A DNA stretch of 64,000 nt from Globisporangium splendens (lineage: Eukaryota > Oomycota > Peronosporomycetes > Pythiales > Pythiaceae), in contig VFIW01000011.1 in NCBI GenBank assembly GCA_006386115.1, positions 496,001 through 560,000 of the forward strand. The letters are read 5' to 3'. The notes under the pieces are model-generated. The model was given only the letters and a program-made list of their open reading frames with translations, searched no databases and had not been told where the DNA came from. How positions within the stretch are numbered: position 1 is the stretch's first letter; each line of letters begins with the position of its first letter. Positions 1-64,000 of this stretch are shown here, one piece after another. Made by a program: the position numbers and the translations under genes.

Positions 1-598
1 CCTTCGTTCGATCACTCACGAGCGTCGTCGTATCTTCTTGCGATCCAGTGCGCGCCACCAAATGCGCTCCTGCATTCACGCCATCGGGGACTAGTTCATG
101 CAGCACATTGTCCAGCCCAAGTTTGCTTAGATACGAAGTGCACATCGGTCCGTACTGCGTCAGTTGGCTTTCCAAATGATCGCTCTTGTTGCTGGTCATC
201 ACCAGTTTGTACTGCTTCTTCTTATCTGCGTGCACAGATACACTCGTGAGCAGCAGATCGTTCAGCCCTACAGCGCCGCGCAGGTACGTGTTCTTGACCA
301 GCTGCGCCATGTTCGCATCGACAGTGCGTGTGGCGTCAAACACATTGTCCGCCTTCACGGCGTCCTTCTTGAGGTTGCCCTGCACCTTCAGCTCCAGTTC
401 ACAGCCTGCGGCATTGCTGTCACTCGCATTAGCGCCAAGCGCGAGCTCCGTCTTCTGCAACGTCACGTGACCCTGGAAGCTCTCCTTCGGCAATTGGAGG
501 AAACTGCGTAGCTCTTCGTCCGAGATGCGCTGGATGGAGCTGCATGCGGTCGACGTCGCGTACGTCAGCGCGCTGTCCATGCGGAGGTAGGAGGCCAT
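1..598 (-). CDS. Unknown protein, 3' part cut off by the left edge
   Basis: An open frame begins at the ATG at 598 and runs without a stop off the left edge, giving 199 residues that start MASYLRMDSALTYATS. I do not recognise the family. The visible part has no signal peptide, membrane segment or low-complexity stretch. It alternates short hydrophobic strands with polar turns (for example LELKVQGNL and KKKQYKLVMTS), which suggests a beta-rich soluble protein. No intron is needed to keep the frame open. It is transcribed away from the OB-fold gene that starts at 1041, so the two share a 442 bp intergenic region. Coding status is supported by the long open frame and balanced composition only; no function is assigned. 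Confidence 0.6.
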   Translation of the reverse strand, partial: MASYLRMDSALTYATSTACSSIQRISDEELRSFLQLPKESFQGHVTLQKTELALGANASDSNAAGCELELKVQGNLKKDAVKADNVFDATRTVDANMAQLVKNTYLRGAVGLNDLLLTSVSVHADKKKQYKLVMTSNKSDHLESQLTQYGPMCTSYLSKLGLDNVLHELVPDGVNAGAHLVARTGSQEDTTTLVSDRTK

Positions 599-1040
599 GG
601 CGGGTAATAGAGATAGAGGGAGTGTGCGAAGATCTGGTTGTTCGTCTTTGATGGCGAAGAGAAAAAGATCTGCTGCGGTTCTTTTCCCATCCACGTGTGT
701 GTTCGCCCAAGACAAAGCAGCCACGGTTCCATCAAATTTGTTCTTCTCTTTGATATTGCGTGCTTGTGTAACTTCAACGGGTGGATCCTACTTTATCGTG
801 GACCACATTATATAAGCACACATCACAATGCATCTGCATGTTGTGATCATGCAAACTGTGTGATTGGCCATTGTTCACAGTAAACCTGTTTGATCAGTGC
901 AAGTTCACTGCGAACTACGGAATGACGGTTGCACACATTCTGTCATCACAGTAAAGCTGCATCTGATTGAGCAGATTTATTGTAGTTCACAGAATGATGG
1001 TCTCAACCGCACATTGCACAGAAGGCAACCACGGCTCAAG
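599..1040. promoter_or_regulatory. Divergent intergenic region between the edge gene and the OB-fold gene
   Basis: This stretch separates two divergently transcribed genes and should hold both promoters. An inverted CCAAT-type element (GATTGGCCATTG) lies near 862. A small inverted repeat is visible at about 941-990, where CATTCTGT is answered by ACAGAATG. No coding potential was seen. The promoter role is inferred from gene orientation. Confidence 0.35.
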
Positions 1041-2781
1041 ATGCAGTTGATGCAGCTCGCCGATGCGCCGCGCTTCGTCTCGGGAAAGGGAGATCAACAG
1101 CAGCAGCGCGCAGTGAACTTCACGGCAGTGATTCAGCAGATATCAGCGGGCAAGCGCGCGGTCGTGGGGCCGCAGAAGCAGCGCGTGTCGACGTACCACG
1201 TGCTCCACTTGGCTGATGCATCGCGCTCATTCTTCAAGCTGACGTGCTGGGGAGAAGCCGTCCCCACGCTATCGCTCGATGACCACGCGCCGGAGGACAT
1301 CGCGCTACGAGTTGGCGACATCGTTCTATTCACCAAGTGAGTGCTCTCGTAGAATGATCGTATGTGGAGAATTTGCTGCTGTCGGTGACTCATTCCTGAC
1401 CCCGTGCATACGATGCAGTTGTCAGGTGAAATCGTTTCGCGGGAACATCGAGGCGCGGTTCCTGCGCGCATCTTCCAACGTGCAGTTGCTGTATCGGAAG
1501 GACCGGTATTTCAATACCCGCGACGTGCGCTTGAAGGATCTGTACCCGATGATCGAATGGTACAAGCAGCACCGTCGCGAGTTCCTGTTCACGGCCAGTG
1601 ATAGCGGAGATGGCAGCAGTACGAGTCACTCCAGTGCGGGATTTGCTGCTGATCTTGCTCACGGCTCGTCACGCACAAAGATCCACAATTTGCGCGAGAA
1701 TATGGTGACGAACGTGGTCTGTAGGCTTCGCGACCTAAAGCCATCCGAGAGTGCGGCGATGGGTGCCAATTTAGTGCTACCCCATGGCCATACCCACGCC
1801 AGTCGCGCAATTGAGTCCACAGATTTCGACGGTGTGTTACTCCGAGAGCTTGTGATGCAGGACAACGTGAAAGACTGGATGGTCGCGAACTTGTGGGACC
1901 AGCATGCGGAGACCAAGTTTGTCGCGCGGTTGCTGACCCACCCAGGGGTAATTGAGATCAAAGGCATTGTAATCAGCCTCAACGGGCTCTCGAATCGCTT
2001 ACTCGCGAACACGACGCCACAGACGCGATTTGAGTTTATCGACGTGTCGTCGAAAGATAAAGACGCCCGCGAGGTATGCAAGCAACTTGGGATCAATGAG
2101 CCCAACGCACCAGTATCGTCCACTAGCCCCGCTGTGTTTGGGCCACTTGGGGAGTTAGAGGACAGCTCGGGCTTCGACGATCTGATAGTGCTGGAGAATC
2201 TTCGCATCGAGCAAATATGCGTCGGTCAACGCGTTGGATCCGCAACGCGCGTGCTGCCGCAGTTTACGCAGCTCTTGGTCGAAAGCTATTGCAGCGTGTG
2301 CGACGGTGTGCTACCAGAGTTGCAACTGAATGCGATCCCGCCATTGTATGGTCCATGTGCAAAGCGCTGTCGGGTGCATAATGGCAAGGAAGAGCGTTCG
2401 TGGCGATATCGCCGGTTCCAGATGATTGTCCGTGATGCGCATCATCAGCGACTACAATTGGAGGTCGAACCGCATGGGATGCTCGAGCTCCTAGGCAACA
2501 TTGAGGCAGAACTGCTGATCTATCCGCACATAGACGACCAACCGCCACCGTTTAACGTGAAATGCGCTGTGGCATCTCTCTTGAACGCATTGGTTGACGA
2601 CGCGACTCAGACGTTCCGCGCCGAGATTCGTCGCGATCATGTTGATGCTCGGCAACTCGGAGAGTCAATGCGAGGCAGTAGCATCGACATGAGCCAGAAC
2701 GCGTCGCAGCTACAGAATACCAAGGTGGTGTTCACGTTGATCTCGTTGGTCCCGAGTCTCACCCAGCATCTCGCAATCTAG
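1041..2781 (+). CDS. OB-fold protein with a zinc-ribbon-like Cys cluster (RPA70 / shieldin-2-like)
   Basis: Two exons, 1041-1336 and 1419-2781, joined by an 82 bp GT-AG intron, give 552 residues; the splice restores the frame at Asn99-Cys. Residues about 20-130 look like an OB fold: alternating strands, the segment LRVGDIVLF, then a strand after the splice containing FRGNIEARF. Residues about 130-300 look like a second OB fold. The C-terminal third carries a SYCSVC pair followed by CAKRC, spaced as in the zinc-ribbon OB domain of RPA70. Single-strand DNA binding is inferred from that organisation. The three-part layout also fits the shieldin subunit SHLD2 (FAM35A), which blocks DNA end resection. 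I cannot separate the two possibilities by eye. The start at 1041 is the first in-frame ATG. Confidence 0.7.
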
Positions 2782-3057
2782 TGACTTGTCTGTACCAAGT
2801 CAAGAGCAGGGAAAAGAAGACGGTTGGATCAAGTAAGTCGTGATTTGCTTTGGAGAGGTGTGTGTCGGGTGATCGTCAAACTGGGAATGAAAAGCAAGTG
2901 CACAATCAAGTTGAGGTCCCACCACAAAGCAGAGCAACTCGGCGAGAGACGACGGGATCACGAGAATATATTCAACAAAGCTGTTGTAAAAGAAAAAGAA
3001 AAACAATGGCTACGACATCAAATGGTGGACTCTCTTGGAGCCCACTACAGAGTTTGC
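2782..3057. other. Convergent 3' intergenic region
   Basis: The 3' ends of the OB-fold gene and the single-module CBEL-like gene meet here across 276 bp. An A-rich tract near 2988-3005 may serve in 3' end formation. Nothing else was seen. Confidence 0.3.
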
Positions 3058-3510
3058 TTAATTGCGAAGCGCTCCCGTCACTGCGCCGACAAATCGCTCG
3101 AGTCTCGTCGCGTTGGATTTCAAGTAGCACACAGGCTCACCCTGGGCTGCATTGATGTACGTGTACGCCTTGCAGCCGGTCGTGTTACCACACGCGTCGC
3201 AGCACTTGTCCGGGTGGTTCACGTACACGGTCTTGATGTCGTTGCCGACGAAATCCCAGTCGGGTAGTTGGCTCCAGCACTGCGGAGGCTTGGGGATGCA
3301 CTGGTAGTACCACTGGTTCCACGGCTGGCAGTAGTGATCATTCGGGCAGCACGTGGTGCTGTTGCCGCAATTGCCCATCGATTTCGTCTCGCAGGTGACG
3401 TTGAAGCTCAACGGATCGCCGGCTTCGATCTCGGCCGAGACAGTGTCCACGAGGAAGAAGAGCGTCGCGGCGACAAGAGTCATGACGCTTGAGAATGCGA
3501 GCTTGGTCAT
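3058..3510 (-). CDS. Secreted CBEL-like protein, one CBM1-like plus one PAN/Apple module
   Basis: A single-exon gene of 150 residues. The ATG at 3510 begins a classical signal peptide (MTKLAFSSVMTL, then a hydrophobic run ending near TVSA). The mature part holds a short cysteine-rich module with GNCGNSTTCCPNDHYCQPW, which resembles the fungal-type cellulose-binding CBM1 fold. A PAN/Apple-like module follows, with WDFVGNDIKTVYV and the paired cysteines CCDACGNTTGCKAYTY. This is the module pair of CBEL, the cellulose-binding elicitor lectin of oomycetes, which sits in the cell wall and mediates attachment to cellulose. This copy has one unit, whereas classical CBEL has two. In-frame codons upstream of 3510 lack an ATG that would preserve the signal peptide. 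Its neighbour at 4572-5408 is a double-module paralogue. Confidence 0.85.
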   Translation of the reverse strand: MTKLAFSSVMTLVAATLFFLVDTVSAEIEAGDPLSFNVTCETKSMGNCGNSTTCCPNDHYCQPWNQWYYQCIPKPPQCWSQLPDWDFVGNDIKTVYVNHPDKCCDACGNTTGCKAYTYINAAQGEPVCYLKSNATRLERFVGAVTGALRN

Positions 3511-4571
3511 TTTCACGAAAGTGGTGGTGGCTTGTAAGGCACAAGTCGAGAATGAGGCGTCGAAGAACGGGTGAGGGCGAGAATGGAGCTGTGCGAGTGT
3601 TTGCAGCTCGGGAAATGATTGAATGAGTAGAAAAGTCAAGCGCTTTGCCGTGAATCGATCTGTTGAAAATCAGGAGACACCGTTGTCGTTGGTGTTGAGC
3701 CGTGGCGCTTTCGCTTGTTGGACACAAGACACACGGCGGGCAACTATCTCAAAAAAGTGAAAATGGCTGTTTCTTTTCTCTTCACAACGGGGATATAAAG
3801 AGCAGCAGCAGCCCATGGTGGTCATGGATGGAAACCATCAACTCACAGCGACATGGGCAGCGAAACCGAGGTGTTTGGTCCCCCCAAGATCTCCTGTAGT
3901 GGGAATTGTCGGGAAATCCGGGTGTTTTGTCTCTCGTGTCGAGATTCTGCAAGCGCAGATGAGTGAATGAACTTGGTTGAGCGAGATGCGAAATCGACGA
4001 AGTTTCAATTTGCCAGACTCAACGGCATTATCGAAAACGTGATTGTCGCAGCAGTTTCCAAATTCTTCGTAAATATAAGAGCGATTATGCTCACGAACAC
4101 TGTGCTGTTCTACTATGCAGTCGACCACCAATGCCCACAACGTCGTGTCCGACACTTGGAGTGCAATAAAGATATGCACGACTTGTCAACTGTCGAACCG
4201 CCGTTCCCTCTACATAAGTCGCGTTTACAGATGTGATAGGCATCCGCAAAGGCACTGGATCCAGCGAAGAGCCTCATTGTCGGTGTTGCATGTCCTGATG
4301 TGCATTGTAGATGACTGACCTGCATCTTGTTCTCTATTTCAAGTTGAATGGCTTCAAATACGACCAGCCCATGATGCACACACGATCATTCGGGTAGTAG
4401 ATATTGTATTGAACCTTGCACACGAACTGCGAATGGTGGTTGTTCCTACTACAATACGTGCAGTGTTGTTTACTTTTGCTTTTTCTTACAACTTGGACAG
4501 CTTTTTATTTGTCGGCATCGACAGATCTTCATCAAATACAAATGCTGCATATTCATCCAGTGGTTGGCGAG
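3511..4571. other. Intergenic region between the two CBEL-like genes
   Basis: About 1.06 kb that includes the upstream region of the single-module gene and the 3' flank of the double-module gene. No frame with convincing coding character was found on either strand. No transposon ends or tandem repeats were recognised. Confidence 0.4.
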
Positions 4572-5408
4572 TTAGTTGAGTTGACCCGCGACAGCACCGA
4601 CGAGACGCACTGGAGTACCCGCCGCACTCTTCAAGTAGCACACTGGAGCGCCTGGGTTGTTGTTGATGTACGTGTACGCCTTGCAGCCTGCGGTCTTGGC
4701 ACACTCCTCGCAGCACAGCGTCGGCAAGCTCACAGATACGCTCTTGATATCGTTGCCGTAGTAGTCCATGTTGGTGAGTTGACGAGAGCATTGAGCGGGT
4801 GGGGCAATGCACTGGTAGTAGTCATTGTTCCACGGCTGGCAGTAGTAACCCGATGGACAGCACGTCGTACCGGCGCTGCTTCCACACGATCCGAAAGATG
4901 GCGTTGAGCATGAAGTGCTTGGCGTTGGTGCTGGAGTCGGCGCTGGAGTCGGAGCAGGCGTTGGAGCAACAGTAGTTGGAGACGGAGTGTTTCCGTTCAC
5001 AATACCAGAGACGGCACCGATTGCAGTGCGGCGATCACTCGATCCCTTCTTCAAGTAGCAAGCTGGCGAACCTGGATTGCTGTTCACAAACGTGTACGCC
5101 GTGCAGCCAGCCGTCTGGGCACACTGCGCACAGCACTCCGACGGCTGAATACCGTACACAGTCTTGATGTCCTCACCGTAGAAGTCTGTGTTGGTGAACT
5201 GCTGTGAGCATTGTGCAAGTGTGGGCATGCACTGGAAGAATCCAGCATCCCATGGTTGGCAGTAGTATCCATCCGGGCAGCAAGTCGTTCCGGCATTGGA
5301 GCCACAACTCGCGTACGGCGCCGTCGCACAGGTCGCAGCCGCAGTCGTGGAGATCTGGAGCGCGGCGACCACAGCCAGCATCGCAGCGAGAGTCGGAGTC
5401 GAAATCAT
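4572..5408 (-). CDS. Secreted CBEL-like protein, two tandem CBM1-PAN units
   Basis: A single-exon gene of 278 residues starting at the ATG at 5408. A signal peptide (MISTPTLAAMLAVVAALQ, ending around TTAAA) is followed by unit 1: the CBM1-like module with ASCGSNAGTTCCPDGYYCQ, then a PAN/Apple module with FYGEDIKTVYG. A Thr/Pro-rich linker made of repeated APTPAPTP comes next. Unit 2 repeats the pattern with FGSCGSSAGTTCCPSG and YYGNDIKSVSV. This is the canonical order of CBEL, a wall-associated cellulose-binding lectin that can act as an elicitor of plant defence. The linker is a likely O-glycosylation zone. The two units are clearly homologous to each other and to the neighbouring 3058-3510 gene, so the locus grew by module and gene duplication. 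Confidence 0.9.
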   Translation of the reverse strand: MISTPTLAAMLAVVAALQISTTAAATCATAPYASCGSNAGTTCCPDGYYCQPWDAGFFQCMPTLAQCSQQFTNTDFYGEDIKTVYGIQPSECCAQCAQTAGCTAYTFVNSNPGSPACYLKKGSSDRRTAIGAVSGIVNGNTPSPTTVAPTPAPTPAPTPAPTPSTSCSTPSFGSCGSSAGTTCCPSGYYCQPWNNDYYQCIAPPAQCSRQLTNMDYYGNDIKSVSVSLPTLCCEECAKTAGCKAYTYINNNPGAPVCYLKSAAGTPVRLVGAVAGQLN

Positions 5409-6432
5409 CGCCGGCTTTTTGCTTCTAGCTTGGAGCGTTGGGCTTGGGGCGGAAGTGGCTTGAGCAGTAGAAGGCAAGTTGCGGAATGAGCAGCAGGTTG
5501 CAGTGTGCGCGGAGGTGAGGCGTGCGGGCTCCAGTGCGAGAGACCCGAGCGTCATGGATGCGGTCTGCAAGAGACAGTCGGCCACCCTACTTCAAGCATA
5601 CAAACGCGCTTCCAAAATTTTCGTGTCCTGGGTAAACGGCGAAGACACCGGTGCGTGCACAGGTAGAAGAGTGTTCGTTGACAGAAGAGCCCGAGAAGAA
5701 AATGGGGGCAATCACACGAATAATCCGCCGATGCAGTCCATGGTGTCTGTTGTTCATAGATGCTATCGTGCACTGAAGTACTGTAGTTTAGGAAGTGACA
5801 CTGGATCTCGTTCGCGTCAGTTTGTTGCTCGCAGTCGACACGTAGAATAAGAGCGCACCAAGCGAAAATTTGCCGAAGGTGATGGCTGCAGAAAGAAGTG
5901 GACAAAAGCAGTGCATTGTCTTTCGCAGTCAGACATTCTCGTGAAAGCTCTCGACAGCAGCTATGATTTTATGAGAACATCAAACAATCAAGATTTATGT
6001 CCTTCAAATGCAAACCAAAGCTGAAAATTTGCATCAACCAGTGTCAATGGAATACTTATCTTGACAGTTCTCCTTTTCGCAGCGAGGCTGGCTGGATGTG
6101 TGGGTGTTGTCGTTATCAGAAGAAGTGAGAGGCGCTGGATTTTGTTGACGTTTGGGGAAAAGACACGCGCGATCACCTGATGCATACAAAAAGTCACCCA
6201 GTCGGCTTTCCCGTCACTTCAGCAAGCCTTTTTCAAAGCGCACGCGTCACCCAACCAAACAAAAGCAGCAGCAAAGTATTCTTAGTGTGGGAGTTTCCCA
6301 CTTCATATAAAAGAAAAAAAGCGTTCAAAAATGGCGCACGCACGACCCCAGCGAAGTGAGCAGTTGCATGCACCTTTGCACCGCGTTGTGTGACATTCGC
6401 GGCGCCTGCTTGAGCACTTTCCCTTTGTGAAT
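5409..6432. other. Intergenic region upstream of the double CBEL gene and NME7
   Basis: About 1.0 kb between two divergently transcribed genes, so it should contain both promoters. Reading frames here have unbiased, shadow-like composition. No repeat family was recognised. Confidence 0.35.
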
Positions 6433-7699
6433 ATGGAGGAAGAGCAGCACCTGTCGTTCTTCCTCGAATGGTACGACCCGCAGTCGGACCAGCGCAAGCC
6501 CTACGTGCTCCACTACCACAGCGACAACACCATCGAACTGGTACGTGCACGTGGCCTCACCGCGTTCTAGAATGCTCTCTTTTGTGTCCCTAATGACTTG
6601 ATTGTGTGTGTGTGTAGACTGAGCGCTATAACAAGCGCGTTTTCCTCAAGCGGATCCGGATTCCGACGGTCACGCTCGATGACCTCGTGCCTGGAGGCTC
6701 TGTCACTGTATACTCGCGCCAGCTGACGGTTCTTGATGCCGCGAACGAGCACACGAGGCAGCTCCTGAAGAAGAAAGCAGCGAAAGCGCTCTTCGTGATC
6801 CGTCCCAAGGGGTACGCGCACATGGGTGTGGTCATCAAGATCCTCGAACAAAGCGGTCTTGTGCTCCTGAACGCTGTCATGGTGCAACTCCGGCAGCATC
6901 ATATGAATGCACTGCGTCCGCACTGTCTGCAAACGTCTGCATCAACACCACGAAACGCAGGTGATGATGCTGAGTTCTTGCGCGACGTCTCGGTGCTGGT
7001 CGAAGTCAAGTTGCCGATGCCCAATATATTGGAGGATGCGCTGGGCAAACTCGATGCGGCACGCCTGATGGCGAATGTGCTCGTGTGCGAAAGTATTGGT
7101 CTGGACATTTTTAACTCGCCTCATCCTGGTTCCTCCATGTCTTCGAAACAGCCGATGCCGAGTAGATTTCCTACCACAGCGGTGTTTGACAACTGCACCT
7201 TGTGCATCTTGAAGCCGCGCATGATCCGAGAAGGTCACGTTGGTGACATCGTCGACACTATCGTGAAAGCTGGTTACGAGATCTCTGCGCTGACGCTGCT
7301 GCATCTGCAGATGAACGACGCCGACGAGTTCTTCCGTGTCTACAAAGGAGTGTTGCGTCAGTATCATGTGAGTTGATCCATGCATCCGCTGTTTTAGAGA
7401 GAGTGTCTTCCCTGAATCTAACACATTTCGGTAAATGTAACTTGTGTTCACAGGAAGTACTGAAGTACATGTGCTCTGGCCCGTGCGTCGCACTCGAGAT
7501 CCGCGGCGAAGACGTCGTGCGACGATTCCGCGACTTCTGCGGTCCCTTCGACGTGCAAATCGCGCAGGCGCTGCGTCCCGCGAGTCTCCGCGCGAAATTC
7601 GGCAAGTCAAGTTTGTTCAACGCCGTGCACTGCACAGATTGCCCCGAAGATGGAGTCCTAGAAAGCCAATTCATTTTCCACGCACTAACTTCCAAGTAA
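6433..7699 (+). CDS. NME7: NME7, DM10 plus tandem nucleoside diphosphate kinase domains
   Basis: Three exons, 6433-6540, 6618-7367 and 7454-7699, give 367 residues; human NME7 has 376. The N-terminal DM10 module starts SFFLEWYDPQSD and ends near VYSRQLTVLD. NDPK domain 1 starts KALFVIRPKGYAHMG. NDPK domain 2 starts CTLCILKPRMIREGHVG and contains VYKGVLRQYH, GPCVALEI and the phosphohistidine motif NAVHCTD (His345). NME7 is a gamma-tubulin ring complex activator at centrosomes and basal bodies and a ciliary microtubule inner protein; oomycete zoospores are flagellate, which fits. In domain 1 the usual N-A-x-H active-site motif is not visible, because the matching place reads NVLVCESIG. Only domain 2 is therefore expected to be catalytic. 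Its 3' end faces that of TYW1, 108 bp away. Confidence 0.93.
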
Positions 7700-7806
7700 G
7701 TAGTATATTATGATCTATATCCATCGAGCGAAGCCACAGCACATATGCGCAAGCCAAACTCCAACTCCCTAGCAAGATGGAAAGCTTTATGGACACTGTG
7801 TAAAGC

Positions 7807-10093
7807 TTAGCCGCAGCCCGAGTCCGTGGCTTCGTAGGCAAACTCGACGACCTTGCCGTCCTTGGTACGGCGGAAGCGCGTCTCGATTGGGTCAAAGCCA
7901 CGCTCGGTGGCGTCGTAGACGGCCCACGACGGCGTCGGCGCCATGTAGTCTTCAGCCGTGAACGTCGTGCCGTCCTCGTAGAACTTGGCGATGAGTTCGT
8001 GGAATCGCTCGTAGTCGATCCACGTGTGCCAGTTGCCATCAATGCAGAATTTCTTCTTCGCCAAGAGCACGCACGTCGAGTGCGCATGCTCAGCCGCGAG
8101 ACCGTAATCTCCGCTCACACGTTCGCACAGCGCGGCGCAGAAATCGCGCACTTCGTCGTGCCATGGCACGTTTCTCATCGTGAGATCCGAACCGTCCGAC
8201 TTGCCGCAGTACGTCACAGCCTTGACTTCAATGAAATCCGGCTGCCCAATGTTGATCAACTCGGCGTAGTTGTCCAATTCGTCCATGTTGTACGACTTCA
8301 CGAGCGTCATGCGGTACACCGTGCGCTGGCCCTTGCGCTTCAGTTCCTCGAGGCACGCGAGGAAGCGTTCCCAAAAGTCCTTGAACAACGGACGATCCAC
8401 GGCTTGCAACGATTCCTTCGTGGCCGCATCCACACTCACGTACAATTGCGTGATAGGCTCCAACGCCGCGATCTTCTCGGGGAATTGTGCGTTCGTGACG
8501 AGGAACGACGAGATGTGGCGCTTGTGGAGCTCCCGGCAAAACTCGTTGATGTGCGGGTACATGATCGGTTCGCCGACCAGCGACAGCGCACAGTGACGCA
8601 CCGTGAACGCTTCTTCCCAGCGCGTCTGGATGAGACCCGGCAAGCCCTTGAGCTCCTTGATCATGTTTTGATGGCGTTCAATCGAACCGCTCACGAGCAC
8701 AGCAGCTTCGTCGGTCTTCCAGCGCCAGACACGACCCACGGGGTTCTTGTGGTGGCGCCAACAGAACACGCACTTGTTCGCACACGCAAGACTTGGCGTC
8801 GTCTCCATGCACTGATAACTCGTGATGCCGTAGAACGTGTGCTTGTAGCACCCACCGCGTCCACGCAATTGGTGCTTGGTCCACCGACAGAGCTTCACGG
8901 CACTGTGGGTGCCAATGATCTTGTACCCTTCTTTAAGCAGCGCCTTGCGTTGCATCGGGGTCACCATTTCGCGCGACAGGTTCGCAGCCTCCGACTCCTT
9001 CATCGACTTGCCGATATCTTCGACGTCGACCACATCGTCGTCGGCATTCTTCGTCGTTGCCGTGCTCTTATCGTCATCTTCATCGTCCGAGAACTCTCCC
9101 GTGAGAAATTTTTCGTTCATGTAATCTTCCTCATTCAGTTCAATCGCTTCTCCGTTTTCCGCTTCCATTTGCTCCTGCTTGGCTTTCTTCTGGCGACGGA
9201 ATTCCTTTTGCGAAAGCCACTCCTTCTTCACTCCAGGCTTCTCGTCATTTTGCTGCTGCTGTTGGTCCGAGCTGTATTCACACATCGCCGCGAGCAAATT
9301 GTCCGACCATTTCTCAAACTGGTCGAATTGGTCCACGTTGTCATCACCCAGACCAAGAGGACAGAGCACTGGCGATCCAAGCTCGCTCAACTCGTGGTTG
9401 AGATTCTTGGCCGCCGTGCCATAGTATTCATCGTATTCAGCGTTGCCGAGACCAAACACTGCGTGCGGGGTCTTTTCGAGCCACGTCTTGGAGACACGGA
9501 AGTCGAGCGCCATATCATTGATCCAACTGCAGAACACGCGCGCGTCCTGCGGAGGCGCACCCTTCGTCCACGTGGACATGATCGCAATCACGATCGACTC
9601 GTGTTCCAGGTTGTCCTGATCGTAGTCCTTCATGCTCACGACACTGGTCTGGAGATGGAAGCCTGCAATGTTGAGCGCAAAGATCTTCTTCTCCAACGTC
9701 TCCGCCATAGCTACTCGAAAAGTTGCACCAACAACACCAAGTGAGCAAGCATCCCATAAGCAAATCTGTTGATCATGCACCCAACGTACTCTTGGAGGTG
9801 CCCGTCTGGGTTCCATACAGGATACGCACAGCGACTGGCGCTGGCTTCTTGTTGTCCCGTTTGCCTTGTTTCTCCGCCTTCTTCACAGCGGCATTGGCAG
9901 CAGCTCCATTCTTCTTGACTCGACTACCCTTGCCCTTCTTTGGCGACGTCGTTGTGCTCTTCTTGGGCACCAGCGGCTTTGCGTCTCTCTGTAGCGCAGC
10001 GTAGTAGATCACGCCGAGTGCCACGGTGGCGACCAGCAGCACGCTGATGCCCGCGCTCGCGGCCGGAGACAGGCTCCCGTTCGTGCTCCGCAT
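7807..10093 (-). CDS. TYW1: TYW1, radical SAM wybutosine synthase (flavodoxin plus radical SAM)
   Basis: Two exons, 10093-9790 and 9710-7807, are joined across a 79 bp intron and give 735 residues (human TYW1 732). The enzyme makes the tricyclic core of wybutosine at position 37 of tRNA-Phe from N1-methylguanosine and pyruvate. An N-terminal hydrophobic helix (ISVLLVATVALGVIYY) predicts ER membrane anchoring. A basic Lys-rich linker follows, then the flavodoxin FMN loop YGTQTGTSK. The splice falls just after this loop and restores SKTMAETLEKK. The radical SAM Cys triad is C411, C415 and C418 in CANKCVFCW. An acidic insert of about 70 residues sits between the two domains. The start at 10093 is the first ATG in frame; translation from the second exon alone would lack the FMN loop. 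Confidence 0.95.
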
Positions 10094-10392
10094 CCTCTCT
10101 CTTGAAGTGAGGCAAAGCGCTGCCACCAATGGAACAGCTTCGTCGCCACCACCAAAATTCCCAAAACACGGACACCATCTTCACCTTCTTTTGATACTGC
10201 ATTCTGTTGCCTAATTCAAGGATTGAATTGAGCATGATCCACCAATTCAATTTTGAATTGTGTGTTGAAAAGAGGAGGAAAGGGGAGGGAGGAGGAGGAG
10301 GGGGGGCGCGTGCCTGTGAGCCTTGGAACCAACAGCGCAGGAGCGCCGCCCACTTTAGAGAACGAGCGACAGCAAATTTCGACGACAGCAAC

Positions 10393-10739
10393 ATGAGCGG
10401 AAAGGGAACCTCGTTGTGGCGCGTGGCCGGTGTGTCGTACCTCCAATACGTGAACAAGTCGGCGGCCGTGCTCCGTGAGGCGCTCAAGGAACCAGTCAAG
10501 ACCAAGTTCGCGGCGCGATCGGAGGTCCAATTCGCCGGCTTCAAGTGGGCCGATGGCGAACGTGGCAAGCGCGGTGCGTTTTATAGATCGGGATGAATAT
10601 GCGCGCGCATGGCGCTTGGTGACGATGTACAGGATGGAGAGTTCTAATTGCATTATGTGTGTGTGTGTGTGTGTATTGTACGCTAATAGCTGAGATCACG
10701 TCGGTGAAGAAGGCCGCGGAAGTCTTCCAGAAGGCGTAG
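10393..10739 (+). CDS. Mitochondrial ATP synthase F1 epsilon subunit
   Basis: Two exons, 10393-10573 and 10690-10739, give 76 residues; the splice falls inside an Ala codon. The N-terminal motif SLWRVAGVSYLQYVN is the hallmark of the eukaryotic epsilon subunit (human reads YWRQAGLSYIRY), followed by the helix SAAVLREALKEPVKTKF. The protein sits at the foot of the F1 central stalk with gamma and delta. This copy has a short C-terminal extension (EITSVKKAAEVFQKA) supplied entirely by the second exon. The intron contains a (GT)n run near 10661. The gene is divergent from TYW1, 299 bp away. Confidence 0.88.
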
Positions 10740-11474
10740 ATCGCGTAGGGATGTGCACGTAAACGTCGACGCTCGTTGTGTTTCCTCGCTGTTGTTTCAA
10801 GATGGTGACAGGTGTGGATCCCCTTTAGTCAGTTCACTGCGAGTCCGCGAAGCATTACGTGAAGCAGAGTCTCGGTGAGCAAACAGGGGAGAGAGGATCA
10901 TTCGCATTTTGAAGAAACAGGGAAAACAAAAGCGCGTGCGAAATGGAAGAGACAAGAAAATGAAAAAGATATATTTGATAATGGTGTTTCAAACTCGTGT
11001 GTCTTGCCTCTCTCCACTGTGCGCAAAAGCTGGTACTGTTCAGGGCAGTTGTAGACGTGGGTCCTGTGTCAAGGAGGAATTAGTGCAAGTGCTTGCTGAA
11101 ATGAGCATCTGTCGCCGTCATGAGATCAAATAATGAACGGATCGGGTGGAAAGCGTAAGCATGGATATGGGTAAGAGAGTCCAAAGCACGCAGGTTCATG
11201 ACCATCCAGAAAACTCAACTATGATGCTATCTACTTTTTCTACGTTGAAGGTAAAGTCATGCACATGGAGATATTCTCTTTATTCTCTTTGGTCTCACAG
11301 ACACACACACACACACACAAGATACGTACACACACGTTGATACCTGCCATTGCCTGCAAAGGTATCGTCATCATCTCTCTTTTGTGATACAAGGACACAC
11401 ACATGCACACCTCTTCGCTTGAGCTCTCTCATCTTGGTACCTCGCCTTCCGTGTCGGCACCAGCTCACTAATAC
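10740..11474. other. Intergenic region with (AC)n repeat
   Basis: About 735 bp between the 3' ends of the epsilon-subunit gene and the first RBR ligase gene. It holds an (AC)n microsatellite at 11301-11319 and scattered AC repeats to about 11340. No gene was seen. Confidence 0.4.
11301..11319. repeat. (AC)n microsatellite
   Basis: An uninterrupted AC dinucleotide run in intergenic DNA between two convergent genes. Confidence 0.9.
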
Positions 11475-12953
11475 TTAACTTTGTGTTTGAGGCACGGACT
11501 CGGACGTGTAGATTGGATACGAGCTGCGCTGGTACTTGTTTTTCCGGTACGAGTCTTTCACGAGGTGGTACCCTATGAGCGGCGGCAGCACGACCACGGC
11601 GACTCCGGCGCCTGCAATGGCCACGACGCCTGCCACACCTACGACAACACTCTTCGTCACGAACCGCACGGGGGTCGTCCAACCATACTTGCGGCTCTTG
11701 GAATGGTAAAACGACAGTGGGATGCACAGCGTCTCGTCGTGATCTCCCCATGGTCGCAAGCACGACCAGCAAAACTCCTGGTCGCATTGGAGACACTTCA
11801 TGTGGCAGCACCCTCCCTGTTTCTCGATATCCGACTTGCACGATGGGCATGCACGTACGTCATGGTGGCGCTTCCATTTGCCGTACCGCTTGTCCACTTT
11901 CCGGCACAGCCTCGTGCGATGGTAGTCGCCTCCACAGCGCATACACGACTCGGTGTTGCAAGCAGTGCACGCCACTTTTCGCGACTTGCAGAACAGCTGC
12001 TCTTCGATCACTGCACAGCAACCAGCACGCGGACAAAAGCGAACACCAGTCTTCTGGTTTTTCAGGAACGTCTTGTACTTCATGAAAGTCTCGGGTGAAG
12101 CAAACGCTTCGATGAGCTCTTCGGGAAGTGGTCGTCTACAATCCGTCGTAGGGCACACGAGTTTCGTGGAGGACACTTCACCATCCAAGATCTTGTACTC
12201 CACATACCACTGCATGCACGTTGAGCAGAAGGCACCATCGCACGCCACACAGCCATGAACCTGAAGAGGGTCGAGTTTGTCGAAGCAGATCAGACACTCG
12301 CGCTTTTGGGCATCGTTCGTTTCCATTGTTGTTGACGTTCCAGACGCAACAGCTCTTGTGCTTGATGCAGACGTGACAACGCCACGAGCGCCTGTGTACG
12401 CTCGAAGAATAACCGCGTCCGAAGTGGAGACGCCAGTGTTGCTTGATGAGTACGATAAGCTTGCTCGTGGTTCTTGCTCAATATCGACGGAAAGCAACGA
12501 CAATCGGTGGATTGGTGGCGTCTGGACCCCAAGCGTGGGTTCGTATAAAATGATCGAGGGTCGGGGCGTCGCGCTCAAACTCGAGATAGAAGCGCGAGTG
12601 GTGGTAGTCCCGGGAGTATAACTTTGACTGCGCCTGCTTCTGTTCTTCTGGTTCGGGTGGACGGGGCTGGGCATACGCAGCTGCTCCTGGTACAGTTCCA
12701 TCATCATATTCTCTTGCAGCAATCGGACTGGATGGATCACTTGCGAGTTCACATCCGCGAGCTTGATGCCCGTGACAGGGAGAGACGACGACAAAGCACG
12801 GTTCGAGATCGCCGCACCCGTCGGCGTCTCAAGAACCAGAGAAGGATCGCTGTCTCCGCCACCGAGACTCACATCACCCGCACTCGCGTGGAAGGCATAC
12901 GACGAGTGTCGGAAGAACCGCTCCTTGTTGTCGCACGAGCGTCCTTGGGTCAT
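11475..12953 (-). CDS. RBR (RING-IBR-RING) E3 ubiquitin ligase with C-terminal membrane segment, copy A
   Basis: An intronless gene of 492 residues from the ATG at 12953; the extra codons upstream begin with GTG. A Ser/Thr-rich N-terminal region of about 215 residues precedes RING1 (starting Cys220, CLICFDKL and later CDGAFCSTC). The IBR follows (CPRAGCCAVIEE to CMRCGGDYHRTRLC), then RING2 (CPSCKSDIEKQGGCCHMKC). In RBR ligases ubiquitin is passed to the RING2 cysteine of the GC-x-x-M motif, here Cys382. A glycine/valine-rich hydrophobic stretch (VVVGVAGVVAIAGAGVAVVV) near the C terminus predicts a tail anchor, as in the RNF144 and RNF19 groups. A close paralogue lies 3.2 kb upstream on the same strand. 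Confidence 0.9.
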   Translation of the reverse strand: MTQGRSCDNKERFFRHSSYAFHASAGDVSLGGGDSDPSLVLETPTGAAISNRALSSSLPVTGIKLADVNSQVIHPVRLLQENMMMELYQEQLRMPSPVHPNQKNRSRRSQSYTPGTTTTRASISSLSATPRPSIILYEPTLGVQTPPIHRLSLLSVDIEQEPRASLSYSSSNTGVSTSDAVILRAYTGARGVVTSASSTRAVASGTSTTMETNDAQKRECLICFDKLDPLQVHGCVACDGAFCSTCMQWYVEYKILDGEVSSTKLVCPTTDCRRPLPEELIEAFASPETFMKYKTFLKNQKTGVRFCPRAGCCAVIEEQLFCKSRKVACTACNTESCMRCGGDYHRTRLCRKVDKRYGKWKRHHDVRACPSCKSDIEKQGGCCHMKCLQCDQEFCWSCLRPWGDHDETLCIPLSFYHSKSRKYGWTTPVRFVTKSVVVGVAGVVAIAGAGVAVVVLPPLIGYHLVKDSYRKNKYQRSSYPIYTSESVPQTQS

Positions 12954-13300
12954 ATTCACGTGTCTTTGTGTTAGCTTGTCCTGGCGGCAGAGGAGACGGC
13001 ACTAGGCGCGCGTGAATACGTGTGTGAGTCTTGCGCTTTCGTTCGCGTCGGTCCTTCTTCAATGGTCCGTTGTCTGCCGCGATCGATGGAGAATGGTCAC
13101 GCGTGCGGATGGTGAGGGGAGGAGCGTGGAACTTTTTCGTTGGACGGGCAGACACTCTCTCTCTGTGCGAGTTGCCTTCCGCCCTCTCTCTCTTGCTTCC
13201 AGTATAAAAAAGTAAATGAAGAGTGGATGGTTCTCCCGCCGTTCGCGCGGCGTTCTTTCTCTCTGTCTGTATGACCCTGAAGGTTGTTTCCACTTGCAAA

Positions 13301-13317
13301 GAGAGAGAGAGAGAGAG
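13301..13317. repeat. (GA)n microsatellite
   Basis: A GA dinucleotide run upstream of RBR copy A, read as CT on that gene's strand. A similar CT-rich tract precedes RBR copy B. Confidence 0.85.
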
Positions 13318-14286
13318 GGGAGGAAGAGGCACATGTTGGTTCTTTCTCTGTTTTTTGGGTGCGTGCCCACACTGAAAGCAAGAGAGAAAGCCATTGGTTT
13401 CGCGTGGGTGAGTTTGCTGGATTGACTGCCCACAAGCCAACTCAAACGGTGAGTTTGTGATTTTTTGTTTGTGGAAAGTCAGGGTTTTGGCCAAGAGGCG
13501 TTTGCTTTTTTTCCTTCTTCGTTCTGTGTTCTCGCCAGATGGAAGCGTTGTACTGTATCCTTGCACCTGCAACACACAAAAGTATTGACCGCGAGGGCGA
13601 TGGGTGTGTTCGTGTTCCACTTGAGTTTAGTATGTTGGCTACCACTTCAATTCGCGTAAAGACTTTTGTGCGGCACAGTGCGTTTTATGCTCAGCTGGGG
13701 TGGGTTCGGTGGTTGCTTTGGCTGGCCAAATAATGCCAGCCAAATGCGCTTGCTCTGTCGCACTCGACCGGCGCCAAAAGATGCATTTGCACACAAGGTG
13801 GCAACGTGAGCAGCAACTGTTTGTGGCGGGCAAAGCACGCACATCGCGTTTAACATCATGGGTCAAGTGCAGGAATGCGCTTGGGATTGGCAGCCGCAGA
13901 AAGCACACACTCTCGTCGTATGTTTGTAGTACTAATATTTGCTGCTCCATGGAAAGCTTGTCTCATGCTGGCTTGTGCTGTTTGCTAATGCGTCTGCGCT
14001 GCAGAAAGCGTGAAGTGTGGAAAGAAACGAGAGAAAAAAAGAAGACCCGAAAGAAAGATCGTCATGCTCGCAGTGCCAGTACAAATGGCAGAGAAGTCAC
14101 GCGAATGATTTCGTGCTGTCGAGAGCCCGCAATTAATTCGCGCCGCCTCACCTCGAATGATGCGGGTGGAGAGACTTATCGCGTGCTGTTTGAAAGCGCA
14201 AAACTCAGCATGCATTGAGCAGGAACGCAGTGATAATTGTATGTCGAGCCATATGGGACGACATGCTCCGTGTCGAGCTGTGCTGC

Positions 14287-14748
14287 TCACCGTTTGTTCG
14301 TATGTTGTCCATTGGGTGTGCAATTGTCGATCGCTGTTGATTGCTCTACTTGAGTTGTCAGTTGTCCACGTGTCGATACATTCGGCGGTGCTACGAGAAT
14401 GGCGATTCTGACCACTTTGGCGGCAGACAATGCGCACACCACAATGGTCGCGGCACCCTTCGGGCTCACGAAAAAGGATCTGCATGCTAAACTGTATCCG
14501 AGTTCAGTGAGTCAGTCATGCGTTTAGTCCTATGCACGTCAAAAGCACACAAACGCCTTTGAATGATCCCCTGTCACATGATCGAAAGCACGGCCAGCAA
14601 TGCTCGCGATTGCGGCACAGCGGGAGGCTAGGACGACAAAGAGATCGGCGCCGTGGGCAGTGCCTTTACAGGCTTGTGCGATTGTGCCGGTCTTCACGTG
14701 AATGTGTGGTGTGGACTTGTTCTTCTCATCAACGGGCGTGCTGCTCAT
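14287..14748 (-). CDS. Possible small two-exon gene or gene remnant
   Basis: A minus-strand frame from the ATG at 14748 reads MSSTPVDEKNKSTPHIHVKT and then a hydrophobic, Ala-rich stretch (GADLFVVLASRCAAIASIAG) before a stop at 14539. A possible splice in phase, with a GT inside GCGTTTGTGTG and an AG before ATCCTTTTTCG, would continue into a second frame (VSPKGAATIVVCALSAAK) that stops at 14287. The composition is less shadow-like than its surroundings. The donor is weak, however, and no family is recognised. It could be a real small gene, a decayed gene or chance. Confidence 0.22.
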
Positions 14749-16136
14749 CGTCACTGAGAATCACCGTCGCCACGCATCTGCTTGTCTTTGTTGTCACTGC
14801 GGACCACGCAACAATCAATGCAGGGTTTCGAAACGTGCGTACTGCGTTGCTTGTGTGTGTGTCGCCTTTTCTTGCTGAATGAGTAGGGGGATGGGCCAAA
14901 TTGATAAAGCCAGATGTGTATCATCATGTTGAAGTTGAAGTTTGTGCGATGGGTCGAAAAATTGGTGGGACGTGGATATATGGGTCCACTGTTGGCGGTG
15001 CAATCGTGACACTGAAAACCATGAACTGTAACTGGTGCACTTCAACTAGTAACAACCGCAAGAGGAGAGAGTAACGGTAGTTTCGTCCTGCTGACGTCGA
15101 TTCCGCATACGTAGTGTAACGGCGGGGGCTGGCTTCTTGCCTTCAGTTTTGCACAGCGGAGGCGCTGAACACCGAGTTGTTCTACCGCACGCCAGTTCAC
15201 CACAGGCACGCAATGGCCAGAGGTGCACTCCCATATCATTTTCTATCTGCCTCCCTGTCTCTCTCCCACTTTCCCACACACAAAAAATCTCTGCGTGACG
15301 CACCCGTTTCAGAAAAAGCAAGCGCGGGTTCACGTCGAGCGACCGCGGCAGAAGAAGGACAAGTCAAGATGCGCTGCAGAGCAATGACCATCACGCCGCC
15401 TTCTGCTGGCCAGTGTTGATGGGAGGAGCTCGCGCGCATGCACGTGTGCTCTTCCACCAAGGAGATTCTGCAGTGGTGTAGTGTACGCAAGACACTAAGG
15501 AGTACGGGACCAAGAGCGAGTTCGTTGCAGATGATGCGAAATGTGCTCTCTGTGCGCTGTGTGGCATCGGCGAGATCTCGTCGCGAGATTTCTTGCACAA
15601 TCCCAATGTTGCAATGGACAAGCAGTGAGTCTTTACGCGTGTAGGGGGGAGGAAAGTGCAGGTTTCATCGCTCACCGAAACGATATGCGCCATCGCGATT
15701 TGAGAGTGGCTCCACGACATTTTTCGCCGTGGAACACATTGCGCACCAGATTCGACTAATATGGCGCTCCCAAATGACAATGAATCTGCTGAATCTCGTC
15801 GCCATGGTAAGCGGACATGGAGTGTGGCAGAGTACTCGCAACAAGTGAAGCAATCGAAAAACTGCAAAGCAAATCAGCTCGAGCTCACGAACGTAAACAC
15901 AGTGCATTGCAAAACAGAGCATCCATTCATGCTTGGCTGCACATGAAAACAATCGCAAAGCAGGAACTTGGGCAGGCCACACGAGGCAGACGGTGTGAGT
16001 TGAAGAGATTTGAGCTGAAGGTTTTGTTTGGAAGGTGATGCTGGGACAGTGAGTTTATTTTGGATACTTTCTCCACAATTACTCACTGTAGCAAAAACTA
16101 CATGCCTCCGATAGATCTGATCGTCTATCCTGTTCT

Positions 16137-17186
16137 TCAGGACACAGCACAGGCACCCCAAGTCGACGAGGATCTGCTATCATGCTTTTTCGCTTTTCGG
16201 TGCGAATCTTTCAACAGGCGATACCCTTTGTAGGGCGGTACAACTACAATCGTCACACCAACCGCTGCGGCGGCCACAGCAACGGCCACTCCGATACCCG
16301 CGATGACCGCGATCGCCGTCACACCACCGACAGTCACATCGAGTGCCAATTGCCCGGCGCTTGACCAGCTGTGCTTCTTGATCAGTTTGCAGAGATGTGA
16401 ATTGTGGTTTCCCCAGGGACGCAAGCACGCCCAGCAAAATTCGTGAGCGCACTGAGCGCATGTCATGTGAGGGCACCCGCCGTCTTTCTCGATATCCGAT
16501 TTGCACGATGGACATGCGCGCACATCATGGTGGCGCTTCCATTTGCGGTACTTCTTCTCCTTTCTTCGGCACAATCGCGTGCGGTGGTAGTCGCCTCCGC
16601 AGCGCATGCACGACTTTGCGTCACACACGGTGCACAAAACTTTCCGCGTTTTACTGAATGGCGGCTCGTCGATGACTGCGCAGCAACCGACGCGCGGACA
16701 GAAGCGGACGCCAGTCTTCTGGTCTTTCAGGAACTTCTTGTATTTTGCAAACGTATGTGGCGATGCGAACGCGACAATGAGCTCTTCAGGTAATGACCGT
16801 GTGCATTCGCGCGCAGGACACACGAGTTGCGTTGCGGAGACTTCGCCGTCCAAGATTTTGAACTCGAGATACGACCGCATGCATGCAGCACAGAAGGCGC
16901 CATCGCACGAGCCACAGTCTTGGACTTGCACGACATCCAGTTTATCGAAGCAGATCATGCACTCGCGTCCCTGCTCGATCGTATCGGAATTGCCCACTGC
17001 CACCAATGGATCACTGGTCGGCATCGCAAAGAGAGGCGAAGAAAGCGTGCCAGCCAGAGCCTCGAGCATCTGCAACTCGGTTGCTTCATCTGCGGAGAAA
17101 TACTCGCTGGAGCTGCTGCTTTGACGGAATGTGAAACTTGCGAGTCTCGTTATCAGTCCCTCACGAGACCACTGTCGTCGGGACAT
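16137..17186 (-). CDS. RBR E3 ubiquitin ligase with C-terminal membrane segment, copy B
   Basis: An intronless gene of 349 residues from the ATG at 17186 (MSRRQWSREG). A longer in-frame version from 17387 is possible but would translate a CT-rich leader as a GERERERERER run, so the shorter start is preferred. RING1 begins ECMICFDKLDVVQVQ. The IBR contains CPRVGCCAVIDE and CMRCGGDYHRTRLC. RING2 contains CPSCKSDIEKDGGCPHMTC with the catalytic-type GC-x-x-M cysteine. A hydrophobic stretch near the C terminus (VTAIAVIAGIGVAVAVAAAA) predicts membrane insertion. It is closely similar to copy A across the whole RBR core and tail, but its N-terminal region is about 145 residues shorter. The order and strand indicate an ancient tandem duplication. 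Confidence 0.9.
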   Translation of the reverse strand: MSRRQWSREGLITRLASFTFRQSSSSSEYFSADEATELQMLEALAGTLSSPLFAMPTSDPLVAVGNSDTIEQGRECMICFDKLDVVQVQDCGSCDGAFCAACMRSYLEFKILDGEVSATQLVCPARECTRSLPEELIVAFASPHTFAKYKKFLKDQKTGVRFCPRVGCCAVIDEPPFSKTRKVLCTVCDAKSCMRCGGDYHRTRLCRRKEKKYRKWKRHHDVRACPSCKSDIEKDGGCPHMTCAQCAHEFCWACLRPWGNHNSHLCKLIKKHSWSSAGQLALDVTVGGVTAIAVIAGIGVAVAVAAAAVGVTIVVVPPYKGYRLLKDSHRKAKKHDSRSSSTWGACAVS

Positions 17187-18376
17187 CTTGCTGAGCGCGC
17201 GCGTTGGCTTTGGGTCGTGTTGCTTACCGCAGCCAACGGAAAATGGTGCTTCCTGGTACCAAGAGGGTAATTCAGTCGTGGACGTGCGTGGCTGGTTGAG
17301 GACAGAGAGGAAACGCTTCCGTGAATTTCGTTCTCGCTCTCTCTCCCTCTCTCTTTCCCCAAAAGGACGGGTGTTGTGCAGATCCATTCTTCCACAAATC
17401 CGTGACTTTCCAGCTCAGATGGATGCAAGTACATATGGATGCAGGTGTTGGGTGGACGCTGATGAGTTCTTCTTCGTCAAGCTTGTGATTTATTTGAGCC
17501 CACTTGGCAGCATAACTGACATACTGAATCCAAGTGATGAGGATGCACCCATTGAAGATGGACCAATGGTTGTGTGGCTCTGATTAGCCGTTAGTGGGGG
17601 ACTGGAGTGTATGGCTTGCGCAGAGCAACAACCAGAAGATCTGCTCGTGGCACCGCTCATGTTCATGCATTGTGATATTTTCTTTAGTGGTCGCGCTGGG
17701 GTTCTATTGCTGCTGTACGCACACTCTTTGTGGTCTTCGCAGCTGGATGATGGCAGCCGCCAGGCGATAACGCGTGAAGCACTAGCGCATCGACCGAGCG
17801 TCTTCGTTCCAGCAGCAACTTCACAGGTGGGTTCGTTGGCGGATGGTGGTGCTGGTTATTGTCAACGGACATTGGATGCTTTCCATTGGAGACGCGTCGT
17901 GCGGATGGACTTGATGCACCCGGAGACTTTGCTGGCTACAGCAAAACGATATGCGACGTCAACAGCAAAGGTTTTAGAATCCATAGATACACAGATAACA
18001 TGTCGTCTTACAGAACAAACCAGTTGGAGGGTGAGTGTGGCTTTCGATGGTGTAGTGCACGCTGATCCTGTGATGGTTTTCGTACTGGTCCCAGTGTGGC
18101 ACGAGAGCGATTTGCTGGAAGATCGACCGCTGCTGCCACTGCTACGACAAGAAAGCAAACAAACGAAACGCGTCTCGTTTTGTGTTTCTCGGGTATGTGA
18201 CCGACAGCAGGAACGTGAGATGCTTTCGTACCTTTTCATTTTCTCCGTCAATGCCGTTGCTTCGGTCTTTGCTGCTTGAGTATCGCGCTTCTTCTTGTCG
18301 TTCTACGCTCAGTAGCAGCAGCGCAGGAACAAGCACGCGACGATACGTCAGCAGCGAATAACCACTGAAAGCATTC
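17187..18376. other. Intergenic region upstream of RBR copy B
   Basis: About 1.2 kb. A plus-strand open frame of 222 codons begins at an ATG at 17611 and stops at 18279. It has no recognisable motif and overlaps competing minus-strand frames, so it is not called as a gene. The minus-strand DNA just 5' of 18377 (in genomic order) could hold a short final exon of the FAD oxidoreductase gene. Confidence 0.3.
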
Positions 18377-20095
18377 TCAAACACATCGGATTCGTACCTT
18401 TTCGACCATTTCTTCAAAGCTATGGCTTGTGCCGAACACTTCGGTCCCGAACAGTGCCGCAAGCACGAGCGTCGCACCTCGCCGATGGTACACGGTCACG
18501 CCATCGGCACGGGTCTCGGTGCCCATTTCATCGACTGCCGATCGCAAACTGAAGCCCAAGCCGAGACCCAAGATGTTGCTCACTGGCACAATCGTCTTTG
18601 CTGCTGGAGATATCTGCTGCTGGACTTGCAAACGAGCCTGGAGATCTAACTTCACGACGCCGTGTTCCTCGTAGAACTGGATTGGCTTTCCATTCGCGTC
18701 AAACGCCGGGATCATGCGCGTCTTGTACCCACAGCACCACACGACTGCACTCGCTGATTCGTGCGCCTTCGTCGTGAGATTTTGACAACCGTGTTGGTTT
18801 ACGTGGAAAAGCCGCACGCGCGTCTCTTTGCCTGACTTGACGTCCTTGAACAGCGCCTTCGAGTCCTCACGCAATCCCGTGAACGTGTTGATGCACCCGG
18901 ACCGATCCACGCGGCTGCTGTCGACGCCATCAGCTTCTGCGTCTTTCTTGGACGCGAAGTAACACCGAATCGGCGTCCGATGCAGAATCGTGATGTCTTT
19001 TGGCTTGAACGCAGCAAAAGGATGGCTGCTTGATTGTACCTTCGTTGTTGTTGGTTTCGAGACGCTGTCGGGCTTTCCTGGCAATGGCAGGGATTCGACG
19101 GGTACGATGCGCGTAATGACGAGTTCTTTGAGAAGACCAGACGTGTGTTTTGTTGGCGAAGTTGACTCGGTCGACTCGCTCACCGGAGTAGCAACAGCTT
19201 CGGGTTCTTCCTTCACAACACCACCATTCGGCATCGCCTTATTTACGGAAACTGGTAATGGATTTGATTTTGCACGCGAAGAAGCCGACGTTTTCGTACG
19301 AAATTTGTTGAGAAGCATCCATGCGACGGAAAAAGAGCTGTGCGATCCGCCGACAATGCACACTTTCCGGTCTGGTGACTGCAGCAAATGCTCTCTCAAG
19401 AGCGCAAACCCATCGTCACGCAGGCACGTTTCTGATGTGAACAGCTTCGAGGCAAGCGCTGAGTTCTCTAAAGACGGCGCATCTTGTTTCCCGCCCATGG
19501 CCAGTGCCAGGTGTTCCGTGTGCAGGACGACAGTCTCCCCCATGCTTTGCGCTTCGACTCGGATGACACCATTCTCCAGCACGTCGAACTTGGTCGCACG
19601 GGTATGCAATAGAGCTTTGCTCATATTGCTATGCGCTGTCAGCTCGTTGAGTGCGCAACCTCCAAGGTAGTTGAGAAAATTGCCCATTTCCGTGAGGCAC
19701 ACCGGCGCAAGTCCAATTTGCTCCAGTCGCTGGGTACTCTCGTGCTCGCGGGCTTTCTCCAGAAAGGTGCCTTTAGTCGACTCTCGTGGGTCGAGGTCTG
19801 GTTTCTTGTCCAAGACGCTGCTGAGTAGACTTTTAGCGAACGTATTCGAGTTGATCACGTACTGCCCCAATTTGCCCGAGCCAAACGTGCTCGTGTCGCC
19901 GTCGTGGAGGATCGCGACGCCTTTCTGTCTGCGACCACAGCGTTCACTACACTCCAAGTCTCCTTGCTTGCCATGGAGCACAGGGTTGAGCAACCGCGGG
20001 AGGAATCCCGTGCGCGCGGCTCGAATGAACACGCCAAGTCCCGCGGGACCACCGCCGATGATCACGAGCTTGTAGATCCCTTCGTCTGTCGTCAT
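18377..20095 (-). CDS. FAD-dependent oxidoreductase with N-terminal dinucleotide-binding fold
   Basis: An open frame of 572 residues from the ATG at 20095. The N terminus YKLVIIGGGPAGLGVFIRAA is a Rossmann FAD-binding motif (GxGxxG form GGGPAG). A second nucleotide-binding signature, KVCIVGGSHSSFSVAWML, lies near residue 245 and likely binds NAD(P)H. This two-fold layout matches flavoprotein monooxygenase/oxidoreductase families, but the substrate is unknown. A Ser/Thr/Pro-rich insert (about residues 290-345) separates the second fold from the C-terminal part, where AVVWCCGYKTRM resembles the ATG-type motif that closes FAD-binding domains. The C terminus is uncertain: AAGGTACG near 18397 could be a splice donor to a short 3' exon. 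It lies downstream of ESS2 in the same direction. Confidence 0.8.
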   Translation of the reverse strand: MTTDEGIYKLVIIGGGPAGLGVFIRAARTGFLPRLLNPVLHGKQGDLECSERCGRRQKGVAILHDGDTSTFGSGKLGQYVINSNTFAKSLLSSVLDKKPDLDPRESTKGTFLEKAREHESTQRLEQIGLAPVCLTEMGNFLNYLGGCALNELTAHSNMSKALLHTRATKFDVLENGVIRVEAQSMGETVVLHTEHLALAMGGKQDAPSLENSALASKLFTSETCLRDDGFALLREHLLQSPDRKVCIVGGSHSSFSVAWMLLNKFRTKTSASSRAKSNPLPVSVNKAMPNGGVVKEEPEAVATPVSESTESTSPTKHTSGLLKELVITRIVPVESLPLPGKPDSVSKPTTTKVQSSSHPFAAFKPKDITILHRTPIRCYFASKKDAEADGVDSSRVDRSGCINTFTGLREDSKALFKDVKSGKETRVRLFHVNQHGCQNLTTKAHESASAVVWCCGYKTRMIPAFDANGKPIQFYEEHGVVKLDLQARLQVQQQISPAAKTIVPVSNILGLGLGFSLRSAVDEMGTETRADGVTVYHRRGATLVLAALFGTEVFGTSHSFEEMVEKVRIRCV

Positions 20096-20374
20096 CCTTG
20101 ACGAGGAATGCGGCAAGTACCAAGTGCCGCAGCTGTATGTGTGCTGGTTTCCAGGCTACTGAAGTCAGCAGTGAGACGCAGACAGCAAAGTTGCTGAGTG
20201 GCAGCAGAACGTACCTACGATACTGAAGCCTAGCTGGAAAGCCCATGTTCTTCGCGTGGTTGCAAAGTATCCTGGTGTATAAATATAGGCGCGCAAAACT
20301 TGGACGAAGTCTACGTCTAGAATAGAAAACAAAACAAGCGCACGCAACACAACATTGACACGCAAAACCCGAAA

Positions 20375-22265
20375 CTACTTGGGTTTCCTTGTTGATTTGG
20401 TCGTCGCTGACGGACGAGGAGGGTGCCGCAGTGGCGTCGAGTAGCTTGCGCGAAGTTCAAGGTCCGATCCAAATGGAGTGCGCGAAGAGGACCGAAGACT
20501 CGTGAGTCGCTCTCGGATACTTCGTGGCGGTCTCGACGATAGTTCGCTGCCAGGGCGTTTCCGAGACCCCGAGACCAGCAACGACGGATGCAAGGGAGTT
20601 GGCGGCTTTGACGCACGTGCCTTGCGAGCGCGCTGTAGCACAATAGCAGCAACAATAGAGCACACACAAAGTTGGTATGCATGAGCAGAATTGAAGGCAC
20701 ACAGGATCACTGGAAGAGACTGAAACGCGTACCGATTGGGTCTCAAGACGATTCGCAAGCATTTCACGACGTGGGGTTTCTTTGACTTCGAACATTGGAC
20801 CACTCGATATCCTCGCTGTACAGCAAATCACACACGATGGAGGGGGGACGCTGAGATATGCTCAGTAACTCGACTTCAGTCCATTTCATACCTGGTGTAC
20901 CATTCCCGTCGACAATCAACGGCGTTCCCTCGATCTCTCCCCACGTCATCAGCGGACTGGCATCAACACCAGGGACAATGGACGGCGTCATTTGGACCAG
21001 CTTGTACTCGTTTCGCGCGTTTAACCCCGCTGCGTTGTTGCCAGCAGTCGTATCCTGCATCGAAGAATGACGTCAGAGAGTTAGTCGCCTCGCAAACGAC
21101 AGACCAGGAAAGAAGAACGAAGCTTACATTCTTATCTTCATCATCGGGAAGTCTCGTATTAGCATACACCGTCACCCTCTTTGCCTTTGGAGGTCGTCCA
21201 GAACGATTGTTCGCGCCGTTTTCCAGCAAGAGTTGGTCCTTTGGCTTTGACTTGACCTGTCAGTGGCATACCGCTCAATCAGAATTCGTACAGCTGTAGC
21301 AACACGGTGCATACAACAGGGAAATCACCTGGCAAATGTCTCGCGTTGCTTCCAGCTCTGGAGGAAACAGCAGAGGGTTCCGAGCTCGATATCTCCACGT
21401 GTCCGGCGCACTAGACCGATTGTCAAGCAGACCTGTGAACAATTTAACGCATGTCGTAGTGATACAGTCTTTTACGCGTCAATGCCACCGACAGCAATAA
21501 AGTGAATGGTCGAACCTGTCGGTGCGCAGGCTTCATCGACTATTCGTCGCTGCTCTTTGGAGATCCATGTCCCATCAGACAACAAGTGCAGTTTTGGGTC
21601 GCCTCTCTGCTCATCGACATCAAAAGCCCAGTGGTATCGTTGCTTGTGCTCCTCCACTGTCTTCTCCTGCAGAACATTGAAGGATTCGTTGTCTTCTGAT
21701 GTATGTGTAGCCTGCCGTTGCGCACAGAAGCAAATCCATGGAGTCAATACAAACCACCATTAACACTGTAATACGAAATGGAGGCAAGCGTACCACAAAG
21801 CGGTTCAGCGTCATATTGGCTGTGTTGTCACGGTCATTGTCCTCCAATTCTGTATCCGATCCAGGATCCCTTCGCTCATAAGGCACGAGCTCGCTGTGCC
21901 GAGTAGGCGTGGGTTGATCCCATTCCGAGACACCATCGTGTCTGCAGCTACGCACAGATGCTGGTGCTGCACGTGCGTCCACTCCACGCACCAGCGTTGT
22001 CGCTGTCAGCTTTGACTCATGTCCTGCAGCTTCATCACCGCCGAGCAGCTACAGTTGTGTTCATCGCACAGCGCAAGTATTGTCGTCAGCATTTTCAGTG
22101 CGTACTTAAACACGAGAGAGCTCCATGACATAAGCGTAAGGCACAAAGACGCACCGCTTGTCGCCGCCGCAGTGCCGAGAGGTCCGGGAAGAAATCGCGC
22201 TCGATGATCTGCTCCAGATGCTCCACGTACTGCTCCTCCTCCAGCACCATCTTCTTCTTGCTCAT
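20375..22265 (-). CDS. ESS2: ESS2 splicing factor (DGCR14/Es2 family)
   Basis: Eight exons give 432 residues: 22265-22155, 22048-21794, 21711-21516, 21432-21329, 21256-21128, 21054-20892, 20815-20733 and 20632-20375. All junctions are GT-AG and phase-consistent. Family landmarks appear in order: the N-terminal helix VLEEEQYVEHLEQIIERDFF, the motif TSEDNESF in exon 3, DTWRYRARNPLLFPP in exon 4, ASPLMTWGEIEGTPL in exon 6, a GPMF...RREMLANRL segment in exon 7 and LRASYSTPLR near the end. These match human ESS2 in the same order. ESS2 is a nuclear protein that associates with the spliceosomal C complex. The basic, Ser/Pro-rich C terminus is typical. It is tandem with the TAF1C-like gene, whose stop lies 272 bp upstream. 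Confidence 0.92.
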
Positions 22266-22537
22266 GCTTGCTTTGTGTCTTGCTTTTGGCACACAGCACA
22301 CAAATGAAGGTTCCTAACAAGAGTTTTCCAAACTTGGTTCGTACCTTCTGCTCGAGTTAAAAACAGGTGTGCTCTTATGTAGTGTGTACCACGTTGAATC
22401 GGTCGTCAAAGTGTAGCCATTTCAAGTGATGGACTTTGGTTTTGACAACGATGGCCTGATCAAAGTGTATCTTTATGGCGCCATCACTAAAACTAATCAC
22501 CAGAGTCTAGAACGTGAACTACGGCTTGCACACTCTG

Positions 22538-25206
22538 CTACATCTCGTCGATCCCGTACATATCCCTGGCTTCTGCGACTGCTGCTGCGAAGTCCGAGTT
22601 GCTCTCCCGTCGCGGCGGGAAGATCTCGTCCAGTCGCAGTCCATTCACGCTGCTGATCACCAGCGCATGCGGAACGATGCACGCAAGCGAGTCGCACGGC
22701 GAAGTCGCGGTTTCCGGACAGCACTTGCACACAGCGATGCGTGGATCATCGCCGAGTTCGTGAATCGGTTGTTCTTGCAGACCGTGCGGATTTAAAACGT
22801 GCATAACTCGCTGTCGAACTGGGGTATGCACGCTTCGGACCTGAAACTTGTCGTCCTGCGAACGCAAGAATCCCAGTAGGTCTTGAGCAGTGATAGGGAA
22901 CTTCATCGTGTCGTTGACATACCGATGCAGGCGGAAGAGCGTGGCCGACGGCCGACACACAGAGAGAAGTGTAGTGATCAGTACGTCTCCGTCCATCGTT
23001 GGTCCCGACTCGTCGTCTTCCTTCGATTCGCCCGCCTTTAGCACTCGAGGATACTTGCGCCGCATCGCTTTCAGGGCAATTGGGACATAAGGTGCAAGAG
23101 AATAGCTGTCGTGCTCTGGAAGAATGGAATCTGTCGGTACCGGCAATCGTTTCCGTTTCTTTGGGTCATTCGTGCCTACTGCAGTGACACCACACGGCAG
23201 ACTGCATCAATGAACGAAACAGCAAACGCAGCAAATAAAGAGTCGTTAGTGATCCACAGTAGAACTGCACGCATAATGCTGAGTGCAACACTCACTCCAC
23301 TTGCACCGCTGCGTCGTACAGCGTGTCTCGACCCTTGGTGTGGATTTCTTGAGAAAATAGGTCGCCAAGGTTGTTCATTTGATAAATAGTGGCCGCCTTC
23401 CCGCGCTTTGAACCCGATAGCATCGGCAACGGCGCGATACCAATTAAAGCTGACCATTCGTCGCCATCCATGAGCCGCAGATCCAGAGGAGCATCTGAAA
23501 TGACGTATTGAGACACGTCGGTGCTTTTAAAGCTTGAATCATCGTGGATGGACCGCAGCGGCAACAGCGACATCGACTTGGTCTTGTCTCCTTTCCGGCA
23601 TCTTTCGAAAGGGTAAATCGTGGTCACCTTGTTGCGATGAGATGTGGATACGACCACTCCTGGATAAAGCCAAAAGCAACAGCAAACGTCAGCGCGTCTG
23701 AACCCATGGTAACTAGAGGCGAAAATGTACTTCGTACCTCTTTCCTCCTTTGCACTTGAAGACAGATCCAGTTCGTCAATCAGACCAAACCTGGATTGCG
23801 AGTCTGCTGAGCCCGTGTGCTGTGCCCAAGAGATAAGCGGTAGCCCAGGCATTCGGCTGTCAATAATCTCAATCGAGACGCCAGAGCCTACAATAAACTG
23901 GAAGGGGGAGCTACAGAGGTGCACCGTGTGCATGAGGTTGGTCAAAGATTTGTATGGAAATGCAACAGCAAAAGAACCAACCTTGCTCTGCGTTTGACAT
24001 CGTAGATCTCGGGTGATGCAGCGCCAGCACCTGCCAGATCAAAGAGCGTGTCGTACTGAGTCAGTGGTTTTGCCTTTTCGCGGAGATCCACGGATCGCAC
24101 AGTGAATCGATTTGCGGTCCACAAAACACACGGGTGGCTGCATTATCAAACGTCGAAGATACAAGGTTAGCGTCATTTTTCAGCATGTGGTTTGTCCTGC
24201 CAGCAAGTGGGTCAGTTCCATACCTGGAGTATTCGCAGCGCACAAGATAATCCGATGTCGTTGCGGACTCAATATGCTTTGTTTGAAGGCCACTCTCGGG
24301 CTCCCACCAATGGATCTTGCCGTCTGCCGTCACAAACGCGAGCTCCGCCTCCGCATGTGGACTCGCCGCGATGTTGTACAGCATGTCAGCGAACGTCAAC
24401 TTGAGTTTCGGGAGCATTTTCGAGCCTGGCAGCACTGGCGCTTGCAGGATCATGCAATTGGCGCTGCCTCGTGTAGCCACAAAGATGTCTTCTTGGCTTG
24501 CAATCGACAGAGAAGGCGCGATGTTTCGTCCCATGACCGCAAACTGTCGAATGGTCGTGCCGGTCTCGATCGTGTTGCTAAAGTAGCCCTGGCCGTCTGG
24601 GTCATGTGTGTTGTAGAATGCACAAGCCTGTTGCAGAACTTCTCCCGTGGGAAAGAAGACAATGTGGTCTCCAGCGCTGGTGCACGTGCCAGCGAGCGAG
24701 TTACCTTGCCACTTGGGATGAGATATCGGCTCATGGTCCGATCTACACGGCGTTTGCATTAGCAACGACAGCAAGCATGCAATAAAATGTCAGCAGAATG
24801 ACACTATGAATGACAAGCAAGCAAGGTACTGTGGTCATGTCGCCACGTACTCAAACACTTCTTCGAGATGGCTCTGCAGGATGTCGGACGGGACGAAATG
24901 TGGGTACTTCTTCGAGTAGTGCAACGCCTGCATCTCGATGTTATACACCGCGCGGTCGAGATGCGCGAAAGATACCATCTTCATGCGCTTGTGCGCGCGC
25001 AGGTACGGGTACCCGACCACATTGCGCTTGTGCAGCTGGACCACGCCGTGCGCATCCACGCCGCTGCCAGTGTATCTGCGGCGCGTGTCGTTGATCACCT
25101 GCGGTGCCAGCGGCACGGAGTCCGGGTCTGACGCCGCGAGGGAGCCCGCGAGCCCCGTGGTCGTCACCACTGGCGGCCAGTTCGGGTAGACGCTCGTCGC
25201 CTGCAT
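22538..25206 (-). CDS. TAF1C/Rrn6-like RNA polymerase I initiation factor subunit (probable)
   Basis: Six exons give 743 residues: 25206-24851, 24742-24224, 24137-23982, 23910-23738, 23659-23296 and 23201-22538. Every splice is GT-AG and all six phases agree. The central part reads as a WD40-like beta propeller. Key strands are HPCVLWTANRFTVRSVDLRE, created by the exon 2/3 junction, and FIVGSGVSIEIIDSRMPGLP followed by LISWAQH. The pattern of a position in the DNA-factor propeller reading 'variable IDxR-P-x-x-P-x-x-x-W-x-H' is typical of TAF1C, the SL1/TIF-IB subunit, and of fungal Rrn6. The C-terminal 220 residues are helical and acidic. Assignment to the Pol I core factor is an inference from this pattern. 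Exon 4 and exon 5 are separated by a 78 bp intron that would also stay open if retained. Confidence 0.6.
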
Positions 25207-25787
25207 TTCTGTCCTTTTGCTGCTGTCGTGATTGATGATGCAGGGGCTACTATTCGGGCAGAGCTCGTCGATGGCTATTGGTCAGGAACGGTTGTCCCGC
25301 ATGTCCCTATCTTACGATGTTCACAAGGGATCACGGATCTTTTCTGTACAAAGATCGCGAAAGGTCACAATGGAGACGAACGGATACAATTGGGACTCGT
25401 TCAACGACTGGACGTTACTCACTTGGGCGGATCCGCAGCGGTTTCGAGTTCTCAAGAAAGGAAAAAGAACCCCCAGTTGGGATGATGCATCCGTGAGCGA
25501 CGCGGCGTCAAGCGCAGCTCATTGGTGCAATGCAGCGACTCTTTTTGTTTCTTTCTGCAGTTGCCTCTCTCTATCTCTCTTCTCACAATCCCGGCAGGAG
25601 TTTCACGAAAATGTCGTTTTTAAAGATGTAGCCCTCGAAGCAGCCGTTAAGCATGCAAATGTACCTATTAAATCCATGTTCTCGATCTTTCTCGTTCCAG
25701 TGTTGGCTGTTCAGTGTGCAAACACACAAAGCATTTCTCGATTGACCTCCTCCAGTAGAGCTCGCCAGCACCCAGTCTAGGTGAAGT
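25207..25787. promoter_or_regulatory. Divergent intergenic region, TAF1C-like gene and acid phosphatase gene
   Basis: This 581 bp region should hold both promoters. A plus-strand open frame from an ATG at 25235 to 25780 crosses most of it. It reads SLFSQS and CSCLSLSLFS from a CT-rich tract typical of oomycete leaders, so it is not called as a gene. CT-rich DNA at 25563-25590 lies in the probable leader region of the phosphatase gene. Confidence 0.35.
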
Positions 25788-27323
25788 ATGCGCACCGTCG
25801 CGGCCGTTTTGCTGTCTCTGGCTGCTTTGGCAAACGCAGTTCCGGTGGTTAATGGAGCGGACGATGCGGAGCTCGTGCTCTTGGTTTCGCTGTCACGCCA
25901 TGGAAGTCGAGCGCCAAATCTGACCGTGAAGAAGCTGTGCCCGAACAATGTACCAAATATGAAGTCGTACCAGGTGCCACCTGAGCAGCTCACGGAGCGA
26001 GGCATGATGCAAATGGAAGCCACGGGGCGACACATTCGAGACGTGTATGTGAACGAAAAGGGTTTTCTGTCGTCCTCGTTCAATGGAGATGATCATTCCC
26101 ATTTCGAAGCCTATTTCCGCGCTGACGCTGCGAATCGATGTGGTCAAAGCGCGATTTCTCTTGGGTACGGGCTGTACCCTGATGGAACTGGTCCGGCGGG
26201 ATACTCGAAGCAGCCCATCCCTGTTTACATGCAGCTCTCGGAAAGTGAACACGATTTCACGGCGAATGGACCTTGCTGGAGTGTGATGAACGAACACAGC
26301 AAGCATTACACTGCAACCAGAGGCAAGGAGCTGATCACTGCACATGGTGAAGCGCTCAGTCAGCTCGCGGAGATCTGTGGAGCAGAGTTTTACGCTGCGA
26401 GACCCGACGGAGGAGAGCTCGTTTCGATCAAAGATGTCGCCGACATGCTCCTCTTCGATCGCGACGAAGGGCTTAAGCCGACACCGGGACTCACACCCGA
26501 GCTCGCCGATGAACTGAGTCAACTCGCGTTCCAGAACCTAATCGAACGTCTGTACTCGACGCCACGAGAGATCACCACTGCCATTGGAGGCTTCCCGCAA
26601 CTCTTGCTGCGCACGCTCAACAATGCAGCGGCTCCGGATTGGAGTCGCGAGAAAGCCACCAAGTACTTTTCGTTCCATGGACACCGTGAACTGCTGCATG
26701 GTCTGGGCTTCATGATGGGCATGAAGTTCAACTTTGAAGGGAACCCAGCCTTCAATGGCTCCACGGCATTACACCCAGGGACGACGCTCTTCTTCGAGCT
26801 TTACCGCAAGCCAAGCACGGTGTCAACCACTGGTGAGTTCTTCATCAAACTGTTCGTCTGGTCGCCCATGAGTCCACGCACAGCGGTCAAGCTTGACAAT
26901 TGCGCGCTCGAGTGCCCGCTCGAGCAGTTCAGCTCGATCATCCAGACGCACATCCAGCAGACTGGTCCGTGGCAGGACATTTGCAATTACCACCCAGTCA
27001 ACATGCCACGACCAGTGCCCGTGAACCCGCATCCAATGGCACCAGGAGCTGTCGTGTTGGCTGCAGCAGCATCGGCAGCAGATCCACATCCGCCGCTTCC
27101 TGGACCGACTGTGGATACTGCGTCGATGGCTCTCCGTCGCCAACAAGGTGCTACCACCACCCAAGCGGCAGTCGTGGACGCGTCGGCAGCCACCGGTGAT
27201 GGCACTGCGGATCGCGCGATCGGTAACTGGGTGCTCACGGCAGGCGGCGTCGCTGTGCTCAGCGCGCTTTGCGTGGCGACGCTGCAGCGCATGAACAAGC
27301 GTCGCGAGTACATGTCTCTATAA
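25788..27323 (+). CDS. Membrane-anchored histidine acid phosphatase
   Basis: An intronless gene of 511 residues from the ATG at 25788. A signal peptide (MRTVAAVLLSLAALANA) leads into the histidine acid phosphatase signature LVSLSRHGSRAP, with nucleophilic His38 in RHG-x-R-x-P. A Pro/Ala-rich stalk and a C-terminal transmembrane helix (WVLTAGGVAVLSALCVATL) end in a short basic tail, giving a type I topology with the catalytic domain outside the cell or in a lysosome-like lumen. The second family motif, usually HD with Asp as proton donor, is aligned to FSFHGHREL, so His297 is kept but Asp is replaced by Gly298. Activity may therefore be altered or rely on another acid. The final strand motif TLFFELYRK is intact. 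Confidence 0.88.
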   Translation: MRTVAAVLLSLAALANAVPVVNGADDAELVLLVSLSRHGSRAPNLTVKKLCPNNVPNMKSYQVPPEQLTERGMMQMEATGRHIRDVYVNEKGFLSSSFNGDDHSHFEAYFRADAANRCGQSAISLGYGLYPDGTGPAGYSKQPIPVYMQLSESEHDFTANGPCWSVMNEHSKHYTATRGKELITAHGEALSQLAEICGAEFYAARPDGGELVSIKDVADMLLFDRDEGLKPTPGLTPELADELSQLAFQNLIERLYSTPREITTAIGGFPQLLLRTLNNAAAPDWSREKATKYFSFHGHRELLHGLGFMMGMKFNFEGNPAFNGSTALHPGTTLFFELYRKPSTVSTTGEFFIKLFVWSPMSPRTAVKLDNCALECPLEQFSSIIQTHIQQTGPWQDICNYHPVNMPRPVPVNPHPMAPGAVVLAAAASAADPHPPLPGPTVDTASMALRRQQGATTTQAAVVDASAATGDGTADRAIGNWVLTAGGVAVLSALCVATLQRMNKRREYMSL

Positions 27324-27602
27324 CCAGACAGAGAGGAAATAGATCAAGTGCCATGACACCACTCATTTATAGCAGATATCTTTGAGAGCACGTATCTTCT
27401 GCTTCGATCTCTTCTTCTTCTTCCTGTATCATCTGCCAACTGTCGTAAATGGCTTCAACTTCAGGTTCCAGAAATGTTTCCACATTCTAATTGGCTAAAA
27501 TCTGTTTCCATAGGATCCTGATTGGTCAGAATAAAATCGATGTGGGCAGAAGGCGCCGATTTTTTTATTTTTGAACTGATACGAAAGAAAAGAGGAAAGA
27601 AC
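27324..27602. other. Intergenic region upstream of the formin
   Basis: A 279 bp gap between two plus-strand genes. It contains TTC-rich DNA near 27411-27424 and nothing else recognised. Confidence 0.3.
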
Positions 27603-30600
27603 ATGGCGGCAAAGCTCCGCATGACGCCCGTCGCGTTCCTCCTGCAGGCGACGCCGTGGACGCCGCTCGACGTGCGGTACGTTCACAGTCATGCGCTCAA
27701 CGTCTCTCTCTCTCTCTCTCTACGTCACTATGCTCTGTTTTGCTTACGCTGTGCGCTGTGTCATGTAGACGCGGCAGCGTTGCAGACATTTCTGTGCGGA
27801 TCCGCTCGAAGGAGGACGACGCAGCTCTTGGACAGCATGGCGAGTGGGACGCTGACGCAGAGGAGTGCCTCGTATGGCAGTTTGAGCTCGAAGAGTACGA
27901 CATCGGCTTCCAGCTGCTGGAAAACGGGACTGCTCTTGGTGACCTCATGCGATACAAAGCAGGTGGCAACATCGTACAAGATGGAAAAACCACGGATTCT
28001 CCCACGAAAAGCAAGGTTCAGGAAGTCTTAGAGCGCAATGGCAAGCTACAGGACACGGTGAATGCGCATGCGGCGTGGATCGAGAACCACGCGGACGATT
28101 TGAAACCAGGAGGGACGTATACGTTCCGTTGGGACAACTCGTACTCGCTCGTGCGCCACAAGCGGCTCCAGTATCGCTTCCTCGTCACGTCCAAGCGCGC
28201 GTTTGCAGCTGCACAGACGGCAGCACACGAGGCAAATGAGAGACATTTTCAAGAAGCGAAGAAGAACAGGTGGAGTGGGTCGTTGAGACCTCATTTGGTT
28301 CGCAAACTGGCGCGAGATCGCGGGCTAAGCACAAAAGAAAACGCGGCGGAGCAGAAGTATGCGATCGAATCGCTGCAGCAATGCGTGACGGATATGGTGG
28401 CTGCATTCATGACGAAACCAGATAGCCCACTCCATGAAGGTTCTGTTCGTCCGTTCATTTTGGCGCTGGAAACCGTGCTCCGACATGGCATCAAGGTATG
28501 TATATGCGCTTGCTTTCCGTTGCAAATGATGTGAGTTCATTAAGAGAATACTATGTGTCGTGTGATTATTTAGGAATCCTTTCTCAACGAATGGCCCGAG
28601 GAGCCATACTACGAGTTTCTACTTGAAACTTGTACAGTGCTCCGAGACGACCAGGGTCTCGTCGCGGAGGTCAAGGCGCTGTCGCCACCGGAGAATCTAC
28701 AACACATTGGTTGGACCCGAGCGCGAGCTTTCCTGTTTCTTGCGCTCAACAAAAAAATCCTACATCGCGCGTTCGAGGTGCGTCAAACTTCATGAACTGC
28801 TTATTGTTGTGCAGCGGGATGAGCTTTACGTTTTAACCGTTATATGGCACTGCTTCTGTATGTGTGTCGTAGAACTTGACCAAACGGCGGATGCTTGTCG
28901 AGAAATACTACGAGCCGCATGCACTCTTGTACACGTATACAAACGCAACTCAGATCGCGTCTTTCTTGAGCGCACTCAACGCCGTCGCGTTTCTCCTCGC
29001 TCCGTTTCCCGATGAAACACGAATATTGGAAGATCCGAAGCAGATTCCTCCGAACCTGCTCCAGTGTGCCCCCGAGGCTCCGCTTCTTGGGAAAGAGAAA
29101 CTCAAATTTAGGGATGGAATCAACGCTGACAGCTCGCTTACTCGAGGCGTTTTGGCTGAGCCCGACACGATCAAGCAAGTGCAGAATTGCTCTTTGTCGA
29201 GGTATCTTCTCCATGAGTTGCCGTTCCAAGAGGTTCACATCGGGTACGTTTGTGCATGCTTCTTGCTGTGAGCTAACGGATAGGTCATTCACTTTATCTC
29301 TACCATGTTTGTGATTCGCTTTGTAGCCGAGGCTCCGTAGTGTTTGTTCCACTTGATCTGAAAGACGATCAGCCGCTGCTGGTCATTCAGCTCCAAGTCT
29401 TGTTCCAGGATATTAACGTGTCGATTGCGAACGGTGAAGAAGACGAGCTAGTGGAGCCAGTGCTTGTATCGGCTACAGATATGTGGACCGAGGGAATCTT
29501 TCGTGTGAAAACCAAGTTCAAGCCACGCCTGTCGATAAAACTCGACAACTCGTTTGCGATCGTTCGAGGAAAACAAGTGAAGCTGCGGTATCGCGTTGCA
29601 TCCGTGGACGAGTACACTCGCGCGTGGGAAGCGTGTGCTGAAATGGCTCAGTCTATCAGCTGGAAGCAAGCTGCTGCGAGCGGCGTCGAGCGATGCCAGC
29701 AGTATATGGAGTCCTTGCATCAGAAAGAGGAAGAAGAACTCACTGTGCAACGAAATCAGGACGCAGCGAACAAGAAAAGTGAGGCTGCCAGTGGTTCTCG
29801 AGTCGAAGAAGAGAGCATTCTTGGTATCCCGACGTCGCTGATTTCGAATCCAGTGTCGTACCTTGTGGGCGGTATCCTCTCATCGGATGCGAATAGCTTT
29901 TGTGCCCAGTGTTTGACGCCGTTCTCGTTCTTCGCGCGCCAACACCAATGTCCATTATGCCAAAGCGTGGTTTGCATTCCGTGCTCGCGCCACTATGTTC
30001 AAGTGAACGGCAAGGGTCCACATCTTAAGACATGCGATCGCTGCTTCCTAAAAGAAAAGGACAACGAGGTATGAGCAAAACTTACTGGGTCTTCAGTTGC
30101 TAGATGGTTACACGAGGCTGGCTGATGCAATTGTTTGCTATGTATGCCAACAGCGAAAAAGGCGTGGCAACATGGCAGGTCAGGACGCAGATCAAAGCGA
30201 ATGCGCGGCGTATGCAGCGCTTCGACGCGATCCAGCCATGGGAAAGTACTTTAAAATGCTCGGCTTTGGAGTGCCAGCGAGTGGCGTCGCACAGAAAATG
30301 ATGCAAGACGATGTGGAGCTTGAGAAAATCCAAGTGTTTTCTGCTGGTCCCAGCGGCCCGACTTCTTCCATTCTTCCGCTGGCAGGGTAAGACACATGGA
30401 TGACAAGATAGCATGCCAGATGAACTAAACGTTGGAACTTCTTGAACTCTGTGCCTTTGTTTGTAGACGAAGAGAGGGTTCTGGACCTCCAAAACTGGCG
30501 CGTCGTCGAAGTTCGTCGCTTCGCAAAGTGCATTGGACAAGCTTGGAGGCAGAGAAAGCGAGCGAATCGATCTGGACACGCGTCACGGCGCGACGAAAGA

Positions 30601-33409
30601 CTGCGCCTATCACGCTATCCCCACAGGATTTCCAGGAACTTGAACAGTTGTTCGGTGACTCATCAACAGCAACGAAAGGAGCGAACAAAGAGAAAAAGTC
30701 AGGAGGAGCCCAAAAGAAGAATTTCTCGGCTCTTGATTCTCGACGCTCGAACAACATTTCGATCGGGCTGTCGCAGTTTAAGGCTCTGGGTGGGATTGAA
30801 GCCATCATCAAGAGTCTGAGGGATTGCGATTTCAATTTCCTGACGACGGAGCGTCTCGCGAATCTGTGCGACATCGCGCCGACAAGCGTCGAAGTCAAGC
30901 GGTACACTCATTTTCGAGGGTCACGTGCTCGACTTGATGTCTCGGAACGATTTTTGGTCGAAATGTGCGAGATTCCAAGAGTGACTGAAAAGGTGGGATG
31001 CGCTTTCAGTGCGTGCTTGTGTTGATCTGCCTGCTCACTGACTGCCCTATTGATTACAACTAGATGGCAGCTATGCTATTTGCTTCGCAGTTCAACCACC
31101 AGCAGAGAGAGCTGCGGGATCGAGTCCAAGTGATCACACGAGCCTGCTATGAAATCTTGCACAGTGAACGACTTGCTCGCTGCTTCGAGCTGGTGCTGGC
31201 GATCGGAAACCTCTTGAATTCTGGCACGGAGCTGGAAGATGCGCGTGGAATCACACTGGCGTCGCTGCTGAAGGTGAACTATTTTCTATCATAGTTTGGA
31301 AAATATTGAGCTGACTACAACGTTGATGCATTTTTGCAGCTCTCGGAAACGAAATCAATGGATCGAAGCGTGACTTTGTTGCAATTTATTATCAAGCTCA
31401 TCCACGTACGTATTTCACGAATGTACTTTGAGGATGTGCGTGCTGCGTGTCTAACAACTGCGCTGCATCATCTAGGATCGAGGTGAAGGAGATATTCTCC
31501 TCTTTACCAACGAGCTGAACACGTTAGCGGATGCAAAACGGTTCTCAAATCTCATCTGTGCGTCTCAGTTTAAGGCACTCCACAGTGGCATCCAACAGCT
31601 TGAGAATGAGATTAAAGAAGAAATGGTGAATGATCTGAAGCGCTTCCGTAAGGAAGAGCAACGACGGAAGGAGCAGTTCGAGCAACAAAGCAGAGCACCA
31701 ATCAGACGACCGCCGCTGTTTAATGGAGCAGCAAAGCCCCCAGTCGCTCGTTTACCTGGTTCAAGTTTGTCTTCGGAGCCTAATGCGCGCAACTCGCTTC
31801 TTGATGCGATACGGAAACGCGGTGAGAACGAAGAAGGCAAGAATTCTAATGAGAATGGAACGAATGCGACATCGTCAGCGATGAACGGAGCTGGCAGCCA
31901 CGCAGCTCTGATGGCAGCGATTCAGAAACGAAACAAGTCGACAAGCGCCAAAAATGCCACTGCAGCTGCAGCACCAGAAGCAGAGATGGGCAGCCGTTCG
32001 GCACTGATGGAAGCGATCAAGTCGCGTCAATTGCAAGCTTCGGCGTCTGTCAAAGAAGAAGAACAGCAAGTAGAGCCAAGTGCAACCGACCCACGCTTGG
32101 CATTGATGGAGGCAATTGCAAAGCGCGGTCAGGCGAATTCTGATGTAAACGACAGTGAGCAGAATGGCGTGCCTGAAAATCCGCGCGCTGCATTATTTGC
32201 AGCAATCACGCAGAGAAAGCAACAGTCGTCGGATGCTGAGAGCGATCAAGTCCCTGCTGCTCCTATACAGAATGGAAATGGTCATTCAGCATTGCTTGCA
32301 TCAATTCGGCAACGACAAAACACTCCTGAGAACGAAGAAAGCAACTCATCGGAAGAGCCACCTAAACCACCAGCGAGCCCGCAAGCAGCACTGCTCGCTG
32401 CGATTCGAGGCAGTCTTCCGGAAAAGCCATCGAAAGAAGATTCCTCTGTTCCCATGGCTGCGTCTAACGGTAAAATTGGTGGCAGCGCGCAATTTGTACC
32501 TCGAGACTACAAGATGGAAAGCAAGTTCATTTCCGACATGCGACAACGGTTGCTAGAAATCAAAATGGCGCACGAGGATCTCGAGATGGATCTGGAGACG
32601 ATGAACTCGGTGTGGGAGGCTACGGCGAGATACCTGGGCGAAGACCCGGGAGCGTCGTCGTCAGAGTACATCTTCAACCTACTGAATCGGTTCCGCCTGG
32701 ACGTGAAAGTGGTGAAAACACTGCTTTTCCGCAAAGGACTCAGTTTCACAAATGATCTCCAGTCCCTGCTGCCGAATGCACGTAAGTGAACACATATGAC
32801 TTCGATGCGAGGTTGGTTTTGTATAGCTGCTAATTGGCTGTGCACTCAAATTGTGCATTCGTAGACGTTGGCAACACTGTTGCAACGGTTTATGGCCCAG
32901 GTGTGGTCACCGCGCTTCGTGTTGCGGACAAGCGGATCGAGATCAAGTTTCCATGGAGCCGTGAAGCGTACTTGTCTCCCAGCTGCGTGCTCTCCGCAGG
33001 AAGTTTGGTTCGATGTCGCACGTTTGGTGTCGGCATCATCCGCCAGACCCACTACGATGTCGGCTTTTGCTGCGTGCGCTTCTCCTTTGGGTACGGCATG
33101 ATCCAGGTCCAAGGCATCATGCCTGAGACGTCGTCAAATGCATCCAGTCTGCGCCAGGAGATCCTACAAACTCCATTCCGTGTAGGTGATCCAGTCTTGA
33201 CGCCATTTGGCTGTGGATTCGTCAAGTCTATCGAACTACGCAGTCGTTTCAGAGGAAACTATCAGCAGCGGCAACGAGTTGAAGCCAATCCAGACGGGAT
33301 CTTGTCCGTGCACCTACTCGCGAGTGAGATGCGCGCAGAAGAACGCGGACAAGAGAACTACGCGGGCACTGCGTTTGTTCATTTCCGGCATGCGGCGTTG
33401 AATTATTAA
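27603..33409 (+). CDS. Multidomain formin: GOLD-RUN-GOLD-FYVE-like-FH2 with seven WH2-like repeats
   Basis: Eleven exons give 1667 residues: 27603-27676, 27769-28495, 28574-28777, 28873-29243, 29327-30068, 30154-30386, 30467-30992, 31064-31273, 31340-31405, 31476-32781 and 32865-33409. All junctions are GT-AG with consistent phases. A GOLD-like domain (about 40-180, ending RLQYRFLV) is followed by a RUN domain (about 225-390, with LETVLRHGIK and WTRARAFLFLALNKKIL). A second GOLD-like domain (about 463-570) and a FYVE-like zinc finger follow (651-700, CAQC, CPLC, CIPC, CDRC). Next come a CCDC53-type motif (YFKMLGFGVPASGVAQKM) and an FH2 domain (about 795-1110). Seven ALMEAIKxR repeats (about 1150-1360) are WH2-like, and the tail is a beta-rich GPG repeat region (from about 1490). 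FH2 domains nucleate and cap actin barbed ends. RUN and FYVE modules point to small GTPase and phosphoinositide membranes. Confidence 0.88.
27702..27720. repeat. (TC)n microsatellite in formin intron 1
   Basis: A TC dinucleotide run lies inside the first intron of the formin gene and explains its polypyrimidine character. Confidence 0.85.
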
Positions 33410-33501
33410 CACGCAAGATGGCTGCATCGAGAGACTGCGCATGACAAATACTAGACTAGGTGTGTTTTGCATTGGTTGCAGTTTGCTGTCGTTCTTGCGA
33501 T

Positions 33502-34995
33502 TTACGCAGTCAGGTACCATCCAAATGGTTTGTCCGCGACGTACGTGCAGATTTGCTTTGGCTCCAGGTACGCGTCCAAGCCAAACGGACCAAGTTCACG
33601 ACCCGTGCCACTCTTCTTCATGCCTCCCCATGGAAGCTGCACAAAGCACGGCTGCGAGCAGTTGTTCCACACGATGCCGACGCGAAGCGCCTTGGTCACG
33701 CGCTTGAGCTGCTCGTTGTCGTTGGTGAACACGGCACCCGCGAGACCGAACTCCGAGTCGTTGGCGAGCGCAATCGCCTCCTCTTCAGTCTTGAACGTCA
33801 TCACAGAGAGAACGGGACCAAAGATCTCTTCGTTCCAGACCTTCATGTGCTTCTGCACGTTCATGAGAATCGTCGGGTGGACGAAGTAGCCTGCTTCGTG
33901 CTTGTTGATCTTCGAGGGCATCGCTTGGCCCGCGATCGTCGCGCCTTCCTTCACTGCGCCATCAATGTACGCGAGCACTTTCTCCTGCTGTGGCTTGCTC
34001 ACAAGCGGTCCCACCTGGACACCCTTCTCGATCGGGTTGCCGACCACGAGCTTCTCCGTTTCCTGCACCAGACGCTGGATGAACTCGGCCGCGATGTCTT
34101 CCTGAACCAACAGACGCGATGTGGCACTGCAGATCTGGCCATTCGTCCAGAAAACACCGAACATGACCCACTCGACGGTGCGCTCGATGTGCGTCGAGTC
34201 GAACACGATCGCCGGGGACTTGCCGCCGAGTTCCAACGAGATCTTCTTGATGTCTTCCGCCGCGGAGATCATGATGTTTCGACCCGTGGGGACACTTCCC
34301 GTGAACGCGACCTTGTGAACGTCCGGGTGCTTGACGAGAGGCGCTCCCGCTTCGGCACCGAACCCGCTCACGACGTTCAGCACACCCGAAGGAAGCCCGA
34401 CGTCCTTAGAGATTTGCGCCAATTGCAACGCAGTCAGCGGCGTAAGTTCGGAGGATTTCAAAACGACGGTGCAGCCAGCCGCAAGCGCAGGAGCGATCTT
34501 CCACAGCGCCATGAGCGCCGGGTAGTTCCACGGGATAATCGCCGCGACCACACCCACTGGCTCGTAGCGCAATTCGCCCCTGAAATCCTCGAGGGGCAAG
34601 TCTACTTTCTCATACTGACGTGCGTCCAAGCCTTCGGCGGCCGTGGCGTAGTAGCGGAAGCACCCCGAGACGTCTTCCATGTCCCATTGGGCTTCGGACA
34701 ATGGCTTCCCGCAGTCCATCGTCTCGAGTTTACTGAGCGCTTCAATGCGGGCTTCCACGGCGTCGGCCATCACGCGCAAGTACACGGCGCGATCTTTGCC
34801 CGAGGTCTGACCCCACGACTCGAACGCTTTTTTCGCAGCCGCGACGGCCAAGTCAATGTCTTCGGCCGTGCCACGAGCGACTTGCTGGATCACTTGCTCC
34901 GTCGCAGGGTTGATCACATCGAAGTACTGCTTCTTCACGGGTGCGACCCACTCGCCGTTGATGAAGAGCTCCTTGAGGTGTGGGAGATCGCTCAT
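33502..34995 (-). CDS. ALDH10-like aminoaldehyde / betaine aldehyde dehydrogenase
   Basis: An intronless gene of 497 residues from the ATG at 34995 (MSDLPHLKELFINGEW). An upstream in-frame ATG at 35085 would add 30 residues, but family members start close to the LFINGEW strand. Landmarks of NAD-dependent aldehyde dehydrogenases are present: IPWNYPALMALWKIAPALAAG, FTGSVPTGRNIM, the general-base region SLELGGKSP, catalytic Cys289 in TNGQICSATSRL, and EIFGPVLSVM. The TNGQICSATSRL spelling and overall pattern resemble plant ALDH10 (betaine aldehyde/aminoaldehyde) enzymes. Expected reactions are oxidation of betaine aldehyde or polyamine-derived aminoaldehydes. No targeting signal is evident at the chosen start. 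It converges with the formin gene, 92 bp apart. Confidence 0.9.
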   Translation of the reverse strand: MSDLPHLKELFINGEWVAPVKKQYFDVINPATEQVIQQVARGTAEDIDLAVAAAKKAFESWGQTSGKDRAVYLRVMADAVEARIEALSKLETMDCGKPLSEAQWDMEDVSGCFRYYATAAEGLDARQYEKVDLPLEDFRGELRYEPVGVVAAIIPWNYPALMALWKIAPALAAGCTVVLKSSELTPLTALQLAQISKDVGLPSGVLNVVSGFGAEAGAPLVKHPDVHKVAFTGSVPTGRNIMISAAEDIKKISLELGGKSPAIVFDSTHIERTVEWVMFGVFWTNGQICSATSRLLVQEDIAAEFIQRLVQETEKLVVGNPIEKGVQVGPLVSKPQQEKVLAYIDGAVKEGATIAGQAMPSKINKHEAGYFVHPTILMNVQKHMKVWNEEIFGPVLSVMTFKTEEEAIALANDSEFGLAGAVFTNDNEQLKRVTKALRVGIVWNNCSQPCFVQLPWGGMKKSGTGRELGPFGLDAYLEPKQICTYVADKPFGWYLTA

Positions 34996-35423
34996 GTTGG
35001 TAACGTGCACTGCAGCGGCGGAATGAGGAAGGGGGAGGTCTTGAGGCGCTTGTGCCGAAGATCGCAGATTTGGAAATGATTCCATTCACCCTGTTATTGT
35101 GGGAATCAGAATGATCAGCAGAGATGATGGTCATGATGCTGTGTCCAAACACATCGTCAATCAGCGACCTTCGAACGACATTGATTCGTCTGGCAAATGG
35201 TACAAATTGATATAGCCTATAAGGTATAATTTGCACTCCAAGTGTATCTCGTTGAATCAGGGATGACTTTCTCTAATTCGGGAAACGACTGCTTTTATTG
35301 TTGGCGCCAAGAACTCCCGCCAAAAAGAGCTCGACGTCATAATTGGTCATCACGATTGCATTCGTTTGCGCAGCTCACGCATTTCCTTCCAGTCCGTGCC
35401 AAAGCCACACACCACAGACATTT

Positions 35424-35448
35424 ACACACACACACACACACACACACA
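35424..35448. repeat. (AC)n microsatellite immediately upstream of FEN1
   Basis: An AC run ends 8 bases before the FEN1 start codon, so it lies in the 5' leader or core promoter. Confidence 0.9.
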
Positions 35449-35456
35449 GAGCAAGC

Positions 35457-36653
35457 ATGGGCATTAAGGGGTTGATGAAGCTCCTGCAGGAGGAGGCGCC
35501 GGCGTGCATCAAGGAGATCCCGCAGATGTCGCAACTCGCAGGCCGCTCCGTGGCGCTGGATGCGAGTATGGCGATCTACCAGTTCCTGATCGCGATTCGA
35601 TCGAGCGATGGCGGCGGTCCGTCCCAAGTGCTCACGAACGAAGCAGGGGAGGTGACGTCGCATCTGCAGGGTATGTTCTCGCGCACGATCCGTATGATGG
35701 AGAGCGGAGTGAAGCCCGTGTATGTGTTCGATGGCAAGCCACCGACGATGAAGGGTGGGGAGCTCGCGAAGCGTAGCGATCGCCGTGCGGAAGCGCAGAA
35801 GGGACTTGATGAAGCCACCGAGAACGGGAACACGGAAGACATCGAGCGCTTCAACAAGCGACTGGTGCGCGCGACCAAGCAGCACAGTGAGGACTGCAAG
35901 GAGCTCTTGCGCTTGATGGGTGTGCCGGTGCTGACAGCGCCATGTGAAGCTGAAGCCACGTGTGCGGAACTCGCCAAGAGCGGCAAAGTGTTTGCCGCGG
36001 GCACTGAAGATATGGATGCGCTCACGTTCGGTTCGCCCGTGTTGTACCGCCGATTGACGTTTGCTGCCGCCAAGAAGGTGCCAGTTCTGGAAGTGAAGCT
36101 CGAGCGCGCTCTGGAAGACTTGGGACTCACAAGAGAGCAGTTCGTGGATCTCTGTATCCTTTGCGGCTGTGATTACTGTGATACGATCCGTGGTGTCGGT
36201 CCAAAGAAAGCGTTTGCTGGCATCAAAGAACACAAGAATATCGAGAACTTCATCGAGGCGCTCCAGAAGAGCAACAGCAAGGGCGTGACGATCCCGGACG
36301 AGTGGCTGGGCGAGAACCCGATCTACAAGCAGGCGCGTGAGATGTTTGTGACGCCTGAGGTCGTCGACATGAAGGAAGTTGACATCAAGTGGAAGGACCC
36401 CATGGAGGTAGAGCTGATTGAGTTCCTCGTGAGCAAGCACGGGTTCCAGGAGGCGCGTGTCCAGAGCGCCATAGAGCGTCTGAAAAAGTCCAAGGGCACG
36501 CAGTCCCAGAAGCGTCTCGACAGCTTCTTCACGGTGCTGCCATCGAGCGGTACGAAGCGCAAGGCTGACACCAAAACCGCTGCTGCTGGGAAGAAAGGCA
36601 CTCTGGTCAAGAAAGCGGCGTCGGCGTCCGCCACGAAGCGAGGCAAGAAGTAA
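35457..36653 (+). CDS. FEN1: FEN1 flap endonuclease
   Basis: An intronless gene of 398 residues starting MGIKGLMKLLQEEAP at 35457; the exact MGIKGL start is invariant in FEN1, because the mature N terminus touches DNA. The enzyme removes 5' flaps during Okazaki fragment maturation and long-patch base excision repair. The N-nuclease block carries VALDASMAIYQFL and YVFDGKPP. The I-nuclease block carries the acidic metal ligands in PCEAEATCAELA, GTEDMDALTFG and CGCDYCDTIRGVGPKKA (helix-hairpin-helix). A PCNA-interacting box is visible at 351-358 (QKRLDSFF), followed by a Lys-rich nuclear tail. The length is as expected (human 380). The (AC)n run directly before the ATG may tune expression. Confidence 0.97.
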   Translation: MGIKGLMKLLQEEAPACIKEIPQMSQLAGRSVALDASMAIYQFLIAIRSSDGGGPSQVLTNEAGEVTSHLQGMFSRTIRMMESGVKPVYVFDGKPPTMKGGELAKRSDRRAEAQKGLDEATENGNTEDIERFNKRLVRATKQHSEDCKELLRLMGVPVLTAPCEAEATCAELAKSGKVFAAGTEDMDALTFGSPVLYRRLTFAAAKKVPVLEVKLERALEDLGLTREQFVDLCILCGCDYCDTIRGVGPKKAFAGIKEHKNIENFIEALQKSNSKGVTIPDEWLGENPIYKQAREMFVTPEVVDMKEVDIKWKDPMEVELIEFLVSKHGFQEARVQSAIERLKKSKGTQSQKRLDSFFTVLPSSGTKRKADTKTAAAGKKGTLVKKAASASATKRGKK

Positions 36654-36896
36654 ATAACCACATAGGCAGCGAGCGCTAGGAAAACGAAAGCGTGACCGAT
36701 GGCGAATATGCAGCAGCCTTAGCCATGTTGTGTAGGTGATGCCTGCGCCACGGTTGTTTCTTAACTTAGTTAATTCATACATTTATATTAAAAAAAAGTA
36801 AGCGTGCCCATGTATCCACAGCACGCACACAGCCAAAACAAAAAATTAAAAACAAAAACAATAATTCGCGGCACTCACACTGCATTTCTCACTGGA

Positions 36897-39260
36897 TCAT
36901 TGCCGTTGCCATCGCTGCGAATGCTCGGCCAGCCACACGAGTCCATGGCACAGCAACGTCAAAATGAACGCGACATCGGATCGCGACGACACTTCGGCTT
37001 CTTCGTGGAAAAAGCGCAACAGGTTCGCAGCGTAATTCGAAAACGCCGGGATCTGGTACACGACTGCCAACTGCTTATTCAGTGTGCGAGCGCGTGCTGC
37101 GCGGTTCATCTCATCGCGAACCGATTCGCGGTGTTTCTCACGCAGTGCAGCGATTCGGCTCTCTTCAATGCGATCAGCTTCTTGCGCAGCGTCCATCATG
37201 AAGCGATCAGCATCCAGCAATGCATTCTCTGCGTCCTTCATGGCCGACAGCACTGCCTGGAAGTCTTCAAGACAGATCAACGTGCTTTCCAGACGTCGCA
37301 AGTGCGCGATAATCACGGCAAACACGAAGCGGGATCCTTCCGCGAAGATGCAGTCAAATATCCGAAAGACAGTCTCACTTGGAAATGTTGTGGTAAACAG
37401 GCACAACAGCCACTGGACAACAGATAGAAAATGGAGAGAGGAAAAGAGTGTTAGCATTTTTTGCACGCATCGCATTTTACACTGGCAAGTGGCACTTACC
37501 TGAGATCCCAGCAGCTCCAGAGGGAGTCCAACATCACCAGTAAACGCATCAAGTGATGGCAGCTCGTCCGCGATAAGTTCCTTCAAAACGAGCATATCGG
37601 TCTGCGTTTCCGCCATTGTAGGAGTATAGTAACCAGGATACAAATCTTCGCAAATGACAGCGAGAAGCCAAAAGGCTGCTTCCTCCTCCACGGCTAGCGT
37701 CAAGAAGCCCACGATAAAATTAAGTCCCTAGAATGACACAAAGCACACAAGGACAGTCATCCGTCAGACAAAATCAAAGCACATCGGTCACTTAATGCCA
37801 TCCACATCAACAAACCTGGCAGTAGCCTATCGATGGGTTGCGAATTGAATATGCTCTAAGAATCCGCCGTAACACGGCTCGTCCTTCCTCTGTGCAGATC
37901 TTCGTGCCAGAATGGCTAAATGTCCGGTCGATGTCCAGCTCGATCTGCCGAAATGGCGCCGAGTCGACCCCCTCTGACTGCTCTACCAGCGATTTATAGT
38001 CCTGGCTGCCAGCATTCTGTTGTTTCTCTCGAGCACCTGCGCGTATTTCGCCGACATTAAGACATCAAAGTGTCAATAATACATGCAATCAGTGGACTAC
38101 ACACCTGAGAGGTTCATGTAGACGCGTTCACGCCAATGCCGCGGGATCCCTCCTCGCGCTAGTTGTCGAAGAACGGTGTTTTCCGATGCAAGGAAGTCTC
38201 GATGGTGCTGCAAGGAGAAAAACTGCGTCCCAAACGCACGTTCCCAATCACTCACGCGGCGCTCTTCTCGGCAGTCCTCGTATGATCGAAGATGCGCCCA
38301 GTCTTTCCGAAGACGGTCACAGATTCGAAACCCATAGTGATCGTACATCGGAACTTCGTACACTTGCTCTGCGAAAATGCCCTCGCGTGCTTGTTCATCC
38401 GCCGCCAAAGTCGAACCGTCCAACCAGAGTGCTCGGACACGAACCTCACCCGAGCGCGCGCCGCGCAGCACATACCATTTGTCCGCCGCAATGCGCGAAG
38501 ATTTGCGCAACAGCGCGACAGAAAGCTCCAAAAATCCCAGCGCTTCATCACTCGCATCCAAACCTTTTGACTGGATGGCTGTTGGCGCAGGAGTGACTGG
38601 CGTCGAATCCCTTGTTGTCTTCTCGTCAGAAATGGACTCGACAGGTGTGATCTGTGGATTCAATCGTTTAATCTTCGCTTTCGGAGTGGTGTCGACAAAA
38701 GCGTAGTCTATCAGACCAAGCTCGCGATCCTCATCATCATCGCTATCGGTCTCATGCGACAGACAAAGCGAACCCATCTTGTCGCGCCTGGTTCCTTCTT
38801 CTTCCTCCCCTCGGTCTATCGTCTCCTGTCTGCTGTCCTCGTCGTCTGCACTTGCATCCACCGCGCTCTTGGGACTACTCGAACCGCTGCTGCCCGACGA
38901 CGCTGGGAACATGTCGAAGAAGAAATTCTTCTCGTTGAACACTTGGATCATCACGCGTGCATCCGACGCCAGCGTACTTGAAACAGGGTCTACACTATCG
39001 TCATCGTCCTCAACAATATCTAGCTCAACGACATGGGACCACGTGGGATTCCCACTCGACTGGATCGTCGGCGATCTCGACGGCACCACAGCAGCATCTT
39101 GTTCCTTCTCACGGCCGAACAGCTTCCCCGTCACTGGCGCTGGCGCTACCAGCTGCTGCACGACGCAGTACGCATCGACCGCTTGGCGGCTCTCGAGGTT
39201 CCGCGCGCCGACGACTTCCAGCCACAGCTTGTTTCTCCTACACGTCGGTGTCATCAACAT
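36897..39260 (-). CDS. C2-TBC domain Rab GTPase-activating protein
   Basis: Four exons, 39260-38105, 38036-37816, 37727-37500 and 37412-36897, give 706 residues. The N terminus (KLWLEVVGARNLES) opens a C2-like domain interrupted by Ser/Asp-rich loops. The TBC domain starts LARGGIPRHWRERVYMNLSG at the end of exon 1. Exon 2 supplies the arginine finger in IELDIDRTF (Arg423) and the glutamine finger in IGYCQ (Gln459), whose codon ends the exon. Exon 3 continues GLNFIVGFLT and FWLLAVICEDLYPGYY, and exon 4 contains SETVFRIFDCIFAEG. Both catalytic fingers are present, so Rab GTP hydrolysis activity is expected. The C2 part predicts membrane recruitment. The target Rab cannot be told from sequence. 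Confidence 0.88.
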
Positions 39261-39824
39261 AAGCGACCAAGAGACAACACAGCGCCAGCATGAGGATCTA
39301 TCGCACTCTCCATACAAAAACCAAGAGAGAAAGAGAAGAAAAGCAAAGATTCTCTTTGGCTACGGTACAAAGACCACGCGAGCACCGAGTCGCCAGAACG
39401 CGCACGAGAGAAAAGGAAGGAGCGAGCGCGTCATCGCCACTCGCTCAGCGCACATCCCGCGCTCTCATGCGCGCCGTGCGGGTCTCCTGTGCTGTGCGGT
39501 GGTCAATGCGTGCGCCAGTGGCGCTCATGGTAACAAACACATGGAAGAAGGCACGTACGTGGTTCGCATGCTGGTGGCCACAACAATTGTGACAGTAACC
39601 GCATTCTACCTTTTTGCACTCACTCGTTGTTCTTCAAGCAAGCAAGCAAGCGCGCACTCAGACTCACGGTTTATTAGGCAGCCACCACTCTCGGAAATAG
39701 TGGGATCAATACAGTAAATGACTCCCACCATCATCCATAAAAACCTCGAGGTTTTTTCTTCGCGTCACTGCTGCCATTGTGCAACCGCCACTTGCACCAC
39801 TTGCACCTGTCACACAACAGCAAA
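39261..39824. other. Divergent intergenic region, RabGAP and small gene
   Basis: A 564 bp region between two divergent transcription units. Its open frames are Arg/Ser/Thr-rich and overlap the end of the RabGAP antisense frame. Nothing supported was seen. Confidence 0.3.
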
Positions 39825-40017
39825 ATGGATGCTTCCGACCTTGGCCCTGAAGTAAGCAACTCGGATGGAATACGTTTTATGTAACGAAAGAGACCTTGAA
39901 GTAACATTCCAAAGTTCATTAGCCGAGGTTTACTCGACTTTGGTGACCTTGACGTGTTCGCTGACCATAAAGGAAGCTAGCTGGCTGCATACACACAGAG
40001 AGAGGAAGAGCAGCAAG

Positions 40018-40336
40018 ATGAAGGCCGAGTTCATGCGCGTGTTCGAGCGCATGGCGGATCTGATCGTCGGCAACTTTGCCGTGTCCTTCCAGAACGAGCT
40101 GCGCTTCATGGTACGTCGTCTGTCCTTCTTCTCTATAATGTGGTTGCGCCGCTCTCTTCCGCACTCGAAGAGAGCGTGCTGTCGTGATAATCCTCAGACT
40201 CATTGGAATGGACGATGCGTGTGTGTGTGGATAGTCTGAAGTTGGCGGATCTGCGGTCGCCCAAGCGATGCGTGCGCAGAGTGTCCCAATGCAGCAAGCC
40301 GTGAAGCACACGGCAGGCGCGATCGCGCGGCTGTAG
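40018..40336 (+). CDS. Small unknown protein, 64 residues
   Basis: Two exons, 40018-40110 and 40235-40336, encode 64 residues starting MKAEFMRVFERMADLIVGNF. The splice is phase 0 with a GT-AG intron of 124 bp. The protein is predicted helical, with two amphipathic segments (FMRVFERMADLIVGNFAVSF and AVKHTAGAIARL). An additional upstream exon starting at the ATG at 39825 (MDASDLGPE, then GTAAGC) is possible but its acceptor is ambiguous. The family is not recognised. The gene is too short to rely on composition, yet the clean splice and helical periodicity make it plausible. Confidence 0.45.
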
Positions 40337-40595
40337 AAGGAATCCATCAATCTTGTTGCCTTCTGCCCACAAAAAAGAATGATCGACAGGCGATCGCCAG
40401 CTTCTTGGAAAGTGCGCCAAATGTCGTCAGTCGAAAATGTCCAAGAAAGAAGATATGCTTGGATGGATGCACTGGATCCGCTCTCTTGTCTGGAAGTATA
40501 ATAGATAAATATAAGGCTGCTCTTAAGATCCTTCTCTCCCTTTGTGTCTCTGCTGGATGCGGCATCATCGACTGCTCTTTGCCTGAAGGACGGCT

Positions 40596-43216
40596 TTATG
40601 GCTTGGCGTTCGCTGCATTGCTGTTATTATTGGGCAAGTCCCCACTCTTCCACTTCAGGATCAGCTTGCTTGTGGCCTTCTCCGCTCGCGCTTGCGCTAT
40701 TCGTTTCTGGAGCAACTTCACTTTCTTCTCGTATTTCTCCGCAGTGGTGGCTTGAGCGTCAACCAGGTGCTTGACGCTATAAAGCCGAAAGATCTCGACC
40801 AGCAAACGACTCTGCAGCAGAATGTTCTTGCCGTGCAGTGCGATCCGAATCGCGTTCTTCAGCGTTTCCTCGCCACTGTCCGTTTTCCCGTAGTCAAGCA
40901 ACTTTGGTCCAAACAATGCCATGATCTCTGCCGTGGTCTCACTGCAACTCACATGCGTACTCATCCGTTCCAATGATTGATGAAGTACGGACAGCATGCT
41001 CGGACGCAAACTTTCAAGAGAAGCATGATGACCAAGACCGAGATTGTTGCCAGGAAGCGACGGATTAGTAGCAAGCTCGTGAGATGCCCAGAGCCATTTC
41101 GCAAGTGCAAGATCGTACTACAAAGAAAAGCACACAGATGAGTTGTTAGTGCATTGCTCAGTGAGATACATTTCGCAATAGAAATGCCTGCCTTTGCTCG
41201 AAGCTCGACACTACAGCCGTTGTAGATGAGGTTTCGCAGCCCTTCCATTTCAAGGATTCTTGCACCAAATTCTAGCAGCACAGCATTCGGACAGATTTGC
41301 CGAACCTGTAACCCAGAGAGACTGCTGCCACTGAAGGATGGGTCTGCTGCACTTCCGCAATACATCAAGACGTCCAAAGCTTCGACCCAGACACTCAAAT
41401 ACGAATCTGGGTACGAGGTGGCAGTGACAGCTATAGGCGGAAGCAACTTCTCGACCACATAATTGACATTGAAAACGGTCTCTTTCACCCTCCCAATGGA
41501 GACTGCATACTGGTAGCAAGCAATCATCACATACAGTTAATGCCATTCTACGCCATGACAGACGCACATGCTCGCAAAATAAGTTACCTTTGCGACCGCG
41601 ATGTGACATCTTGCGACGAAAAACTTGTAGAAGATGGTCGGTTCGAGAATACTTTTGTAACTCGAAAAGAGCTGAATCATCTGCGAGATACTGAGTCCAA
41701 ACTCAAAGTATCGGCATTGCTGTGCTTGCAAGCGGCAATGCAAGTACAGCATGTCGAACAGTGTCGCGACGAGCATCATCCGAATGCTCTTGTTTGAAGC
41801 ATACGTTTGCAAGTTGGTCTGCACGTGATGGATCGCCTTCATGGAGAGTGTGAGAGCTTCGCACGGATCGTGACACGCCATGACATTGAGCTTCAACCCA
41901 TCTACAATGCTGTCCAGATATGGTTCTTTCAAAATTCCAGTCGGCTTCACGTCCGGCGCACTTTGCAGCGCCTTGATCTCATCCAGAATAGGACTGATTT
42001 TCTTTACTTCTCCAGTTCTGTGGTGGGAGAATAACATGCCACAATCAGGTTCACGTCATGTATCAAAAGGTTAGAGTGCAACTGCGTACCTGAGGAAGTA
42101 GAACCCTGAAGTGACCAAATGGTAAGCACGCATTTCGCGACTCGCACTGCTATGCAAGGACGCAGTTTTGAAAAAGTCGTCGGCAGCTCGGATTGCATTG
42201 GACGATTCGTGTCCGCCACCAAAGTAGAACGATGCAGCATACGCGTGGCAGGCAACCTCGATAAGCCACAACTAAGCACACACGCACGAGGATCAAAAAC
42301 ATGTGAGCGACACCACCACAGCAAGGAAGCAAGACATCCTGCATTCCACTCGTACCTGGAAACCAGCGTCATACTGATGTGGGAAGCATTTCTGAACATA
42401 CTGCACGTGTTGCAAGAATCCTGAGTGGATCTCGGAGTTCTCACTGTTCTTTGCGAGAATCGAAGTGGCATGCAACTTCACGAGATGCTTTCGTAGCTTC
42501 TCAAGAAAGTAATTCTTGAACTCTGTTGAAGATGCCAGTTCAGCAGCCTGTGGTGAATTTGCGCCTTTGTCCAGTTCTGCGCACTTCGAGATCGCAGAGC
42601 ATAACATCTCCAACATCTGCCGATCCTTGACAGATCGCTCTATGTTTGAGATCTCCATTAGCAGGTATTTCGACTTGAATAGGCGACAGTGCCATTCATG
42701 CTGCACAAAAGCAGACGCACCAACATACACAGTAGTTAGCATCTAACGCGCCAAGTTGCCAAAGCGCTTTCTCCTCTGCCCAAGCATATCTATGCGAACA
42801 CACACCCACGTAAACTCACCTCAATGGCAACCTGCTTTGACTCCAACGCCTGCTCCACGACGTAGATGCAACGCTCGGCTCGTGCCAAGCGCTTCCGCCA
42901 CAGCTTGCGATTCGTCTCCGTCGGCGACGTCACCACACAGATTTCCGCGAGTAGTACATTTGCTTGGTGCTTAATTTGTTGAGTCACTGCACTCACGTGC
43001 TCAGCATCCCGAGCTCCACACACAGCCTGCACAAACAAATGTCCACGGCAGCACAGCAATCAGTTCGCTGCCATTTCGGGACAAGCTCGCAAGCAAAAGC
43101 AAACACTCTGCAAGACGCACCTCTAGAGTAGTGATCGCCTGCGGGGTCAGGTTGAACTGCACATACACGCACGCGAGCTCCCAGAGCCGCGCGATCTCCG
43201 CTTCCGTCACCGCCAT
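40596..43216 (-). CDS. MAU2: MAU2/SCC4-like cohesin loader subunit (TPR protein)
   Basis: Seven exons give 699 residues: 43216-43121, 43026-42820, 42700-42356, 42271-42090, 42017-41588, 41509-41192 and 41117-40596. All phases agree. The protein is an all-helical TPR-type solenoid. The N terminus (IARLWELACVYVQFNLTPQAITTLE) matches the start of plant SCC4 (IAEGLWGLADHHEKRGEIGKA). The C terminus (EKYEKKVKLLQKRIAQA) matches the plant segment EYQKRKSDDLQKRLVDA at the same distance from the end. MAU2/SCC4 wraps the N terminus of SCC2/NIPBL and loads cohesin on chromatin. The identification is by these end motifs, length and fold, and is probable rather than certain. Intron 6 appears to use a GC donor. 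Confidence 0.62.
41118..41191 (-). other. Probable GC-AG intron in the MAU2-like gene
   Basis: This 74 bp interval separates exons 6 and 7. On the minus strand it begins GCAGGC directly after AAG and ends TTTTCTTTGTAG. No GT donor in the same place keeps the frame, whereas the GC donor joins RAK to YDLALAKWLWAS in phase 0. Confidence 0.6.
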
Positions 43217-43404
43217 ACCTTTTCGTCTTTTGGCGCATTGAGCAATGTTGCTGCCATCACAAAAGGAAACTTGCACTGCAAAAATGAATTGACTCTCTTC
43301 AACTCAAAAATGAATTGGTTGGCATTTTGAATTGCCAAACCCATTATTGTTCTCTTGGCAATTGAAGCTGTCAATCTCATTGAAGCGCGGCTCAAATAGG
43401 AGAG

Positions 43405-44816
43405 ATGGCGGCGCGTGTCGGAGCCGAAGGGGAAGCCATCGGCGTCGGTGCGGCTTTCCTGGTCGACGGATTTGCGTATGCGCTTGTTGCCGTGGCTGCA
43501 GCTGTGCAGCTTGTGCGTAACTGCTGTCGCTATCGTCCCTGGACTGTGCAGAAGATGATCCACTTGTTCATGTTCTTCGCCACGCTCAGTAAGAGCAATT
43601 CAATTGATCATGCAGGATTGCTTTGCGTGAGAAGCGTGAGCACTTGCTAACAGTTGTCTTCACTTTTATGCTTCTGTAATGTAGTTCGAGCGGTTTTCCT
43701 GGTGCTGGTGGGATACGACTGGTGCGGCGTTCTCACGGGCGAGATCGATGTGTCGAAATGCAGCGCTGCCGAGCGCGATCTGTTTTACATTCTGGATCAA
43801 CTGCCGATCCTCGCTTTTTTCGCGACGTATGCGCTGCTGATGCAATTTTGGGCGGAAGTGTACTACAACGCTGTGGATCAGATCGTGGTGCTCTCGTCGT
43901 TTGTGAAACCCATGGTGAAAGTTCTGATTGCGGTACGTGCAAAAGAGTCACGAGTCGTGAGCTTGTATAGCCACCGTGTCTGATCTCTTTGCTGTTGTGT
44001 ATGCGATCCAGGTGATGCTTCTGGTGCAATGCCTGTTTTGGGTCCTATATGCGTCTGCGTGGCGGAGCGAGAGTGAGTTTTGCATGGGATTGTCAGCTAC
44101 TTTGGCATGGATGGGTACATCCATTGCTGACCGAAACATCTTTGATTGTGCACATATGCAGGATCGTTTTTCACGAAGAGCCAAGCGATTTTGAACATGC
44201 AAATGTTTCTCATTGTGACTGCGGGATTTATTTACTATGGAAGGAAGGCGTATGTTGAACTCCGGTAAGCACTGCAGTAGCTCATTCGCGCTCAGAATGG
44301 AGCACACGCAGATATCTTTGACTTTGAAATTCACGAACTCACTTTATTACTTGAAACTTGTGCAGGTCCGTGCCGGTGGAGCTGGGCATTCGATCCAAGA
44401 AGCTCAAAGAGGTGAGTTCTTTATTATTGGCGCTAATTGCATCACTTGCTGCTTGTGTCGCTAATTGGTCGTGGTGGTGCATGAAATTGTAGCTCGCATT
44501 GATGACATCCATCTGCACGTCGTGCTTTATGACGCGATGCGGCTTGGAAATGTTTTTGTCCACCGAGAAGCATCAGCTTCATGATAGCAGCACGTGGTTC
44601 ATCGTGTTTTTGTATTACGCGCTGCTGGAGATTTTCCCGTCGATCTCGATTCTCTATTTCAACCGCCGCCTTCCTCTCAGAAGAAGACGACAACTTGGAG
44701 GTGGCGCTGCTCGAGCGCGCAACGGTCGACGCAGTTTGTTTTTCTCCAAGGGGATCGACCACGATACGCAGCCCGACAACTCGTTGCGCGCAAGTCTCCT
44801 CCACAGCGAGAATTAA
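43405..44816 (+). CDS. TOM1/THH1-family seven-pass membrane protein
   Basis: Six exons give 321 residues: 43405-43588, 43685-43932, 44012-44072, 44162-44264, 44366-44411 and 44493-44816. All are GT-AG and in phase. Several hydrophobic helices are visible (AFLVDGFAYALVAVAAAVQLV, FLVLVGYDW, LFYILDQLPILAFFATYALLMQFWAEVYY, VMLLVQCLFWVLYA, MFLIVTAGFIYYG, WFIVFLYYALLEIFPSI). The core DQLPILAFFATYALLMQFWAE is the family signature of plant TOM1/TOM3/THH1 (PF06454), tonoplast proteins. The plant proteins were identified because tobamoviruses use them; their cellular role is unclear and the proteins resemble GPCR-like bundles. The C-terminal tail is Arg-rich and polar. The gene is divergent from the MAU2-like gene with only 188 bp between start codons. 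Confidence 0.85.
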
Positions 44817-44945
44817 AAGACCAAGGGGCTACTAGTGTGCAGTGTACCATTTCAACTCAACAAAATGTATGTATTTTGCTTCTGTTTTAGTAAATGCGAA
44901 GCGCATGTTCGCGAACTTTGTGCAGTGTACGTTTTAAATGCGTGT

Positions 44946-46749
44946 CTATTTGCTGACAGCGCTCAATTCGAGCGAGACTTCCTCCAGCAGCGCGAGCATG
45001 CGGTCGTTTTCTTCTGGTGATCCGATCGTAGCGCGCAAGCAGTCGTCGAGCAGGAGCTGGTTGCCACGGTAGCGGATGACCACACCGCGGTCCGCCATTT
45101 GCTTGTACACTTGCAACGAGTTTGGAAGCTGATGTTACACAGGAAGAAGAAACGGATACAAGTCAGTGAGATGTTGTACAAACACGCAAAAAGGAACAGC
45201 TAAAAAGGAGCGTACCTGGAACAAGACAAAGTTCGAGTCCGACGCGTAAATCGCCTGGACGAATGAGAACTTGCGCAGCTCCTTGAGCACGCGCTGCTTC
45301 TCCGACTTAATGATACCGACCTTGCGGTTCAGCTCGTCGATGTTGCCCAGAGCCTCAAGAGCAACCTAAACCGAGAATTTCAGTGTTAGCTTAAGCTAAG
45401 AGTCCGCATTGGCATGATGTTTCTGTACCTTGGCGGTCAGCTTGTTGATGTTGTATGGCGCCTTGACGTTGTTGAGGATCTGGATGAGGCGAGGATCACC
45501 GAACGCGCTGCCCAAACGGATACCCGCGAGCCCGAAGCCCTTCGACAGCGTTTGAAGCACGATCAAGCGAGGGTACGTGTTGACGAGAGTGCACAGACTC
45601 GCAGTCTCCGAGAAGTCGATGTACGCTTCGTCCACGACAACGAATCCCTTGTACGACTGGTGCAAAAACATAAAACGTAACAGCATCATTGTGAGAATTT
45701 GCATTATTCTCAATTGCATGGACGATAAGCACGTTTCAATCAACCTCGGACTTCAAGACCGTCTCGATGTCATTGGTGCGAAGAGCATTCGCCGTTGGGT
45801 TACCGGGGCTACACAGGAAGATGATCTTGGTGTTAGGCGTCGCGGCATTCAGGATCGCTTCTGGGTCAATGTGGAACGACGGCAAAGGGAGGTCATCCTG
45901 CAACCGTGAAAAATCACTTGTTAGCCATTCCGTGATAAATATTAGGTGTGCAAGAGCATTACAACGACCCAACATTGATGTACCTTGAGTCCCTTCGGGT
46001 TTTCTGCTGGCGCTTCCACCTTGAGTGGCACCGAGATGATGTTCACGTCGTGGATGTTGGCGCACACTTGGTACATGCCGTACGTGGGAGGGGTGATCAG
46101 AATCGAGTCCACGCGCGGCGTACACGCAACGCGAATAACCAAATCGATCGCTTCGTCACTACCAACGCCCAAGAAGATGTTGTTGATGTGCACTTTGTTT
46201 TCACCCGTCTTGGCATTTCTGCACAATCAAAAACGTATGCAATAAAGGAGTCAGCATTGGCAAAGCGACATATACAACGACTATTGCACTACCACCAGTA
46301 TTTATTCACCTAAAGTCAGCGAGCGCTTGCTTCACTTCGCGTTGGTATGGGTCAGGGTATCGCTCCAAGATCTCTTGGCGCAGCACATGGTCGGTGTCCA
46401 ACGGTGGACCGAGGCTGTTCTCGTTCGCATCCAATAGAATACCTGCACCACCACAATAACAAGCAACCATAAGCGCATGCGCTAATAAGGCACCGCGTTC
46501 TTCGTCTATTGCAAGCATACCCTGGTCGTAGTCGTCGCGGGCACAACGGTATGGCGTGAGCGCCAAGATGTTTGGGCGGATGAGACGCTCCACTTCGTCC
46601 AGCGACACCGGCGCCTCCTTTGGCAGCTGCTTGCGGCTCTTCGCACTGCTACTGCTGCTACTGCCAGCGCTCGCCTGGGTCTTCCCAAAGAGGTAGCCGA
46701 CGCCGAGTCCCGCCGTCAGACCCAACGCCAACACGCTCTGCTTGTCCAT
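44946..46749 (-). CDS. Histidinol-phosphate aminotransferase with N-terminal hydrophobic leader
   Basis: Seven exons give 436 residues: 46749-46521, 46442-46310, 46218-45984, 45897-45745, 45656-45429, 45365-45216 and 45128-44946. All phases agree. The enzyme is a PLP-dependent class I/II aminotransferase of histidine biosynthesis (bacterial HisC type). Signatures are LDANENSLGPP, GVGSDEAIDL, TPPTYGMYQ, CSPGNPTAN, VDEAYIDF, TLSKGFGLAGIRLGS (PLP-binding Lys289) and IRYRGNQLLLDDCLRATIG. The first 23 residues (MDKQSVLALGLTAGLGVGYLF) form a hydrophobic helix followed by a Ser-rich linker. That leader is absent from bacterial HisC and suggests membrane anchoring or mitochondrial import. The start at 46749 is the first in-frame ATG. 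Confidence 0.92.
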
Positions 46750-47749
46750 CTTGTGTTGCTGCTGTGCTTGCGCAAATGATGGGAATTCCGATTCTGAGGA
46801 CAAGCGACAGACGTTTGCTGGATGGCTGAAGTTGGCGAGTTAACTGGATCAGACTCGTTCTGATTCGCTCAAATTCGCAAGAGCGATCCTTTTTAGCCAA
46901 TGAGTGGTGATAGAATGAGTTTTTGTCACGAACATTTTGTCCCCTCACAGAAGCAGAATGATGACAGCGCTCAACAACCGCGTGTTGCTTCGGCGAAGGT
47001 TCCTCTGGCGAATCGTACTTCATCGAACGCGATGACTGACACGTACTTAAAAGAGGTGAGAGGGTAAAGAGGATGCTCAAGGAGGGGCTCATATTGTGGG
47101 CAGCGACTGTACCTTTCTCACTGAAGCACAAAAAAGCAGCTGTGTTCCTCAATCAAATCGTTTCTTTCGAAAATTCTCCACCGTTACCCCCACCTTGCTG
47201 TCGTCCACCAACAAATTTGTAGGTAGCACATATGTCAGCTTTTGACGGTTCAGTTTCAGTGCATATTCTATTTGAGAGTGCATTGTGAGCTTCCTTCCTA
47301 TAGACGGGCTATCAAATTACGCAGGAACCAGGGAGACTGACTTCGAGTGTGTGCACCTTGCATAAACTGGGCAGAGGATGTCGGATCGCTCTGCCTATCT
47401 CTCACATAATCCTTGCATAATACCAATCAATAAACTACATCAATATTAAAGAGGCGTAATGATGTTTGTTTTATCTTGAGTGTGTTAGATATAGAGTCAA
47501 TGCATGTTAGCAGGTAAGGGTTTGCTCTGTCATCTGGCTCACAAGTGCAACCCAGGAGAGATGACCTCGCTCGGGTTCCCGCACCTTGCACGCGCTTGCG
47601 TGAGTGAGTGTGTGAGTGAGTGTGTGCCTCATGCCTCGGCGCTGAATGGTCTGCTTCCTCCTTTGTTTCCTTCGATGGAAGAAAGTCATTTCCACTATTC
47701 GCCGCTTCCAGGTCGACTACCCCATCAGCCAACCCCGCCATTCGTCAAC
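46750..47749. promoter_or_regulatory. Divergent intergenic region, aminotransferase and elicitin-like gene
   Basis: A 1.0 kb region between divergently transcribed genes. GTGAGTGAGTGTGTGAGTGAG repeats occur at about 47600-47627 in the probable leader of the elicitin-like gene. No coding frame is supported, and an in-frame ATG at 47504 is rejected because it would bury the signal peptide. Confidence 0.35.
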
Positions 47750-48454
47750 ATGAAGAGTTCGTCCGCCCTCGCGCTCCCGTTCGCCGCTGCGGCACTGCTC
47801 GCGGCATCGTCCGCTGACGCCGCCGTCGTCGTCGCCAAGGACTGCACGCAGGCGCAGCGCCAGTTCGTCAACAAGCTGCTCGAGCAGGACGTGAACCCGT
47901 TCAAGTCGTGCGCCGCCAAGGCCAGGGGCGACATCACGGCGCTCTCGACGTCGCGTCTGTGTCCGATCGCGGAATGCAAGACCTGGCTCGAGTACATGGC
48001 CGAGAATGCACCAGACTGCGTCTACGACGACACCAACTACGGCACGACGTTCACGGCCAAGGCCAAGGACTGCGGCAACAGCGGCAGCTCCGCTGGCAGC
48101 AGCGTCGCGGGTGAGGCCGACACTACCACCGCGTCGTCGGGATCCAAGGCGACGACGACCAAGTCGTCCTCGGGTTCGAGCTCCGAAGCCGGTGCCACCA
48201 CCAAGCCAGTGAAAGACACTGCGAGCAACAGCTCCGGATCGGGCTCGTTGGAGATCGAACCTGCAGTCGAGGTGCCTATCCTTGACGACGGCTCGACCGT
48301 GACGATCCCACAAAAGACCACCACCCCAGCACCAACCACGCGCACGCCTGCGGTGACGCAGCAGCAAAGCGCTGCTTCGTCGACCCAGTTCACGTCTCGT
48401 GCGCTCGGCGCTCTCTGTGCTGTCTCGGTCACGATCGCCGCCCTTGCGTTTTAA
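47750..48454 (+). CDS. Elicitin-like secreted protein with GPI-type tail, copy 1
   Basis: An intronless gene of 234 residues from the ATG at 47750. The signal peptide (MKSSSALALPFAAAALLAAS, ending near ADA) precedes an elicitin-like domain with six cysteines spaced 21-16-4-13-17. The invariant C-x4-C step appears as LCPIAEC. A long Ser/Thr-rich region of low complexity follows, then a hydrophobic C terminus (LGALCAVSVTIAALAF) that predicts GPI anchoring. Elicitins bind sterols; oomycetes of this lineage cannot make sterols and are thought to take them from hosts, and some elicitins trigger plant defence. The spacing differs from canonical elicitins, so this is an elicitin-like (ELL) type. Confidence 0.9.
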   Translation: MKSSSALALPFAAAALLAASSADAAVVVAKDCTQAQRQFVNKLLEQDVNPFKSCAAKARGDITALSTSRLCPIAECKTWLEYMAENAPDCVYDDTNYGTTFTAKAKDCGNSGSSAGSSVAGEADTTTASSGSKATTTKSSSGSSSEAGATTKPVKDTASNSSGSGSLEIEPAVEVPILDDGSTVTIPQKTTTPAPTTRTPAVTQQQSAASSTQFTSRALGALCAVSVTIAALAF

Positions 48455-48758
48455 GAAATAATAATGCGATCGAAGTGTTGTTATTTCTCACAAAGCGTAC
48501 GTGCCCATGCGTGTCTTCCTTTTTCAAAGCATGCGCCATTTAGAGGATGATCATGCCGCGGTTCATTTTGCCTTTTGTTTATATCTGATGTGAAAATATT
48601 GGGCTTTTTTTCTTCCATTTTGTTTCACTTGGGTGTGTGTGTGTGTGTGTGTGTGTGTATTTTCATTATTTTAAGATCGGCGTATCTTTTTTCCACTCCG
48701 TTTGTCTAGCGTGTGTATAACTTATCGTTCTCGTCACCTCTGTCTTTCTTTCTTCTTC
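48455..48758. other. Convergent 3' intergenic region
   Basis: The elicitin-like gene and the Tudor-knot gene end here, 304 bp apart. A (GT)13 run lies at 48633-48658. Nothing else was recognised. Confidence 0.4.
48633..48658. repeat. (GT)13 microsatellite
   Basis: A perfect GT dinucleotide run between two convergent genes; (GT)n/(AC)n runs recur across the window. Confidence 0.95.
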
Positions 48759-49974
48759 CTACGTCTGTTGCCGTGTGGACAGGTCGCTGAGCTGGCGCTT
48801 CCACACGTCGGCGCAGCGCTGCAGAAAGTTCGCCGTCTGCGCGTCTTCGTCCGTGTTGAGCTTGCGGATCGCCGCGAAATCGATCGAATTATCCGCCGGC
48901 AGCAGGTCGGCGATCGCCTTCAGGCGCTTGGCGTCTCTCACTGCGGAGGGCGACGGTCCCGATCGCTTCTTCTTCTCCGGCGCTGGGGTAGGCAGAGGCG
49001 CTCTTTTCGGCGTTGTAGTACAAGCTGCTGCCGTGGCAGGAGCCTGTGACGCGAGCTTCTTGGCCGTTGGAGACGCCTTAATGACTCCAGTGCGTCCGCT
49101 CCTTCCGGGGGTCTTCTTGGTCTCTACTTTAGCCGTGTCGTCAGTTGTGAGCTTTGCGGGACGAGGCTTCTGCGACGCTGCTGGAGCTTCGTTTGCCGCC
49201 GATGGCTGTGGCAAATGGGGGCGCGCCGCAGACTTCGGCGTCACGGGACACTGGGCACTTGTCTCTTTGCTCTTTTCTTCGGCGAGTGGCACTATCGAGT
49301 TGGCGGCGCTGTTCTGGAACTCGCTTGGGTCCAGCGAGAAAATATCCGATTGACCGTCCCAACGGCGCGGCACTGCGAGGCTTTTCTTCGTTAACGCTAC
49401 AAGTTGGATCAGTAGATAGACACACAAAGTCAGCGCATCAAAGCAACGCATATGAGACTGCAATTGAAACAGCAGCACTTACGAACATACGTCCCGTGTC
49501 CTGCAATGGACATCGCGTCGGTCCAAATATCCCAGCGCGATTTCCACCCAATGAAATGCACTTTGATCTTCTGCTCCTCGAGCTTGCAATCGATGATCTG
49601 TGCCTCCGCCCACAGCATTTTCGTATCCTGCAGCAACAACAAAAACACCATCATGTTCGCTTTCCAAGGACCTGTCAACAAGCACACAAAGCGATGTATA
49701 ATTGTACCAGCGCGTCGACGTATAGCCCTACACAGGGAGCGAGCGGTGTGCCTGCCGCCTTCTTCTTCTTCCCATTCGGCTTCCCTTTCTTCTGCTTTCC
49801 AGCCGACTTGCTCGTCTTTTTTGTCTGTTTCTCCACAGTGATCACTGTCTGCGGCAGCGTCGAAGGATGGTCCGTCGGAAGCGGAAGAAGCAGCGGATGG
49901 TCTGTCATCGCAAGCGAGTCTGCGGCCACCGGGATCTTCTCGGCGTCAATCGCAGTCGCAGCAGTGGTCTCCAT
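48759..49974 (-). CDS. Tudor-knot / chromo-barrel domain protein
   Basis: Three exons, 49974-49708, 49627-49483 and 49396-48759, give 349 residues. Exon 1 ends with VGLYVDAL, and exon 2 supplies DTKMLWAEAQIIDCKLEEQK and then VHFIGWKSRWDIWTDAM. Together they form a Tudor-knot or chromo-barrel fold, as in MOF, Esa1 and MRG15, where the conserved pattern is V-x-W-x-A-x-I and H-F-x-G-W-x-x-R-W-D-x-W. Such domains bind methylated histones or nucleic acid. The flanks are Ala/Pro/Lys-rich and disordered, with basic clusters (KQKKGKPNGKKKK) that suggest nuclear localisation. The C terminus has a helical segment (AVRDAKRLKAIADLLPA). No catalytic domain is attached. The family beyond the domain is not recognised. 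Confidence 0.8.
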
Positions 49975-50349
49975 TGATGGCTGCTGATGCAGCAAAGGAT
50001 GAGAGAGTGGCTCACTCGCAGGTGTTGGCGCCAGCTCGTGGAGACCCGTCTGGACACTACTTCGCACACAACGCAACGGCACAACAACGCACATACACAC
50101 GCGCGCATGAGTCCATGGTGATCGTCGTTATAGCTGTGGCTTGCGCCATTAGGACATACCCTTGGCGCGTGGTGTTTGGCGCGACACTCGCTGCCATTTT
50201 GGAAATGCCTCAAAAGAATGCCGTTCGCGCGCTCACTAGGGCTCGGGCTCTTTTGCCTCGGACTCTTCTATTTCGAGATAATGCTGTTTGATAGGTTATA
50301 GTATCAGACTCAGATCGGACTTTTCAAGAGCTCCAACAGACGAAATGCC
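49975..50349. other. Intergenic region between the Tudor-knot and TRMO genes
   Basis: A 375 bp gap between two minus-strand genes, probably the promoter of the Tudor-knot gene. Nothing else was seen. Confidence 0.3.
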
Positions 50350-51943
50350 CTAATGGAGTGCTGGGGTGACTGCGTTGATGAAGACTTGTGTGGGGAGCAG
50401 CGACCGCGCAGCGCGACCACCAGAGCGCCCGCCTTCTCCTCTATTGCTATTCTCATCATCTGTGTCAGGCAGCACCACCGAGTACGAGACGTTCGCATTG
50501 TCGATCACGATCTGATTCGCGTTGGTCCCCCACCGCTTCGTCTGGTCCTTGCTGCGCACGTCCACTTGCAGCACTTGCTCGATCGCAGCAACGAACGCGT
50601 CAGGATGGCCGCGAAAATGTGTTGATGATGCCGACAACTCGTGCACAGCTGAAGTGGTGGATGGGTCGCGCCACTGCACACTGTCCAAGGGAAGAGATCA
50701 AGAGAGATAGGTGAGCTCATTAATACAAACAAAAAGTGATGAGGTAAGTGAGACTTACGTGGTCGGCGGATGATCAGGAGATACCCACGCTGCTGCTTTT
50801 GCGTTGGTTATGCAGTCGTAGCCTAACAAAACGGCCACATGCTTAGTCAGAAGTGATTTGGAGGGAGCTGAGTTGCTCAACAGCATGAAGACAAACATAC
50901 CTGGGACATAGGGCTTCACGTCCAACACGGGTGTCTCGTCGACGAGATCGACGCCTGAGATGTATACGATGCGCTTTTTCATGTCCACACTGTCTATCTT
51001 TGCCAACGTGATGCCAATCGGATTCGGACGATGTGGCGACCGCGTGCTGAAGATCCCGACGCGCTCCTTCAGCATCGGAGGAGAGATCTTTGCCTGTGCA
51101 TGCATCAGTAGAACACAAGTAAAAGCTGCTGAGTTTCGTACAGCTTTTCCAAAACCAATGGCTGCTGATGCACATTGCATAGAGCTATACGAACCTTGAA
51201 TGTATGGCGATGGCTGTCGGAACGCAGTCCTTCATGCGCTCGCGCATTCTTGCCGTTGGTGTTCTTGTGGAACACAAACACAATCCACACATGACTGAAC
51301 GATTCCAGACCAATGAGCGTGTCTGGTGAGATGCTGCGCTGGAACTCAATGGCTCCCTTGGTCGCTGGTGCCAACAGTCCTTGTCGCGGTGTTCCTATAG
51401 AATCGCAGTCAAGCAGAGCTATCACATGAGCGCAGACTGCTCACGTGTTGCGACAGATCGACTAGGATACACGCACCTAGACAGCTCTTGAAGCACGACC
51501 GAATGTGGCCAACCGACTGCATGAAGTGGCCTTTACTCGTGTCCAATTTCTCATCCATCACACGTCGCAGTTCCTGCAACAAGCAGCCATCAAGCAGAGA
51601 TGAGAACATGGACCATCTGTGTGTACATACATTCTTGCATCGTGCCATAATGCATGCATCTGCCTCACTTTCTCAGCAGCAACGCGTCCTTTGCGCTCTT
51701 CCAGCCGCATGTGCTCCTTCTTCCGCAGCTCTCCCTCCAGTGTCTGTCACACAATCACACCGCTTCATTGAGTGTCGACTTGTCTGCACAATATCTCATC
51801 GCCAAAAGTAAACGCACCGCCATACGCTGCAGCAATGCATCCGCACTGCCTTCGTTCCTCGGCCACTGCGTCCAGATCCACGCCGCCATCGCTGCGGCCT
51901 GCAGCAGCGCAAGCGCAGCGAGCGCGTCCACCGTCAGCGCCAT
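50350..51943 (-). CDS. TRMO: TRMO, tRNA (adenine(37)-N6)-methyltransferase
   Basis: Seven exons give 361 residues: 51943-51818, 51743-51669, 51573-51477, 51394-51195, 51093-50901, 50822-50759 and 50680-50350. All are GT-AG and in phase. The TrmO/UPF0066 domain contains TPRQGLLAPATKGAIEF, GLESFSHVWIVFVFH, the diagnostic FSTRSPHRPNPIGITLA and VLDVKPYVPGYDC. The enzyme methylates t6A at position 37 of tRNAs to m6t6A using S-adenosylmethionine. Upstream of the domain are an N-terminal hydrophobic helix (VDALAALALLQAAAMAAWIW), a charged helix (LRKKEHMRLEERKGRVAAEK) and a linker. The leader predicts membrane association or organelle import, which bacterial TrmO lacks. A long polar C-terminal extension follows the domain. 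Confidence 0.9.
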
Positions 51944-52086
51944 TTGGTGGCACTCAATCAAAACCGAACGGATCAAATGACACAAGTGGGTACGCAATAC
52001 CGTGATCGACCCTATTACTATTCCCTATTTGGATGATCTTTCAGAGCTGCTCATTTCGAGATCTTTGACGAGAGCGACAGACGAAA

Positions 52087-52457
52087 ATGCGCAGGAACTC
52101 GGGGGACTACGGTCTCTCTGCCGCCATGCAGCACCGAAAAGTACGCCACCAATAGTGTTCTATATGCACGTATGCGCATTATCGTGATGCATGTGCTGTA
52201 AATGTTAGGCTTTGGGAGATTTCGATCATGCGAAGGCCGAGCGACTGCACGCGCATCTGCGCAATGGCCGCCACCCGATCATGAGCACCAAGCGACTGCA
52301 GCACCACGACAGCAGCAGTAAGGAGACGCCGATTGAGAGCTCTGGCCACGCGATGAGCCGCATGTCGGTCATGGGGATGCTGGTGACGGTCGCTGGGTCG
52401 CTGTTTTTGATCAGCTACGCCGTCGTTGTGACTGCGATCGTCAATGCGAACGAGTAA
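52087..52457 (+). CDS. Small single-pass membrane protein, unknown
   Basis: Two exons, 52087-52140 and 52209-52457, encode 100 residues starting MRRNSGDYGLSAAMQ. The intron is 68 bp, GT-AG and phase 0. The N-terminal 70 residues are polar and His/Lys-rich. The C terminus is a transmembrane helix (VMGMLVTVAGSLFLISYAVVVTAIV) with only three residues beyond it. That arrangement is a tail-anchored topology. The family is not recognised. It diverges from TRMO with 143 bp between start codons. Confidence 0.6.
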
Positions 52458-52552
52458 GATGGGAGTCTAAGACTTGGACACTGGGTGTTCTACCTGTAAA
52501 CGTTTTATTTCAAAATACATGTTTTGTGAACATCGCTACGGTTGCGCTGCCT

Positions 52553-53076
52553 TTAATCCTCCTTGAGGATCTTGTTGCGAGCCTGCTTTCTCGCTTTTCT
52601 CTTGCTCGCGACGTGCGCGAACGCGAGCTGCCACGACAGCACTTGCACGTACGTGCAGCCAACCCCCATGAGCGCGGCGAAGCTCAGCAGTATCGCGTTG
52701 GCTGTTCGGTCCGAGTCGTGCAAGCACTGCAGGTAGATCAGCAAGCTCAGCGCCACGACGAGCGCACGCACCACGAGGTTCGAGGTCACGCATAAGCAGA
52801 ACGTGCTAATCGCGCCGAGAGCGTACCCCAGCAGCGTTGGGTACACGCCGCCAGCTTCACAGGACGCGGCAATGACGTCGCGCACAGACAACTGTGAAAG
52901 TAAGAACAAATAAATGTGAGCACAGAGAGAGAGAGAGAGAGAGAAGATAATGAGGGACTGAATTTGCAAAGGCACCATTCGCTTCGTACCTTTGAGAGAA
53001 TGACCTTGGAGCCGTACGCAGCGGTCTCTTGGAGCTGCTTAAGTGCCGTGGGCAGCGCAGCCAGACCCCGGACCAT
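52553..53076 (-). CDS. Small multipass membrane protein, unknown
   Basis: Two exons, 53076-52990 and 52891-52553, give 141 residues; the 98 bp intron carries a (GA)n run. Three to four hydrophobic helices are visible (YPTLLGYALGAISTFCLCV, LVVRALVVALSLLIYLQCL, AILLSFAALMGVGCTYVQV). The ends are polar and basic (VASKRKARKQARNK), predicting the C terminus in the cytosol. The N-terminal exon encodes an amphipathic helix (LPTALKQLQETAAYGSKVIL). I do not recognise the family. Confidence 0.7.
52924..52944. repeat. (AG)n microsatellite in an intron
   Basis: An AG run inside the single intron of the small multipass membrane protein gene, read as CT on that strand as a long polypyrimidine tract. Confidence 0.85.
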
Positions 53077-53206
53077 GATGGCTCTTCCTGCGTCTCGGCG
53101 TCTAGGAATTCTCTCCAAGTTGAAATGAACGACCCAAGCGAAAGTAAGGGCGAGTCTCTAGGCAAGACTGAAAGGGCTGGTTAGTTTCGCCGTGAGTCTT
53201 TTTTGT

Positions 53207-56200
53207 ATGCTGATCGGAGAAGGACGCAGTGAGACCATTGAAGTGTATGTCGGCGATGAGCCGCGAGCGCTTGCAAGGCAATTTGCATGTAAACATGCAC
53301 TGAAACCCGATGCGATTCCGAAACTCACGCAGCTGATCCAGGACCAGCTTGATGCGCTCAACCAGGACAACACGAGCTTCGTGGAGGATGACGAGACTGC
53401 CACGACCTCAGCCGTCCCAGAGCAACAGCGGCATCACCAGTCACTGCCGAGCGAGCAGGACACACATCGACAATATCACGAGGATGGTCTTCCTCCTGGA
53501 CCAACGTACACGCCATCATTCCAGTATGGCGATGGTGGACTGGCGTCAAGCTTCACAGAAATGACGCCGCAGCAGTCATTGTCGAGTCCACATCAAGAAA
53601 CCACTGTTCCTGACCACGAAGCCGAGACGACTAATTCCGCATTTGGTGGCTCCGAGGCATGGGATAAGCAAGAGCGCGAGTACAGCCGCGCGATGAATTA
53701 CCACAATCTCATCGCCAAGTACGGCCACTACAGCCAGCACAGCGGTAAAGTGAACCCGCAGCAGGGGGCAGACGCTCGCACTAGTAGCACTAAACGCAAC
53801 GAACCGGGGGACGCAAGCCGCGAGTCTGCAAGGTCAAGGGATCCGCTCACGTTTCGCAATATCCAACTCGCAGAACATGCGCGCGTTGCTGTCCCAGAAC
53901 GCCACAGCACGACTCCAGTTTTATCGCGCTGCCACACGTTTCAGGAGAGCCATTCGTCTGTCAACAAGCACCACAAGGGCAAAACAGCGGCGCCTGCTGT
54001 CTTTGACCGGCTGTACGCACTCGCCGAGTCCAAAGACAAGTGGATCAAACACGCGCAGACGGCCAAGCAGCGCGAGCTCGAACGCGAGCAGGACCAGCGC
54101 AAGGTCGAGATGGCCGCCAAGTCGCGCGAGCTGATCGCGCACCGACAGCACGGCGGCAATGGCGGGTACGCGCACATTGGCGAGCGGCTGTACGAGGAAG
54201 CGCTCTCGGACATGGCCAAGAAGGACAAGCTCCGCGAGCAGCGCGCGGTCGAGCGCGAACAGCAGATCGACTGGATGTGCCCCAAGTGCGCGTTCGTGAA
54301 CCAGTTTCACGATGACGTGTGCAAGAACATCGTGGCGGCACCAGCAATGAGTGGTGATGACTCGCGTCCAATCAGCAGAACGCGTCGTGAGAGCGTGGGT
54401 GGTGGCATGACGATGACGACGGCCGAGACGTCCCCGGACGTGATCTGTGGCCAGCAAAAGCCCGAGCAGCTCTTCCGACCGACGTTGGTGGCGACATCCG
54501 CGACGGTCGCCAAAGCCATCGCACTCAACAAGGAGCGGGCCACGACAATCGCGAGCACGCGCCGCGAGAAGAACCAGCAGGCCATGGAGCAGGAGTTCAG
54601 GCAGGCGTGCCCGTTCAAGCCCAAGATCAACGAGGTCTCGGAGGAGATTGTGCGCGAACGGCTCGAAAACGAGGCTCGAGTGGCAACGACGACGACGACA
54701 GGGGAACTGCGTCGTAAGGACCCGCACCTGGCGCTGTACGAGGAATCGTTCCACGTGCACGCAAATCGTCAGGCGAGAGAGGAGGAGTACATGCGGCAGT
54801 ACTCGCTCAAGCCCGACATCGGCGTCAACTCGCTCTGGATCAGCGGAGACCGGTCGAGAGACGACCTCGTCGAGCGCCTCGCGGTCTCCAAGTACCAGGA
54901 AATGGGGCAAAAGCGGCTCGCGCTCCATGAAAAGTACGCGCTGGACAGAGATCCGCACTCGGGCCGTGCGTTTTTCAAACCTGAGATCGGGCGTGCGCCG
55001 ATCTTCAATCGCAATGGAAAGGGACTTCCGATCGGAGAATTTCTCCATGAATCGCACCGCGAGCAGCAGGAATACCATCATCGATTGCTCCAGCAGAGCA
55101 TGCAGGAGATCCACGAACGATCCCACCAGGGCTTTGTGTCCGAGTCTTCACGCCAGGCGCTCGCAAGACGCAAGCAGAAGACGTTCAGTCGGATCTTCGA
55201 TGCCTTACTCAGAGTGTCTACTGATCCGTTAGCACGTGGAGGAGAAGACCAGCTAGGGACTGGATCATGTCCCCAGGAACCAAGCAAAGAGGAGTCTCCA
55301 GCAGCATCAACGGTCTCTTCAGCACCAGAGATCGGCACGACAGAAGAGTTCGTTATTCCTGCTCATGTGGATATTCAAAAGCTGCCCCGCGAAATCGCGC
55401 ATGTGGTTCCGATTGTCTTTGAGTTCGCCAACCACGAGTCATTCGATCGCGAGCAGTTTGCAGGGTTCATGGAGAAACTGATGACTGAGGTGCCTGGGTT
55501 GATGTACACACAAATGCTGTTCCTCGCTGAGAACCTGAACGATGGGAAAAGCAGTCGTTCGTCTCGCCCGGATGACAAACATCAACAGAAAGACCAGGAC
55601 GACGACGAAGAGCAGCTCACGTTCCACCCCACAATTGACAAGAACTCGAGCGCCATCGCGAAGAAACACGGACGCGCGGACAGGTCCAAGGTATTCCAAG
55701 CGCTCAGCCAGCACTTTGAGCATTACAAGAATCGGAAAGAGCAGATCAAGAAGCAGCGAGAATTCGAGCGCTTGCATCCGTTTCAGCCGACGCTCGTGTC
55801 CAAGCACAGGAAGCAGCAAGCCGAGAGGTTCTACGACAAGATCAAGCACACGGGGGAGAAGCAGGAGGAGCAGCTTGGAGGCACTGATCGGCTCTCCACT
55901 GCGATTGCCAATGCGCGTCCATGTGTGCGTCCAATTGAAAACGATGGGGTCGGTCATCGAATCATTGCGTCGGAGGAGATCCCCTCGAGTCGCTGCTCGG
56001 CGCTGCGGTCCGTTGACGAGCAAATTCAGCACCCAGGCTCCGATGAAGACGCCGACCTCACCTCGCGCGTGCTCGCGGCTTTGGACGAACTGCCGGCGGC
56101 GTCAGGATCCATGTCCTCGTCGTCGCAGTCGTTTCCTTCTTGCGCAAGCACGGTGTCAGGGCAAGAAGATGTTCGGAATGCAAAGCTGCTGTTGTCGCCA

Positions 56201-56251
56201 CAAGACTCGGAGCGACTCGCGCAGCTCCGCTCACCGGAGCACGCAACCTGA
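53207..56251 (+). CDS. Large charged protein with repeated F/L-x-P-x-I motifs and a split RanBP2-type zinc finger
   Basis: An intronless frame of 1014 residues from the ATG at 53207. The N terminus (IEVYVGDEPRALARQFACKHAL) looks like a small ubiquitin-like or PB1-like beta segment. Most of the protein is helical and highly charged. Five or more spaced motifs of the type F-x-P-x-I occur (CPFKPKINEVS, YSLKPDIGVNS, RAFFKPEIGRAP, LTFHPTIDKNS, HPFQPTLVS), each followed by a charged helix. This pattern is reminiscent of flagellar or centrosomal proteins. Around residue 360 a RanBP2-type zinc finger begins (WMCPKCAFVNQFHDDVC), but its last cysteine is displaced by about 45 residues to ICGQQKP. An upstream exon supplying a different N terminus is possible. 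No enzymatic domain is seen and no function is assigned. Confidence 0.75.
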   Translation: MLIGEGRSETIEVYVGDEPRALARQFACKHALKPDAIPKLTQLIQDQLDALNQDNTSFVEDDETATTSAVPEQQRHHQSLPSEQDTHRQYHEDGLPPGPTYTPSFQYGDGGLASSFTEMTPQQSLSSPHQETTVPDHEAETTNSAFGGSEAWDKQEREYSRAMNYHNLIAKYGHYSQHSGKVNPQQGADARTSSTKRNEPGDASRESARSRDPLTFRNIQLAEHARVAVPERHSTTPVLSRCHTFQESHSSVNKHHKGKTAAPAVFDRLYALAESKDKWIKHAQTAKQRELEREQDQRKVEMAAKSRELIAHRQHGGNGGYAHIGERLYEEALSDMAKKDKLREQRAVEREQQIDWMCPKCAFVNQFHDDVCKNIVAAPAMSGDDSRPISRTRRESVGGGMTMTTAETSPDVICGQQKPEQLFRPTLVATSATVAKAIALNKERATTIASTRREKNQQAMEQEFRQACPFKPKINEVSEEIVRERLENEARVATTTTTGELRRKDPHLALYEESFHVHANRQAREEEYMRQYSLKPDIGVNSLWISGDRSRDDLVERLAVSKYQEMGQKRLALHEKYALDRDPHSGRAFFKPEIGRAPIFNRNGKGLPIGEFLHESHREQQEYHHRLLQQSMQEIHERSHQGFVSESSRQALARRKQKTFSRIFDALLRVSTDPLARGGEDQLGTGSCPQEPSKEESPAASTVSSAPEIGTTEEFVIPAHVDIQKLPREIAHVVPIVFEFANHESFDREQFAGFMEKLMTEVPGLMYTQMLFLAENLNDGKSSRSSRPDDKHQQKDQDDDEEQLTFHPTIDKNSSAIAKKHGRADRSKVFQALSQHFEHYKNRKEQIKKQREFERLHPFQPTLVSKHRKQQAERFYDKIKHTGEKQEEQLGGTDRLSTAIANARPCVRPIENDGVGHRIIASEEIPSSRCSALRSVDEQIQHPGSDEDADLTSRVLAALDELPAASGSMSSSSQSFPSCASTVSGQEDVRNAKLLLSPQDSERLAQLRSPEHAT

Positions 56252-56575
56252 GCCAACATCCCCCGCTGCATACCCCAACCAACCCATATTCACAGCAGTA
56301 AATTGCATACCCAGAGCCATTGCCACGCACACCAACCGCTGCTTCTCCACAGCAAAGGAAGCTCATAAAGCGCAACGCAATGCAGTCCATCCATTGTGTA
56401 GCCATTTGCTCAACCGTTTTTTACCGTGTCCTTCATGTGGTCCACCCAAGTGTCGTTTCGCTCTTGGACGTGCGAATAATGACAGTTTTGGATTTCAGCA
56501 AAACATCACTATTCCCACGTCGCATTGTCCAATTCGAGCCCCCTTGTGCAGCAGAATCAGACCGAACACTGGGGA
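56252..56575. other. Intergenic region upstream of the DIX kinase
   Basis: A 324 bp gap between two plus-strand genes. Nothing but promoter-sized DNA was recognised. Confidence 0.3.
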
Positions 56576-58991
56576 ATGAGTGCGTCGGAGGTGCATCCCC
56601 TCACGTCGCCGTCCATGAGTCTCGATCCGCAGAAAGCGCGCGTGCAGCGCACCCGCACGTGGGATCCGCCGCACCATTCTCAACAGCAGCAGCATCGCGC
56701 CAGTGCGCCGCGGTTCGTGCTGTACACACTCGTGGGCGAAGAGCTCGAGCCCGTCGAGGAGACCAAGAGCCACGCGCCGGACACCAACTGGAACGCGTTC
56801 GTGCTGGAGAAAGGCAGTGAACATGGGGGAGCGATCTGTCTGCGCGACGTCCAGCGCGCGTTCCCCCTCGGGGGAGCGTTCCACTTCGCGTTCCGCAACG
56901 GCCAGGGTGTGTTCCTCGACCTGACCAACCCGAGCGCTGTTGTCCCGTTCTGGGACCACAAGATCGTCGCGCGCATCACGCCACTAAGTGCGTATATGCC
57001 ATCGATATGACGCTCGCTTTGTGCATGTGCTGCTGACTGTGGGGCTAACTTGGGTCGTTACTGTGCTGTCTTTATCGTTACAGTTGGTGAGCCTGAAATC
57101 GCGTACGTCACTTACGGCGATGAGCCTGTCGCGCACGACGAAGAAGAGGAGGAATACGAGCATGATCGCGTCCCGTATGCTGAGCACAGGGTGCACGACG
57201 CTGACGAGTACCTCGAGTTCCAGTCTACCACTTACGAGTCGCAGGATGAGGACGTGTCCATGCCAGCGTCTCACGACGAGCGACGTCGCGGGGACAGCGA
57301 CTGGACCAGCAATGCAAGCAGCAGCAGCGGTGACAGTCCCTACCAGAACCATAGAGGACGGCAGTTGCATTCCCGTGTGGACAACCGCTATGATGGCAAT
57401 AGTATGAACAGCAGTGGAGGAGAACGGAGCAGCTCCGCGAGCGCAGCGGCAAAGGATGCGCAGGCTTTTCTGCGCAAACAAACGGAGCAGGCGTACGATT
57501 TCGCCAAGAAGATCTCCATGGAAGATGCGAAAAAGGGGGCGACGGAGACCGCCAAGAAGGCCAAAAAGTGGGGCGGCTCGCTGTTGTCGTCCATCAGCGC
57601 ATCGATCTCCAATGCTACAGGCGCCGTGAAGGTACGTTTGCCTCATTTACAAATTGAGTGTGCGCTTTTATTCTAAAGCCTTTGCATTTGCTCTACGATA
57701 GAATGAAACCATCCAAGTAGGTGGGATCACGGTGAACGTTGTTCGCCCCGTTGCGGAGGGTGCGTACGCGCAAGTTCTTCTGGTGCGCTCGGTGGCGACG
57801 AACGAGACGTTTGCGCTGAAGCGCGTGATTTGCCAGTCGGAAGAAGTGGAAAAGGACGTGCACATGGAGCTCCAAGTGTTCCGCGTACGTTGGTTGCACC
57901 CTCTCGTCGTCCCTCCTCTTAGTATTACGCTCCAAACTAATTCCATTGCTTTGTCCGTCCTGCTCTGTAGTCCGTGAAACACCTGAATATCATGCCGCTG
58001 GTCGAGTTTGCCGAGGCGCGTCAGCAAAATCTCGAGGTACTATACAAGATTCACTTGCATCAAAGGATGGAATGTGTGCAGCCACCTAGGCTAATGATCA
58101 CTTGCTTATGTGTATATGCATGTGGCAGTTCTATTTCCTGTTCCCGTACTTTGAACGCGGGAGTCTCTGGGACGGCATCGATGCCGCGCGCAACTCGTCG
58201 TCGCCGCTGTGGCCGTTCACGCAGCGTGTGGCGCTGCATCTCTTCCACGGGATCTGTTCGGGCGTGCTCGCACTGCACCGCGCGGGTTTCTGCCATCGCG
58301 ACCTGAAGCCGCACAATATCTTATTGTCCTCGTCGTCCAGCGGCGAGGATTTCCTCTCGTACATCCCCGTGGTGACGGACTTTGGCAGCTGCTCGCCGAT
58401 CCGCGTCGAGGTGCGGTCGCGAAGGAACTCGCTGGACATCCAGGACGAGGCGAACCGCAAGAGCTCGGCACCATATCGCGCACCAGAGCTCTTTGAGCCG
58501 ACCGTGGAAGGTGTCGTCGATGGGCAATCGGACGTCTGGTCGCTCGGCTGCATTTTGTAAGTGTCTAGGAAAAAGCTGCCTGTGCATGCGAATGCGTGTA
58601 TGTTGGAAGGAACTCACGCCGCTCTCTCTTCTTGTTGACGCAATGCTCTGCAGATATGCGATGGCGTTTGGCGGCAATCCGTTTGAGCACCCACGCGAGG
58701 GCTTCATGAAACTTGCGGCCATGAACGGTCGTGTATCGTTCCCACCAGGTTCGCACATGCTTTGCTCCTGAGAATTGAGGCTGTAGACAATTGCTAATGT
58801 GTTGCTCACCTGATTGACTGGATGACTTTGTAGAACAAGCTGGCGCGATCCGCCATCGCAGTGCCGTGTACACGCACGAGTTCTGCGACTTCATCCGCGA
58901 TATGCTGCACGTGAACCCCGAAGAACGTCCGTCGGTGCTCGACGCGTTGGAGTTCACGGAGGAGTTGCTGCACGATGAAATGAACAGATAA
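56576..58991 (+). CDS. DIX-domain protein kinase, STK16/NAK-like
   Basis: Seven exons give 629 residues: 56576-56987, 57084-57631, 57702-57884, 57971-58036, 58129-58556, 58654-58748 and 58834-58991. All are GT-AG and in phase. Residues about 40-140 form a DIX-like domain: RFVLYTLVGEELEPVEE, then FHFAFRNGQGVFLDL and VVPFWDHKIVARI, the strand order of Dishevelled/Axin DIX domains. An acidic/Ser-rich linker and a Lys/Ala helix (about 150-320) follow. The kinase domain has the glycine-rich loop VAEGAYAQVLL, Lys360 (FALKRV), HRDLKPHN (Asp461), DFG (Asp487), APELFEP and SDVWSLGCIL. All catalytic residues are present. The pattern FALKRVIC and LHRAGFCHRDLKPHN fits the STK16 branch. DIX domains polymerise head to tail, so the kinase may act in a scaffold. 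Confidence 0.88.
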
Positions 58992-59155
58992 GAGGACAAG
59001 CGATGCTGGGAAGCAATTACACATACGTATGCACACAACACACAACGGTCAAATATATAAACTACGACAAGCCTCAGAAACAGGAGTTGCACGCGTCCAT
59101 CGTTCTTTCAATTTGGATACTTAATGACTGGATGCGAAGGATGACTGTAACTTAC

Positions 59156-59776
59156 TTATGCGAACGCGGCGGCGGCAAGCAGCGATGTCGCCACAACGAG
59201 CGCCGAGGTCAGCGGAGTCATGGTGGCCATCGACGTCGGGGAAGGCGTCGGCGCCGTCGTGGATGGCGAGGCGGTGGCGCCAATTGGCGCAAAGTCCGTG
59301 GTCGAGCCTGACATCGAGCCCCAAGTACCCGTAGCTGTGGTGGAACTGCCGCTGAGCGAGGCCGAGCCATCGTCTGTGATCGTCGTGTTCGTGGGCGTGA
59401 CACCGCAGTACTTGAGCACCTTTCCGGCCTGGTCCTGCGGTGCCCAGTCCTGGTACGCGCACTGCGGGAGAATGTTGTACAGGATGTTGAGCGCGGCGAT
59501 GCACGCCGTCTCGCCACAGAGGATCTTGAAGTCGAAGCCGTCGGGCTTGAGCATCTCCGTGATACCCAGCGCCTTCTGGCACTGCTGCTTGCGCGTGTTG
59601 TTCTTGAGGATCGAGCCGAGCTCCACCAGCTCCACTTGGTCGCATGGCCGGACAACGCCAGAGCCCGACGAGCTCGCGGCTTCGAGTTGCTGCGCGGCAT
59701 CCAGCGCAGCCACAAGGGACGCGAAGAAGACCGCGGAGAAGACGGCGAGAGGCACGAGGAGTCTGCTGCCGTTCAT
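59156..59776 (-). CDS. Elicitin-like secreted protein with GPI-type tail, copy 2
   Basis: An intronless gene of 206 residues from the ATG at 59776. The signal peptide (MNGSRLLVPLAVFSAVFFAS) ends near VAALDA. Six cysteines are spaced 20-20-4-13-17, with the invariant C-x4-C step as LCGETAC. A Ser/Thr/Pro-rich stalk and a hydrophobic tail (ALVVATSLLAAAAFA) predict a GPI anchor. The overall layout equals the copy at 47750-48454, although the sequences are well diverged, so they are older family members rather than a recent duplication. The expected role is sterol or lipid binding at the cell surface. The gene converges with the DIX kinase, 164 bp apart. Confidence 0.9.
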   Translation of the reverse strand: MNGSRLLVPLAVFSAVFFASLVAALDAAQQLEAASSSGSGVVRPCDQVELVELGSILKNNTRKQQCQKALGITEMLKPDGFDFKILCGETACIAALNILYNILPQCAYQDWAPQDQAGKVLKYCGVTPTNTTITDDGSASLSGSSTTATGTWGSMSGSTTDFAPIGATASPSTTAPTPSPTSMATMTPLTSALVVATSLLAAAAFA

Positions 59777-60325
59777 CCTGGATGCGTGGACGTGCGTGCG
59801 TGCGTGTAGCGAGTGCTTGTTGACTCCGCGAGCTTCTCGTCAAATGAACTGCTGGGAAAATATTGGAAAGTGCCGCCATCATTCGACCAGAACCACAAGC
59901 AGGTTTACCCAACAAACAGACGAAATCAGGTTCTCAACCACATTCCCTATTGAAAATGTGGCTCATGCGAGAAGTGGATGACTTTACGGCAGGAATCACT
60001 TATGCAAGAGTAGTTTACTGTGTGGCTGCAGTGATTGGACTCCACACAAGATTGCATTTTGGCTGTCTATGACATATCAGAGGGATATGTTTTGAACATG
60101 CCAGCTGGTCTGTGGGTTTCCAGTGGGTTCACACTGCATTGTACTTTACTCGGGATAATGGAATATTACACCAGCGAAACTACAGCACCTTGCTCAGATC
60201 TCAACACGTCCAAAGCGCTTGGATGGGAATAAAGACCCACGTGCACATCATTTCCGTACGCTTCTATACAGCAGAGAAACTATACATTCTGCCTCACATA
60301 TCCATCCTCATCACGTCACTTTCCT
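59777..60325. other. Intergenic region between elicitin-like copy 2 and the ADAL-type deaminase
   Basis: A 549 bp region of lower GC content that includes the promoter of the elicitin-like gene. No frame with coding character was found. Confidence 0.35.
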
Positions 60326-61444
60326 CTAGTTTTGTGCCTCGAATCGGTCCATGATGGCAAGAAGTCGCGTTTGCTGCGTCGTGTCAAAAATGGTTGGAAT
60401 CGCCGCCTTGGCGAGTTCCCGAAGCCGCGCCTTGTCGAGGTCGAACGCTTCGGCAGCGCGCATGTACTCCTTCGGCAGCGTCGTGTCGAGAACGCCCTGG
60501 TCGTCCGTGCAGATGCACAGAGGGTAGCAGCCGGTCGGAGTCTCGCCAAGCTCACCCATCAAGACGCGAGCATGAGGGTGCGCCTTGTATCCACAGATGC
60601 AAAGTCCCGAGCTGTCCTTCGATGTGCAAGGACACTTGCTGCGGTACCTCGCCAGTGTGTGCACGTTCGAGGTTAGGCACATCTCGATAGGGATGCGGAG
60701 ACTGATCATTCGCTGGTACAGGTTCTCAGGCAAGCAGCACGCGTGGCCGAGACGGTCTGGGCGGAAGGTCAGGATCCGATCGGATTCGTCGTCATCAAAG
60801 TGCTCTGCAAAGTGGAGAGCCAACTTCAGACCGCCGGCGCGTGCATCGTCCAGAGTATTCTCGAACAGATGGAACTCCGAGTTGGGGAGTTCCGAATGAC
60901 CACTCAGATCGATGCCGACAATGTACAGACTCTTCTGCTTCCACTCCAGCGCCAACTTGACCGTCTCCTTCGCGATCTCCAGCGACTGGTTTCTGTTGAC
61001 ACTAAGCAGCAGTCGCACCTCGATGTCGAGATCTTCGCGCGCATGGCACTCCTCGAGTGCGGACATCACTTCCGCAACATACTCTGCGCGCGAGGCACCA
61101 TCCCGTTCCAATGCGCGTGGCGTCGAGCGCAGCTCCAGATACTTCACGTTGGCCTTTGCAAAATCCTCGACCGCTTCGATGGTGATGCGGCGCAGCACGG
61201 CGCGGCTCACGACGACCTGGTGGATCAGGTGGAACATCTCGAAGCACTCATCGAGACTGCGGCTCGGTGGCAACGAGCGCGGCGCCGTGCCGTGGAACTG
61301 CGCGTCCTCCAGCAGGATCTCCTGCAGTGTGGATGCGCGGATAGAGCCGTGGATGTGCGCGTGGAGCTCAACCTTCGGGAGCTGCTCGCACCACGAGAGC
61401 GTCGGCGCGTCGTGCTCCTTGGCGGTGCTGCTGGTGGCGGTCAT
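60326..61444 (-). CDS. Adenosine deaminase-like protein (ADAL / N6-methyl-AMP deaminase type)
   Basis: An intronless gene of 372 residues from the ATG at 61444. It belongs to the adenosine/AMP deaminase metallohydrolases. The zinc-binding start PKVELHAHIHGS (His28, His30) is intact. YLELRSTPRAL and VGIDLSGHSE follow. The catalytic region reads LHFAEHFDD, where ADA enzymes have an HAGE motif, then DRLGHACCL, MCLTSNVHT and the terminal metal/substrate motif CTDDQGVL. The pattern LHFAEH with PKVELHAHIHGS is that of ADAL/MAPDA, which deaminates N6-methyl-AMP to IMP, rather than of secreted ADA2 or classical ADA. A short Cys-rich insert (SKCPCTSKDSSGLCICGYK) after TLARY is unusual for the family. 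Confidence 0.88.
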   Translation of the reverse strand: MTATSSTAKEHDAPTLSWCEQLPKVELHAHIHGSIRASTLQEILLEDAQFHGTAPRSLPPSRSLDECFEMFHLIHQVVVSRAVLRRITIEAVEDFAKANVKYLELRSTPRALERDGASRAEYVAEVMSALEECHAREDLDIEVRLLLSVNRNQSLEIAKETVKLALEWKQKSLYIVGIDLSGHSELPNSEFHLFENTLDDARAGGLKLALHFAEHFDDDESDRILTFRPDRLGHACCLPENLYQRMISLRIPIEMCLTSNVHTLARYRSKCPCTSKDSSGLCICGYKAHPHARVLMGELGETPTGCYPLCICTDDQGVLDTTLPKEYMRAAEAFDLDKARLRELAKAAIPTIFDTTQQTRLLAIMDRFEAQN

Positions 61445-62214
61445 TCTTGTGCGTGCGATGGAGAACGAACGCGTGAATCACATCAGTCAGTCAGTCAAGT
61501 CAGTCAGTCAAGTCAGTTACATAAAGGAAGGTGCACGTTTCGCAAATCAAAAGTGGGACGCGATGTGGAGCGCTCCATATCTTCTTATAAAGAGGATAAG
61601 GTGTGTCATCATTTAGAGAAGGACAAATTCTAATTATGGGATCATTGATCCCAGTTCTCATTTCGTAAAAACGGTTTCTTGGTCGCACAATGGCACATCC
61701 GGTTCAAGCACATGCGATCCAAGTGGCAGCACTGCAAATGCTATCGTCTCGTGAACCAACAACGACGCACAAAGCATCACGAGCAGAGTCTGCTTCCACA
61801 GCATCTTCTCATTTGCCTATTGCTGAAGCTTGGGGCAGCACTGTTGTGCGAAGGGGCAGATTGGAAAATGGAATCGTGTCGTTTAGGATACATGTGAGGA
61901 GGTAAGTGTATTTACATATCCACTACTGTGCTCTTATTTGACGAAAAGAGTTCACTTTGTTTTGGGTGCGGTACCGTACCCAAGTCGGTCCCAAGCTGCT
62001 CGCCACGTCGCGATCTGGAACGTTCCATCCCACTTTCGTGACTGCCGCCCCTCAACGCGCAACAGCTTGCAACAACAGCACACACACTCGCAACGCAGAG
62101 CGAGAGGGGCGAGCAAGCAGGCACCAAGGTTACGCAAAGTCTGTGTGTCATTGCGTCATTCTGCAACGCGCCACGAAGAGCTCAAGCCACGCTCCCTCCC
62201 TGTTTCCTGCTACG
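61445..62214. promoter_or_regulatory. Divergent intergenic region, ADAL-type gene and SRP receptor alpha
   Basis: A 770 bp region between divergent genes. AGTC-type tandem repeats lie at about 61483-61517 in the probable leader of the ADAL-type gene. A plus-strand 72-codon frame from an ATG at 61690 is not supported by any motif. Confidence 0.35.
61483..61517. repeat. AGTC tetranucleotide tandem repeat
   Basis: Imperfect (AGTC)n with occasional extra A, lying 38-75 bp upstream of the ADAL-type start codon. Confidence 0.8.
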
Positions 62215-64000
62215 ATGATCGACCACTTTGCTGTTTTCTCCAAGACCGGCACGGTGCTCTGGTCCAAGACGCTCTGCAAACTCACGGGCGACCCGATCGA
62301 CACGCTGATCAACCGCGTGCTCATGGAAGACCGCTCGGGCGAGAAGAAGTTTATCAACGACGCGTACCAGATGCAGTGGGTGTTTGAGAACAAACTGGAC
62401 CTGGTGTTCGTCGTCGTGTACCAGAAGATCCTGCAGTTGCTGTACATTGAGGAGCTGCTCGAGATCGTGAAGAAGGACTTCATTGCGCTGTTCCCGCACC
62501 AGATCGCGCACAAAGAACCGGTCACGTACGACGAGCAGTTTCTGAAGATCCTGAAGACCACGGAGCTGAAGTTTGCGCAAAAGCAGACGCGTAGTGGACC
62601 ACGGGTACGTTCTTCCTTGTTGCTGTTGGTTTGAGTGAGTGATGTTGCGCTGTTTAGTATCCATTTGGCATTCACGCTACCAATTTGCGGCACATGTAGG
62701 CGTTCAATGGGTCTCGAAAGTCAAAGGGCGTCGTTTCCAATACGTCCAACAAGACGACAACGTCGTCCTCGCGTCCGAAGACCAGCGATGAGGTACCTTG
62801 CGTTTGGCGTTGTGTTGCACTTTGTATTTCCTGGTTTGTTGCTTATCGAGTGCGATTTGCTTGTGAACAATCAATGTAGGAATCGACTGAAGATGGAAAC
62901 GATAGTCCATCGCCGGATGGCAAGGTGAAGGACAAGCTGGAGGAGCTTGAGAACGAGGTCGCTCTCCGTTCTCAGGTGCGCAAAATGCGCACTGGCCCAG
63001 GTCGTAAGGCTCAAAAGGCTAAAAAGACGACTGAGGGCGAGGAGAAGAAGAAGAAGAAGGGGAAGCAGATGACGAAGTGGGAGAACTCGAAGCTGTCGAA
63101 GAAGGAAATCTCCGAACTTGATCGATCGCAGCAGGTCAGTATTGTCTTAATAGTCGCGCTTGGATCCCTTGATACAGTGCGTTTCTGACGTCGTTTTCTG
63201 TAATGCTTGGTGTAGCTCACTGCTGACCAAGAAGAAGCCCAGTTGCGCGAGAAGCGTGATGCCTACATCGGAGTACGTTTATTTTCTGCGGCTATTGATT
63301 ATGATGTCCGAAACGTCGTCTCACTCTCGAATATCCTTGTAGGAGGCGGAAGACAGCGAGTCGGAAGAATTCTCGGATACGGATGACGAATCGGTCGCTT
63401 CGTCCGGCGCGGAATCGGACTCAAAAGAAAGCTCCTGGAGCTTCTCGAACACGCGCATTGGTAACTTTTTCAACGCCGTGTCCGGCAACAAGATCCTGAC
63501 GAGAGAAGACTTGGAACCTGTTGTCGCGCCAATGCACAACCTGGTACGTCGTGGGGAAGAAAACAGATCCGATTTCGGCTGAATAGTCTATATTAACGTC
63601 CTCGTTTGGTATATTGTGGAGTAGCTTATCAGCAAGAACGTGGCATCGGAAGTCGCCGACGAACTATGTGAATCTGTAGTCACGACGCTCGTTGGACAGC
63701 GCCTCGAGAGTTTCACGCGCGTGTCCACCGTCGTGCGCAAGGCGTTGGAAGCAGCGCTGGTGCGTATTCTGACCCCGAAGAGGTCGACGGATGTGCTTCG
63801 CGAGATCCTGGAAGCCAAGGCTGCTGGTCGCGCGTACAGTATCGTGTTTGTCGGTGTCAACGGTGTGGGCAAGTCTACGAGTCTCTCGAAGGTGTGCTAC
63901 TACCTCAAGTCTAAGGGCGTGAAGGTTTTGATCGCGGCCTGTGATACATTCCGATCGGGTGCCGTGGAGCAATTGAACCAGCACGCCAAGGTGTTGGACG
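62215..64000 (+). CDS. SRPRA: SRP receptor alpha subunit, 5' part (cut by the right edge)
   Basis: Exons 62215-62604, 62700-62792, 62880-63134, 63216-63272, 63343-63543 and 63625 to beyond 64000 give 457 residues so far (human SRPRA 638). The N terminus (MIDHFAVFSKTGTVLWSKTL) is the longin-like SRX domain that binds SRP receptor beta at the ER membrane. A Lys-rich linker (GEEKKKKKGKQMTKWENSK) is typical of eukaryotic SR-alpha. Then come an acidic block (EAEDSESEEFSDTDDES), the N domain helices (NVASEVADELCESVV) and the G domain, with the P-loop GVNGVGKSTSLSK near residue 410 and DTFRSGAVEQLNQHA. The GTPase pairs with SRP54 to deliver ribosomes to the translocon. The frame is open to the edge, and the final third of the G domain lies outside the window. 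Confidence 0.95.

Follow-up and report, generated by a model that had tools for sequence, protein, structure and literature searches.

The proteins closest to the gene analysed here are membrane adaptors for one half and actin-assembly factors for the other. Canonical PI3P-binding FYVE domains carry the signatures WxxD, RRHHCR and RVC, and the FYVE domain of RUFY proteins has them. RUFY1 is named RUN and FYVE domain-containing, and RUFY1/3 and PLEKHM1/2 have, to our knowledge, no GOLD pair and no FH2 domain. For the Dictyostelium formin ForC, neither a membrane half nor a WH2-like insert nor a WASHC3-type motif is known to us. Among animal modules, FYCO1 comes nearest, an autophagy and late-endosome adaptor that is not a formin and that arranges its parts in the order RUN, coiled coil, FYVE, LIR, GOLD (PMC10472876, available extract). 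According to the accessible part of the 2008 survey (PMC2386819), ForC is an FH1-less formin and stramenopile formins are unusually varied: Table 1 lists PH, C2, PTEN, ANK and WW, and the abbreviations explained for Additional file 4 include FYVE; RUN, GOLD and WH2 are absent as whole words from the available main text. A 2017 study used Phytophthora ramorum formins and, in the portion available, excluded WH2-like motifs from its analysis (PMC5628938). In the open-licence literature, we found no paper whose full text brings together formin, FH2, FYVE and RUN domain, and no functional paper on oomycete formins.

The window, a 64,000-nucleotide stretch of the Globisporangium splendens genome (class Peronosporomycetes), contains a gene that shares RUN, FYVE and GOLD domains with FYCO1, but in the order GOLD-RUN-GOLD-FYVE, with two GOLD copies instead of one, and with FH2 as its effector half. 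No published description of this membrane-adaptor formin layout was found in the open-licence literature; the known kind to which it belongs is the formin family, and it shares its lineage with the stramenopile formins of the 2008 survey (PMC2386819, accessible part). The gene and its neighbours are:

25788-27320, + strand: neighbouring gene, histidine phosphatase superfamily branch 2
27603..33409, + strand: whole gene, 1667 aa, 11 exons (in-frame joins, GT..AG introns, near-identical public protein P0001, oomycete homologs)
27603-27676, 27769-28495, 28574-28777, 28873-29243, 29327-30068, 30154-30386, + strand: exons 1-6
30467-30992, 31064-31273, 31340-31405, 31476-32781, 32865-33409, + strand: exons 7-11
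33505-35085, - strand: neighbouring gene, aldehyde dehydrogenase

Translation of the joined exons yields 1667 residues with a single terminal stop. Each of the ten introns has GT..AG ends and a length between 66 and 95 nt; reading through them meets an in-frame stop in eight cases, and the two introns that have no such stop (1 and 9) are 92 and 70 nt long, neither length being divisible by three. The joined model and the database protein P0001 differ only at intron 7 (window positions 30993-31063). There, the joined model is preferred because its length equals that of five of the eight other proteins shown (the remaining three have gaps at this site) and because its FH2 score is higher (231.4 bits versus 220.1 bits for P0001).

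Homologs were found in 37 oomycete proteins (P0001-P0027 and P0033-P0042), all of them gene predictions, from 27 species as counted from source names. They span the genera Globisporangium, Pythium, Phytophthora, Nothophytophthora, Peronospora, Lagenidium, Aphanomyces, Saprolegnia and Achlya and two classes, with Aphanomyces and Saprolegnia representing the second, Saprolegniomycetes. Pfam labels put RUN together with FH2 on a single predicted chain in 35 of the 37 proteins, RUN, FYVE and FH2 together in 22, GOLD_2 in 21 and WH2 in 6, where some proteins without the full label set are partial or low-quality models; eight further matches (P0028-P0032, P0043-P0045) carry no RUN label. A fresh Pfam scan of P0001 and 16 homologs detected FH2, RUN, GOLD_2 and CCDC53 in 17/17, FYVE in 16/17 and WH2 in 8/17 at E ≤ 0.1. 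Outside oomycetes, the layout was not found among the approximately 8000 best word-sharing candidates of suitable length per search, and profile search scores drop from the oomycete homologs directly to ordinary formins at about 1e-27. We consider the gene to represent a real, conserved oomycete formin subfamily that has a membrane-adaptor layout and a WH2-like array interrupting its FH2 domain, with a putative function.

These data also bear on whether two adjacent genes, an adaptor and a formin, have been wrongly joined. The homologs are likewise gene predictions, which is in keeping with such an error; it is nevertheless highly improbable, because nearly all of the homologs have RUN and FH2 on one predicted chain, sequence is conserved across the exon 5-6-7 junctions, and the introns at these junctions are 85 and 80 nt long with GT..AG ends. 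The preliminary description had read eleven in-phase exons as one chain, ordered GOLD, RUN, GOLD, FYVE-like and FH2, with the same combination to be sought in other oomycetes. The joined frame is open across exons 5-7 with no stop found, RUN and FYVE are both detected by profile search, and the domain order and oomycete origin were correct. Domain identity and order, the single predicted chain, the split FH2, the missing FH1 and the oomycete conservation together constitute a firm architecture.

The membrane-adaptor half consists of the following features:

27651..28192, + strand: GOLD domain 1, residues about 17-166, exons 1-2
28337..29034, + strand: RUN domain, residues about 215-389 (Pfam core 254-377), exons 2-4
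29230..29603, + strand: GOLD domain 2, residues about 455-551, exons 4-5
Residues 552-614: predicted long helix directly after GOLD domain 2
29889..30050, + strand: FYVE-related zinc finger, residues 647-700, CxxC at 651, 667, 675 and 695 (Pfam FYVE 1.5e-7, column inspection)

The zinc finger retains eight cysteines. The PI3P signatures WxxD, RRHHCR and RVC, present in the RUFY FYVE domain, are missing here: they are absent or degenerate in 23 of the 23 rows that display the whole finger in a 30-row alignment (three of the remaining rows start inside the finger and four are without it). Consequently, endosomal targeting via PI3P is not supported. The RUN domain shares sequence and fold with RUFY1/3 and PLEKHM1/2, and the stretch R-x-R-A-[WF]-L-x-L-A-L-[NM] is common to RUFY3, PLEKHM1, PLEKHM2 and the oomycete RUN. 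By both sequence and fold, its closest solved relatives include Arl8-bound RUN domains, a resemblance that points to Arl8-type GTPases as putative partners. RUFY endosomal adaptors had earlier been named as known to combine RUN and FYVE; FYCO1 is closer, with RUN, FYVE and GOLD in one adaptor (PMC10472876, available extract). From the earlier proposal of actin assembly on endosomal or Rab-marked membranes, a membrane-recruited actin factor is retained as most likely, whereas its PI3P-based 'endosomal' component loses its support with the missing FYVE signatures.

RUN also turned up at other loci. L009 (G000:C15:33970-34458) has RUN, RhoGAP and ELMO/CED-12 domains in one open frame. At L010 (G000:C132:88968-89174), another long open frame contains a RUN part that scores 21.6 bits, just under the cut-off, along with a weak finger of FYVE type. 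The 1069-aa piece scanned contains no FH2, so that the frame may encode a related adaptor lacking the formin half.

The remainder of the protein is made up as follows:

30181..30309, + strand: WASHC3/CCDC53 C-terminal-type motif, single copy, residues 716-758 (Pfam CCDC53 2.2e-6)
30501..31646, + strand: FH2 first part, residues 796-1108, exons 7-10 (Pfam FH2 positions 5-312 of 372, protein E 2.5e-68)
31620..32525, + strand: insert in the FH2 post region, residues 1100-1401, about 300 residues with seven WH2-like motifs (Pfam WH2 1.5e-11, 44 bits on the insert piece)
31788..31820, + strand: WH2-like motif 1, residues 1156-1166
31899..31931, + strand: WH2-like motif 2, residues 1193-1203
31995..32027, + strand: WH2-like motif 3, residues 1225-1235
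32094..32126, + strand: WH2-like motif 4, residues 1258-1268
32184..32216, + strand: WH2-like motif 5, residues 1288-1298
32283..32315, + strand: WH2-like motif 6, residues 1321-1331, near the best single Pfam WH2 stretch
32382..32414, + strand: WH2-like motif 7, residues 1354-1364
32526..32732, + strand: FH2 second part, residues about 1395-1470, resuming after the insert (Pfam FH2 positions 305-371 of 372)
32781..33406, + strand: small beta barrels, weakly Tudor/KOW-like, residues 1487-1667

The earlier domain list was right as far as it went, including the presence of FH2, but it overlooked the interruption of FH2 by the WH2-like array, the missing FH1, the WASHC3-type motif before FH2 and the barrel-like C-terminal tail. 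A complete FH2 domain is present with intact core motifs. Its first part matches the mDia1 FH2 at 2.7e-34, its second part alone (a 103-aa piece) scores 3.9e-5 and 23.4 bits, below the 34.8-bit cut-off for the whole domain, and the fold alignment to formins runs across the insert. Within the 200 residues before FH2, there is no run of at least three prolines and the proline fraction is 0.065. FH1 is therefore missing. It is also missing in ForC (PMC2386819, accessible part), and since FH1-less formins are known, its absence does not disqualify the protein as a formin. An FH2 domain without FH1 could, however, mainly cap or slowly track barbed ends, so that the protein would be a vesicle-to-filament tether, acting as a cargo adaptor between a membrane and growing actin cables. 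Its insert helices would then bind the sides of filaments or fold back onto the protein. The absent FH1 and an adaptor-type N-terminal half like those of FYCO1, RUFY and PLEKHM proteins argue for this tether, but the protein keeps intact FH2 core motifs, and known formins can nucleate in vitro through FH2 without FH1; overall, we judge it rather unlikely.

The insert repeats an LLxxI helix in seven copies, with motif counts judged against shuffled sequence; reading the G. splendens protein by eye, none of the seven has a clear LKKV box after the helix. It is also found in Saprolegniales, and its repeat number differs between species. Unlike mDia1, DAAM1, INF2 and FMNL3, which are Diaphanous-type or related formins, the oomycete formin lacks FH1, no GBD/DID/FH3 was found in it, and it has several WH2-like copies located inside FH2. 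The tandem WH2 nucleators Spire and Cobl likewise have a row of such motifs in a flexible chain, but here the copies are without a clear LKKV and are placed in an FH2 loop. In INF2, the helix part alone failed to bind actin (PMC12871907, available portion). Together with the absence of a clear LKKV, this result argues against strong monomer binding, which favors the tether, and it keeps in play a further reading in which the insert is an autoinhibitory or partner-docking array, comparable to the DAD helices of Diaphanous formins and under the control of the membrane half. A resemblance to DAD helices is indeed seen in hydrophobic LLxxI helices that lack LKKV (PMC12871907, same portion). However, the usual DAD partner was not found, as no GBD, DID or FH3 is among the seven Pfam matches at E ≤ 10 in the 1667-aa protein, and a species-variable repeat number is unlike a one-to-one latch; autoinhibition is accordingly a quite improbable explanation.

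WASHC3-type motifs occupy the position where FH1 is expected. In this protein, only profile positions 96-139 of 147 of CCDC53 are matched, so the whole WASHC3 protein is not present, and the motif is modelled as short helices with block pLDDT of 78-82 for most. Across the G. splendens genome, one to eight such motifs lie just upstream of FH2 at 10 of 12 FH2 loci, a number obtained by manually grouping 21 FH2 and 37 CCDC53 matches. The motif-bearing loci are on contigs C185, C136, C125, C145, C150, C187 and C23 (loci L001, L003, L004, L008 and L014), and some pairs, such as C150 and C187, seem to be the same region present twice and do not count independently; the FH2 loci on C163 and C147 have no motif. 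The four FH2 frames with an exact FH2 start contain at most one run of at least three prolines in the 150 residues before FH2, while the start of L014 is approximate in this count. The open-licence literature, searched under the name CCDC53 and not WASHC3, yielded no paper linking formin, FH2 and CCDC53; one paper tabulates CCDC53 among the Pfam domains that are enriched or depleted in obligate biotrophs, and formins go unmentioned in the part available (PMC7217449). As separate observations, matches paired with similar spacing (C150/C187 and C147/C126) suggest duplicated or haplotype assembly copies, and the formin at L001 (G000:C187:148787-149899) has two PAH_ZNF598 stretches, of which the better match lies well downstream of FH2.

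The domain combination, the intact FH2 core and the conservation favor a membrane-recruited dimeric formin with loop-held monomers. For this formin, we infer dimerisation, membrane and GTPase binding, monomer binding and actin assembly. The GOLD-RUN-GOLD-zinc-finger half would probably recruit the protein to an internal membrane via a small GTPase, most likely of Arl8 type and possibly a Rab, with the GOLD domains adding protein partners and PI3P being unnecessary. Two chains would then form the usual FH2 ring, which may nucleate filaments or ride their barbed ends. From the FH2 post region, a flexible loop with up to seven short WH2-like helices would hold actin monomers beside the growing end, replacing the profilin and FH1 of ordinary formins. 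Actin filaments would in this way be built on the surfaces of vesicles or endolysosomes, or be tethered to them. We give an even chance to the proposition that a FYCO1-like membrane-adaptor half, fused to an FH1-less actin-assembly half, works in this way. Doubtful, by comparison, is the broader idea that oomycetes have largely swapped profilin-FH1 supply for built-in modules (WASHC3-type arrays ahead of FH2 in most of their formins and, here, also the WH2-like loop within FH2), making the protein a 'self-feeding' device, known only from oomycetes, that is anchored to membranes by its FYCO1-like half.

If the proposed mechanism is true, a single protein would combine self-recruitment to an internal membrane with actin assembly at that site, and FH2 would tolerate a loop of about 300 residues, possibly monomer-binding, in its post region. 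A natural protein would then make it directly testable whether WH2 can replace FH1-profilin. The membrane-adaptor formin is an entry point to endomembrane-actin coupling in oomycetes, and its layout suggests a water-mould way to build actin on internal membranes.
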